Below, piece after piece: positions 1-64,000 of a stretch of DNA of 64,000 nt. Every line of letters starts with the position of its first letter. Position 1 is the stretch's first letter. Below the pieces are notes generated by a model. The model was not told where the DNA came from and did no database searches. It worked only from the letters and a program-made list of their open reading frames with translations. The DNA comes from Isoetes taiwanensis (taxonomy: Eukaryota > Streptophyta > Lycopodiopsida > Isoetales > Isoetaceae), in NCBI GenBank assembly GCA_021234155.1, contig JAJEKV010000025.1, positions 14,998,390 to 15,062,389 of the forward strand. Direction: 5' to 3'. Both the position numbers and the translations under genes were made by a program.

Positions 1-409
1 ATGGTATGCTAGTTCGGTTACATGTACTCACAATCATCTCAAGTTTTTGTTGTGCATGTTAGAGACATGCATTGTAAGGTTTAATGCCTTTACGGAGTCA
101 TCTATCTATCTACATACCATACACATAGGCTCATATGATTCAATATAATCATGAATTTGAAAATGGAATTTTCAATATGGAATAAAGGACAAGCCAATCT
201 TGTGTCCTTATCTGCTTGTATCTCCAAGAAAACACATCTGCGACAAACTATGCTTTTTTGAATCTGGAAAAGACACAATAATAGTTATCGTGTTGAAGTA
301 AGACCATAATGCTTTTAATAGAATAGAGCATCCCGTCATTTGTCTGTTTGCTACTTGTGAGAAAGCTTATTTGAAGCAAATAAATTAGCATCCCTAGATC
401 AACACCTAA

Positions 410-1910
410 GAACATCTAAACCAACAAATTACTTACACTAGCAGCCTGAACCTATATTAAGGGTAACAATTGCCACTATTTTGCGAGCCTTTTTGCCTAT
501 TCAGCCCTCCTGTAATCTAGGCCACCGGGTTAAGCAAAACATCCTCTGATTTAGGGCATATCCATCCATTCATAATAACATGTTTGCAACACGATGCCTC
601 TGATCCTCTGCGGGCCGGAAAAGCGATTCAATGCACTGTGGCCAAGAAGCGTCATCATAGAGGCTGACATCTTTGTTGGAAGTATTCTCGCCCGACATGT
701 ATACAAAATGGTACGCACAAAGAATGCCCATACTATGTTCAGCAAATGCAAGTAGAATGTTGTTTCCTCATGCGCTTTAATCCTTGGTTTTGCTGTCACA
801 CCAAATGGGAATGGAATTCTCTACATTCAGCCTAATCACTGAAAGAAGAGAATGGAGCCAAATAACTTTACGGCATCTTGATCATCTCTCTACTTGTCTT
901 GCAAGCTTTGTTTGATGAAGGTTGTCACACTATTTCAATATAATTAGTTGAGAATATGGCATTCTACCAAAAGATGCTGCAGGTATACGTACATGGTTGG
1001 CCTTTTAGGTTAATGAGTTCTGGATTTCTTGAAGTTTTATTCTTTGTGCCTTGTCAGCCAAATATTGTTGTTATTGCCCTGGCATAACACACACACTACC
1101 TGACATATTCTCAAGTACATTATTGAGATCAAAACATAGATACAAAATATCTAAGTAACAAAGCAGGGTAAAAAATTTTGGCTGCAGCTTTTCGCTAGAA
1201 TATTATATAAAAGAGGTGCAGATTCGGCCAATGACCGATAATGACCATCATTCGATATATTTGAAAGTGGTTCATGACTTGTGGAACTTTGCAAAAAGTG
1301 GCCATAAAGGATGTAAGATTTTACAATGATCATCTTGTTCATGGAGAACTCTTAACTTCGGTTAATGGAAGCGAGAAATAAGAGTAGGAGGAGTGTCCAA
1401 GCATTTGCTTGCCTGCATTAGGCGGCATTCGGCATTCCATCTTAGTTTCTTTGGATTGAGGGTTGAATGCGATGCCCCAATTTAATATAATTATGGACAC
1501 TTTGTCTCTACGGAAATTATCATCATGGAATATGTGGAGTTCTATTATCTCGAGGCTTCGGGCCTTTGGGTGAGATAATGATAACTCCGCGGACCTTAAT
1601 GCATTTTACGGAACTCTTGAAAATGTTCTGAACCCAATGTAGTAAACTATTTAGGAAGCTGTGTGTTGGGCCAATCATTTATCTAAGCACCACCATGGCG
1701 GTAATAAACAGCTGCTATTCGAAATACAGGGCCAATGATGTCAAAAGAAATTCTCGACTAAATGCAAAAGCAGTACCTTGCACATGTAAAAAGGGAAGCA
1801 AACATCTAAACCCGACCAATTTACTTACACTAATGCAGACCCCATACTAAGGGTAACAAATTGCCACTACTAGGAGCCTCTGCTTGCCTAAATGTAAGCC
1901 CCTCAAGGCC
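410..1910. repeat. Diverged direct repeat, two copies about 1.39 kb apart
   Basis: The copies lie near 410-510 and 1,800-1,910 in the same orientation. Both contain AACATCTAAAC, then TTACTTACACTA, then AAGGGTAACAA followed by TTGCCACTA, in the same order with small indels. It may be a remnant of an old LTR pair or a local duplication. No terminal motifs or coding sequence support a choice. Confidence 0.5.
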
Positions 1911-3721
1911 TGACGGCTAACCTAATCTTGCATGCGTGAAAATAACTGAAATCACAAGAGCAGAAAAAAAAGCAACATAAATGAAACTCATCTCCATAAA
2001 CGCAAGGATATGCCATTAAGGTGTCACGTCAAAACAAGAGTGTGCCGCAATTGATGCGCACTTACCTATCGATTTTCTTGGATCTTCCGGCAAGATCCTG
2101 GGCAAAACTACTCATAAATCCTTCACCCGTAGAAATATTTCGAGAAATACAGACCCTGAGGAAAAACAACATAAATTAAATCATCCCCACTAAATCCTTA
2201 CGCTATCCGGCGGATTGAGCCTTGTCAAATATGAGTCATAATAGAGCCACCCGATTGGTGTTCTTTTCACGGCCAGAAACTAAGTCTTAGTTTAAGACAA
2301 ATTCACAGACCATTTTCCATGTGATATACACCATCACATCACCCACCAAGGAGCATCCATGAATACTATGTTTACAAATCATTTTAAAATGAATTTAACA
2401 ACCGCACATGCCAAATTAAGCGATAGATAACAAAACTCACTTTTCCTCTCACTCCCTCAACTTGAATCAACTGAGGTAGAACAAAACAAGATAAGAAATA
2501 CATCAAAGGAGGCATTACATGAAGACCATGGCTCATTTCTAATGCTTTTATCAGTCACATAGCTTAGATGGAGGTGTAAAACTTTTACTGGCGTTCTGAG
2601 AACAAAGCAGAAAGTGAAAATGCTCCATAGATCAACAACCTACTTTGATTAAATTGCGTGAGTTCATTCTCTCTAATGATTTGGAATGAAAGCAACATGT
2701 ATTATGATTCCTTCCAAGCGACCATAATTCCTTCAGAATTCTACTTTGTATACTGCATGAATAGCAACTAAGGATGCTCTGCTATGCACCATGAACTATA
2801 AGCTAAGATGCTATTATACCACTAAAAAGGATGATGTCTATCTAGGATTTAAAAAGAGTCTTACTTTCTGGAAACAACCCATATATATAATCCATTGGAG
2901 TCACTACAATGGAAGAGTCTATAAAAAAACACGATTGAAAGTCACATAGTTTGGAAAAGGCAGTACTTGCAAGAAAAGAGCGTCTAAGAGCTTCCATCCT
3001 CATAAAAGTTAGGCGAAACATAAACAAAACAAATGCAGTGTGAGAAATACGACAATGGCTTGAGAAGAAGAACTAAGGCAACCAAAAGCCGTGAGCAAAG
3101 ATCTTCTGAACTTAGCTTGCCGAAATCTGACTGGCATCGGGAAAATGCAATCTAACAACCACTGCAAAAACCACAATGATCTAAAACCCATATGTCCCGG
3201 TGAACCAAAAAAAAACTAGAGATTGATCACCAATTTGATTTTAAAGAAATGTACCCAAGCAGAAAAAAATCGCCGATCCGGGACATAAATAATGTTGAAA
3301 TGGAGCCATTTCACGCCATATAGGTTTATGAATCACCATTTTGGATTTAAATTCCTCTGAACGTGTTGCCTCTGTTCCTCAGGGTTTCATGTTGTGTGGA
3401 AAAGCGACGAAGTTTTGGTATATGAACAATTTCTTGAAGCAACAAATACTACAAAACTCATGCCTGCCCACTGAGCGATAAGGAAGGGACTGCACGAAAA
3501 GCTTTAAATGCTTTAGAACTTTACCTAGGGACCTCTTCAATGTCGTGACATTAGATTCCCGAAGCATACGAGAAAAAGAGTGCCGACTTCGAGTTTTCCA
3601 GTGAATCAAAACAAACACTTCTAAAACAAACCGCTATCACGCTTGAATACCTCGGGTTAACCGGTTTGAAGCTGACTGCCACAACAGAAGTGACCTAGCA
3701 TTTGACCAATAAAACGATTTT

Positions 3722-3822
3722 AGCGATCACCGGCCTTATCCTAAGGATATTCTAGCATATACCTACAGTTATACCCGGTTCTACATAAACGAGGTTTGCC
3801 CCTAGGGGGCAGCTTAAAAAAG
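3722..3822 (+). repeat. Dispersed repeat, copy 1 (inverted relative to 25,447-25,545)
   Basis: This block contains a TATCCTAAGGATATTC core, an ATATACCTA motif and a palindrome, TGCCCCTAGGGGGCA. The reverse complement of 25,447-25,545 carries the same blocks in the same order. The two are therefore diverged copies of one dispersed repeat in opposite orientation. The element class is not identifiable. Confidence 0.55.
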
Positions 3823-4214
3823 GAAGAAAGGTTTGAAGATCTATGTATTTCTATGAAACAGCAAAATCCATAGATTTACTAAAGCTGCGGCAAGTGAACA
3901 ATTGAATTTGGAAAAATATTTCATGGGGGGTAGTTTGTCAAAGCCAACATCTATAAATAATTAACAATATTATTAAAAATGTCATTGAAGATGGCATATA
4001 TTCAAAAGCCAACACACAAATAATTAATCTTCAAAAATATATATGTAATCGCGAAGGTGTATAACGATATCTAGTTTACATAATACTGAAACTTGTCGTG
4101 GCGGCCAAGGCCGCTGTGACATTCTCTTCACACAACTTGTCTGCTCACTAGAACATCGGGGCTGAACTGCATTTTGTTAGCAGCAGTGATTACGTTACTT
4201 GCTGTCCGAGCTGG

Positions 4215-5822
4215 TGTGACGTTCGAAATTCTCGTACTCATCGTATATTCACGGACGAATCACTATACAGGAATCTATCTTCATAGCCTTGTATGCCATG
4301 GGTGTGGCACTAAGGAGCATGACTAAGTTATTCGCCTTAACTTAGCCAACCTTAGTTAAGACCCATTTTCCACGTGGCGCCCAACCTATTGTGGAAGCTC
4401 CCTTCCTGCAGGTGCTACCCTGGAGTCAGTGGCATAACATGCAGCCTAACCTATAAGGCCTAAACCTAACCTAACACGGAGTGCAGGAGAGCCTTCTTAC
4501 AGCTTTCAGGCTCCGTTTGAGAAACCATTCTTGTGGCACAGCATAGCCCAGGCGTGGCCTTGCTCCCAGCAGTGGGGCTACCTGAACTTGCCCGAGAGAA
4601 CCATGGAGAGATGCCGAGTTGGGAGGGAGTGCTTACAGCGACAGGTATGTGAGAGCAAGTGCTCTTTGATCATCTGAGTTAGCACTCCGGATGGAGTTTG
4701 AAAATCTGTTGGCAACTTTAAGTAGAGCCATCCTAGAATCCTTATTCAACATCTTGAACCTAATCAAGGAACCCTATGCCTTTGTAGAAATTGGAAGCAA
4801 TTAGATTTAAAATCATTTAACATAAATGTTTATCATGATATGATGTGTACGTGATGTTGGTTGAGTCATGTTCTCCTCTTGTATTGGGAAGGGGGGTGGG
4901 AATACAGAGCCATATGTGGTATGCTCCTAGTGAATCCCTTAGTTCTGTCGGATTTGCTGACTTTGTGCATAGGAACCCAGGGCTATGAGAGCTATGATGT
5001 GACTGACACTACACAGCGGGGCTAGAGGCAATGGGAGAGGGAGGATCCAGCAGAGTGTCCCGGGGGATCCCCACCAGTGGGCTAGGCATGGTGATCACCC
5101 ATTATTGGGCAGAGCATGGGTCGACACCTCCCCAGAATGGATGTCGCCACAGCACTCTCAGGGTTGCAAGTGTGAAGCTTGGCTCTTGTTTTTGGGGGGA
5201 TTGATCGGGTATGAATGGAGTGTGTAGCCCTGATTAGCCGCCCGTGGGAACCTGAGCCGGGAAGGGGCCAGCCCTTCTGCCTCGACGGACGAGGGAGATA
5301 CAGCACGAGTGATCCCAGGCCGCATTGATGCCATGGGATTGCGTATCAGGAAGGCTAGAAGTCATGCGAGCCTGATTGAGCCCATGCAAAGTATGCACAC
5401 CGGGAGAAGTGAGGATGGAGTGGTCAACCCTAGCCATTGTCTTATGCAGCCCTTGCCATTGACACTTATTCCGTGCAGCTCCTATCGAGGCCTAGCGATT
5501 CGGTCCATCCTCCTTAACAATTCGAGCCATGGGCAGGAGCTCTTATGTTTATGGTTTTACGTTATCTTCTTTGCTCGCCCATGGATATGCTTGATGGTTT
5601 ACCCTTTGAGTAGTATGTTGTATTACTATTACTTATGGATTCGTTGTTTACATAACTTTCATTTGATAGGAGCCGCATAGGGGAAGGCGCGAACTGCCGC
5701 TTACGTGTCCCACATACTAAGTTCTCTGAGTGGGTTGACGGAGGCCCATGCGGTTAACGATGGACGGATGGGGATTTCTGGGAGTATGCGATTCGGTATT
5801 ATGACTAGCAGGGGCGTCTGAC
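4215..5822 (+). repeat. 5' LTR
   Basis: The start TGTGACGTTC matches the 3' LTR start at 14,106. Shared blocks follow, such as the TCTATCTTCATAGCCTTGTA region and the GGAGCATGACTAAGTTATTC block. The end is less clear: near 5,815-5,822 the sequence resembles the 3' LTR end but lost the exact CGTCACA. The TATA box seen in the 3' LTR is damaged here. Many indels separate the two LTRs, so the insertion is old. Confidence 0.82.
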
Positions 5823-8800
5823 CAGTATGAAGAATGTTCTTGGTTGACCAAGTAGCAAATATATCCACGGTCATTGAACTAACTGGCTAAGCTAAGGAAT
5901 GGAGTCGAAATTCCAGTCTTGAACCGCGAAGTATCATGGGAGAAATTTTCCCCATTAAAGTAGGAGTTAAATGGTAGATTAAGTATAGTCAGTGGTAGAA
6001 ATAATATAGTCAAAAGAAACCTTCTAAAGTAAATTTGAGAGCTCCAAATTTGTTCATGAACACCTTTCAAGTGAAAAAGTGAGATAATCGGCTCAAAATA
6101 AAACGAAGAAAATAGTGAAATGACCACTACTTATTTAAAAAGGTGGAAATTTGGAGAAATAATTTAAGTGATTGGGGGGAATTATTAACCCATAGTTATA
6201 ATAAAATTGCAGAAAAGAAACAAGCTAATAAACTATGGAAGCACCTCTACTCCTAAAGTTACAAATGGTAGCTTGAACCTCTCTTTTACTGCCAAGCGAA
6301 TTATAAAAGCTAATCTCAAAATTTGCTGCCACAAGGGGTGTCCTAAACGGGCAGCAGGCGAGATCGATCAAAGGCGCGAAGATAGAGCAAGATCGCTGAA
6401 GGAGCCTACATCAAAGGAAGCTAAGTTGGGAAGACCAAACAAATGCTTCGAGAAGGTTGGAAGCTCCGGCTGCGAGCGTTGAAAGCACTCAGGAATTAGG
6501 CGGCGACAAACAAATTCTTGAGAGCCCTGGGCTTCGACCAGGCGACGAACCGCCACTCAAATACCAGAGGCGAATCGTTTCACTCCGCCAGGAGAACAAC
6601 AACGCCAGAGCGAATGATCGCCAGACTTAGAGATTGAATCGATGGCGATACGTTTACAGCGGGGAGAACAGAAATGCGCCGAGTAACCTCGACAATGAAC
6701 AACCCAACGGGGCGGAAGGAAGAAACAAGTAGCAAACGACCTCAGCGATGGAACAACTAACCGGGGAAAGAACCAAGGGCGACAGCGAAATGGGGACCAA
6801 CCTCAAAATTATCCCCGACAACTCCGTAGCGGGAGAACACGGCGGCAAAAAGGGGGCAGCGGTCATCTGGAAAGAAAGAAGGAAAGAGGCGATAGGCTGA
6901 AGCATAGGAGAGTATGTAGCAAAGGCAAGACAAAGGAAAGGAGGCCGAAGAACAAGACCAGGCCTACGCTCGGCAACCATATCAATTTGAGTCAGGGGGC
7001 AACATCAGCGAAGCTACCGGCTAGAAGCAAGACTATATGGAGTACGAAAGAAGAAAGGCAGCATGCAGGATTTATGCTCACGCCAATGGATCCCGGCAAG
7101 GTGGCCGGAGCCGGTGCGAAAACAGCCCTCCACCACCTGGAAACTCGATTCTCCAGAAGAAAGGATGCCATGGGCCGAAATCCGTGCTGATGAGGCACTG
7201 GCGCTCTCATTACCAGCGTACCCGGTCAGGAAGTGATCGAAAGTCTCTTTTGAAGCGCCTACATCAAATGTCTATCCAGGAGTTCAAGAAGATGGGCCCA
7301 CGACTCTGCTGAACCACATCAGCGGCAGTAGGGATCTTCCACCGGGGGCGACCGCTAAGCAGAGAGACAGATCTGCACCCTTGATGGGCAGGCACGAGAG
7401 TTAGTAGAGGTGGAACCTGGTACAACTTTTGAAAGAGGCAACCTCTGGCAGCGATCCACCAAGCAGGCCCAAGACCTCCACTGGGTGAGGAGGAATTAAA
7501 GGAGAAGCCATTAGAAGAGCCCCGATCCCCTTAAAGATATGTAAATATAGGGTTTTCATATTACATTGTTTTACTCATAGAAGTAATTTACTATAAATTA
7601 ATTAAGCATGGGATATAAAAGCAATTGTATATAAATTAGTAGTAGAATCCTTTGCATCTTGCCAAAATACTCTTAAATTGGCTGCAGTGGCATGATCTAC
7701 TTGATTTGAGGGCCAAAAATTAGTCCAAATTTAATTTTTAAAAAGAAGTTGTTAAGAATGCTTAGAAATTGTCTAAATCTCGATTCTTGGCACTTCAAAT
7801 TTGTTAAAAATATCAAAAATAGCTAGAATTATTGTAGATTTGAGGCATAGCTTGGCGTGCGTTCGACGAATTGCATCATGTGATTCACAGGTTTATATAT
7901 ATAGTATATATATATAGTATATATATATAGTATATATATATATAAATACTGCTCTATGTATATAATATATAAGTCCAAAATTCAACCCGGGTGTTGCGTA
8001 AGCAGCATCTGCGTTCAGCAGCGAGAGGCCATCCGTATGATTCACCCGGGTTTGCCCACTATATATATATACTATGGTCATGCCTATATATATACCGGTT
8101 TCTTGTGCTTTCGACCTTTGTGGGGTTTCACTCACGTTTTACGTCCAAAATGCATTGGAAAAGATTAAAACCTTGTGCACATGCTAGCCTCTTGCCATGC
8201 ATTCTAATGTCTTGTAGCACCCCCATTCTAACTTTCCAATCTATTTTGAACATCTTAAGAATTCCCGATGGCGGGAATTAGACCTCCCCAAACCCCCGTG
8301 CCAACCACTAAGGAGGGCATGGATTTATGTTTGAATTATAATTCTTAATTCAAATTTAAGCTTTAATAATGTTAGATAATATTAATGGCCAAGCCTTGAG
8401 CCCAGAACCAGATCCTTAAAGCTAGATAGAGACAACATACGCACTCACTCCTTACAGCAGTTGGCCAAGCTCTTAACATCTTGCTTGCTTCCCAGGTGAT
8501 ATTTCTTGTCTACATATAGGTGAGTATAATTAAGCATTTTCTTAGAAACCCCAGCTAGTGCCAAGACCTTAGAAATTGTGTCTGCGTTGGTATGATACAC
8601 CAGCTTACAGACATATAGGTGCAATATCAATCAGATGTCTTCAGCCATGCTGTATCACTAGATAATTATCTAGAATACATTCTATCTAGAGCAATTGGGT
8701 CCCCACTTTTCAAAGTACATCCAGGTGAATGGTCTCCTTCTACCACCCCACCAACTTGCTTTCCTGCAATTTGCTAAATAGAGTACCAAATGCTTAAGTG

Positions 8801-11130
8801 GGTCATTTGAGGTAAGTGGATAAAGGCATAAATAGGGTTTGTAGAGTAGTAGATATAAATAAATTGTTCTTACGTGGTAGTATTGGTTACCTTGTGCCCA
8901 GAGCAATAGAAATAGGTCAGGAGAACCTTGGGTGCGGATCCTCGAGCCTGGCAGTGAGACTTGCCTAGAGCAGCAGCTCAACACGAATTGAAGCAGAGGC
9001 AGCTTTATGGAGGGAAACTTCAGCAAATCAAAAGGCAAGAGGTGTCACAGAGAAGCCCGAACCACGAAAAAATAAAGAAAGAATATTAAGGAAGGACGAT
9101 TCGCGACGCTCAAAATAGACCTGGGAGCTGCCAAGAGAGGGCTACCCGCAACAGCCAATGGCCATCATGGCACTTATAAAATAGTCCATTAGCTCCTAGT
9201 CAAAGGATATTCTTCTCCAAATTGCCATATTGTCCAGGAAGGGCCGACATTAATTGTCGCTATGCAGTCGCCCACCAACAAGTAGGCGACTCATCAACTC
9301 AGGAGACATCAAAGGACCGGAGGATGAGGCTGAACATGCCACCCCTCCCTAGGAGAGAGACATGAGATATAGAGGCCCCGCCAGTAGTATAGAGATTCAG
9401 ACTTCAAGCAAGCATCGCCGACTAAGGAAGGTATTACAAGCCACGACATGAGGTGAGCTTCGGGAATAGGAATAGCCAAAGCTGCAACAAGCACAAGCTT
9501 CCTCATCTGGCCCGATGCCAGGAGCAGCTGCATCGGCCTGACTGACACCAACTCACCTCAAGATCCAAGCAATCTTCTACTTTAGAGATTGGAGGTCAAA
9601 CTAATCAAGAAGAGGCATCACGAGGGACCAAATACGGCGTATTAGTCTGATCAGGTCAAGATTGGTCTGCGGATGGATGCAAAACAAACTTCTCTCGAGA
9701 AAAAGAAATTTGCCGCGGTTAGAAGTGGTAAAACACTTTCGACATTGTCTCTTGACCTTACCAACAGCGGCATAAAGCGCCAGATGAAGAATCAAATCAA
9801 CAAGACCAGCACAACCAGCATCAATTCAGGTTAGAAAGAATCATCCTGAATCTAATAACCTTCAAAGCGGTTGATTAAACGAAAAGATTCCTGCGCAGTG
9901 GTGAACATTACCGCTGGCTGCTTGGGATCGCGACAGAAGCGTTATGTTATCTACATGGCAAGTCGCAAGAGGACTAATGTTGGCATGAAACAATCGGCAT
10001 CAACATTAAGGCGGCGGTAGAATATGTTCAGCCAGAAAGAAAGCGGGCATGAACCAGTCATACAACTCCGGATGCAGGATTCTTTCAACAAATTATGGAT
10101 CATGGCCTTGCTACTCCGCGCGACCGCGACTACACCAGCTTTAAGCAAGCTAAAGGACTTCTCGGATAGTTAGGTTTCTTAGAATTATGGGTGATAGCAT
10201 CCATGATGGGATAGGGACTAAATTTCGAAAGTAGTTTTGTCTTTTCTTTTTAGAAGATGGACCCAAGAATTGAGCAAAAGCTCAAGGATTGGGAAGAAAA
10301 ATATATGGAGTTTTAACAATTGTATATACATTCTTTGGCAGATATCCAACATATTGGAACCTCTTCGCGGAGCTTGATCACCTCGCTAAGAAGGATTCAA
10401 TAATAGGATAACCGTTGACCATGTCTATTACAAAGATAAGGAATAATCCGACCAAATGAAGGGAAGCAATCTAATAAGTCCGACCAACTTCTTAGATGGC
10501 ATCAACTCAAAGGTGGGACTATTTCAAGAGGGCAACAAGTAAGAAAGGGGAGATCCTAGAGTATAGATTAGATCTAAAACAAGAATAATTATCTAATCAT
10601 ATAGTTTTTCTATGTGTGCCCAAAAGTAATGTCATGTCGACTAAACTTGTGGCCATAAGATTTATGTAAGTAGTTCTTAACTTGTAATTTTGCACCTTCT
10701 AGATGGTGGACATCTTTAAGAGCAACACTCTTAGAAGTCTAAATCTAGGCCAGTAGTTAAGGCAAGGCTTTAGTAATTGGCAAGCACCAATGGAACAAGA
10801 GTCAAGTTCGACATCAACCAAAGCTGGGCAAAGTAGAGCATCGACACCAACTTATGTACTTTGGCAACTATGACCCTCATAATAAGCATGCAATATTAAA
10901 GCCGGGCTAAAGCAATAATTGATTATTATAAGCAAGAGATACTTATCCCAAAGACCAAAGGGCAAGTACCTTATAATTTAAGTTAAGTAATTCAATCGTG
11001 GTAACGATGTCGTAAGAAGGCAATTACTTAAGTGTGCATCATGAGGAATGAGGTCATACATAAGCTACAAGTTGTGGAAGGCCCGACCATAAGAGTAAGA
11101 AGGAAGATGCTACCAAAACAGTTGCCTTGG
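5823..11130 (+). other. 5' interior of the retrotransposon, no intact gag
   Basis: This stretch lies between the 5' LTR and the first recognisable reverse transcriptase motifs. It has a GC-richer part at about 6,300-7,500 and an AT-rich part at 7,540-8,400 with a TA microsatellite. I find no CCHC knuckle, protease motif or long frame. Gag is presumably decayed in 8.4-11 kb. The primer-binding site should follow 5,822 but is not clear. Confidence 0.5.
7888..7950. repeat. TA-rich microsatellite
   Basis: The tract consists of TATATATATAG blocks repeated about four times. A smaller TA run recurs at 8,060-8,095. It is simple sequence with no coding meaning, although small frames cross it. Confidence 0.85.
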
Positions 11131-11720
11131 CCAATTTCTAAGTAATTAAGAAGTCCCATGATATATCCCTTGATGAAATTTGAGAGCTTTTTGCTCTATA
11201 GAAACATAGAGACCGAAATCACTTGCAGGATGCGCGAGCCCATCAAAGGCTCTTTATAGAATCAAGCACTTCCGGAAGCTAGCAGAGCTCAAACGGTGTA
11301 GGAGTTGATTGACTTGGGGACCTCCGCCAAGATGGAAGTCTAAAGATGTATATCAACCATGGGCAGCTCAACAAGCAAACGACATAATGGATCAGCCCCA
11401 AGAAGCGGGATTCTTCTACAAAATCGGCGTAAGCTCGGGCAATCAGCAAATAAGGATGAAGGGGAAGATAATTATAAGACTCCTTCAGAACACCTGCATG
11501 GGCACTATGATTTCACAAGAATGCCCCTAAGTCTATGGAATGCTCCACCAACTTGTGGCGCATTTGAGGATCGACATCTTCGGAAGATTCTTGATGATTT
11601 TCTTCATCAATTCTCTTCGACGACATCGCGATCTACAAAGAAATCAATGGAAGAGCATGCAGCCGTGGAGATGTTAAGACGCCGCCACTCATTGGCAAGC
11701 TTTTGAAGCAGCAATTTGTA
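11130..11720 (+). pseudogene. Ty3/gypsy reverse transcriptase remnant
   Basis: In the family this domain copies element RNA into DNA. Visible pieces in changing frames are ELIDLG, then GNQQIRMK (the usual family motif is GYHQIRM). RMPLSLWNAPPTC follows where the family has MPFGLTNAPATF, then KILDDF and KSMEEH. The YLDD catalytic stretch is not preserved. At least two frame changes and several stops occur, so no product can be made. It belongs to the 4,215-15,732 retrotransposon and is followed by the integrase remnant. Confidence 0.78.
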
Positions 11721-12104
11721 ATGCCATCTCCACCGCAAGCTTAATCCGGCAAGAAGATAGAAGAAGCCATCTACCCCAACATGGAGTTCAAAGCACATAA
11801 TGGGCTAGTCTTTGCAAGAGTGCAAGGACGGATTAAGAAAGAGAAACCTTCAAATATTTTAAAAAGAAGGTAATCTCTAATAGCAAAGAACAATTATGCA
11901 TGCAAAGTATAAGAAGTAAGAAAAATCTTCCGGGACACACACATAATAGCCTTATTTCTACCATGCAAAATTTATAAAGGCCTACTTCAAGATTAGAAGT
12001 AGCTACGCCCCGGATAGGATATGAAGAAGCAGATAGTCGGACATATCCAAGAATGTCGCAGCCAGCCGTGGACAAATATATGAACAATCAATTCCGGTGA
12101 GTCA

Positions 12105-12960
12105 TCAAGGGCTGTGCCGGACACTGCCGGAAGTCATCGGCATGGGTTTTATAGTTGGCCTTCCAAGGTTTACAAGAAGCTTTGAAGCCTTGATGGTTGT
12201 GGTATATAGCTTAGCAAAGGGCACATGCTTGCCATGCCACACCATAGACAAGCGGCTTTGCTCACGCCGCGGTGGTCTACATAGGAGATCTTTTAGGGTC
12301 GCATGGAATGCCGCAGGGTCGATCATCACCAAAAGAGATCCCAAGTTCTTTAGCGACGCGTTTAGCAAGACTTCTTCAACACGAAGCTGCACCAACTTGT
12401 TGATGAGTTTTGCTTATCATTTGCAGTCAAATCGGCAAAGGGACCGCATCAACACAATTTTGAGAGCACGTTGAGAAACTATGATTGGAACAAGTAATCC
12501 AAATGGGCCGAAAAGTACATCCACCTGGTCAGTACGCATAATAATATGAAGCAAGAGTCATCGAAGATGTCTCCTCCATGATCGGGCCATGTTATCAATG
12601 CTTGACCCTAGTTATGTGGCATAATCTAGTGCCCTAGGTGGAAGTTTCTCAACAACGACGGAGGAGCTTTTGGTAGAAGTGTGGGAATATCTTCAAACAA
12701 AGATGGGCACATCCGAAGAGTCTAGCAGATAGACATAAAACTCCTCGAGAGTTGTTTTGTTGTGAGAGATAAAGTTTGGCTCAAGCAAAGGTTAAGCAAG
12801 GAAGCCAAGATCGGCAATTGTAAGAAGTCGGCCCCTAGGTGGGCTGTCCGTTCAAGATCTTGGAGAAGAGTGGGCCCCAAGCCTACAAGTTGGACCTCTC
12901 CCGGCCCACCTTAAGGTCTTCCATGTGAGTTTATTGAAAAGGCACGATCCTAACCCCTGA
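12105..12960 (+). pseudogene. Ty3/gypsy integrase core and GPY/F-like module remnant
   Basis: Integrase inserts element cDNA into the host genome. The frame at 12,097-12,474 shows GMGFIVGLPR, EALMVVVYSLAK, ITKRDPKFFS and SFAYHLQSNRQ. These match the usual order DFIVGLPR, VVVDRLSK, SDRDPKF and YHPQSDGQ. The first catalytic Asp reads as Gly in GMGFIVGLP, and the SDRDP motif as TKRDP. Further on, near 12,871-12,955, GPQAYKLDLSRP followed by a VSLLKRHDP-like stretch is the GPY/F-type end. Stops and frameshifts interrupt it. It is clearly part of the same element as the RT remnant upstream. Confidence 0.82.
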
Positions 12961-12966
12961 GGAGGT

Positions 12967-13212
12967 TTGGATACTCCAACTTTGTTGGAAAATGACTTGA
13001 GGATCAAGTTGAAATTGTGCCTGAATTGCTTCTTGATAAGTCATTCAAGAGGACTAGGTGATCTAAATTCCTCCAGCCAGCTGGTCAAGGGAAGCACTTG
13101 CCCTGAAGAAGATGTCCGGGTATTCAGCGGGGATTTGGAAGCAATACCCGAGTTTATGAAGGAGTTGCCAACAGTCATCCTAATTGATCTACCCGACTTC
13201 GCCAGAGGTTAG
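12967..13212 (+). pseudogene. C-terminal integrase tail, possible decayed chromodomain
   Basis: Directly after the GPY/F-like motif, an alternative frame reads VPECLLDKSFKRTR followed by PEEDVRVF. That resembles the start and end of a chromodomain as found in plant chromoviruses (vLDkR... then PEEeatWe). The aromatic cage residues cannot be confirmed because of frameshifts. The position fits a chromodomain; the identification is an inference. Confidence 0.4.
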
Positions 13213-13259
13213 CTTAGTATGTTTCTTAGTTAGCCTTAAGCCCGCTCATGTATTCTAGT

Positions 13260-14092
13260 TAGTAGAGTGCATGTGCCGTAATCTTGAACGGTGGGCTTAT
13301 GATGGGATACGCCTTTAAGGCATTCTCTAGGCCAGCACGCCACCAAGAGGCGCATTTGACCATTAGGGTCATGGGAGTGAGGATTGAGGCATGGTGGGCG
13401 ATGATGGGACATCGACGGATGCTTCTATGGCGCACGCGATGCGGGCACGACACCGGGCCGTGAAGAGTGGTCATGGTGAAGGTCAGAAAGTGATCATGCG
13501 CCAATGATGGGATCGCGGAGGCGTTCCCCCAGCTTAAAACCCTTGGGGCATGATGCACTAGGGGGGGTACTTTCGGCAGGGTAATGGGTACAAGGTAGCA
13601 CTTGATCATGGGTGATGATAGGATCATCTTAAATGGTCCTTAAGCTCAAATCCGAAAGGGCCATGATCGAAAGTGTAAGGTAGTAGGGTAACCTTGAGTT
13701 AGTAGTTGGCTCAAGGAGGTAGGTAAGGGGGTGGTCCCCTAAAACCACAAACTTATTAACTTATATAACGTAATGTGCTACTTGGGGCCGGTGAAGGGAA
13801 GCATGAAGGAGGGAGCACGTTACGAGAAGATAGGAGTCATAGATTTTAGACTAACTATGAACTCCTAAAGTTGTTGTAATAATATTATGTGTATACTTTG
13901 ATAATAATAGTTGTTATAGCTATATAATTTTTGTATAACTTATAAATTTAGCTTTTATAATTACATAATAAGTAATTAACTGAAAAAGTTGATCTTTTCA
14001 ATAGAGTTAAGTTCATATATTCTTGTTGTGTGCTTTGCAGGATTAGAGTAGGTTCGTCACCTTTAGCGCAATCTTGAGGACAGCATTGGTCA
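13260..14092 (+). other. 3' interior of the retrotransposon, non-coding
   Basis: This stretch lies between the tail remnant and the polypurine tract. It has no recognisable motif on either strand. The part from 13,740 to 14,000 is AT-rich. Confidence 0.5.
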
Positions 14093-14105
14093 TTGGGAGG
14101 GAGAA
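14093..14105 (+). promoter_or_regulatory. Polypurine tract
   Basis: TTGGGAGGGAGAA lies immediately before the 3' LTR start TGTGACG. In LTR retrotransposons this site primes plus-strand DNA synthesis. The position and composition fit well. Confidence 0.8.
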
Positions 14106-15732
14106 TGTGACGTTCCAGGGGAATATACGCTATAAATACGTATATATTCTCGACTGCCACTATACAAGTCTATCTTCATAGCCTTGTATACCATAGATTG
14201 TGGCACTAGGGAGCATGACTAAGTTATTCATATAACTTTAGCCAACCTTAGGTTAAGACCATTTTCCGTGGCCTTAACCTATTGGGCACCCGCCACCACG
14301 GTCTTACCCTATTGGAGTCGTGGCATAACATGTGAACCCTAACCTATATAAAGGCCTAAACCCTAACCCTAGGCCTCTTTTAACGGCTCCAACGGGAACC
14401 TTCTTGAAACCAAAACTCCGTTTTGAGAACCGGGTTGTGGCACAAAGATAGCATGGCAGCCCCAGCGTGGCGCATTAGCGTGGAGTGGGAGCTACCCCGA
14501 ACACTGGGAAGACCATGGAGATGCCAGATTGGGAGGGAGTGCTTCTGGAGCAGGTATGTAGAGTAGTGCTCTTGGTAGATCATCCGAAGTTAGCACTCGG
14601 ATGGGTTGGTATTTAAGTAGCTAGAGTAGAGCCATCCTAGAATCCTTATTCAACATCTTGAACCCTAATCAAGGAACCCTAAGCGTAAGTTAGATATGTA
14701 TGATTAGGTTAAGATGTTCTTATGATGTTTATCATGATATGATGTATGCGGATGTTGGTTGATCATGTTCCTCCTCTTGTATTGGGAAGGGGGTAGAGAC
14801 CTAGAGCCATATGTAGTATGCTCCTAGTGTAGATCCCTTTAGTTCCTATTAGTTGGGCGGCCTGCGGCATGGGAACCCACCGGCTATGGAGGCTATGATG
14901 TGACTCCTCAAAGACTACACAACGGGCTAGAGGCAACGCGAGGGAGGATCCCGTCAGAGTGGGGGCTAGGGGGATCCCATAGTGGGCTAGGCTTATGGTC
15001 GGTCACTTCGCGGTGGGTCGCGAGCATGGGTCCGACACACCTCGAGGCGATGGTGTCATCGCCTCTCAAGAAGTTGGGTGCGTCGGCTCTTGTTTTGGGG
15101 GTTCAGGCCGGTATGAATCGCGGTGTCGCCACGATTCTCTAGCCGGGTGGAACCTCTAGACCCAGGAAGGGGAGATGCAACCCTTCCCGCCTCGGCCCGG
15201 ACCGAGGGGAGATGCAACCACGAGTAGTCCCATGGGTGATGCCATGGGATTGCGTATCCAGGAAGGCTAGAGTCATGCCGAGTCCGATTGAGCCCATCTC
15301 AGCAGTATGCAATGTGAGGGCGGATGGAGTGGTCAACCCTAGCTATTGTCTTATGCCAGCCCTTGCCATTGTTTGACTCTGGGTCGCTCTATCTTGAGGC
15401 CTAGCAGTGGGGCCATCCTCCTTATGAGTCGAGCCATGGGTAGGAGCTCTTATGTTTTATGGTTTATGATTATCTTCTTTGCTCTTATGGATATGTGATG
15501 GACTACCCTTTGAGGTAGTATGTTGTATTGCTATTGCTAGTTCCCGACGTTGTTTATGCTTCCACAGATAGGAGCCCATAGGGAAGGGCCAAGAAGACAC
15601 CTTTCGTGTCCGCCCGCACTAGGATTCTCTCGAGTCTTGGGTTAGATCGGAGGGCCCATGCGGTTGATGGACCGGGATGGGGGATTTCTTTTAATGTGCC
15701 ACCGGCCGTGATATTTAGCAGGGAGCGTCACA
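14106..15732 (+). repeat. 3' LTR
   Basis: It starts TGTGACG and ends CGTCACA, 1,627 bp. Blocks are shared with 4,215-5,822 along its whole length. A TATATAAA box at 14,345-14,352 is a likely U3 promoter. The flank GCTAG after the end is the putative target-site duplication. Confidence 0.87.
14345..14352 (+). promoter_or_regulatory. TATA box of the LTR promoter
   Basis: TATATAAA lies about 240 bp into the LTR, in the expected U3 region. The matching place in the 5' LTR (near 4,450) reads CTATAAGG and has lost it. Function is inferred from position. Confidence 0.55.
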
Positions 15733-16330
15733 GCTAGTGCTTCCTCACAATTGAATTTTGGATTTAGTGTTTGAAACTCGTTTAGATCTTTAAATTTTAG
15801 TGCTCTCCAGGTCTTTGATTAAGGCTCCCCGTGAAAACTTCTAGTTGTTAAAGACAGCTGCCTATTGGGAGCTGCCTATTGGGAACTCAGCATATTTTGA
15901 TCATGACAATCACAGACAAAGTATTTCGATAAATCAAATACATAGATTGTATTAGCACCTAATACTATGATCCTTGTTTGCATCTTCAAGGCCAACTTCA
16001 ACCATGTTTTTCTCAGCCAACTGCACCCCTTTGACGTTCACATTTTTTAGACATTGCATTTGCCTTTAGAATCGGGAACAAAAGATAAACCCTTCTAATT
16101 GAAAAGGAGCAGCTGATGGAAGACTTTCTTTGGAATGGAGTGATTTATTGACATCTTGCTTACCAGAGAGCATTCATTGCAGAATGGAACCAGTGTTCTC
16201 CAATCTCATTGATGCATGAAGCACTAATGTTTATCTCGGCAAAATCTAGGGTAAAGCACTAGCAAAGGTTAAAGAGGCTATTAACTACTCTGGAAATAAC
16301 CCCTTCATATCTTCTTTTCCAAAAGTTAGG
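15733..16330. other. No recognisable gene between the LTR and the SKI3-like exon
   Basis: No coding motif is visible. A 17 bp tandem duplication around AGCTGCCTATTGGG lies at 15,856-15,892. Confidence 0.5.
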
Positions 16331-16334
16331 CACC

Positions 16335-16477
16335 TTCAAAAGACTGGCACTCCATGCAAATGCACCTTGAGCGAAACACTCCCAAGCATACCCCAGAAGA
16401 GATGCTGCAAGCCCATATTGTGCCACTATGTAACCGGGTGACTTTGCAAGTGCTTCACAGAACATAGACATTGTGTA
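16335..16477 (-). pseudogene. Exon fragment of an SKI3/TTC37-like TPR protein
   Basis: SKI3 is the TPR scaffold of the SKI complex, which feeds RNA to the cytosolic exosome. The minus-strand frame reads FCEALAKSPGYIVAQYGL, then AASLLGYAWEC and GAFAWSASLLK. This matches the family pattern of A..L.P....AQYGLA..LL..A.EC...GAF.W...LL. The reading is followed by AAG and GTGCCT, a possible splice donor at about 16,334. An upstream acceptor near 16,477 is plausible. No other exons of the gene are recognisable within about 1 kb on either side, so this is probably an isolated fragment. Assignment rests on one exon. Confidence 0.6.
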
Positions 16478-16479
16478 CA

Positions 16480-17540
16480 TTGTACTGGCATCAGAAAAAT
16501 ATCTATATGAGAAGACATAGAAGAAAAAAATATCAAACCTGACAAAATGATGACAGGGAAAGGAGAATAATTCTACTTTGCAGAAGTGCAGATATTGTGT
16601 CTTTCTTTTTAAGATGCAGCACTAAATGCAAATATTGTGTCTTTTTTTTCAAGATCCAGCACTGGCCCATATGCCTAATGTTAAATCAAACTAATTAATT
16701 AACAAAGATCAAAAGTCCTCAAAAAGTCCTCAATCTGTTTTCACTTGCCTTGAGTGTAGCAAGTGAACATTCTAAGTTTATGATATGCGAAGGCAAGTGC
16801 CCGAGATTAAGAAGCACCCAGATTATGGGTTTTCCATCAACACAGTCCATACACCAAATGTGGGTTTCAAGTATCTTACCTCCCACAATTTAGCATAAGA
16901 AGAATAACCTCTAAGGGCATGTTGGATAGTTTTTCACAATATCTTGCCATTCTTTACTAAGTGTCTGAAACAATCCTTCACAAATTAGAGCCAAACCCCA
17001 TGAAAAGGAAGGACGAAGCATTCCAATTTCCAATTACCTGCATAAAATCATTTCCAATTTCCAATGGTATTCCAATGCCAAGAATGCACGAGGAGACTTC
17101 TGAGCACCTACCTTCTTGACAAATGCTAGTTTCCGAAGCTTCTTGACCTTCACAATCCAAGATATCGTGTAAACTCTCTTAAAATAGAATTAAATATGTT
17201 CCTTCAGATTCCAAACTAAGGTACATTCTTTTCAGTTCCATTGCAGTTTTACAATGCAGGTCAAAAGAAATGTGGCAAACAACACCTCAGCAATTTCATT
17301 GTCAGAATCCAAAGCAAACGCTTTTTGTTAGCATCGAGCAGCTTGACGAATGCCTTTATAGAGCTTTCTGTAATACTTAGTCCCCAATGTAAACAAAGAC
17401 TTCAAACCTCGTTGGTCAAGTCTTGCTCTATTCTAACGTTGAGGCGTGGGGCGCCCTTCCAAGAGCAAAATGACCTCCAAAAGTGTTATTCTTGAGTTGC
17501 TTCTTCCCTTAATCGGACTCTTGTATGGAAAGGGAGAGTG
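16480..17540. other. Non-coding stretch upstream of the SKI3-like exon
   Basis: No further exon is recognised on either strand. A short tandem duplication containing ATATTGTGTCTTT occurs at about 16,590-16,665. It may be intron of the SKI3-like gene or intergenic DNA. Confidence 0.45.
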
Positions 17541-17565
17541 CTTTTTGCTTATCATTGCTAGAGCG

Positions 17566-17835
17566 ATGCGATAATTAGTTATCGCCGATGCTGGAGTGCC
17601 CGATAATAGTGGTTATACTCGATGCGATAACTATTCTCGGTCCTCTCGATCTTGATAATAGTGATCGATCTTGAAATCTTATAACTAATTATCGATACTC
17701 CTCGATGCGATAACTAATTATCGGTACTCCCTCGGTAATTGTCGATGCGATAACTAATTATCGGATTGCTCCTCCGATGCTGATAACTAATTATCGATTA
17801 CTTAGTGACGGCAGATAAAGGCGGTTATCGAATTC
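17566..17835. repeat. Minisatellite of near-palindromic GATAACTAATTATCG units
   Basis: ATAACTAATTATCG recurs at about 17,681, 17,709, 17,749 and 17,782. A reverse-complement form, CGATAATTAGTTATCG, lies at 17,568. Units are 28-40 bp apart and separated by CGATGC-containing spacers. Each core is nearly self-complementary. Weaker GATAACG relatives continue to about 18,010. Confidence 0.75.
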
Positions 17836-18009
17836 GTCAAGCGATGTCGCTGATAACGCCCGACCCTATTGGACCGGCGGAGGTTATCAAACTGCTTGTC
17901 TGACTCGGCTCTAACGGGCCTCGTCGGCGTCTCAAAGGCCTCGTGCCAAATACGGTAGAGGGCGTGCAGTAGAAGACCCCGCATTTTGGTTATCAGCCTT
18001 AGCTAGACC

Positions 18010-19390
18010 GATAACCTTACCTTGTAAGCAAGATTAAACATAGAAAATTACAGTTTGGAATATCAATTCTCAGCCTGGTGGATGCAGCCTAAAATTTCTT
18101 TCGCTATTGCTGCTACTAACCATGGTATCTTGCCTATGGCCGGTTCTGTCTAAATTTTTCCATTTTTCAACACCTTTCTTGTGCCCTTTTTTGCACCTCA
18201 AACCCCATTCCATTCTGCTCAAAGTTTAACTGATTCTAACTAGTTCACACAAAAAGCGCAGGCTATGTCGAAGGCATAGGTTTAAATCCCTAATCAATTT
18301 CGTCCTCTGCTCTTCAATATCGTAGCCCAGCTGTGATCCATGGCAGTGGTTCGGTCAGAAAGCAATGCAGCAATAGAGAAGAAGCATGGAGTTCTAAAAA
18401 AAAATTATTATTTTCGTGTTTTTTGGCATCCACAGATTTCAGGACTTATTTTTCTTTAAAAATTTTCTGACTGATTATACGCATTTGATAAACGCATTTG
18501 GTAAATGCGACATATCCGATTAAATCCTTCTGCACAGGCAATGAACAACGTGCACAGATTTTGTTAGACCTCTCTGCAAAAAGAGAGGAAAAAGAAAAGT
18601 CATACAATGGTTCACCTTTAAATGTTTAGAGCTGGAGCTGGATTGCGGCACCGCGTACATGCTCTTCCTTCAACGACCTTCACGGTTTAGAAAAATTGTA
18701 GAAGAAAAACATAGTAGAAAAACGGAGATCATGCCAAAAGCATCTGACCGCCAGAATTGATGCCTTGGGCGGTTTGATTCTTCTATTTGCAAAAGAAAAA
18801 TAAACAATCCGGTCATTTGATTCGGCAAAGTAATTCGCAAGATAAGGAAACGGAACAATTGCACATTTCATCCTTACAAAAAAGAAAACGGAATAATTGC
18901 ACATTTCATTCTTGTCCAATAGGAGAAAAACCTCAGCATTAGAATCTTCATTCAATTTGCAGAAAGACCCATCTGATCTCTTATTCTTCACCAAATCCAG
19001 AAGCTGAGCAAATGTAATTTCACGGATTAAGGAAGCAATTTCTGGTTTAAAACCCGACACACTGAATCTATGCAGCAGCAATGCTTATCATATTGATTTC
19101 GATAGTAAAACGCCATGCAAATCCAAAATGCGAAGACAAAAAAAAAATCCGATTGAATCGACATTAGATTGACAGAAGAATCAATCAATCAATCAATCAC
19201 GAAGGTACCAGAAACCAAATTGTTCTTCGAGTAATTGCCAGACATTCTGTTGGGCGAGGTTTTGATTTGGAGGAGGGGTTTGGATGGATTTTCCTTGGAA
19301 GAGGGGCAAGGGGTAAGGGAAGGAGTCCATTGATAATCTTCCTTAACACACTGCCCCTCAAGTTTATAGTGATCGGCGGCTGAGATCAAT
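18010..19390. other. No recognisable gene; one unassigned minus-strand frame
   Basis: A 133-codon minus frame at 18,680-19,081 reads KPEIASLIREITFAQLLDL and further charged sequence. It then shows an internal duplication of a KNEMCNYSVF / RMKCAIVPF type. I do not recognise it and cannot tell whether it is coding. A short ATCA repeat lies at 19,182-19,199. Confidence 0.35.
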
Positions 19391-19509
19391 CTTGTCCGGT
19401 GTTTCGGAGCTATAACATCGGGCTACTCCATAACACCCTAGGATGTTATGAAATGGACGGATCAGAATCGATTTTGATAATGATCGGATGGCCCAAAACT
19501 CGGGCAGTG

Positions 19510-19632
19510 TGTTAAAGGGCGATAACGCCCTGGCCCTCGGGTGTTACTTCAAAAAAATTTTTCGGGTACGCGCACGCCCGAGCCATTTTGATGGCCCTCA
19601 AAAGTAACACCCTCGGCCCAGGGCGTTATCTA
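19510..19632. repeat. Foldback (inverted repeat) of about 33 bp arms
   Basis: The left arm at about 19,520-19,550 carries GATAACGCCCTGG, then CCCTCGGGTGTTACTT. The right arm at about 19,600-19,632 is its reverse complement with one or two indels (AAGTAACACCCTCGG, then CCAGGGCGTTATC). The loop is about 50 bp. It may be a MITE or foldback relic. It sits directly downstream of the 19,630-20,162 gene remnant. Confidence 0.7.
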
Positions 19633-20162
19633 CTCCTTATCAACGAGGGAAAGCTTGGGCTTATTTTTCTTCAATCGGGCAAGAGCCTTCCAGCAGAGGG
19701 ACGCCGGAACTCTGATACAGAGCAATGCCAAAACATGCAGCAGCACAAGGCCGTGCAATCTGCTGCAGCTCCGGCCATGCATTTGCATATCCGATCCCCA
19801 AAAGATTTGCTGCTTCGCCTTTCCGATTCTGACCCATCTGCCCAATCCCTCGCCGTCCCTGTTCTGCGAGAACCCACATCCCAATTTGGGCTTTTTGATG
19901 CAGAGCCCGATCTGGAAGAGCTTCTTTTCGATCGGATTCTTGACAGGCACGGAAATTTTGAAACCTGTGTATTGGGGCCATACCCATAGCTTGGCGAATT
20001 TCTCGACCCATTTGGGCTTGGCTCGCTGGAAGATGAATCGGCAGCTATTAAAGCATCTAGAGAAGAAGACGATACGCAGTTATCCAATGCCTTTGTTCTG
20101 TCCCCAGCCATAGCCACCATAGCCTCCATTTTATCAATGTCTCCATTTTTTTTTAAAGACAC
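19630..20162 (-). pseudogene. Small Cys-rich plant protein gene, frameshifted
   Basis: The minus frame at 20,162-19,671 begins MSLKKNGDIDKMEAM, although a later Met is possible as start. It is Ser-rich in the middle and reaches CMAGAAADCTALCCC at about residues 128-142. A second frame then continues LLHVLALLCIRVP, ASLCWKALARLKKNK, to a stop near 19,630. Plant proteins of an uncharacterised family share the order (GTTAECTAVCCC-like), a hydrophobic helix, then a basic RLKRRK tail. Here the Cys block and the helix lie in different frames, which implies a small deletion at about 19,740. The function of the family is unknown to me. The gene is probably broken, unless the shift is an assembly error. 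Confidence 0.55.
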
Positions 20163-20350
20163 GTGTCTCTCTCAAGTTTTTTTTTCATCAAAGAAAATAG
20201 GAAAAAGCAAAAAAGGAACATGCTTTAGATAGGAGTGACAGAAGAATAATGCCAAGTCTCTTGAGTGGCAAATAAATGTAGAGAAGAATGTCCCTTGTTG
20301 CCCATTCCTTTCAGCAGGCAATTTCAGAGGGCCTCACTGTTCTGATGAGC
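20163..20350. other. Spacer between two minus-strand gene remnants
   Basis: AT-rich, with no motif recognised. It would hold the 3' end of the kinase transcript and the 5' end of the small gene. Confidence 0.4.
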
Positions 20351-21212
20351 TTAGCGGGAACACCATATTTGAAGCATGGCCTCTTGCGCCCTTGTACTAG
20401 TACTAGAATAATATTTGGCAACCCAGGGGTGTGCCAAAATTTGCTGCACAGATATCCTTTCCTCCGGATCAGGCTGCAACATCGCCAAAACAAGGCTCTT
20501 TGCTTCCTCTGACACCAACCCAACTGGCCAATGCAAGTGTGAGGCAGCCAAATCCTCGCCATGAAGCAGTTCTTCGTGAATTTGCGCAGTTTCTAGACTT
20601 GAGAAGTGATCATTCCCAGTAAGCACCTCATACAGGATCAAACCCAGATCCCATATGTCTATCTCTGTGGAATAATATCCCTGCACAACCTCTGGAGCGA
20701 AATATCTTGGTGTTCCGACTCTGGATGTAAAACTGGGGAGCAGAACCTGAAAAACGATCCGATATGCCGAAATCTGAAACCCTAACATCATAGGGCTTTG
20801 CTGCTGAGGTCACAAGAACGTTGCCTGGCTTCAGATCCCGGTGGATGATACCCTTTTGATGAAGATCCTGTATAGCTAGAGCAAGATTTCGAATAAGAAG
20901 AGCCGCTTCCTTTTCGCATAGCCTGCCTTTCTTGACGATTACATCAAGCAAGCTACATTCGCACAATTCCATGATCAAGTGCCAGAATCCCTCGTCTTTG
21001 ATTACTTCGTGTATATGCACTATGCCAGGGCTGCTGGCTAATTTCTGCATGATCTCCATTTCCTTGATCGGCTGCTCTGTGTCTCCTACCCAGATGATTT
21101 TGCAAGCAAACTCTTTCTTACCTCCTCTTTTACTTCTGCAGAGAAAAACCGTAGCTTGGCCACCCTCGCCGATTTCCTTAAGCATATCATAGCTCTCGTC
21201 GGATGTTGGCAC
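20351..21212 (-). pseudogene. Ser/Thr protein kinase (CAMK/CDPK-like catalytic domain), one frameshift
   Basis: The first frame (21,212-20,628) carries the Gly loop IGEGGQATVFL, the lysine motif FACKII, HRDLKPGN and DFGISDRF. The second frame (20,791-20,351) carries GTPRYFAPEVVQG, DIWDLGLILYEVLTG and the final subdomain QILAHPWV. All kinase subdomains are present, but the two halves are in different frames. They join within a run of five T just after DFGISDRF (about 20,750 on plus). No EF-hands follow, so it is a stand-alone kinase domain rather than a CDPK. The start MPTSDESYDM lies in sequence that is upstream non-coding DNA in the second copy (54.6-55.2 kb). The present start is therefore a by-product of a 254 bp difference. 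It is head-to-head with the PDX3-like gene. It could be functional only if the T-run is a sequence error. Confidence 0.85.
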
Positions 21213-21363
21213 GATCCCAAAGCCAACTATCCGGCCCGTTGATGCACAAACACATTAACATGCTCGCAGAAACAGAAGCAGAAAGTAACACAGGGTTGGT
21301 GGCATTTAGAATATGACGAATTCCTTGGAAACACAGGTATGGACGAATTCCTTGGAAACACAG
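21213..21363. promoter_or_regulatory. Divergent intergenic region between kinase and PDX3-like gene (copy A)
   Basis: About 150 bp separate the kinase start from the first recognisable PDX3-like exon. The arrangement is conserved in copy B, so a shared bidirectional promoter is plausible. The true 5' exon of the PDX3-like gene may lie here too. It includes a 28 bp tandem duplication around ACGAATTCCTTGGAAACACA. Confidence 0.3.
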
Positions 21364-21892
21364 GAATGCTTCACAAAGTTTAGACGATGTATCTTATATT
21401 ACACAATCTGCTGCGGTTTCTATTGATGAAATGCTTATGGGGCCATTGGGTTTTAGCATCGATCAGCTGATGGTGCTCTTCTTCCTTTTTAATAACTTTA
21501 ACATTATTGTCATTCATTCTCATACTTATGTTCTATCTATTTATTGAGCAGGAGCTTGCAGGTTTGAGTGTTGCTTCAGCTATTTCAGAGGTATTACATA
21601 CTTATAACTATGTAAATATCGTTCAATTATTCTATCTTTCACGGCTCAGCACTTGATAGTACCTTGTCTCCAGTAGGCACTTGCCTTTACAATCTTATTT
21701 TGTGTCCAACTCGCTTTGGCATTTCACAGGTGTATCCTGTAGCTGAATATAAACGTGTCCTTGTACTATGTGGTCCCTGGAACACAATGGCGGGGATGGA
21801 TTGGTTGCAGCTCGGCATCTTCATCATTTTGGTTACAAGCCATGCATATGTTACCCCAAACAAGCCATGCATATGCAGGCCTTGTCACACAA
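21364..21892 (+). pseudogene. Epimerase-domain exons of the PDX3-like gene, copy A
   Basis: The first exon reads TQSAAVSIDEMLMGPLGF, then SIDQLM before a GT. The second is a 39 bp exon, ELAGLSVASAISE, with CAG acceptor and GT donor. The third starts [18 protein letters not shown]. There the sequence has AACACAATGG where copy B has AACAATGG. The 2-base insertion shifts the frame inside the substrate/NADP-binding loop. The family motif is GPGNNGGDG; both copies read GPW, so Gly-to-Trp predates the duplication. A sequence change near 21,860 also alters the YPKQ region. Confidence 0.85.
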
Positions 21893-23571
21893 GTAAGTTC
21901 TCATTTTGGTTCTCAATGCACATTCCATGTTTCGAGCAGAATAAACCATTGAAGGTCTTTTTTAATTCTCATGGCTTTAAAGTAGATATCATTATGTCTT
22001 CAACTTGACTTTGAAGTGCAAAAGATAGCTATAACTGCCTAGTATTACTATATCCACTGAACTGGCATATAGCAGGAAAGGAAAGTTCCCACAAGTGAAT
22101 GTACATAGAAATCGAAACGGGAGGAAGGATAAAAATGTTCTCCTTCTTTTCACCTTCTCTGGATTTAATTTGAATTGGCAACAAAAAATTATTTACTTTG
22201 TCGTGGAAATCTCCTAAAACTTATAATTTGTTATTTTATGAAGTATATAAGAGATGCCTTGCTTTTTGTTACCTGATCATTTCTGCTGAGGTCAACCAGT
22301 TCGATGACACTAATCATAAGAAAGAGCTAGATGACAGTAAGTTTGGTCATGGCCATAAAATTTGGATTCGATTCCTACTTGAGCAAGGAGGTCGAAGTAT
22401 GAACAGGAATTTGAGCTTTAAAACCTTGTGTGCTGATAACTTATAATACACTTGCAGCATGTGAAGACATGCAACACAGTTGGATAAAGTCAATACTTTT
22501 ATGTTTATGTTCACGAAATTTGCACTCAAGAAACCAGCCATTCTAATGTCTTTAGTCTTCAACATTAAAACCTAAACCTGACAGTTGTACAGGACAAAGT
22601 TTGTGTTTTTAAGTTTGGTCAATGTGATGTTATGATGAAGAATGCTCAGCACTTATTTTAATAGACTGCCCTTGTTATCTAGATTATTGATAAAACGATT
22701 TCTTGGCAGCTGAACAGCTTATCAGTCCCTTTTTATATCAGTCGAGGAGTTGCCACACAATCTTTCTTTAAAGTTTGACCGTTATCGATGTTATATTTGT
22801 GTTTTCATTTTAAAGGTATGTGAATTCACAATAGCGTTATTAAGGGAAAGAGCTTGCCAATATTGATTTACTGCTTGTACTTTCAACTCCATTTTTCCTA
22901 TGCATCTGTCCCGCATGGTGTAATCTGCAAAATACTATTGACATTGGGAATTAGTTTCTTAACTTGAAATCAGCGATCTTGCCTTTGTAAGGCTATTTAC
23001 ATTGGTTCTGCAACACTATCATGCTTTCTCATTGTGGAAGATGCCTCTGCCTTTTAATTTTGTGCTGTTTATGGTAGGTGTTTCTATGCATAAGTCAAGA
23101 ATGGAAGTGCTTGTAATGTTTCACAATAACTCTCCCAGTGGAAACTGGTGTCTTATCTGATCTTAGCATTTCATGATGAGCATGTCCTTTCTTAGCTTAA
23201 GGATCTTCAGCTTAAAATAGGGGATAAAAAATGGTGCAGAGTTCGGAATTGTTTCTATTCTTGCTTTCGTTTATTTAGTTCTTCAACATAGTCTACTATT
23301 TTAGAGATATCTAGACGTTAGCAAGCTCAAATGCCCATTTTGCAGTGCCAACTTGGATATGGGCTTATTTAGTTCTTCAACATAGAGTCCAAAATTTAGA
23401 GATATATTAACTTAACAAGCTCAAATGCCCATTTGCATGGAGCCGTATCTTGGATATAGTTTTATTCTGGATTTGGCAACCACAACCCGGTAGACTAGGA
23501 ACTATATGTCCACTGAAATAACGTGATAAATATGCACTGCCTTGCCTGTCTTTACTGATAGATATTTGCAG

Positions 23572-23708
23572 GTGAACCACGCCCCCCATTTGATGGGCTC
23601 ATTAAGCCGCTAGTTGAGACACCACGCATGGTCTCAGTTGATGTTCCTTCTGCTTGGCATGTTGAAGATGGTGATGTAAATGACACAAAGTTCGATCCAG
23701 AAATGCTG
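23572..23708 (+). pseudogene. PDX3-like exon GEPRPPFDGL, tandem copy 1
   Basis: The exon is 137 bp between CAG and GTTAGT and is open throughout. It contains GLIKPLVETPRMVSVDVPSA and WHVEDGDVNDTKFDPEML. The SVDVPSGWxVE stretch is the C-terminal part of the YjeF_N fold; here Gly reads Ala (PSAWHVE). Confidence 0.85.
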
Positions 23709-24217
23709 GTTAGTCTGTTTATGCATAAGTCAAGAATGGAAGTGCTTGTAATGTTTCACAATAACTCTCCCAGTGGAAACTGGTGTCTTATCTGATCTTA
23801 GCATTTCATGACGAGCATGTCCATTCTTAGCTTTAGGATCTTCTTTGTCCTGTTGTGTAGTTGGAGAGATACAGGGGATAAAAAGATGGTGCAGAGTTCG
23901 GAATTGTTTCTATTCTTGCTTTCGTTTTAGTTTTTCAACATAGTCTACTATTTTAGAGATATCCAGACATTATCAAGCTCAAATGCTGCAGTGCCAAGTT
24001 GGATATGGGCTTATTTAGTTCTTCAACATAGAGTCCAAAATTTAGAGATATATTAACTTAACAAGCTCAAATGACCATTTGCATGGAGCCGTATCTTGGA
24101 TATAGTTTTATTCTGGACTTGGCAACCACAACCCGGTAGACTAGGGACTATATGTCCACTGAAATAACGTGATAAATATGCACTGCCTTGCCTGTCTTTA
24201 CTGATAGATATTTGCAG

Positions 24218-24279
24218 GTGAACCATGCCCCCCATTTGATGGGCTCATTAAGCTGCTGGTTGAGACATCAGAAATACTG
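24218..24279 (+). pseudogene. PDX3-like exon, tandem copy 2 with internal deletion
   Basis: It has the same splice sites as copies 1 and 3 but is only 62 bp. Exactly 75 bp (25 codons) are missing after LLVET, removing the DVPSGWHVE motif while keeping frame. The sequence still ends before GTTAGT. Confidence 0.82.
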
Positions 24280-24384
24280 GTTAGTTTGTTTATGTGCCAC
24301 AGATAATTTTTGGTAATACGAAAAAATAGTTTTGTAATGGTTATCTGGCAATTTGATTTATATATGATGCTACATTAATGCTAG

Positions 24385-24694
24385 GCAGAGACTGCACCAA
24401 AACTATGTGCAAAATCATTCAGAGGTCCTCATCATTTTTTAGGAGGCATGTTTGTGCCATGCCTTTGCTTTAGGAAAGTTCAGTTTGAAGCTACCTCAAT
24501 ATCCGGCACATCACAGTGTGTACGGATGAGAAAGCCCACGGATATTGATGTTGCCGCACTCAGGAAAAAAATTATGTTTATTTATTTGTTTGAGGAGCAT
24601 GTGGAAAAGGATCCAATGTTGCAACATGTATTTCAACATTGGCAGTTTCAAGACATTGCCAAAACATGTATTTCGGTTTCGAGTGTGGTTTGAA
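24385..24694 (+). pseudogene. Decayed copy of the PDX3 oxidase linker exon
   Basis: It reads TAPKLCAKSFRGPHHFLGG, then diverged sequence, then RKPTDIDVAALRK and EEHVEKDPMLQ. Compared with 27,363-27,602 it has substitutions, an added base near AAAAAAATTATG and no splice donor after the last motif. The sequence runs on into a piece of the following exon (CATTGGCAGTTTC) without an intact intron. Confidence 0.8.
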
Positions 24695-24719
24695 GAAGCC
24701 GGACATTAATTTTACAAAA

Positions 24720-27002
<2,283 letters not shown>

Positions 27003-27115
27003 AGTTTATTCTGGATTTGGGAACCACAACCCGGTAGACTAGGGACTATATGTCCACTGAAATAACGTGATAAATATGCCCTGCCTTGCCTGTTTTTACT
27101 GATAGATATTTGCAG

Positions 27116-27252
27116 GTGAACCACGCCCCCCATTTGGTGGGCTCATTAAGTTGCTAGTTGAGACACCATGCGTGATCTCAGCTGATGTCCCTTCTGGTTG
27201 GCATGTTGAAGATGGTGATATAAATGACACAAAGTGCAATCCAGAAATGCTG
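27116..27252 (+). pseudogene. PDX3-like exon, tandem copy 3
   Basis: The exon is 137 bp and open, with CAG and GTTAGT borders. It reads GEPRPPFGGLIKLLVETP, then ADVPSGWHVEDGD. It keeps the DVPSGW motif, unlike copy 1 (PSAW) and copy 2 (deleted). It is probably the copy that belonged to the original gene, because the next exon (27,363) is also the better preserved one. Confidence 0.85.
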
Positions 27253-27362
27253 GTTAGTTTGTCTATGTGCCACAGGTAATTTTTGGTAATACGAAAAAAT
27301 TACAAAGTTTTGTAATGATTATCTGACAATTTGATTTATATATGATGCTACATTAATGTTAG

Positions 27363-27705
27363 GTTTCATTGACTGCACCAAAACTATGTGCAAAATCATT
27401 CAGAGGTCCTCATCATTTTTTAGGAGGCAGGTTTGTGCCGCCTCCTATCGTTGAAAAGTTCAGTTTGAAGCTACCCCACCCGGGTACATCACAGTGTGTA
27501 CGGATTAGAAAGCCCACGGACATTGATGTTGCTGCACTCAGGAAAAATTATGTTGGTGCATATTTGCTTGAGGAGCATGTGGAAAAGGATCCAATGTTGC
27601 AGGTAAGCAGCTATTGGGTTATTACTATTGCCTAAACTACCAAAACATGTATTTCAACATTGGCAGTTTCGAGTGTGGTTTGAAGAAGCGGTTGCTGCTG
27701 GTCTA
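27363..27705 (+). pseudogene. PDX3 linker and first oxidase exons
   Basis: 27,363-27,602 is an open 240 bp exon: SLTAPKLCAKSFRGPHHF, RFVPPPIVEKFSLKLP, CVRIRKPTDIDVAALRKNY and EEHVEKDPMLQ before GTAAGC. It spans the inter-domain linker and the N-terminal helix of the oxidase. A CAG at 27,666 opens FRVWFEEAVAAGL, after which the expected REPNAM motif is absent and stops appear. Confidence 0.83.
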
Positions 27706-28156
27706 TTCAATATTTTCAAAGTCGCCCGATAGGAACTCAAATTTGAGCTTTAGTCAGCTCACTGGTAGCTGGTGCTTTTTTTTATGACGAGTCAAATTGG
27801 AGCTTTACAGATATGCACTTCACTTGTCATGATGTTGTTTTATCTTTGTAGCTGGTGCTTTTCTTTATGATGTGTTAGTGGCGGTTTTGGTCAATAATCT
27901 CTAATAGAAGTGCAAAATGAGGAACAAATTTCTTGTGACATGCTCTTTGTGGTGCAACTAGTGAATAATCATGATGTATATCCAATTGGATATTGTGCAG
28001 AGCTCTGTAATTGAGGGACCGCATGTTCTGGATTAGACTTATGCAGATCTGATGTCAAAATATGTCAATGGGTTTGGCATTCTGACCAATCATTGCTTAC
28101 ATGTTTTGTTACTGTTCATTCCCAGCATGCTCAGGCATTTCTCATTTCTATTGCAG

Positions 28157-28401
28157 GGATCGTGTAATTCCAAAGCCAGAATATTGGGGTGGGTTTAGAT
28201 TACGCCCTGACATAATTGAATTCTGGCAGGGTAGAGAGTGGCGACTGCACGACAGGTGTTTTAGTGGCAAATATGCTTTCCTTTTGAGTTTTAGCACTTG
28301 GATCTGTACTCATCACTAGTCGATTCCATTTGTAGGTTGATGTTCAAAAGGTCAGAAACCAACGGGACTTGTCATGGAAAATGGAACGGTTGTCTCCATA
28401 A
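28157..28401 (+). pseudogene. C-terminal oxidase exons of the PDX3-like gene
   Basis: The exon at 28,157-28,255 reads [18 protein letters not shown] and then [13 protein letters not shown]. The family has PEYWGGYRL and EFWQGRxxRLHDR, which bind FMN and PLP. The last exon at 28,336 ends in SWKMERLSP and TAA, the usual family terminus, but a single-base shift separates it from the start of the exon. Confidence 0.85.
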
Positions 28402-30245
28402 TTCTGGAAAGCATGCTTGTTAGATGGAATACAGCTAAAAAAAAAATAGCGTCTATATTCAATCGTTAGCCTACGTTAGTGTATTCCTAGGGAAGTGGGA
28501 TGCTTTATATCTAACACAACTTCCTTTCGAGCTTTTGATATTTTCGAGCCGGTTAGCTGTACCTAGATAGAACATGTATAAAATTGGCATGAAAAAATTA
28601 TCAAGCAATTTTAATTAAAATGTTGTAGAAAATATAAGCACCAGATCAAAACCTAAATGGATGCAAGACCTTGTCTGATGCTTGCACCTTGTCTTTATGC
28701 AATGTAAGGCAAGGGAATACTGTGTCAAATGACCTTAGGCGATAGGTGATAGGTCCTCGTAGATTATAGATCCTAGCCATCGAGTTCAAGTCAATAAATT
28801 ATTAGCCATAATCCACATACATGCTATGATAAACGGGCTATGAATTGTTTATCATGATAAACTGTTTATTGTTTATGAGGCCTGAAACCATTTTCGTGCA
28901 AAAGTTGGTCTGATCAAGCTTTATAGTTGAGAGGAAGAGTAGGAATTACAATTTGGGTTTAGTTGCTCCGGCCCAAAAACTTGCTTCTATCCTCGAGCTT
29001 GCCAGAAACCTCTTCTTTGTTCGTGATTATGGTTATAGCGCCTATGGAGAAAAAATTATCTCAAACTTGTTGGTTGAAGAGGTTAAACCTCGTGCTTGCC
29101 CATTATGGCAAATAAATAGGCTTATTTGTCGTAAATGGGCTCTGATCGGGGCTTAGCCCCCTCACCACAAAGTCCCTCTTGCACCTTGCAATTATGCAAA
29201 GCAAGGCATAGTGTTGTGATTTCAACAAGTGTATGTTTACATATTATAAGCTCATGAACTTTCCAGGCCTTTTTTTCCCACGTTGTATGCGAGCAAGCCA
29301 TGTTTCATCCTAACACAGTAGTCTTAGAACAAACGATGTCTCGAGTTCGAGGCCACCCGGAGTCCCATTCAATGTAAGGTGGTTAGGGGCCGGACACAAC
29401 AAAACAATGTTGATGTGGTGTGTTCGTCATCATATGTCTAATCGGATGCTAGTGGCATGGCTTCCTCTTCCTCTTTCTCTTTAACGTTTAAGCATAAAAA
29501 GGGTTTCCTTGTTGTATTCCCTTCTCTGAAATCTTTGAGTAGGAGGAGGTGGTAATACATGTGGCATAGAGATATAAAATATTTCGTGGATTTGAATCAA
29601 AGACTATGCTGTTTTTGCTTTACTTTTCCTCATTTTCATTGATAAGATGGTTAGGTCAAAGTATTTTTTGTGTATCTTGTCTGCTTATGCATTATTTTAT
29701 AACATGTAACTCAATTGTAGGGCTTCATGTTCAAGGCCCCGTGGGGACTACAATGTAAGGTGTCTCCTATCCTCCTCTTCTGGAGTAGTCGTGTGACATG
29801 TGATCACGGCTGACGAGACAATTGGGGACACTCTCGAATCCCCACCTTGTTGGGAGGAAATGGGTCCAATATCATATAAGCAGTATGCCCTAGCACCTTT
29901 CTTTCTCCTCCTCCAATTCCTCCTCTTCCTCGAATAAATTCTGCCTACAATTGCTCTATCCATTTAATCCATCTGTGAACTTATACCCATGGGAAACGAG
30001 GTGAAATAGCAAGGGCCCAAGTTTCTACTCCTCCTTCTCCTCAAATAAATACTTCCTACAATTTCCTTATCATTTACTTTCTATTGCCATTTCAATTTAA
30101 GAAAAAAGTGATGACAAAAGATGAAAAAACAAAACCGTCTCTGCATAAACAATGTTACAAAATGCATATCAATACATGGCAAGTCTGATCCTTTCTGCAA
30201 GGCCTAACTAAAATGTCAAATGCCATTCCATAATCTAAGTCTTTA
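28402..30245. other. No recognisable gene
   Basis: It is AT-rich intergenic sequence. A 67-codon plus frame at 28,953 (GLVAPAQKLASILEL) is unassigned. I see no other structure. Confidence 0.45.
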
Positions 30246-30248
30246 TGC

Positions 30249-30480
30249 CATTCTATTTTTTTTTTTTTTTTTTTTTTTTTGAAGAACTGTGTCATCAATA
30301 TATTAAAAGAATGGTAATGTTACAAAGCAAGTGAGGAGGAAGGAGAACTGCCTCTAAGGAGACAAATGATACCCGACACTCCCACAACAAACTCACAGAA
30401 AAACTGCAACTCTACTGCTGTACAAACCGACCATCACCATCTACAACACCCAAGAAGTCCCGCCAAATGGGTCTAAGTTA
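30249..30480 (-). mobile_element. 3' end of a LINE-type retrotransposon with poly(A)
   Basis: On the minus strand the sequence runs through TTAATATATTGATGACACAG and ends in AAGAACTGTGTC-side sequence followed by about 30 A (plus-strand T run near 30,250-30,280). A TATTGATGAnnnAGTTCTT stretch just before the poly(A) is typical of plant L1 3' ends. No reverse transcriptase is visible nearby, so this is a 5'-truncated copy. Confidence 0.6.
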
Positions 30481-30759
30481 GATATTGGGGTAAAAAGCGA
30501 CATGTTTAAGCGGAGAAAGCATCGCTAAGCAAAGCACCGACACACCTTTCGATTTCGTAGCGCCTTTTCTAACAATGATTTTGATTGTCGAGGTGTAATT
30601 ATTCCACTACCATTGTTATTTTTATTGAATTGTACAAGCCAATTTGCTCCCCGATTGCACTTCGATTCCTGCATTTTGCAAATTGAAGCATCCTCTTCAA
30701 GGCGCTTGCTCCGACTTCTTTGTTTGTTGCTGCTTTTTTTTAAAGTATCTTCTTTTCTC

Positions 30760-33720
30760 ATGGCTGGTGAAGGAATCATCCCACAGCAAAAGCTGAAATG
30801 GCTGGCGGAAAATGTCACTGCAGATGATGGAACCAGTGTTTGGTCTGAGCCATTCGAAAAAGGCAAAATCAAAATCTACTTTGTTCGCCCTCATTTGAAA
30901 CAAATTGACCTGGACTTTGATCGATTTCTTTGTATGGAGATGGAGGTGTCCCGAATAATGAATTGAGGAAGCTAGTAGCATTATCATTTGCATGGGAAAA
31001 CTGTAGTCGGGCAGAGCATAACCCTGAGGCTCATCGGGTTGATTGGGATGCTTACAAGAAACAGGTCAATGTTTGGTCCAGGAGAAAAAGGGATGACATT
31101 GATGTTAAAAAAGAAGATGTTAAAAGGATCAAACCTACAGTTCCTTCATGCCAAAGTACACCTCTAGCTTCAGGCAGATCAACACCTCAACTTGAATTTA
31201 AGGGGGAAAGCAAAATTTTCCTCGAAGTTTTACGTTTCTAATTTAAGTTTCAACATTTCTTTGATTGAAGAGGAGGTTAGTAAGTTGGAAACGCATTAAA
31301 TGTACAACCCTGATCTAGTAAAATAATTAGTACCATTGAGGTAGATAAGAACTCTTCAAAGGGAAGAGAGGATGATTGAGCATGGAAGGAACGAGATAGC
31401 AAGAATGGATGAGTTGTTTCCGCTTTGAATGCCAAAGCGCACAAGAATGATGGAGACTTGAAGCAGATGGAAGAGTTAAAGCAAAAATAAGTGGTGAAGT
31501 ATATTTTGCTCTAAACTGGAGGCTTGCCTTCCAAAGGTTAGTGTTGAAGCATTACAGAGAAGGAAAAGAAGGAAAGATTAAAACTTCAACCGAATTGATT
31601 ATAGTGAAAGCAGTGAACTACTTTAGAAGCCGGTAGACAATTGATGGACTCGTGATATATCAAAAATGTCTATCATAACTATGAAAAGCAAAAAGTTGCC
31701 CTGTTTCATGGAAGATGCATGTCCGCATGTGGATTGGTCTTCAATCCAAAATATAAATTGAGTATGGCATTACCATGTGAACATGTCTATCACTTGGCAT
31801 CTTTGCATGCTTTTGTATGAAAAGAAGACATGCTTCTCGTGTTTGGAGCTGAAGTTCCTGTGGAAGTTTTTGTGGAACTTGGTCTAGAGGTTGCGTGAAG
31901 AAGACTTGCGAGATTCAGCAAAAAAAAGGCATTTGAGGTAGGCATTACTAGTGCATTTGCTTCACGATAAGTTTTCCAATGTTGTCACACCTGTATTTCA
32001 CCCGCTTTTATTATTTAATAAAGCACAGTGGCACTGTGGCTTCACCGCTTCGAGTCACCAAAAATGTTGGTTCCTATCAAGATCATCTCAAGTGTCACTA
32101 AGTCCAAGAAGGAAAGTGTAGAAGCTTTGCGGAAGGTAAGACTCCGATATTTCTTATTTGTGTTTTAATTAATTTAATCTCATTTAAATTGATTTGTGTT
32201 CTAAACAAACAAAAGTTTTTGTAATTCACCTTAGTAAGGGGCCAGCAAAAAGGAGGAAAAACGCTCACGCGTTGTTGAGAGCAGCTCGAAGAATATTATG
32301 AACAACCCGTACAAAAAGGTTCCCCGCGAATTGGCACAAAGACCCGGGTTGAGGAGTGCAAGCTGCAGAGAAAAGTTCCCATCTTTGCAAATGTAGATGT
32401 TCACAAGCGGTGATGAACAACAAGCAAATGAAGATGATGTTGATGCTTGAAGTTGCTGAAATCTTGCCAGAGAAAGGTAAGGGTAAGGGTGAAGCAGCCA
32501 GTTGAAATGGAGGTAGCAACAACAAAAGTCAAAAGAAGATTGGGAGACCCTCAAAGAAGCTGCCACCTCAAGCACCAAAGCAAATAGGTGATCAAGTTGA
32601 TATGATTGTGAAAATGTTAAATGGTAGTTCAGGGTTACGCTTTCTCAAGATATCAAGTCATTGAGTTAGTTTTCGAACATAACATATTGTAGTGTATGTG
32701 AAATCTTTTGCTTTTAATTGTTTTATGTTGTTTGAGAACATTGTTTGAATATTGTAATTGTTTTTCTTTAATTAATGACTTCTTTTAATTCATGTTTAAG
32801 TCATGTTGATGTTTAAGTTTCTTTTTTTATTAATGTTGCAGAGGATTTAGAAAAGAAAAAACTTGTCATCCTAGACATTAATGGAGTTTTGGTCAACACC
32901 TTCCAAAAATGAGCAAGAGTAAAGATTCCACCAGGGCTCAAGAAGTATTACACAGCAGAGAAAGTGGTTATTTGCAGACCTTTTCTACAAGAGTTCTTGG
33001 ATTTCTGTTTTGAAAGATTTGAAGTTGGGATTTGGTCTAGCATGATGAAGCACAACATCATACAAATCCTTAATGATGATCCGCCAAAGACACTACATTG
33101 CTAAATTCAAATTCATTGGGGTCAGAATGAATGTGAGGTGCTGCCTTTTATGTTTCTAGGCAGTGCAACCAAACTAGTATTTATGAAGCCAATTGTCAAA
33201 GTTTACATAGCTGTACAGGATGTTGTGCTTGTGGATGACTCTTTGTACAAGACTTTCTTGTCCCCACCAGACACATGCTTAATAGTTGAGAGCTTTGACA
33301 ATGAGGAAAATGATAAGGTATTCAACTACATAAAAGCATGTTTGCACACTTGGCTTCATTCAAAGAATCCTCAAAAGTGGTTGCACCAAAGACTTCCATG
33401 TTGATGTGGTCAAGGAAGTAGACATCAACATACTCAAACTTGTTGTTGACCACTTGAAAGAACTTGCAAGATGGAAAGTAGCAATTGAGGGAAGCATGCA
33501 ATTGGTGAAAGATATTGTTGGTGTTGCAACTGATATTGTTGTAAATAAACAGGAGGAACCTGCAAGAGAAGAAACAACACACATTGAAGATACTGATCAG
33601 ACACACATTGAAGATATTGATCAGATCCACATTGAAGATACCGATAAACAGGAGGAAACTGCAAGAGAAGAAATAACACAAGATCAGACCCACATTGAAG
33701 GTACTGACTTTAAGATGTAA
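30760..33720 (+). pseudogene. FCP1-like HAD phosphatase gene remnant (copy 1)
   Basis: FCP1/NLI-interacting-factor-like proteins are HAD phosphatases acting on phosphoproteins. The 3' part reads KKLVILDINGVLVNTF (32,860 on), RPFLQEFLDFCFERF, VGIWSSMMKHNI, then VVLVDDSLYKTFLSPP and ESFDNEEND. This is the order of motifs in plant FCP1-homology proteins (usual text LDLNGxLxD, RP, VWSS, LLDDSPYK). DxNG in place of DxDxT makes activity doubtful even in the family. Upstream pieces are MAGEGIIPQQKLKWLAEN at 30,760, VDWDAYKKQVNVWSRRKRD near 31,050 and an AT-hook-like KKIGRPSKKLPP at 32,534. A CEHVYHLASLHAF stretch near 31,780 may be a zinc-binding piece. Stops and frameshifts occur throughout, so the gene is broken. 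Confidence 0.7.
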
Positions 33721-33724
33721 ATTA

Positions 33725-34190
33725 AGAACTTCATGTACTTAAGTTGTAACTTAAGATATAACAGCTGTTTCTTTGTGAAGACTGGATATGAGTACATAGC
33801 TGTACACTTTTGTAACAGAACGGATATCAATGTAAATTCAAGGTTTCAGGCATTTACCTACACTTGTGCAGATCATCATTTGTAAACTTTGTTCATTTGT
33901 AAACTTGCAATCTGTTTTCCATGTCCGCCAAGTCTGTTTTCAGAAGTTCATCAAGTTCAGAATAGTTAACCAAAAAATAGAAAGCATGTAAGCGCACAAA
34001 GCATAAAGTATGAAAAGCGGCACCTAGCGCTTTTTCTTTTTAAAGCCGTGAGGACAAGGAACATTTGTGCAGCAAAGAATTTGTTAGTTTTCATTGATAA
34101 CTAATTATAAAGAGTATAAGAAAGAATATGGCGGGAAAGAGCGGTGGTAATATCTAAAAACTCAACCGCTTCTTCGAAGCAAAGAAAAAA
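33725..34190. other. Spacer between the HAD remnant and the minus-strand locus
   Basis: AT-rich with no coding motif. It contains two imperfect copies of a GTACATAGCTGTACA-like segment (about 33,169-33,181 and 33,791). Confidence 0.4.
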
Positions 34191-34194
34191 AACG

Positions 34195-37000
34195 GCGAGC
34201 GTAATTAGCACTCTTTTGGAAGGGATGCCATAACTTTTGGCATGTCTCTTCACTCATCTTGAAACTGTTGTTACCAAGATTCTCCATATCAAACTTCATT
34301 GTCGACAAGGTGGCTATACAAACTAGCAACTGGCTTGTCCAATAGCAACTCAAATTGGAGTGCATCTGTTTGCTTGTAGTAATGGCCAGAAACTATAACT
34401 TCTTCTATACCAAATGCAGTACCCCAAGCATCTTCATATGTATCTAACAAAGTGTGTTTAGTCTCTGTACACCTAAGAACATAAAAGTCAACTCCCTCAT
34501 CATCTTCTGGATGTGCATTTACAGCAAAGTTATCTCCAACTTCTAGAAGAGAACTAAGGTCATCTTCTTCTTCATCATCATCATCTTCATCTTCTTCTTC
34601 TTCTTCTTCTTCTTCTTCTTCTTCTTCTTCTTCTTCTTCTTCTTCTTCTTCTTCTTCTTCTTCTTCTTCTTCTTCTTCTTCCCGACTAATTCTTCGTGGA
34701 TGTTTCTCCGAAAGAATGGAATTCATCTTTGGTTTCAGTTCTCATTGTGAGCCATGCTCCTGTAAACGCTTTGTTCGTGCAATCATCCCTTTACCGCATG
34801 AAAGCAATAGGAACAATAGCAAGAGAGGCACACTCAAACTTTGCAGGGGTTCTTTTGTCACATGGTCTGATGCAATGAAGTTTAGAGCTCCCCACATAGT
34901 GTTCTCCCTCCTTCCTTTCAGATTTGTCTACACTTTGGGGATCAATATGCCAAAAGAACACTGCAATATAAAACGGATTCATGCAACTTCAAATCTAAGA
35001 AAAATCTAAGAAAAACAAGAATTTACCTTCTTATATGAGGGTGCGGTGGATTGTTCATCATGTACCGTTCATGAAATCCACAATGTCTTTGGCACGCTCA
35101 ATTTCCAGGCCTCATACTTCAATTGTTCTCTTGCCAAAATCCTTTTCAATATTGCACCTTGTCCATCATGTTCTCCTTGCCATGCTTAACCGGGCAAAGA
35201 AATTCTACTCATACTCATTTCCTTCACTACACACATAGTTCCTTCCTACATTGCTCCTTTAAACTGGGATGTGCAACCATCAACTCAAAAAATATGTTTC
35301 TTGAACTCAATGTTTCAGGTGCTCTAAGCCGGCCAAGATGTACTTTCAAGCAATGTTGTACAAACTTCGGTGCTATGCTCCGTCATCATCGAAATATAAA
35401 AGTGCATTTCCTTTATAATTCTCCTCTCGATTAGTCCGATGGTCTCGACTTGTCTTCTTCTTTCTTTTTTTATCCGCTCGCTTCTCTTTTTCCGCCTCTT
35501 TAACTTCCATCTCCTCTATCTCGGCTTTGGGTTGCATGTCTATATGTGATATGAACCAATTGAGGCTTGGGTCCATGATGCCGAGGGGGCAAGATTGTGT
35601 CTCTTCCGAATTTTAAAGCGTAATTTTCAGCAAAGTCAATTACGAGAGACAATTGCATCTTCGTGAAAGGTATCCAAACACGCCCCGAATTGCTTTACTT
35701 CGCCCGATTGTGCCACATTGGAGGCATGCTTCATGAATTTGGGCAGACTCTCGTTCTTGTATGCAAATCTTGTTACTTTTGCTGGTTTCCTCCCTCCCAT
35801 TTTTTTCTTGGTAGTCTCCTTCATGTATCCAACTTTGTCTGGCGATTTCGGACCATGAACATTCTGTCGGTTTTGCGGTTTGTTTAAAAGCATGTTACAC
35901 GAAGCGCAATTTTGCCAAACGGTAATACCTTTTCAACCGGTTGTTTCCACTCCACCTTGTAATCGGTTTCCATCTTCTCCTTAGGACAAAAGCAAACCTG
36001 TTTATAACACGATTCTTGGCGGTAATATCTTTAAACATCATAACATTGAAGAGACAAACTTAAGAGTACCTTTTCATCCCATAATCTTTGCATGCCAACT
36101 GCAGACATTGATGTTTGTGCCATTCTTCATCTTCTTCTTTAGAGCAGACCATTTGCCTCCAAAAATCACTAATGGATTTATAAACATGGTTCTTGGCACT
36201 ACAGAAGTTACCATCACCACAAACAAACACAATTATTTTGCTTTCTTTTGTGCATCCCATTTGTATCTGTTCTGATTTTGTTGAGTGCTTGCATCACATA
36301 CTCAAAGTGCATGTGATATTGGCAGCAACAGGTCTCTCTTTCTTTTAAACGCCTCACAAAAGATGGCTTCAGCAATTCAAATGTGCGCTGTGAAATCTTC
36401 ATTTCATTGAATTCCTTTTTGAAGGCCATGTAAAATTGCAACTATAAACAAAGCAGAAATCTGAGTTCAAAAAAAATTAAAAGCGACAATCTAGTAAAAG
36501 CGAACAAAGCGGTAAAACATATAAAGCATAATAATTACACGAGAAATTTCAAGCAGTTGTATTGGATGATCAATTCTTTCACCATCTTTTGTAACAAACT
36601 TTCTCACATGCTTCCTGTATGGTGAGACTCTTGTGTTTTCTGTCCAGAACTTGTAAACAGAATTCTTAACCTCATCAGTTATTGCATCTGATCTCTTTTT
36701 CCTTGAAAACATTGACCACAGACCACATTCTTGTTCTGCCATTACTCTTCTTAAGTTGTCGCAATAATGATTTTCTTGATACATGAAGGATGGACTTTCT
36801 TGCTTGCATTATATCTGTCTTCCTTAGTTTCTTTTGCTGATTGAGTGTCTCTTGAACATTTCTAATGACATTCTTCATGATCTTGCTTTGATCATGATCA
36901 ACAAAATCCACCTCCAGTTGCAATTTCTTCTTCACTCTCTTCACAAATCTATGCACCACCAGTGCCTTATCCCCTTCTTTGTGATATTATTGAAATAATC
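34195..37000 (-). pseudogene. Transposase-like repeat protein of the TCCCQYH/DFAENY/HGKG family, decayed multi-exon copy
   Basis: Reading the minus strand 5' to 3': KKRSDAITDEVKNSVYKFW and ENTRVSPYRKHVRK (36,700-36,530); a splice-like break; QRTFELLKPSFVRRLKER and TCCCQYH (36,400-36,310); HQCLQLACKDY (36,100). Then come IDFAENYALKFG (about 35,640), HGKGEHDGQGAILKR and LKYEAWKL (35,190-35,110), and FWHIDPQSVDKSE and GSSKLHCIR (34,940-34,860). A poly-Glu tract and VDFYVLRCTETKH follow (34,480). Proteins with this motif series occur in high copy in plant and some animal genomes; they are uncharacterised to my knowledge. The acidic residues in DFAENY, the HGKG.HD motif and the Cys/His pieces suggest a nuclease/transposase fold (inference). 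Frameshifts and stops are frequent, so this copy is dead. Confidence 0.6.
34566..34682. repeat. (TTC)n microsatellite, encodes poly-Glu on minus
   Basis: An almost uninterrupted TTC run of about 115 bp. On the minus strand it is in frame inside the DFAENY-family remnant and gives about 38 Glu residues followed by DEDDDDEEEDD. A pure GAA/TTC tract of this size can form triplex DNA. Confidence 0.9.
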
Positions 37001-38400
37001 GTCCAAACTCTTGGACAATTCTTGAAGCCTTCTCGCACTCAAGCCACTGTAAACTTGAGGCTGGATATTTTCTTTCTCCCTCTCCCTATCTCTTTTCCGC
37101 TATCTAGATTGCCTTCTTCTCTCGGCTTGAATTTCTCAGAAAATTTGAAGTCGCTTTTCTTCATCTAAATCTGATGTTGATTGATCCATTTAGAATCGTG
37201 TTGTACAGAGAATTGTGTTGTCTGAGAAACCGCGGCATAAAGAAAATTAAATTCGGGGGTATTAATACCGGATCATGCTTCCCGCCATAGTCAAATCCTA
37301 TTAACTCTCTACGCCATCTCACAACAACCTCGCCAAATTGATTATGTACCGAATTTGATTTTGCGGGTAGCCATGTCATCGATCCGGAAGCAATTTGGTA
37401 AAAACGGATCATCAGCGTTCCCGCTCTTCCAAGCACCTCCAAGCACAGCCGGACCAAGCGCTGGCAGCGGCCCGCATCGGTGCTTTTGTACCCCAATATC
37501 TAACTTAGACCCAAATGGCAAACTTCCGCTCTACTAATCCCGGGAACACCAGAAAGCTTTGAAATAGCTTGTATGTGAGTCGAGGGAATCGAGAGGCCGC
37601 AGACGCTTGAATTTCGAAAGATCCACAACCGCCGGCTTCCAAATCAGCCACACCAACCAAGCCACGACGGATGCAAGGCTTGCTGCGCAAAGAAGCAAAG
37701 AATCGCCGCCTAGTCAATCTCACGAAACAGCCCCGACCCAATCAGGCAGCCTGCAAGTGAGGGCATAAAACCGCATAATGCCCACAATCTTCAATGATGA
37801 AGGCCACAACAAAGGCGAGAGGGCTCACACATGGCCTAAAGCCCGACTCACAAGGGCATTCACCCCGATACCACGGCCCGCGACACCCTAACCTTCGATT
37901 GGGGAAAGTGAGTCCATGTCCACGCCCAAACCCGCCATTGAGAACCCGAAGCTGCAGAGACTACTTGCCCGGAAGGGGCAGAGTGTTATGAATAGCCAAA
38001 GACGGTAACAAGCCCCGCACAAAACAAGAAGGCACGACATGGGATGAACCTTCCAAACATGCACCACTACATCATCTAAGGGACTATAGGTATGTGTAGC
38101 GGAATACTCCGCCACTTGTTTGATAGTTCGGTCATTTAAGGTTAAGCATCTTCGCCGTGCTTGAATATATGGCTACATAGAAAAATCAGAAGAATTGAGA
38201 GAAAAATTAGCAAGTTTCTCGCTAGGCAAAAGGGTAATAAAACAAAACTTACCCTAGCAGTAGTATAGATTCCTAAAGCTCGGGTAAAAGCACGTTGTGG
38301 TGTTCCAATTCGGCTGTCCCCCAAAATGTGGCGTTGCATCCGCCACTTTTGTGGTATGAAAGTATAATTATGGCCTTTGCTCAACCGTGGTTATTTTAAG
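37001..38400. other. No recognisable gene
   Basis: It is GC-richer than its surroundings, mainly 37,380-38,100, with several small frames on both strands. No family motif is seen. It may be the upstream part of the DFAENY-family locus or a separate unidentified repeat. Confidence 0.4.
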
Positions 38401-38574
38401 AATGGAGTCCCAATTTGTGGGGAAATTCTAATTTCAAAACTAAAATTCAAATTCCTATTCTTTGGCCCCCTTCCTCGTTTCTTTGCCTACGCCTCCGTTC
38501 TTTGGCTCCTCCTGCTGCAAGCTCAATCCATTGTGGATATGGATGTCAATGGGAGGTAATCATCCACAAACCCA

Positions 38575-39094
38575 GAGCATTTCGCATTTAAGAAAACGAA
38601 GAAGAACCAAGGAAGAAGAAATGTTGAAGAAAAGATGCCAGAGGAAAAGAAGAAGAGAAGAAAAATTGGAGCTTGCAGAATTGGCAGAAGGATCCAGTTC
38701 ATCAAGAAGTGCAAGCAGTAAACGCCGTATTGTCCTTAATTTGCTAACGTCTTTCCATAAACAGAATTTTGCAGTGAATGCTGAGGTAGACAATTCAGAG
38801 GGTGTAGACTTCTACATCCTCAAGTGCACAGAACCCAAATGCACTTGAAGATTCATACAAAGATGGATGGGGACAAAAATTTGGAGTGCATGAGGTTATC
38901 TTAAGTGGACTGTATTATCAATTCTTGGGTAATTTTAAGTACATGTTGCTCACTAAACAACCAGAAGCTTCCGTGCACAGCCATGTGGTAAGATATCCTA
39001 AAATTGATATGGACAAAATAGAAGGCACAAACATGTACAAAATTTCACAGGAGACCCATGAAAAAATTATGGCCAGTCTCCCAATAACATTGTA
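38575..39094 (+). pseudogene. C-terminal part of the DFAENY family, second copy
   Basis: The plus frame reads NFAVNAEVDNSEGVDFYI and LKCTEPKC. After a one-base shift it reads LEDSYKDGWGQKFGVHEV, ILSGLYYQFLGN, SVHSHVVRYPKIDMDK, YKISQETHEKIMASLP and a stop. The minus-strand locus at 34.2-34.6 kb has the matching NFAVNAHPEDDEGVDFYV, RCTETKH, VIVSGHYYK and KMSEETCQKL. The two are diverged copies in opposite orientation. A basic, Glu-rich stretch (KKRCQRKRRREEKLEL) precedes the conserved part. Confidence 0.75.
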
Positions 39095-39825
39095 ATTCTT
39101 TGACACTTAACCAAATTGATGTAATTCTTTGCAAGTGATTTGTTGTTCCAAAGACCCACGCAAAAGCACACATTTTTATATATATATTAATAATAGTGAG
39201 GATGCACAAGGGTGGTGTGCATGGACACGCATGCCGAAATGAAGATTGATTGTTGTTTAAGAATGTACATTTGTGACATTGGAATAACATTAAATTATTT
39301 ATTTTGGTACCATCACTATCCCAACATTCTTGGCAAAATTATATTGTCAAGGCATTTCCTCGATGTGGCATATGTCAATTCCAATGGTCATACGAAATAT
39401 TTAAGCCCCGGTTACTTAATTAATAAACTGGCGTGTGAGGTTTTTCGCATTACACCGGCGCCGCCTAAGCATAGGGATTTAAGCACTAAGCCCCTAATCA
39501 TAGGATTTAAACTCTTCTACGCTTCACGCCTTCCGCCTTAAGCCGGCATCTTGCCCAAATCCTCTTCTTACACCCATTCCGTCTATTTCCTTTGCAATGG
39601 CCTCTGCATGCAGCGGAAATAAAGCACCAGAGTATGTGCTTAAGCAGGTGCCTGAGGATGCGGACGCCGCCCGCAATATCAGAACACCTATTTTTCGAGC
39701 AGGTTCGGGTCTTAAGAAGCAAATGCATTAATCGAGGACCGTGGAGGAAGAAGAAGGTATTCTTTTGTTTTGCAATTTTTTTTTGGTTTGTTTTTCTTTT
39801 GTTCTAACATTAATGCTTTTTTTGT
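39095..39825. other. No recognisable gene
   Basis: No motif-bearing frame is present. It sits between two remnants of the repeat-protein family and may hold further decayed parts of it. Confidence 0.4.
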
Positions 39826-39830
39826 TTACA

Positions 39831-39985
39831 GAAGTGGAGCAGGAAGTGGAGCAGGAAGTGGAGAATTATGAAGAAGAAGAGGAGGAGAATTGAGGAAGAG
39901 GAGGATGAAGAGGAAGAGGAAGAGGAAGAGGAAGAAGGAAGAGGAAGAGGAAGAGGAAGAGGAAGAGGAAGAGGAAGGCGATGAA
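39831..39985. repeat. GA-rich microsatellite
   Basis: Runs of GAAGAG and GAGGAA units; on plus they would encode Glu/Arg-rich peptide, on minus Ser/Leu/Pro-rich peptide. The first part is a triple GGAGCAGGAAGT repeat. It may be the poly-Glu segment of another decayed family copy, as at 34.6 kb. Confidence 0.8.
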
Positions 39986-40392
39986 GAAGAAGAAAACAAC
40001 CGGTTTTCAAAGAGTTCATTAAGACCCACCAAAAAGGCAGAGAGGGAGGCGGGAATTGGAGGAGAATGTGTGGAGTGAGCCCGAGTCTGAACTGTAAAGC
40101 CCCAAAGCCCCTCAAGACACCCTGAAGACACTGGCACAAGGCCTTTTTTGTAAAATATTTTTGTTAATATAAAAAGTTTTTTGTCTCTAGCACTTTGTTC
40201 TTTGTTTGTCATTTTTTTTGCTCTATCAAATATTCTTTTCGTCTATCAAATATATAAAGTTTTTTGTCTCATCTACTTCTTTTTTGTCTCACATTTTGTT
40301 TTTTCCATTATGTAAAGGATGAATTCATTTGATGTTCTTACTTCTATTATCCATGGGTGGCAAAACATTGAATTCTTGTACAGTCCATATTC

Positions 40393-40725
40393 TGCTTGAA
40401 TGTAACAGTGCTCTAGCTCAAACACTAAGCACTTTAATTAGTTTCAGCAGTGCTTGTGAGTAAGCACTGGAACACACGAGCACTTATGCAATAAACATCT
40501 AGCTTTAAACAGTTATATAGCATAACAGTAAGCACTGCACCTTAACTGCATGACAGTAAGCACTTGATGACATTAACACTTCTGCTAGCGTTAAGGAACT
40601 ACACACTTAGTAAGCATCAGCTGCGATGACGATAGCGATATCTGCCATTAAGACTCATACCGGACTAGCACTTGTAAAGCAATTTTTTTTAAGCACTTGA
40701 TAAGTTTTAAGCACCCCTTGCAGTC
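40393..40725. repeat. Irregular TAAGCACTT/AGCACT repeat cluster
   Basis: AAGCACT or its close variants occur about ten times over 330 bp at irregular spacing, for example near 40,427, 40,464, 40,531, 40,559, 40,611 and 40,695. No coding frame explains it. Confidence 0.6.
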
Positions 40726-40910
40726 AGCATTGAATTAGATATAAACAATATAGCAAAGAATTATAGACAAGTCTGCATTGAACTATATACACAATATAGC
40801 AAAAACAACCTTAAATTAATATAAGATAAAGATGGTGCATGAAAAGTGTAGGATTCCTTGGCCTAAATAAATGACAATCAGGCCAATAATCATAAATGTC
40901 TCAGGCTTAA

Positions 40911-41549
40911 TCACAGTAATGGAGGATGACAAAGTTCATCACCATAAACCTTCTCCAATTCCTCATTCACAAGGGTGCACAACTGCAATTGTTTTCCAGA
41001 GAGTCTTTCCAAGCATAGCTTCATAATCTTTCTATCTGTCATAGGCCAGGGCTTGCATCTGTGTGTGTTCTTCACCAGTAACTTCATTTTTTCCTCAGTC
41101 TTGGCCTGCAGTATTTCTTCTATCTTTGGGGTGAGTACTGTTAGCACTTCATCACACACATCCATCTTGAATGCAGGTACTAGCAGAAGTTTCCAGGGAC
41201 TGCTAAGGTAAGACTTGTATAATGAATCATCAAGAAGCAAAGTCTTACCTTTGAATCTTGGGTATGACTCATATATTTTCCCAAGTAGCTTCATCATGAC
41301 TGGACAGCCAGGTTTGTTAGGGTGGTGAAAACTGGTCTTCACACATTTTTCCTGTCCCCATACAAATAGAAATCCGTCCCTCAAATCTGGACATAGTACT
41401 TGCAGCACATCTTCTACATTAGAGAGTTGCATTGATGACCATATACCAACACAACACTTCTGTAACAAAGTCTTCAAGAAAAACACTGCTTCTAGTCTGA
41501 ATATCACTTTCTTTCTGCTAGTGTATGTCATTGTCAATCCTGATTCCAA
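40911..41549 (-). pseudogene. FCP1-like HAD phosphatase remnant (copy 2)
   Basis: A single open minus frame of 212 codons. It reads KCCVGIWSSMQLSNVEDVL, RDGFLFVWGQEKC, then KTLLLDDSLYKSYLSSPW and a C-terminal charged helix (EEILQAKTEEKMKLLVK). The WSS and LLLDDSxYK motifs match those at 33.0-33.25 kb and plant FCP1-homology proteins. The N-terminal LDxNG nucleophile motif is absent: upstream sequence on the same strand is antisense to another gene piece. It is therefore a 5'-truncated copy. The open frame suggests it is younger or less decayed than copy 1. Confidence 0.78.
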
Positions 41550-41555
41550 GCGTAT

Positions 41556-42065
41556 GTGTTCATTTGCACCAAAAGTTTATTTCTTGAGTTTTTGAGGGAT
41601 AAAACATTGGAAAAATTCATAGGTGAAGAATTAAAAGATTTGGAAGCCAAGAGCATCGTTATAAGGATCCTCTGGGATTCCATGCAAACTGTAAAACTCT
41701 CTACCAGCAAAGACTGCCTAGTAGCCAAGAATAGTTGCCTTGCAATGTCTGTATCACGCCGTGCAGATTCTGAAACAAGTGACAAAATCAGCCAGCAAGA
41801 TCTTGGAAAGGTATTAGGTGTTCACCCAAGAAACCTGCAAAAGGCAAAGAAAAAGAGGGAAGAGATCGATTACAATGGTGGGAAATGGGTTTCTTACAAG
41901 AGGGCTAAAAGATTCGATGCAATTTCAGATGAACAGATAGAAAAGATTCAAAATTTGGATTGAGAACACCAGAGTGTCTCCTAACACAAAGGATGTTAGA
42001 ACTAGAAAATTGGAGAGAAATGTAAGAGAAGAACATGCTGCCCACTATCTTGAGGAATCACAGGT
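41556..42065 (+). pseudogene. N-terminal part of the DFAENY family, second copy
   Basis: The plus frame reads SQQDLGKVLGVHPRNLQKAK, then KWVSYKRAKRFDAISDEQ. A one-base shift follows within AAAATTTGG, and the other frame continues FWIENTRVSPNTKDVRTRKL, then EEHAAHYLEESQ and GTTAGT, a splice donor. The minus locus at 36.5-36.7 kb has the parallel series RSDAITDE, FWTENTRVSPYRKHVRK and IQLLEIS before its own break. The SQQDLGKVLGV part looks like a helix-turn-helix, so DNA binding is a reasonable inference. It is divergent from the HAD copy 2 and almost abuts it. Confidence 0.72.
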
Positions 42066-43850
42066 TAGTTTATTTCTGTTATTCATGTTTTCTTAGTTAT
42101 GGTGCTTAGTGTGGTCATGTGGTGGTTATTGTGTTGTACAGTGATTGTGGTATACTGTATGCAGCATGTGAATTGTGTGTAGTTGACTCTGAAATGCAGC
42201 TAAATAATATTTAATGTTTGGAATATTTAGAACATGACAGAATTGAGTATTCCTTTACTGGGTGTGTGTACAGTCTAAAAATATTTGAGAATGACAAATA
42301 ACTAACTGATCCTAAGAAGCACAAATTTTTGTTGAATAAAGACAAATTTTTGTCAAATTCAAGTACAGCTCTGTTGGAAAGTATAATATATTAAAAAAAG
42401 GAGCATATCTTACAAAATTTGGCTTTACAAAATTTGGTTTTCCATTGAAAGCTCTGTAGTCGAGAACAAAATTTACATGCATTTCCTAAGCAAACAGAAA
42501 TCTTTGGTATGGGCTCAACGGTGCATCAAAATTATCGCTTTTACGCACTAAAGCATCTAAGCTTTCTGCAATCATCCCAGAATTTAACAAGATCAGGTTT
42601 GCCAAGCTTACGTGATCCCCTCGGTGGTAAGAACGGAACCGCCCGGTAATTCTAAATGTTGCCGAATTCGAGGCGAGCAAGTGACTAATAACAAATGCAC
42701 CGGGCCGTCTTTTGCAAAGAAGATGTAACATAAGGTCATGGACCTTGTCTCGAGCTCACTTCCCATCAATCCGACCCCAAAATAGCCATTGAAGGCCAAA
42801 GATTCAAATCTGTCAGTATGGGTTTAGGGTGGCCGAAATTCAGCAAAGAAGGGGGATTTAGGCATATCCATCTTGAGGAGATTTGTCACGAGCCCCGGTT
42901 AACATATGCCGAAGGGCCTCTCGCTCCACCGCGTGAGGCCGTACCGTATTTAGCATTTGAACATCCCTACCATTAGGAATGAACTTGTTCGTTTGAGAAT
43001 GAAAACGCCAAAAATTAGACGGCAGAGCAGGATTTAGGACCCGATCCTTTTCTAATGATTAGAAGAGGAATGTAATTATTATCGGGGTGTACGAATTTTA
43101 GAAATGTTATGAGAGAGGCTAGCCTAGGCGCATTTTTATGTCGACGAAATAGGATAAAAGTGATGTGATGTGATCACGAGAACATCTGTTGTATTCTCTC
43201 GTAGAATCTGGCGAATACACGTCAATTAAAAACCGATTCGAAAAATACATCTCGCCCGCCAAGGAAAGTGTAAAACAGAATAAACCAGATATTTCGAGAA
43301 TACGGGCCCAAATACGTCAGATTCAGTTTTTAATGAAAAAAATTCAACGCAAACAAAGGGGTAAATTTTTTCCTTTTGTTTTCTTTACCCTCTCGTTGTT
43401 TTGGTCAGGCTTGCCCAGACTTTAACGGCGCTTCAACCTTCTTTTGGAGCAAATAAGGCGTCGAGTACCTCGCCTTTGCCCCATCGTCGAATTCTAAAAG
43501 GTATGTTTAAAAGTTGCTGCCCCATCGCCGAATTCTAAAGGTATGTTTAAGCCGCCATGGCCAACCTTCTTTTTCCGCCTGCATCAAATCAAACAAATGT
43601 AACATTTTCGGTTTGGGCTTTCGGATTAAAAATCAAATTAGCTCGGGGCCAAAATCGATTGTCGTTTTCAAATTTTGTTGTTTTTCTTTGCATATTAATG
43701 GCGATCAAATCACGAGTAAATCCGTCCCCGTAGTATCGAGTCCCCCGCCTTTCTTTCGGTGATGTCTTGCTGGCTGGCATCTTGCATTGCCATCGCCGGG
43801 AGTTGTCAATTTTGGTGTTGTGCGGTTTTCCCGCCAGAATATTTAGAGCT
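42066..43850. other. No recognisable gene
   Basis: The first 300 bp would be intron of the plus-strand remnant. A tandem duplication of about 50 bp around CCCATCGxCGAATTCTAAA lies at 43,480-43,545. Other small frames are unassigned. Confidence 0.45.
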
Positions 43851-43864
43851 TTTTGTGGAACCAC

Positions 43865-44270
43865 CTGTGGATGCACTCCTATTCCTAGTAGAATGGGGTT
43901 GATTATCATACCCCCTCCAATGCCTAGCATTCCTCCTAATACTCCTGCAATGAACGACATTATTGGAAGAACATAACGGATTTGTGATCCCTGTGAATTA
44001 TGAACAAGTAAACAAATCAATCTTTTCTCGTTTCTTTGTCATATCCCTCTATTTATATTCTCTTATTTAAACCATTGAACAGTAAGAGAACTTATTTCAG
44101 CATTGGCCGCACATCTTTGATTGGCGCTGTTTTGAATCGAATTTTGAGAAATGGCCCATGCAGTTACAAGTAGTGCAAATGATATCTGCAAAGCTGTCAG
44201 GAACCAGTATCCAATTCCACAGGGTTGAATGCGAAATAGATATTAGCAAAAACTCAAAAAGAGTAATCAA
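43865..44270 (-). pseudogene. TauE/SafE family membrane protein, two exon fragments
   Basis: TauE/SafE proteins are multi-pass membrane permeases or exporters. The exon at 43,990-43,865 opens after TTCACAG and reads QIRYVLPIMSFIAGV, LGGMLGIGGGMIINPILL and GIGVHPQ before GTGGTT. The GxxxGxxGIGGGxIxxPxLL motif is the family hallmark. The upstream exon (about 44,270-44,096) reads CGIGYWFLTALQISFALLV, then AWAISQNSIQN. This matches the preceding helix, with a frameshift and stops before it. The exon that normally follows HPQ (VTAAT or VASAT...) is not found down to 42 kb. A further upstream frame at 44,612-44,380 (ending STRKWFKRT) may belong to it but is not conserved enough to say. Confidence 0.75.
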
Positions 44271-44523
44271 CATGATGCTACAAAAAGAGAAGATCAGAAT
44301 AGACATAACAAACCTTATTTGTCTTGCTATCTTTTAGAATCACAAGTCATCACCACCAGCTCCATAGAAGGAATCCAACTAGGTCCTTTTAAACCATTTT
44401 CTGGTACTAATAAAAGGTTGAGATAAAGAATCGTCTATTTCAACAGAAGAAACAGAATCATGCTCATTGTTTACAGCCAAAACACCATTATCATGATGTA
44501 GAGCTCTTTGATAGCACAGAAAC

Positions 44524-44541
44524 AGAATACGGCCGTATTCT
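44524..44541. repeat. Perfect 18 bp palindrome
   Basis: AGAATACGGCCGTATTCT is identical to its reverse complement. CGTATTC and GAATACG pieces recur at 44,690-44,765. It may be a chance palindrome or an operator-like site. Confidence 0.6.
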
Positions 44542-44799
44542 CTGTTCTGCCGTTTTATGTTTTCTTGCCTTAATGTTGTTATTATTGCAATAGAAGAATT
44601 TACAGTTTTCATATTTAAAAAATAGAGATTAAGCTGAAAAGATCAAGTACAGATATGATATTTTATGGAATATTCTAAGAGAATATTCCGTATTCTCCGT
44701 ATGCATATTTAACGTATTCGTATTCCGTATTCATTTTTGGGTCCCCGTATTCATTTTCGTATGCATATTATGTCACTGTGGATGTGATGTGTGATGTGG

Positions 44800-45362
44800 T
44801 GTCGTGATGGTGTGGTGTGGTGTGGGGTGCGTTATGTCTATGGTGTCATGTGGGTGTGTGCATGTTAATGTATGATATGTGTGGATTCAATTTTATTTAT
44901 TCTCCCCCCTCACCCCACCACACCCCATCATCTATCCCACCACCATAGACTACCACCACATTTCGACCACCACATTACCACCACATGCACCACATTGTCC
45001 ATTACCACCACACCCACCATATCCCCACCACACCCCTCCACCACACTCCCACCACCACCACCACACTCAACCATGTACCCACACCACACCCTCCACAACC
45101 TCCACCACCACCACCACCACCACCCACTCCACCACACCACATCACACCACAATCCACACCACACCACCACCACCACACCCCCACCACACTCCACCACACC
45201 ATACCACACACCACCACCACCACCACCCACCCCACCACCACACTCCACCACACCACATCATGCCACCACACACCACAATACACTACCACCACCACCACCA
45301 CCACCCCACCACCACACCACACCCCACCACCACCACACACCACTCCACCACCACCACTCAAT
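44800..45362. repeat. CCA/CCACCA-rich low-complexity tract with flanking GTG-rich part
   Basis: From about 44,900 to 45,360 plus is almost only C and A with T (CCACCA, CACCAC units). Just before, 44,770-44,870 is GT-rich (GTGATGTGGTG). All long frames here (His/Pro/Thr on plus, Gly/Val/Trp on minus) come from simple sequence and I do not treat them as genes. The minus strand is rich in GGTGGTGG and could form G-quadruplexes. Confidence 0.92.
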
Positions 45363-45475
45363 TGTATGCCTTCAATTGAGTCTTTTCCAGCATCAATTAA
45401 ATATGTCCTTGCAACATTAGAACAAGTTATCATCATTGCTAATAGCATTTGGTTTTCAGTCAAACACACCACCAC

Positions 45476-45710
45476 GGCTCGGGATAGTCTTACCCTGGTT
45501 TCGGGGGATCAGGAGGAGAAAATACAGCCTCCTCCGGCATCCCCCGCCATCTCGGACGGAATCCATTTCAGGCCCTCCCCCTCCTCCTCCCCTTTTCCGT
45601 CTTGACACGCGTGAGGGGCCCGCAGAACTGGGTCGTCCACCCCGCCGACACATCCGGGCGTCAGGTGGTGTTCCCGCCTCCGGTATCACCAAAAAAACTA
45701 CACGGCGATT
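45476..45710 (+). repeat. Left terminal inverted repeat
   Basis: Matches 54,370-54,590 in reverse complement in three separate blocks over about 235 bp. Weaker GATCCCG-type similarity continues to about 45,920, so the true TIR may be 400 bp or more. Confidence 0.83.
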
Positions 45711-45719
45711 CCGCCCTCT

Positions 45720-45915
45720 GGAATCACCAACATGTGATCCCGGCCTCGGGATCACTATTCCTGGCCGATAGCGGTATCGAATCAGAGGTGGAGATCCCGC
45801 CTCGGGATCACCGGAACCCGGCCGTAATTCCTTCCTCGGGATCACCCACGATGCGGCCGATATCGGGCGATCCGATATCGACGCTAAGTATCCCCTCGGG
45901 ATCATCAGTGGGTTA
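45720..45915. repeat. GATCCCG palindrome array, left cluster
   Basis: Repeated GTGATCCCG, CCTCGGGATCAC and GATATCGGGCGATCCGATATC units. The same ATATCGG motif appears in the right arm (about 54,213). Confidence 0.75.
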
Positions 45916-46324
45916 GGGGACCATGCCGCCCTCAAGGGTTCAATACCCGGATGTGATTCCACGGAGGGGAGCGGAAACCGGACAACTTGGGTACATCGAC
46001 AACTAGGGAGACGCCACGTCGACGGTGGGGATTCTGGAGGAAGGGAATTCATTCTGGCAATGGCTAAGTCCGACATTTGTGCTCAAAGATCCTTTGCCCT
46101 TCAGAATCGCTTCTCGAGCGAAAGGGCATTTTTTGCCGAATCTCATTGAAGTCTTCATTTGCGCTTGACCCCGACGATGGGTTTAAGGTACAAGCGAGCT
46201 AGTGCCATCGGGAACTCGTTTTTTTTTGTATTCAAAGCTTATTTTAAGCCTTTACGTTTTTTGAGGATGGAGGAGTCGATTAACTTAACTGGAATGGTGC
46301 ATTAGAAGAGCTTCGGCACGGAAG

Positions 46325-46950
46325 ATGCCGGACTACTTCAAAGACATCGCAGACCTTGGATCTGACCAAGAGGTTCAATCCCCGAACAAAAAAAAATTAA
46401 GGGCAGAGGCCAGATTCAAAGGGGTTTCGCCAAAGAAGGTTTCCGGGTTGAGGGTTCGGTCGACGGTCAAGGGGAGGAGGAGGCAAGGAGAAAGAAAATG
46501 CAGAACTTGGGTGCCAAAAAGGCGCCGGGATCTGAGGGGAGGCCTTGAAAAGTAATGTGGGAATGCTTCAATGTAAATCCGGCCGAGGAATTGGCAGGTT
46601 CCGACCCTTTGAAAGATTACAGGTATGATCAGATTCTTCGAAGATGGCTTTGCCAAGTAGGTGACTGCACCAAAACCTACAGCAGGAAGGTGGAATTGGA
46701 GAATCACAGGTTCCGGGTGCATGCAATATATGAAAATTTTAGGGTTCCAGATCAAGGGGCCGAATTCCCAAAAATAAAGCTGAGGTCAGTGTAAGAGACT
46801 ATGGGAAGATCAGGGTGCAGAGGACTCTTGATCCCAAATTCAGCCACAATCTCACCAGGAAACTTCAAAGGCAAGTGCAGCAGCTGAACGTGTGGCAGAT
46901 GACCAAATCGACCTCGGCCTTCTCGATGAAACGAAAGGGAGCGAAGTTCA
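46325..46950 (+). pseudogene. C2H2 zinc-finger protein remnant inside the TIR element
   Basis: The first frame, 46,325-46,555, is basic and begins MPDYFKDIADLGSDQEVQ. Its TAA overlaps the ATG of a second frame (46,555-46,794) by two bases. The second frame holds WLCQVGDCTKTYSRKVELEN and HRFRVH: Cys-x4-Cys-x12-His-x4-His, a classical DNA-binding finger at 46,651-46,722. After its stop at 46,794 another frame continues basic, helix-like sequence (RKLQRQVQQLNVWQMTK). It is probably one gene broken by frameshifts. Its place just inside the left TIR and on the same strand as the Ulp1 remnant suggests that both come from one element gene. Confidence 0.6.
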
Positions 46951-47900
46951 TTAATCCAGCAGAGTAAGAAAGGAGGCCCAAGAACTTGAATTGCAGGAAG
47001 AGCAGATAAGGGAGGTCAAAGAAAAGATCAGGGGGCGGTATGACAATTTACCAGACAAGGAATTGTTTGGTGATTTGAGCGCCAATTGGATGATGACGAT
47101 GTGAGCGAAGAGTTAGAGGCTGCAAGGACCCGTGAATTTACCTCCCCCCTCCTCCCAAAACTCCGAGTTCTATTACCCCAGCCCGGCAGCGTGCCCCTAG
47201 GAAGCCGATGCGATTGTGGCAGAAGAGGGATTTTTGCCTCGATGGCCCGAACCATATTATTCACCAAGAAGAGGACAAGGAGCAAGAAAAGGAAGAAGAG
47301 CATGCATCTGAAGATGAATTGGCTCCCCTCCCCAGCAAGATCAAATTGTATTATTTGTATACACTCGAACCCTTATTCTTTGAGAATCTATTATCCTATG
47401 AGAGAGGGATCAGAAGGGATCTTTAGCAGTTCAAATTATCTTTAAATTACCCAATTGTGGTCGAGAGTCCTCTCTTGAAGGCGGGCAGCAAATCATCCGA
47501 TGTAGAATTCCATATCTCTGAGTTAGAAGCCGTCAAATTTACCACTATTGCAGGTGCCCCGGGTTCCGGGATTCGACCATCGATCGCTAGGGTTATTTTC
47601 TTGTAAGTGTAGCTCATGTAGGATCTATTTTTCCTTTGTAGCTAAATTCAGCATTTGCAGGTGCTTGCACACTCAATTCCATAAACGATGTCACCATGTC
47701 CTCCTCCACCCTCACGCTTTTGGCCTGTTCTAAATGGTACCAAACTAGGCCTGTGTGGTGCCTACGAGCAGTTTGTGAAGCTAATTCCGGGATCCCCCTT
47801 TGGTAAGGCCGTGTGGAAAATCTAGCATGCGCAGTTCTACTACATACCGGTTAATGCTAGATAAATTGGGTTTGGGAAGTGGAATTTTTATTGCATTTCT
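46951..47900 (+). other. Probable coding remnants between zinc finger and Ulp1
   Basis: Short plus frames occur: 47,208-47,426, Glu-rich (EEDKEQEKEEEHASEDELAP), and one at 47,470 with SSDVEFHISELEAVKF. They may be the N-terminal part of the Ulp1 gene, but I do not recognise a domain. Frames change several times. Confidence 0.35.
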
Positions 47901-47939
47901 AGTTCCGGGTTTGAATTGATTCGCGGCTTTGTCCTTGGT

Positions 47940-48300
47940 AAAGGCCATTGAGACTGTTCATTTTGGTGGTTGATCCTTTGGCATGCCAAACTCAATAAGC
48001 CTTGCCCCTTGCATGCATGTGCATTTCGATTCTTTGATCCCCTCCATGTCTAATACGCCGGTTCATCACTTTGTGAGTGTAACATTTGCTAACTATACAT
48101 TCATAGCCTATCTTCTAATGCATTGACTTGCAGGTTTTTAAGTGATGTATTTAAGAGGTGGAGGCACGAGGCATCAACATTGCATAATGCACCAGTAATC
48201 TTGATGGAAGCTCCACAGCAGCACAACCACCAGGATTGTGGCATCTATATTATTGGTTGTGTGCAGAAATTCATCAGAGAAATCTACAACAAGAAGACAG
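47940..48300 (+). pseudogene. Ulp1/SENP-like cysteine protease (C48) remnant
   Basis: Ulp1 proteases cut SUMO from targets; captured versions ride in several plant Mutator-like elements. In one frame at about 47,950-48,060 the sequence reads MHVHFDSLIPSMSNTP, matching the family's HxDS block with the catalytic Asp. After a CAG acceptor-like site at 48,135, the frame continues FLSDVFKRWRHEA, VILMEAPQQHNHQDCGIYII and FIREIY. PQQxNxxDCGIY holds the oxyanion Gln and the catalytic Cys (codon 48,237-48,239). The expected HW motif upstream is not intact, and stops interrupt. It is the same strand as the zinc finger and opposite to the transposase. Confidence 0.78.
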
Positions 48301-48779
48301 ATGTGAGTTATCATTGTCTTATCTTTTGTCTTTTTTGGTTAGCAAATTTATGTACTGTTCATTTATAATCTACTGTCTTCATTCAACCGGGACTGGTTTG
48401 CCAAAGAAGACATGGACAATTTGAGGACAGGGTTCAAGGTGATGCTGCAGAAGTTAAGTGACTGCGTAAATGCAGGAAAATCAACCTTCTACTTGCCCGA
48501 GGGTAGCAACCAATTCACACGGCCCTTGACCCGGTTGATGCTGAATGGTCCATGATCTGAACTCTCTCCATAACAGAAAAAAGGTTGTTCCTTATTCAAC
48601 ATGTAAATTGTCTGCTATGTTTGAAAATATGACAGTTTTTCAATGGTTAATTGAAGTGGGAACTTGCTTTCCTTTTTTCTTGTCTGGGTTCACTCTTGAC
48701 TTGTCAATCTGCATCCCATGGTACTCATTGAAAATCACTGAAACCATTCAAGCACTTCATAACAGATGAACTGAATTTG

Positions 48780-49345
48780 AACACCTCTGGGATCCCGAAA
48801 CTTGAATAGCTCTGGGATCCCGAAATTTGAACACCTCCAGGATCCCCAGGGAGCCAAATAATAAAACAACCATTAAAAAAGACAAACCACTAAAAAAGAC
48901 AAACCATTATTATGGTGATCCCGGAGGACGGGATCACCACAATAAGATTCCGTCCTCCGGGATCCCCAGACAGCCAAAAAAAAAAAGAATAGAATTACTT
49001 AGCCATTAAAATCACGTCCATGATTGGTGATCCCGAGGGCGGGATCAACAATGTGGTGATCGGGAGAAGCGGCATCAAGCTGTGTGAGTGATCCCGAGGC
49101 GGGATCACCACAAGAAGATTCCGCCAAAGGGATCACCACATAGCCAAAAAAAAAAGAATAGAATTACTTAGCCATTAAAAAATCCCGTCAGCGGTTGGTG
49201 ATCCCTAGGATCGAGGACGGATCATAATGGTGATCCCGGAGGGCGGCATCAACTGTGGTGATCGCCGATCACCACAAGGAGATTCCGATCCTCCGATCCC
49301 CCAAAGAAAAAAAAAAAATAGAATTACCTAGCCATTGAAAAAGTC
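48780..49345. repeat. GATCCCG palindrome array with 160-170 bp period
   Basis: Units contain GGTGATCCCG...CGGGATCACC foldbacks, a CCGTCCTCCGGGATC arm, and a spacer with a poly-A run and AATAGAATTACTTAGCC. The spacer recurs at about 48,975, 49,143 and 49,305. Three degenerate unit copies are seen. Confidence 0.88.
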
Positions 49346-50225
49346 GACTTTACCCTTAGAAATTGAAATCATATGGCTTAACGTTGTCAAGGGATAGTAC
49401 AAGGTTGATTCATGAGTCTATATATACCCTTGCCTTTTAGTTGTTCTTGGTAGAAAGTTAGTTGGTTTCAGTTGAGTTCAATAGCGATCGAAGTTCATTT
49501 GCTTTTTGTTCAAGCCAAGTGGCGGATGGTGAGGACCCGGATAACGGCTTGTTGAGAGTAAAGCCATCAATGCCCACGGTCTTGAGGATATTTCGTCCAC
49601 TTGAATGAAATTGGCGGGGAGGATGTGGGGGCTAGATCTCGCCTAACCCAATGAAACATCAAAACGTTCAAAAGTAAGCATGTTGTTGTCTTCCTTCATA
49701 TTCATGTTCTACTTTCATATTAATCTTTTCATGATCCCTCATGGTTCATGGGAGACCGTGGAGAATGGGGAATTGAGGAGAGACCCTAGACCTCATTTCG
49801 ACATTCGTGAGGCCAACCCATAGGGCATTGGTGGCTGAATTGAAGAGGTGTATTATCCAGGCAAGGGTTTGAAGTATTTGCTAGCTACGGACATTGTCTC
49901 GAAGGCAACACCCTAAAAGCCCGCCGAGGAAATGTATCTTTACCACGGAGGCTCGCAAAAGAAGGTTCCGATCAGGGGAAGTTCTAGAGGGTCTGATCCA
50001 TACCTATACGATATCTTGATCACATGATGTGGAGACTACCCTCGGCGATGCCGATGTAATGTTGAGGACGTCCAGTGAGAAGGCATAGCGATGCTTGATG
50101 TTGATTCAGAATGAGTCCGAATTAGAATGTCAATTTTAAGCCATTGTAACTTATGATCCATTTTGAAACATTCAACCATGCAAATGAATAGAATTAAATC
50201 ATTGAAACAATGGAAATAAATAGAC
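49346..50225 (+). other. Inner part of the TIR element, possible third gene
   Basis: A TATATATA box at about 49,421 is followed by open plus sequence (ADGEDPDNGLLRVKPSM) to a stop near 49,600. Another frame at about 49,745-49,860 reads TFVRPTHRALVAELKR. No domain is recognised. It may be a decayed gene of the element. Confidence 0.3.
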
Positions 50226-50229
50226 CATT

Positions 50230-50935
50230 AAAATTACTTGGGATCAGGAGGACAGGATCAATTGTCCAGTGATCCGGGAGAAGGATCTCTCGTATCCGGA
50301 GGGCCATTATCAATGTTGAGAGGGTGATCGGGGCCGGGATCACCAAGAATGTGATTCCTTCCTCCGGGATCCCTAGACGTCCGACAAATAAAAAAAAGAG
50401 ACCATGGCAAATACCTGACCATTAAAAAATCCCGTCCATGATTGGCGATCGAGGAGGAATCAATAGGTGATCGGAGGGCCGGTATCACCCATGCGGATGA
50501 TTAGTTCTCAGGATCCCGGACATTGACAAATAAAAAAGGAGACCATGGCAATTACATAACCAATTAAAATCCTAGAAAATCGGGTTCCTAATGGTGATCC
50601 CGGAGGTGGGGATCACCAACACGTGATCCCGTCCTCCGGGATCACCAGCTCGCGGACGGGAAAATTTTGAAAACCTTAGAACCTTTAGAGAAAAAAAATT
50701 AAAAAAGAATCCATCGGCCTGATGGTGATCCCGGAGGCGGGGATCACCAACACGTGATCCAGCCCTCCGGGATCACCAGCTCGCGGACGGAAAAAATTTG
50801 AAAACCTTAGAACCTTAGAACCTTAGTAGAGGAAAAATTAAAAAGAATTGCGTCCCGCGATGGTGATCGAGGGGAGATCTCACTGCGTGATCCCGCCTCT
50901 AAAGGGATCACGATATGACGGCAGGACATAGACAC
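50230..50935. repeat. GATCCCG palindrome array, second inner cluster
   Basis: About four degenerate units of the same family as 48,780-49,345, with spacers of the ACAAATAAAAAA...GACCATGGCAA type. Two near-identical units lie at about 50,585-50,660 and 50,712-50,790 (GTGATCCCGGAGG, then CACGTGATCC, then CTCCGGGATCACC). Confidence 0.87.
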
Positions 50936-52350
50936 TTTACCATTACATTACATTTAGTGATATGCATTGAAAGATTGAGAAATACAAGTTCTGAAAGTCA
51001 TGTTTCAGGCCCCAAAATTTGGGAATCATGGCGCCTTGCATGAAGCCTCCATCTCAACCTCCTTCCAACTCTTCCTTGCTTTCTTCACCTTTATGTTTTC
51101 CAAGTTCTATCACAGCTTCAGCCGTGACAAACTAGTACCACAATTGACCTCCAAGGTAAGCTCGTAGACTTGATATATTAGTGCTCGTGCAGCTATGTCA
51201 TCAATTTTCTCAAGTCTAAAGTGAGCTGCCTCGGAGAGAATCGAGTTGCAACTAAAATGTTAGGATCTTTTCAAGCCCTAGACATCACTCTAGTAATTCT
51301 GCCTCCAAGGAGGCTCCGAGTCTTCTTCAAGTCCACTTTGGCGCTTGTTTGCAAGGGAGACTCTTCCCCTCCATATTACCTCAAGCACCTCGGATCCCGG
51401 TCTCCACAACTCTCTTGCACGGGTCAGATGGCTTCGTGTGGTCCATGCCCCCACCTAGTGTCCCATATTGGGAACCCAACACCTGTAAAGAGATCTTGAT
51501 CCACAGTAATTGCCAAGCATTTGCATAACTTTTACCTGATGCTTACATAGATTACCCTTGGCTCCCAAGGGCAATCAGGCAACATGCCCAATTCTTGTGT
51601 GCTCGGCCCAGCAAAATCTGAGCCTGTCTAAGAGTGCGCTCGGTTTGCACTTCAGCCTCGCCCTCCCTCGAAGTTGGTAAATGTGACTTGTTCGTCGGGC
51701 AATATTCGAAGCGCCTCTAATTACTCTACTATTTGTTCTTGTGAGGTGTTTACTATAAATCCATGTTCCTTCATAGACCTAGAACATAGCTATATATCAA
51801 TCATTTGCAAGGTAAATTAGACTAGGTAGTGGTATATAAATGTTACCTCGTGTAAGCCATGTATGTGTCTCCACATTGTTAGTGAGAATGTAGAGCAACC
51901 AGTCAATTCTCCTTTCGGAAGTGCACGTTTACATATGCCTAGGACGCTTAACTTAAGGGCGACATGTCTCTATGGCGTATTGGTCTCTTGAGTTGGAGTG
52001 CATGTATATTCTTGTAGCCAATACCCATTCACATATGTTCTTAGTCCACTCCTTACTCATATGGGTAGGCAATTTAGGGTATTGAGGATACTTCCTCACC
52101 AACTCTTCCAACCTCTTGATAGCCTCTTTCTTAACAGACTTCCTGCGTACTCATGACCATACTCATTGTCCCCTCACGGGACCCTCTGCCTTGTACATTA
52201 TATTCCCGAGCTCCTTGAACATTTCATTTCTATGCACCTTACTCCTTACATTTTTACTTAGCCACTTAATCCGGGCTCTTCTCATGCCAAATGCATATTT
52301 GCATGAGCACGCTTGAGAAAACCTACAAGTGCACAATGTCAGTCCATAGT
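50936..52350 (-). other. Probable C-terminal region of the MULE transposase, not resolvable
   Basis: It lies directly downstream of the transposase core on minus. Pieces such as SLRKLMT and ALPKGELTGC are readable, but I see no clear SWIM zinc finger. The catalytic Glu region cannot be placed. No plus-strand gene is convincing here. Confidence 0.35.
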
Positions 52351-52351
52351 G

Positions 52352-53660
52352 TTAGAAAGTATGCAAGAAAGTATAAGAAGGGAGAAGGGTGACAAATTGC
52401 CAGGCATTACTTACATTTTTTACGGCCTTGAATTCAGCATCAGCATCGTCAGTAATGATGCAAGAAGGGTGCCAATCCGGATCATCCAGGCATAATGAAT
52501 CCTTTAGTGCTTTCAACCACTTAGTTATAGCCCTAGTTTTTTGAGAATTGGTTATGACATATGCCATTGGCAAGCCATTGCAATGGTCATCGAAGGCAAT
52601 GAGTGTAAAAAGATAGTACCTGCATAATAGAAACCAATAGCTCTCATTGGATCTAGAATTGAAATGCTATAGCCATTTTAAATGGACTATGGAAAAGATC
52701 TAGAATGGAAATGAACCCAAAGTAGTGTACCTCTTGTCATTAGTTTTGAAGGTTGCATCCATGCAAATGGCCCTATTCTTTCCAAACTTCAGCATTGCCT
52801 CTCTTTGGATTGGAGTCATCACTCCCAATTGGAACATGTCACCATGTTCATACAAGAACACAGACTCTAGATGTTGTTGCACCCACATGTTGATGCTAGT
52901 GGGAAGGTCTTCATGTAGCTTCCAAGTGTTTCTAACAACACTCTTCTCAATGTTGTAAACATCCCAGATCTTCAGCATGTCATCCCTACACATACTATCC
53001 TTGCCATGCATATCTAGTTTAAATCTCCACCTCTCCTCGTGCATGTTCATAACACTGGGGTGTGCCAATGCACTCCAGCTTTTCTCTAACCCATTCCCTC
53101 AATTTTTGAGAGATCCACGTGCTAGCTTGAATCGATACCTTTCTCGTCAACAAATTTACCACGGGAAGGCTCACCTTGGAGATTTCTATGCTCAAACCCA
53201 TAATAAGTAACTTGCGCAGCATTCCGAGAAGGTAGAGTTGCCTTAATGGTAAAATGGCATTGGCAGCCCCTACGCACACTCTCACCCCTCTTAACTCTTT
53301 TCCTCGTGTGCCAGTTGGCGTGGTCCATCAAGAACCACGCCGCTGTTCAAAGTCTTGTCTTGGGGACCATATGTGCACCAATACCTATTTTGAGTATTCA
53401 AAATTAGTGCATGAAAGTAGTGCATGTACATCTAAGAATTAAATATACTGCTACAATGTTTTTACTACAGAAACACCAGCAGTGAAACTAGAGGATAGGG
53501 TTTAGAAATACATACCTCTTCATAGTCAAATAAGAATCCCCTGTTGGCCTCTTTAGCACCCTCTCGGGATTGGAACTCCTTAAGTAGAAGCCGCGCGGTG
53601 CCACACAATTTCTTTGCTCTCCAAGAATGAAGTCTTCAATCCGGTTTTGTTGGGAAGTAG
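52352..53660 (-). pseudogene. Mutator-like (MULE) transposase remnant
   Basis: MULE transposases cut and paste the element. Reading minus 5' to 3': a FAR1-like stretch FQSREGAKEANRGFLFDYEE (about 53,590-53,515); RRGCQCHFTIKATLP and VTYYGFEHRN (53,260-53,200), a zinc-binding N-terminal piece; and MHEERWRFKLDMHGKDSMCR. Then come LGVMTPIQREAMLKFGKNRA and ICMDATFKTNDKRY (52,765-52,715) with the first catalytic Asp. After an intron-like gap, PMAYVITNSQKTRAITKWL and CIITDDADAEFKAVKN (52,570-52,425) carry the second catalytic Asp. Frameshifts separate the parts. It is the largest gene of the TIR element and is convergent with the zinc-finger/Ulp1 remnants. Confidence 0.85.
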
Positions 53661-54089
53661 AGTCCGGACAAAGCATTTCTCCACCTCCCATCTGAGTGGA
53701 ACTTGATGCTCTTCGGGGAAACGGTGTAGGTTGCCGGGTCTAAAATGCCATTAGGGGGTGACTCACATGTATTTCAGCACCTTGTTGGGAATGGCGAGAA
53801 AGGGAGCTCGATATACGTTCTTACCTCCTAAAAAAATAATCTTAAGCGTATAAATACCCGCTATCTTCTCCTCCAGCCCCCAAACGCCCATAGCTGCCGT
53901 GCCACTTCGAACATCCGTCTGTGCATATGCGCGAGCGCCAGAAATTCTCGAAGACGAATGTGGGATCCCGGAGTGGTTCCGACATCCTGTGTGTGTCCGT
54001 GATCTCAATGGTTGGTCCGGTAATGGTGGGCATCTTCAAAACCGGGCCGCGACGACAACTACATCGCCGCCACCACGATGCCATGCATA

Positions 54090-54590
54090 AAATACGGGGA
54101 TCCCAGAGGCGGGATCGCCTCATCCTCGGGCCACGCAAAGGTGATCCCAGAGGGCTGCCATCAAAGGCCTCCGGATCCCAGGCCGGGATATCCCGGGCGT
54201 ATATCTAAGGCCGATATCGGGCGAAGCGATGGCGACCCGAGGAGGGGATCAGGGGTCGGGATTCGGGATCTTGGAGGAGGGATTCACCACGGTCGTGATA
54301 TCGGAAGGCCATATCGCCACGGCATGGGGATCCCGCAGGCCGGATCGTGTTGGTGATTCCTGACGGGCGGGATCGTCGGGGTGGTACTTTTATGGTGATA
54401 CCGAGTATGGGAACACCCACCGGCGACCCGGTCGTGGCTGGAAGCCGACGTCGATTAAAAGTGTGGCCCCTCACGCGCCAAGACGGTGAAATGGAGGGTT
54501 CGAACGGTTCCGCCGAGCCTGGTGGTGACACCGGAGGACGGTATTTTTACTTCCGGGATCCCCGAAACCAGGGTAAGGCTATCCTGAGCC
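54090..54590. repeat. Right terminal inverted repeat and subterminal GATCCCG cluster
   Basis: 54,370-54,590 pairs with the left end. 54,090-54,370 has repeated GGGATCCC/GGCGGGATCG and GATATCGG motifs, parallel to 45,720-45,915. The last base before host-like sequence is 54,590. Confidence 0.83.
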
Positions 54591-55097
54591 CTGAGGTCAC
54601 AAGAACGTTGCCTGGCTTTAAATCCCAGTGGATGATACCCTTTTGATGAAGATCCTGTATAGCTAGAGCAAGATTTCGAATAAGAAGAGCCGCTTCCTTT
54701 TCACATAGCCGGCCTTTCTTGACCATTACATAAACAAGCTACATTCGCACAATTCCATGATCAAGTGCCAGAATCCCTCGTCTTTGATTACTTCATGTAT
54801 ATGCACTATGCCAGGGCTGCTGGCTAATTTTTACATGATCTCCATTTCCTTGATCGGCTCTGTGTCTCCTACCCAGATGATTTTGCAAGCAAACTCTTTC
54901 TTACCTCCTCTTTTACTTCTGCAGAGAAAAACCATAGCTTGGCCACCGCTGCCGATTTCCTTAAGCATATCATAGCTCTCCAAAAGATTGGGAAATAAAG
55001 CAGAGTAATTGTAGTTGAGAAGCTCTTCATCTGTCTCCTGCGTCTCCATCTCCATACTCAGAATTCTGTAATGCCAACACAATGCAAATGCAGACAT
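54591..55097 (-). pseudogene. Protein kinase gene, copy B, truncated by the TIR element
   Basis: The frame from 55,097 reads MSAFALCWHYRILSMEME, then LLESYDMLKEIGSGGQAMVF, FACKIIWVGDTEPIKEMEIM and a stop. Homology to copy A continues in shifted frames through GIVHIHEVIKDEGFWHLIM to LPGNVLVTS-type sequence at 54,600. The catalytic loop survives, but DFG, APE and the whole C-lobe are missing, because sequence similarity stops at 54,591, the first base outside the TIR. Its N-terminus differs from copy A and may show the original start. A codon deletion (Gln before PIKEME) and frame lesions make it non-functional. Confidence 0.85.
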
Positions 55098-55374
55098 TCT
55101 TATACCCCTGTAGTTGTCTCTGACTCTGCACTTTCCGTGTTTTCTAAAGTATCAGTTCTAAAATATCAGTTCTGACTCTGCACTTTCCGTGTTCTAAAAT
55201 ATCGGGAAAAAGCCAAGATATTTGTTTGCTGTCCGTCCGATGTTAGCACGATCCCAAAGCCAACTATCCGGCCCGTTGATGCACAAACACATTAACATGC
55301 TCGCAGAAACAGAAGCAGAAAGTACACACAGGGTTGGTGGCATTTAGAATATGACGAATTCCTTGGAAACACAG
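55098..55374. promoter_or_regulatory. Divergent intergenic region (copy B)
   Basis: Counterpart of 21,213-21,363, longer by the 254 bp missing in copy A. It contains a local duplication of the TCTGACTCTGCACTTTCCGT type at about 55,116-55,195. Promoter function is inferred only from the head-to-head arrangement. Confidence 0.3.
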
Positions 55375-55882
55375 GAATGCTTCACAAAGTTTCGACGATA
55401 TTTCACAATCTGCTGCGGTTTCTATTGATAAAATGCTTATGGAGCCATTGGGTTTTAGCGTTGATCAGCTGATGGTGCTCTTCTTCTTTTTCAATCATTC
55501 ATTCTCATACTTATGTTCTATCTATTTATTGAGCAGGAGCTTGCAGGTTTGAGTGTTGCTTCAGCTATTTCAGAGGTGTTACATACTTATAACCATGTAA
55601 ATATCGTTGAATTATTCTATCTTTCATGGCCCAGCACTTGATAGTACCTTGTCTCCAGTAGGCACTTGCCTTTACAATCTTATTTTGTGTCCAACTCGCT
55701 TTGGCATTTCACAGGTGTATCCTGTAGCTGAATATAAACGTGTCCTTGTACTATGTGGTCCCTGGAACAATGGCGGGGATGGATTGGTTGCAGCTCGGCA
55801 TCTTCATCATTTTGGTTACAAGCCATGCATATGTTACCCCAAACAAACTGGAAAATCATTATATTAAGGCCTTGTCACACAA
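55375..55882 (+). pseudogene. PDX3-like gene, copy B: first three epimerase exons only
   Basis: Exon 1 (55,375-55,474) has lost about 10 bp compared with copy A. Exon 2 (55,537-55,575) is an intact 39 bp, ELAGLSVASAISE. Exon 3 (55,715-55,882) is in frame through [18 protein letters not shown] and [17 protein letters not shown]. It then meets TAA at LY-stop-GLVTQ, where the family has a sense codon, before GTAAGT. The NNGGDG loop is intact here but Gly reads Trp before it, as in copy A. No downstream exons follow. It is a truncated pseudogene, with lesions different from those of copy A. Confidence 0.85.
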
Positions 55883-56200
55883 GTAAGTTCTCATTTTGCT
55901 TCTCAATGCACATTCCATGTTTCAAGCAGAATAAACCATTGAAGGTCTTTTAATTCTCATGGCTTTAAAGTAGATACCATTATGTCTTCATCTTGAGTTT
56001 GAAGTGCAAAAGATAGCTACAACTGCCTAGTATTACTACATCCAGCATATAGCAGGAAAGTTCCCACAAGATAATGCACATAGAAATCGAAAAGGGAGGA
56101 AGGATAAAAATGTTCTCCTTCTTTTCACCTTCTCTGGATTTAGTTTGAATTGGTAATGAAAAATATTTACTTTGTCGTGGAAATTTCCAAAAAACTACTG

Positions 56201-56290
56201 TTCTAGTGAGCCAATGCTTCAGAACTAGTGTTCTAGTGAGCCATTGCTTCAGAACTAGTGTTCTAGTGAGCCACTGCTTCAGAACTAGTC
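56201..56290. repeat. 30 bp tandem repeat, three copies
   Basis: TTCTAGTGAGCCA, a variable base, TGCTTCAGAACTAG and a spacer TG make a 30 bp unit repeated exactly three times. It sits about 15 bp beyond the end of the segmental duplication. Confidence 0.95.
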
Positions 56291-56812
56291 TTTGAATGAA
56301 CTACTGTTTGATGAAGTTATGTTTTAAACGGTTGATTTGTGGTTGATTGGTAGCTCCGCTTAGATAGCACCACCAAGGTGGTTTACTGTTTTAAACAAAA
56401 TGATAAAAAACAAGAAAATTCCACTTTGTGGACGTTTACGTTAAATATAAATGGGTAACGGGACGAGAGGAGGCCTCGATCTGTTACAGCTTGTCGTTTG
56501 AGCTCTGTAAAGGTAAATATGTTTAGCTTTTGCAGACCAAAAATACAAGTTCAAAGTTTCCACAATGTAGGTAGCTAGCAACAAATGAAATTGGAACGGA
56601 TTTGTTGGCAATGAACTGTTTATGAATTGTTTATCCCATATGCACACTTTTATATTGCAGGCAGAACATATGAATTAAGCATAACATTCTCCATACAAGT
56701 TTTAGGCAACATTAACAAAACCTGCCCATAGTTGCAACACAAAAACAGACCAGCCGTGACATAATTTAGAAACAAAAGGAGCTTGCAATTCAAGATGTCA
56801 TTTAATGAATTC
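56291..56812. other. Non-coding stretch downstream of the pogo-like transposase
   Basis: AT-rich. Should hold the 3' UTR and one terminal inverted repeat of the pogo-like element, but I could not find a matching pair of ends. Confidence 0.4.
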
Positions 56813-59166
56813 CTATGTACCCTGCATCACAAATACAACAATTTTATGAGAGATTCTGTCATCTACATTTGACTTTGCATGAAAGACTTACCCAGCGATC
56901 AAGTGCACCTTCAAATTGTGACTCTTCTTCATCGTGAACTGTAAAAATTGCATCATTCTCTGGCAACTACAAAAGACAAAAATAAATCAAAGATTGATAC
57001 CAAATTCATTTCAATGGCATGCCAATTGAAGCAAACCTTATCCATCTCCTCCTTAACATTGCATGATGAATTTCTGTCATAATCCTCTCTATGGTTGACA
57101 CCTCCCTCAACATTTCCATGCATCTCCAATAGAGGCAAGCCTTGTCTCGATCTAAGCCTATTTCTTGCTATTAGTCTCCTCTGCTTTGCCTCCATATTCA
57201 AGGGTCTTTGCTGCCCAAAAATTTCAGCCACACGAGACTTACCTTGAGGGTATAATTGATGTCTAAGCCTCCTGGTTGATGCCTCAAGCTCCATATGTGC
57301 CTTCTTATTTGCCTCTCTTTCTTCTCTCCTCTCATGTGCCCTCTTCATGGCTTCGATCTTTTCAGCTTTCTTTCTTTGTTGCTCCATCTTCTTGGTGGCA
57401 ATACGTTCATACCTCAATCTAATTTCCAAATCTCGTCTTGCCTTTTCCTTTATTAATAAATGACAAAATTCATCACTTGTGACATGCACTTTTCCTCTTA
57501 GATCAGGGGCTATCATTCTATTGCCTTCCATGTTTAATGCTTGACGGATTGTGGGCTGAGATAAATTAGGGAATGCTGAGCTCGTTGCCAAAAGAATGGG
57601 TCTTCCCTCTTGCATTTGTAGGGCTGCTGCAGATGGACCAGCCATGCATGTGGTACTAGTATGCTCATGACTGCCCATATTCAGGTCATTTGGAATTGGT
57701 CCTTCTCCTAGCATTTGCCCATGCATTTGTGGGGCTGCTATTGATGGGCCAACAATGAATATGTCATTATTTGGCTCTTGCTTGGCCATATCCATACCGA
57801 TATTGCCCTCTTGCCTCATAGGTGTGTCAATCCAAGCTTGAGTCTTGATTGGATGGTATTTAATATAATCATTATGAATGGGCTTGGCCTCAATGGCTTC
57901 ATCATCATTAGACTGTTTTTTATCAACAAATGCACAATCTTCCTCCTCAAGGGCCTGATTGTGAATGGGGTCATCCTCATCAAGTGGCTGATTCACCGCA
58001 TTATACTTTTGAAACTTGGTTGCTACAGCAAGAGGTGTTACTTTCATATGCACAAATGGCCAAATTCCAGTAGCTCTAAAACCTGAAATGATGTTTAATG
58101 GGGTAAGTGACTCTGTGGCTGCCTCGGAAATCATAGCAGCAATGTCTTCTCTTTTTGGCTCGACCTTGCCTCTCCCCAACATGTATCTTGCTCTAAGTTT
58201 TCTAAATGCAATCTTGAAAGGGCCAAAACACGATACATCAAGCGGCTGTAATGCATGGGATGTATGTGCAGGTAAAATGGCAAAGTGAAGTCCCCTTTCT
58301 TTTGCTGCAAGAATGACCTCAAGGTCTACGTGACTCTTGTGCCCATCCATGATAAGCAAATGTGGTTGTTCTGGACTGACACCTCCAGGTACCCTCTTGC
58401 TGAAATGGTCCAGCCATGAGTGAAATAGTTGGCTAGTCATCCAAGCCTGGGGTTGGACAGCCATGATAGCTCCCTCCTCACATCTAGCAATGCAGTCATC
58501 CCTTAGCCTAGCCCTTTTGAAAATATAAAAGCTTGGAAGTTTATGTCCCTCAGCATTGACACATACCAAAGTGGTGACCCATTCGGTGTTTTGCATGACC
58601 ACCTCATGCACATTTCTCACTCCCCTTTGTGCCAAAATCTTCATGCCACTTAACTTACCAGCTTGAATACCTATTTCATCTGCATTCCAGATTCTAGAAG
58701 GTGGAAAATTGAACTGCATGTAAAGTTCATGTAAAGTAACATACCAATACCTCAAATTGCTCTCATTCATTGCCTTGGCTCGGGACACTTCTAGTGTTTC
58801 TATGCTTCTCAAAGACACATTAGGATGTCGACCCTTAAACAAACGCCACCATTTGTATCCTGGGACACCAGAACCACATAGTTCGCCTGCTCTCTCCCTA
58901 AGTTCATCTAAAGTTACTGCAAGACCTCTTTGAGCTCTATCTAATGCCCATTCTTCAAGTTCCTTTTCCTGGTCAGAAGTCAATACTGTTGGACTGTTTT
59001 GTTGCTTGTGAGTAGTTCTACCATAAAGCCAATCCCTTATTGAAGATTCAGGAATCCCAAATCTTCTACTAGCCTCTCTTATGGAAATCAAATTATCACT
59101 CACCATTTCAACTGCATCCATCATTTGCTGCTCAGTCCACTTCCCTCGTCCACGTGCAGCTACCAT
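56813..59166 (-). CDS. Pogo/Tigger-like (CENP-B-type) DDE transposase, apparently intact
   Basis: It would cut and insert a Tc1/mariner-pogo type transposon. The first exon, 59,166-57,037, is open for 710 codons from MVAARGRGKW. Residues 9-50 are a psq-type helix-turn-helix (SIREASRRFGIPESSIRDW) and about 60-125 a CENP-B-type DNA-binding domain (WWRLFKGRHPNVSLR). The catalytic domain follows: D163 in WNADEIG, D274 in LLIMDGHKSH and D310 in HALQPLDVSCFGPFK, a DD35D triad. A Glu/Lys/Arg-rich coiled coil lies at about 600-650. GT/AG sites suggest a 70-base intron (57,036-56,967), a 75-base exon with codons LPENDAIFTVHDEEESQFEG and on (56,966-56,892), and a second 70-base intron. The last exon would be two codons and a stop (56,821-56,813). 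Without splicing the frame reads on to 56,953. The long frame, unlike its neighbours, has no lesion. Confidence 0.9.
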
Positions 59167-60417
59167 GGTGGTTGCTCTTCACATGTTCAGCAAAAGACAT
59201 AGAATTTTTGATATACTGGGTTCCTCCTGCAGTCTCGATTCTCGCTGGGTCTAGAACTGCAGACAAGATAAATCAGACTGGTTAAGTAACAGATGCAAGA
59301 TTTAACAACCAAAGCTAACCTGCATTTTTCCTTCATAGCACTAACGCAAGCAAGCTGCTGAATATTTAAGAAAAATATCAGAAAGTTACAATTCTAGGTA
59401 ATTCCATTTTACAACCTGTTGCAAAAGAAACGAGAAGGAGAACTTCGAACTCGTACAGTGGTGTTGACAGTGCCCTTTTTACATTTCTTCTGAGGCTGAA
59501 TTGTACCATAAGACTTTCACACTCTCAGATTTCATTCTCTCCACATACATGTTTACGGTTTCCGAGCAAACCAGTTGATCCTCAGTAAAGAAGGCGAAAA
59601 TTTACAGAACAAAAACATTTGCAATATGAAGGAAAACTCCCCCATTCTACCACATATTCAGTAGGATTGGCTCGTTTAGCCTTGCAGATGAGCAAGTCTT
59701 CTCTGTTAGGCTGGTCGCCAAACTTCTGCCTAAACAGTTGGTTGGGTTAAGGTGAGATCAACGTCTTCAACAGGATAATTTCTATATCGAAGCATCTGTA
59801 TAAGTAACAGTTTGTTGGTTGATGTAAATTCAGTTGCTCTGCCCATCAAACTGTTGCGACATAGACAAGCTTTTGCTCTGGGTTCACACGGATTTTGCTG
59901 GCCATATATACATGTATCCAGTCAGTCACTTCCCGCCCATCCAATCCGACATCCTATTACAGTCACCAGTGAGTGTCGTCACGACAGCGCAGCGCCAGCA
60001 AATATTGTGTTTTTGATTATCAGAAAAATAAATTCTCCATCCACCAGTAAATTGTAAATGCCATAAGAATTAAGAATACCCGTGCATTAAATGCTATTAA
60101 GAATTAAGAATACCATTACATTAAATACTTGTAAGAAAGAGCACTAGTCACTTCTATTGTGTGAAATAAACTAGCCTAGCTTGGTTCGGGAAATTTTTTA
60201 GCCTACATCATTAAGTTTCCTAGAGTTTTGAACATGTCCGGCAAGCTATAAAGCTATTCTTTAAAATTGGTGGAAAAAGGAAAAACTCTTAATTATAGTG
60301 TGAAATTTTCGTGCTATTATTTTGCCTATGTTTTAATTTCAGAAAGTAATCGGACACATGGGCTTAAATCTCGGTATTTCCCAAACCAAATAAATTAGTA
60401 TTTTAAACATCCACTAG

Positions 60418-60625
60418 AAACCAGCAGGCCTATATTTCTCATATCGAAAATAGAGAAATAAAAAATATGAAAAAATAAAAAATTTAGAGAAACCAGCAGC
60501 CTTATAACAAAAAGTACCAACAAGCTATGCTTGTCACATCCAAATTAAATGAAACAAAAAAATAAAAAAAATATGAAAAGACAATCATTCTACAAAGACC
60601 AGCAGCCTATAAGAAATTGTACTAT
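60418..60625. repeat. Imperfect tandem repeat, ACCAGCAG...CTAT plus A-rich spacer
   Basis: AACCAGCAGGCCTAT, AACCAGCAGCCTTATAA and ACCAGCAGCCTATAA occur about 80-105 bp apart with AAAATATGAAAA-type spacers between them. Confidence 0.7.
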
Positions 60626-61182
60626 CTATCTACCTATGCCTATCACACCCACACCCAATATCAAAAAATAAATATATAGATAGCAAAATTAGAGAAAATA
60701 AAAAAATACTAGAAACGTGTGCCTGGCGATGTCGGGCATTAATCATGGACGCCTAGAATAGGTAGTTTTCATGGAGTTTGCAGATGAACTAAAAAGTTGG
60801 TAAATATAATAATGTCTATGAGTTAATGGACTAAAAAGTTGCTCAATGTAATCATGTCTATGAGTTAATGAAGTGCAAAATGTGAAGGGTTTAGAGTTTG
60901 TGTGAAAGGGTTTAGCCTAGGGATGTCAAGGCATTAGCAAAAACAGTTTTGGAAAATATGAAGAATTCCATGGTTTTATGGAAAACTTCACGAGATTTTT
61001 TTTTTTAATTTAGACAATTCTTGGAAAGTCATTCAGGGTTTAGGGATGTGGGGCATTAGCCATGGATGGGGTAGGAATAATGGAAAGCCTAGAGTTACTT
61101 GACTTAAAAAATGTTGCTTCTTCTTTATCAAAGCACGCATTGACATGCTTTATGAAAGCATCCTATAGTTGATAGAATTACC

Positions 61183-61272
61183 TGCTTCATCTATGAGTTG
61201 CATGTTACATACATCCTTCAAGTTCTTTATTTCATCTATGAGTTGCATGTTACATCCTTCAAGTTCTTTAGA
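61183..61272. repeat. Tandem duplication, unit about 41-45 bp
   Basis: TTCATCTATGAGTTGCATGT, TACATCCTTCAAGTTCTTTA is repeated twice head-to-tail; the first copy has an extra ACATA. Confidence 0.93.
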
Positions 61273-62209
61273 ATTTATAAAATGGTAAGTCCTTGAATCC
61301 TAAACGCATAGCCGAAAATAAACTATAACTCTATAAAACAATTCCTGCAACATCATTTTTTATTGTGTGATTAGCATGTAGATCTAACACGTTTAATCTA
61401 ATGTCTCCATTTTTTAGAAAATTTAAATTTACTTGATATAATAGTCATGATATCCTATCTAAACACGCAAATCCTAAACCTTAAACCTTCAATCATAAAT
61501 TTATGGTGTGATGACATGGTTGATAGCATTGCATGACGACCCACATGCAAAGTGTGCCTAGATGATAATAAAACATTGTTCTGACAATCAAAACTAATAG
61601 CTTCAAAGAGATGCAGTTAGATTTCTAGGAATATTAACTCTGAGTGGCTTTGAATCTGCAAATTTTGAAGGCTGACATTGAACAATCTCCAAAGTTTTCA
61701 GAATATTAGACACATAATCATAGCCTAGAATTGCATGTCTTTTCAGTAAAAAACAACGTAAAATCCCAAAGATGATACAATTCTGTTAAAGAGGCTATCC
61801 ATTACATTTTGAATTTTGTTTTAGCGCAAATTCGAAATTCTCTTAAAATTCTTATTTTTAGCCTATGGCCTTGAATTGGCCTTAACATGCAAGAACAATC
61901 CATGGATTAACTCCATACCGGCAAGAACAATCTAGAGGGTGGCTCAGACATGCAAAGAAGCTTAAACCATTTATCAGCATCATGCATATTTAGTTAATGG
62001 TTTGCATCTACTTGCACCTATCCTACAGCATAATGTATTTTGATTTATATTATCAGCTTGAGACTTGCAGGTGCATGTTTGATTTTTGTATGCCTCTCTC
62101 AAAAGATATCAATAGAATAGAATAGATTTTAGCGTCCACGGAGACCAATTGGCCTATGGGACCCAAACAAAAAAGAGAGCAGCAAGTTTACTCACCGACG
62201 GATTAAAAC

Positions 62210-63560
62210 CCTCAGCCCGCTGGGTTTTCGAGGAAAAATCTTAGCGCATTAAGTATGCCGGCACGCCAGCATAATTGTATAGGGATGTTCAATACATCGC
62301 CCCGTGATGACACAAATGAGTCCGGTGCATCTATAACCTCCTCGGAGGTATGACCCCAACAAACCCATCGACGCCAGAAGTCAATAACTCGATGCAACGG
62401 CGGGCCGGGCACTAGTAATCAACATACGAACATATCGGGAATATGGGCAAATGCCGGGTAGATTCGAGGGCATGAGATTCATCCTCAATGGCTCTGGTGG
62501 CAACACGGCAAAGCCTTTGCTCGTGCTTCCGAGCCCAACGCCCTGTTTCAATCGTGTAGGGATGTGCACCCGTCGCGAATGGAAGCTATAAGTCCAGGCT
62601 TCTTCATGGGCATTTGGGTGTACAAATCGGGTGTGGGCCTCTTTGTGAGCCTAGGGATTGACTTGTCGGGCCGATAGTGTGTCCTAACGCGCCGAAAGAT
62701 CTTCATCCCGAAGGAAAGCCATGGGCGAGTAGCATCCGGTACAGCTTAACCTTCATCTTTCTTTTGTCCCGACTGACGACTGCTTGCTACGTTTACACCC
62801 CGCGGAGAACCACCGAAGCTTGCTTGTCTTTCCGGCCAGATTTCGTTGGGGACCCATCATCGTATGTGGCAAAGCAAGGTTGGGCGGGGTGTATCAGCCA
62901 TAGCGACCATCTTTTGGAAGTAAAACGATATGGCGTTCCAATGCAGCCCGTTTGAGGGGTAGAAAGCCCGTCTCCGGAGTAGGATCTCGGTATGGGTATG
63001 GACTTCACCCCCGTGGCCCGTGCCAAGAAGGCCTTCTCGCACTGCTCGAGGTCATTCCGTGTGTTGAGGGATATCACCGACCCCACACCCGCCCCCACAA
63101 AAGGACCGCTCGACAAGGCCCCAAACAAGTGTGTGCCCCGGTGGTCCCGTGCATACAACCGCCTTGTGGCTTTTGTTCTCAGATATAGTGTTTTCCACCC
63201 CCCGCGGGCCCTTGAACTTGATGGCAGCATCCCAATGGGTGGTAGTTGAGAACTCGATCCCCAAGTACTTGTAGATCGGAGCCACCTCTACCTCTTGTCC
63301 CTGGTAAGTGAATGAGGGAAGCCTTTGGTCGACGGGATGATGCAACTAGCAGCACCCAGTTTTGGCCAAGTTAACTCGCATGCCGCTGAATTGGCAAAAA
63401 GTGTCAAGAGCATCCAGGTGACGTTGCATGTCCTCTGGAGTATAGGCCAGGAGGTTGACATCGTCAGCATATATGAGTTACCGGATTGTGTCATGCATGA
63501 GATGTGCGCCCGCACCTCCATGCTCAGAGAGCCAATCTTCCAGTTGATCAATGAGCTTGC
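62210..63560 (-). pseudogene. LINE-type reverse transcriptase remnant
   Basis: Non-LTR reverse transcriptases copy element RNA at the insertion site. Minus strand: LIYADDVNLLAYTPEDMQR (catalytic YADD at 63,471-63,460), then LDALDTFCQFSGMRVNLAKT. After a frame change come SFTYQGQEVEVAPIYKYLGI and EFSTTTHWDAA (63,310-63,230). These are the usual LINE order: YADD, the hLxxLxxFCxxxGLxVNxxKT helix, then the YKYLGI motif. Further pieces down to 62,210 (RVIDFWRRWVCWG) fit the C-terminal helical region. Frames change repeatedly and no upstream endonuclease is in the window. It is a dead, probably 5'-truncated copy. Confidence 0.8.
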
Positions 63561-64000
63561 TCTAAACTATAAAAATGCATTTCTTCAATTGCAGCCATGC
63601 TACTATGGAAATGCAACCATGCCACCATATACTGCTTTCAGACCACTGCCACCATACACTGCATGCAAGTTGTGAAACAGCATAAAGCCGATGTAAACTA
63701 ATTTTTTAAAACATGCGAACAACAGAGCACTATAACCCCAAATTTGGCTCTTTGTGTAATTTTGTGCTGTCTTTTTTGCCAAAAAACAACACCTGAAGAC
63801 CACCCATAGTAATGTTCTGAAAATGCTAGAAACAACATGTAGTTTTTGTATAAAAAGTCTATGCATAGAAATTTGACAGTCTTTTAATAATATTCAATGT
63901 GTTGTTTTTTGGTGTTGTTTTTGGTATTGTTTTTACTAAAAAATAACGTGTCCTTTAACAAAATATCTACATGTGGTTTTTTAAAGTAGTAGTTATTTTT
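63561..64000. other. No recognisable gene at the window end
   Basis: AT-rich. A short repeat of CCACCATA(T/C)ACTGC with TGCAACCATG occurs at 63,610-63,662, and TTTTTGGTGTTGTTTTTGG at 63,904. Nothing else is seen. Confidence 0.45.

Follow-up and report, generated by a model that had tools for sequence, protein, structure and literature searches.

The segment at positions 45476–54590 of the window (the whole 64,000-nucleotide stretch of Isoetes taiwanensis DNA that was analysed) is a dead copy belonging to a large clade of MULE transposons with long terminal inverted repeats (TIRs) and 9 bp target-site duplications. Judged from the copies compared, this clade is a new type of Ulp1-carrying MULE, in which a C2H2-like finger is fused to the protease and a conserved palindrome accompanies the genes. 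The kit resembles an independently evolved counterpart of the anti-silencing system of flowering-plant jumping genes. The features of the window copy, with the evidence for each, are as follows.

45362–45475, no strand: left flank, an unrelated dispersed repeat, without target duplication (repeat match and scoring of target duplications)
45476–54590, 9,115 bp: whole TIR element, a decayed copy with remnants of both genes (termini common to other copies; right end exact against a kinase paralogue)
45476–45960, plus strand: left TIR with subterminal palindromes at 45669–45846 (arm comparison and genome copies)
46267–48555, plus strand: predicted finger–Ulp1 gene, a pseudogene in this copy, running from the ATG that opens the conserved MEES motif through the stop codon behind LMLNGP (tblastn with the exons of copies C1099, C1030 and C1076, and sequence)
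46651–46722, plus strand: C2H2-type finger C-x4-C-x12-H-x4-H in exon 1 (Pfam zf-C2H2, E 0.0026, 18.5 bits, below the gathering cut-off of 25.2)
47603–47608, plus strand: conserved 5' splice donor GTAAGT closing the finger exon (donor comparison in 17 loci)
48134–48302, plus strand: Ulp1 (C48) exon with the catalytic Cys motif QQHNHQDCG (PF02902: the window piece scores 19.2 bits, under the cut-off of 20.7, which C1076 and C1037 exceed)
48777–49300, no strand: central array A, 3' of the finger–Ulp1 gene, with palindromes at 48916–49252 (unit counts, copies and an RNA fold z of −11)
50241–50910, no strand: central array B, 3' of the MULE gene (self-comparison, unit counts and copies)
51035–53431, minus strand: predicted MULE transposase gene with a DDE core and a SWIM-like C-terminus, broken (PF10551, 43 bits; stops in the SWIM region)
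54174–54590, minus strand: right TIR, with palindromes at about 54098–54417 (arm comparison and genome copies)
54591–55290, minus strand: right flank, a kinase gene copy truncated at the right end of the element (DNA match to window positions 20804–21197 and tblastn)

Termini and genomic copies

The bounds given in the original prediction, 45476 and 54590, are borne out by termini shared with other copies and by an exact junction with kinase sequence on the right. A kinase gene at 20354–21254 of the window has a second copy that begins at 54591 and is interrupted by the element, the rest of this second copy being absent elsewhere in the window; positions 20804–21197 match 54591–54980 with 95% identity, and more matches lie beyond at 84–89%. 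Since the copy at 20354–21254 runs on uninterrupted past the point where the element starts in the second copy, the right end of the element is 54590. On the left, the terminus (GGCTC... at 45476) has the same start as in other copies and is preceded by a dispersed repeat that differs from the kinase sequence on the right. The ends had been described as inverted repeats in at least three blocks at similar depth, and such arms were found: 45473–45525 and 54541–54593 are 81% complementary over 53 bp, and the second block (45656–45696 and 54388–54428; 73%) and the third block (45872–45902 and 54190–54220; 74%) likewise lie at similar depth from both ends of the element.

The search of the host genome (1,658,258,908 bases in 1110 contigs) with each 500 bp end, which had been proposed as a check, gave at least 49 and at least 52 matches, with the best 40 candidates scored per search; 81 main matches out of 101 were used and 20 short second pieces were dropped. 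These matches represent at least 76 distinct element ends, which make at least 22 inward-facing pairs with the window's own pair counted. The pairs span 1.0–21.5 kb in 21 cases and 53.9 kb in one case, the last perhaps by chance. Four LEAFY matches in this genome mark the host as a plant. For comparison, 25 loci were fetched, giving 26 with the window. Boundaries, cargo and gene order are alike in other copies; the outcome that would have spoken against the prediction, such as full copies with different bounds and neither Ulp1 nor the finger, did not turn up. Of the 17 copies whose two ends could both be placed, 16 have 0–3 mismatches over 23 bp at both TIR termini, and another three copies are missing one recognizable end.

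A 9 bp target duplication, perfect in nine copies and with a single mismatch in three (one-base offsets being allowed), is present in 12 of these 17 copies, a length that falls within the 8–11 bp expected of a MULE (Mutator superfamily). C1099, C667 and C57 were not scorable, and C920, C1034, C1100, C1053a and the window copy have no duplication. A single duplicated insertion is common to C1037 and C907a, so the 12 copies represent 11 independent insertions; the same shared insertion explains the two matches with at most one mismatch among the 272 crossed-flank controls. Paired copies flanked by target duplications led us to reject chance repeats or two unrelated ends as an explanation of the locus.

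The window copy itself bears pseudogenes and is dead: there are 14 stops in its finger-exon alignment and seven in the best SWIM-region alignment, and its flanks (CACCACCAC and CTGAGGTCA) show no target duplication. The exact right end beside the kinase sequence, together with the dispersed repeat on the left, suggests that one original flank has been lost, either through deletion or through recombination between two insertions.

The transposase and finger–Ulp1 genes

The minus-strand gene had been predicted to encode a MULE transposase, and its profile match assigns it to this family: two window exons joined at GT–AG score 43.0 bits with PF10551 against a cut-off of 27.6. The motifs CMDATF, TDDAD and AIEAWH, which we take to be the D, D and E of the transposase catalytic core, are present in copies of the element. 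Many MULEs, though not all, have a SWIM finger on the C-terminal side of the DDE domain; in a related copy PF04434 scores 16.9 bits (cut-off 19.6).

A C2H2 finger and an Ulp1 protease had been proposed as two separate genes on the plus strand. Both are indeed on that strand, but the two-gene arrangement was rejected: a conserved splice donor after exon 1 and the joining of the C1037 exons in one frame argue that they form a single spliced gene. Of the 17 loci, 16 have a GT donor directly after exon 1, reading GTAAGT in 14, GTATGT in one and GTGAGT in one; the remaining locus has lost it. In C1037, exons 2–5 are joined by GT–AG in a single frame with one internal stop near the end. Gene models were attempted in ten copies, of which four gave all anchors and only C1037 was in frame; the models for C1099, C1038 and C920 are out of frame, that for C920 also having a wrong last anchor. 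The sole in-frame protease model derives from a copy, C1037, whose exon 1 has stops. Intact reading frames in other copies had been named as something to look for, and exon 1 of C1099 does lie within an open frame of 493 residues; the genes of the window copy are broken. Exon 1 has at least 98 matches in the genome (the best 87 of 1314 candidates were scored), with several more loci free of stops.

The C1037 model points to a protease of the ULP2/SENP7-type C48 class. It scores 35.6 bits with PF02902 (cut-off 20.7) over residues 63–200, which contain HWSL, HFDS and QDCG motifs (His, Asp and Cys), and its best PDB match is SENP7 (E 0.0007), with the His part aligned as a separate, very weak segment. 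For the finger, the spacing C-x2-4-C-x12-H-x3-5-H fits five of the six sequences compared, the sixth (C1038) being without the second cysteine and having no Pfam score at all, and the helix SRK(V/M)(E/D)LEN is kept in all six. The zf-C2H2 profile is the only Pfam match in exon 1; it scores 15–20 bits in the matched proteins and is under the gathering cut-off of 25.2 in every protein scanned. DUF1985 is absent among the Pfam matches of five exon 1 proteins. The finger-exon alignment, used as a profile against the PDB, gave no match, and a search with a single finger-exon sequence returned only a chance-level coiled coil.

Codon comparisons argue that the proteins evolved under purifying selection between subfamilies. 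Over 390 codons of exon 1, C1030 and C1099 differ by 85, 75 and 139 changes at the three codon positions (dN/dS of 0.30), and the ratio is 0.17–0.39 in five stretches of C1030 compared with C1099 and C1076. For 11 between-family pairs, synonymous differences in exon 1 amount to 0.71–0.80 per site with amino-acid identities of 43–52%. MULE exons M2 and M3 have dN/dS values of 0.10–0.40 in 15 comparisons with dS > 0.2, the window copy being excluded, and in most pairs the transposase exons are more conserved than the finger exon. Where copies are close, dN/dS is about 0.6–1.8, and values near or over 1 there point to decay after insertion. The expectation that Ulp1 sits on a MULE was correct, but it is not a recently captured cargo gene, being family-wide and under selection. 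We likewise reject a one-off capture, the cargo being common to copies and selected, and regard the spliced finger–Ulp1 gene as integral to the element family.

Palindrome arrays

Palindrome arrays had been predicted at both ends of the element and inside it, and the counts agree: GGGATC occurs 32 times within the element against seven times in the remaining 54.9 kb of the window, and GATCCC 29 times against 16. Tandem units of the palindrome, GATCCC-N7-GGGATC, lie in the TIRs as well as in the gap that separates the two genes at their 3' ends. There are 439 exact occurrences of a 21-mer form and 918 of a 19-mer form in the genome, with none for the reversed control in either case. At no more than three mismatches, 12 copies contain 314 units (145 near the ends and 169 elsewhere). 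A set of 12 copies has palindromes in both TIRs throughout.

Both genes are found in 20 of the 26 loci and are convergent in every one of the 20. The gap between their 3' ends is filled by 2–25 palindrome units in 18 of these loci; the exceptions are C1074, with no units in the gap, and C1101, whose array has a decayed piece of transposase on its far side. In the 18 loci the arrays start 283–470 bp past the finger–Ulp1 match (17 bp in C1030) and 126–325 bp beyond the transposase match (C920: 880 bp). Exon matches are free of palindrome units throughout the 26 loci. In the remaining six loci one gene or both are absent; central units persist in C1109 and C913 but not in C1045 or C907b, and the other two loci are C1044b and C82. 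The C1045 and C907b derivatives are without the second gene and the central arrays, yet keep their TIR palindromes.

At least 25 of 100 palindrome sites listed, from the total of 439, had a finger–Ulp1 locus in range, on the 3' side in 24 of the 25; four of these links are ∼7–14 kb apart and may belong to neighbours. For this count, the 98 finger–Ulp1 matches were first reduced by 12 second pieces from loci already represented. Three unassigned palindrome clusters were also fetched: C57 and C549 have both genes, and C913 has arrays but, over the stretch read, no finger–Ulp1 match.

The arrays of four copies have ten 8-mers in common, nine of them in the palindrome, compared with a mean of 0.005 for simple base shuffles, while the array spacing is about 29, 28 + 112 or 37.5 bp. 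The palindrome has been conserved across families with saturated synonymous sites while the spacers and the array period turned over. This argues that the palindrome itself is under selection, the shared 8-mers with differing spacers being the strongest evidence. A CpG-decay test found TG/CA at 33 of 286 CpG positions of the central units against 3–8% C-to-T-type changes at CpG in the exons, and no sparing of the palindromes was seen. Matched changes in both arms of one palindrome were found at only two of 25 positions, so strict palindrome symmetry is not enforced.

Comparison with known systems

The closest parallels are the VANDAL/KI-MULE elements of Arabidopsis, which are described in the available parts of the literature as having a MULE transposase and a second gene with an Ulp1 domain (PMC5735166, PMC10398659, PMC13317346, PMC2528002), the Ulp1 gene of KI-MULEs being in reverse orientation to the transposase, as here. 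VANDAL elements also have a short motif arrayed in their own noncoding DNA, and a 9 bp target duplication is listed for them (PMC6446971). According to the same partial sources, VANC binds tandem motif repeats in VANDAL21 and causes methylation loss (PMC5735166, PMC10398659), and VANC genes with Ulp1 are termed KIU in a review that gives the precise function of the Ulp1 protease in these MULEs as unknown (PMC13317346). Unlike VANC/KIU elements, in which TIRs are degenerate or missing, the Isoetes element has intact TIRs; its exon 1 proteins have no DUF1985 match and it has a C2H2-like finger joined to Ulp1. As the element shows neither DUF1985 nor loss of TIRs, we do not place it within VANC/KIU, although by analogy it may work like them. 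It further differs from VANDAL/KI-MULE in that its motif is a palindrome conserved between families and its host is a lycophyte rather than a eudicot.

Other elements share single parts of this combination. MULEs of grapevine, melon and rice have an ULP1-like region in either orientation, with finger fusion and palindrome arrays not mentioned in the sections available (PMC2528002). The Spectre MULEs of arthropods have TIRs and a separate C2H2 zinc-finger ORF; they differ in their 8 bp target duplication and TIRs of 74–76 bp, and Ulp1 is not mentioned in the available text (PMC6446971). Ginger1 is a DNA transposon with an Ulp1 protease domain, but in the part of the source consulted the domain is fused to a transposase that is integrase-like rather than MULE (PMC2836005). 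We found no MULE with a finger–Ulp1 fusion in the literature searched (mostly open-access papers), and the terms MULE and Mutator are absent from the Isoetes sinensis genome paper (PMC10541799).

Possible function of the arrays

The original prediction suggested that the finger or the transposase might bind the palindromes, an idea that gains from the palindrome having been kept between families that diverged deeply. In the reading that we prefer, the transposase would act on the TIRs, and an element-encoded protein, most likely a finger–Ulp1 dimer, would bind the palindrome arrays and so bring a SUMO protease onto the chromatin of the element itself. The protease would then strip SUMO from silencing factors, allowing the element genes to be expressed and keeping the TIRs accessible, in the manner of VANC/KIU anti-silencing in eudicot VANDAL elements with the finger replacing DUF1985. 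Several observations weigh against this reading: the finger scores under the Pfam cut-off and the cysteine lost in C1038, the CpG test, the rarity of matched arm changes, the arrays of C913 with no finger–Ulp1 match, the exceptional gaps of C1101 and C1074, the dN/dS values between close copies, and the broken exon 1 of the copy that supplied the protease model. We give an even chance to the proposal that finger–Ulp1 protein on the arrays de-silences its own element through SUMO removal. The broader claim, that a lycophyte MULE clade independently evolved a palindrome-targeted SUMO protease that de-silences its own copies, with SUMO removal as the working step, is one that we put forward tentatively and think somewhat doubtful; if true, Ulp1-based transposon anti-silencing arose at least twice.

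The palindromes could instead be binding sites of the transposase, in which case the central arrays would be spill-over or would titrate the transposase, and finger–Ulp1 would act elsewhere, for example by de-SUMOylating the transposase. Subterminal repeats serve as such sites in other DNA transposons, and the palindromes in the TIRs of 12 copies, their retention in C1045 and C907b and the better conservation of the transposase exons are consistent with this. It leaves unexplained why, in 18 of the 20 two-gene loci, arrays occupy the space where the 3' ends face each other, and why they have been rebuilt with new spacers in each family, and we consider it unlikely. The start of the arrays shortly past both gene matches in 18 loci would also suit a role as RNA, with hairpins ending or insulating the two convergent transcripts or with the arrays providing a double-stranded source of small RNA, and the RNA fold z is −11.1 for the window array. 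This second alternative seems to us quite improbable: identical palindromes also lie within the TIRs, matched arm changes are rare, and C1034b keeps the palindrome with its central units in a single orientation and has a less extreme fold (z of −5.2, itself a value on the side of an RNA role). An Rfam scan of the window gave no match.

Array copy number and period vary widely among copies, as passive minisatellites seeded from the TIR might, and the finger–Ulp1 gene could then be a passenger; for grapevine, the available part of the source reports that MULEs and CACTAs have captured ULP (PMC2528002). Against this stand the retention of the palindrome despite saturated synonymous sites and replaced spacers, the purifying selection on exon 1 and the conserved splice donor, and we regard passive arrays as very unlikely.

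The Isoetes elements bear on the question of why MULEs keep a SUMO protease, one family combining this enzyme with a finger that may bind DNA and with a candidate binding site. The defined 19 bp motif with its 918 genomic copies would permit a direct test of binding and of anti-silencing outside flowering plants. According to the available text of PMC11371177, reports of ‘SPF-like’ SUMO proteases are confined to bryophytes, lycophytes and ferns; these proteases may be worth checking for a transposon origin, a connection that we suggest here.

Mosaic, duplicated and partial copies

Copy C1030 is a mosaic in its finger exon and first transposase exon. In pairwise codon comparison the former is distant from the other copies (dS of about 0.7–1.6), whereas the latter is near C920, C1032, C1099 and C112 (dS 0.01–0.04); the dS contrast is that between two stretches of the fetched sequence L027, 8401–9633 versus 1312–2049. 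Copies C1037 and C907a (sequences L009/L010 and L015/L016) have the same flanks and target duplication and thus represent a single insertion, duplicated to two contigs; both contain a third, nested TIR. C913 (L044) retains an element end and both central palindrome arrays, with no finger-Ulp1 match found within the 9.5 kb read.

Surroundings of the element

20354–21254 (−), kinase gene
45004–45357, CCA/CAC-rich minisatellite, immediately left of the element
45362–45475, dispersed repeat, left flank
54591–55290 (−), kinase gene, second copy within the window
56956–59178 (−), pogo/Tc5-like transposase, open frame of 741 aa (DDE_1, 81.6 bits)

The genome search matched the left-flank repeat to many copies at 92–96% identity. 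The kinase gene has at least 40 genomic copies (93–100% identity; best 40 of 200 candidates scored), and the matches listed among these are grouped in clusters across eight contigs.
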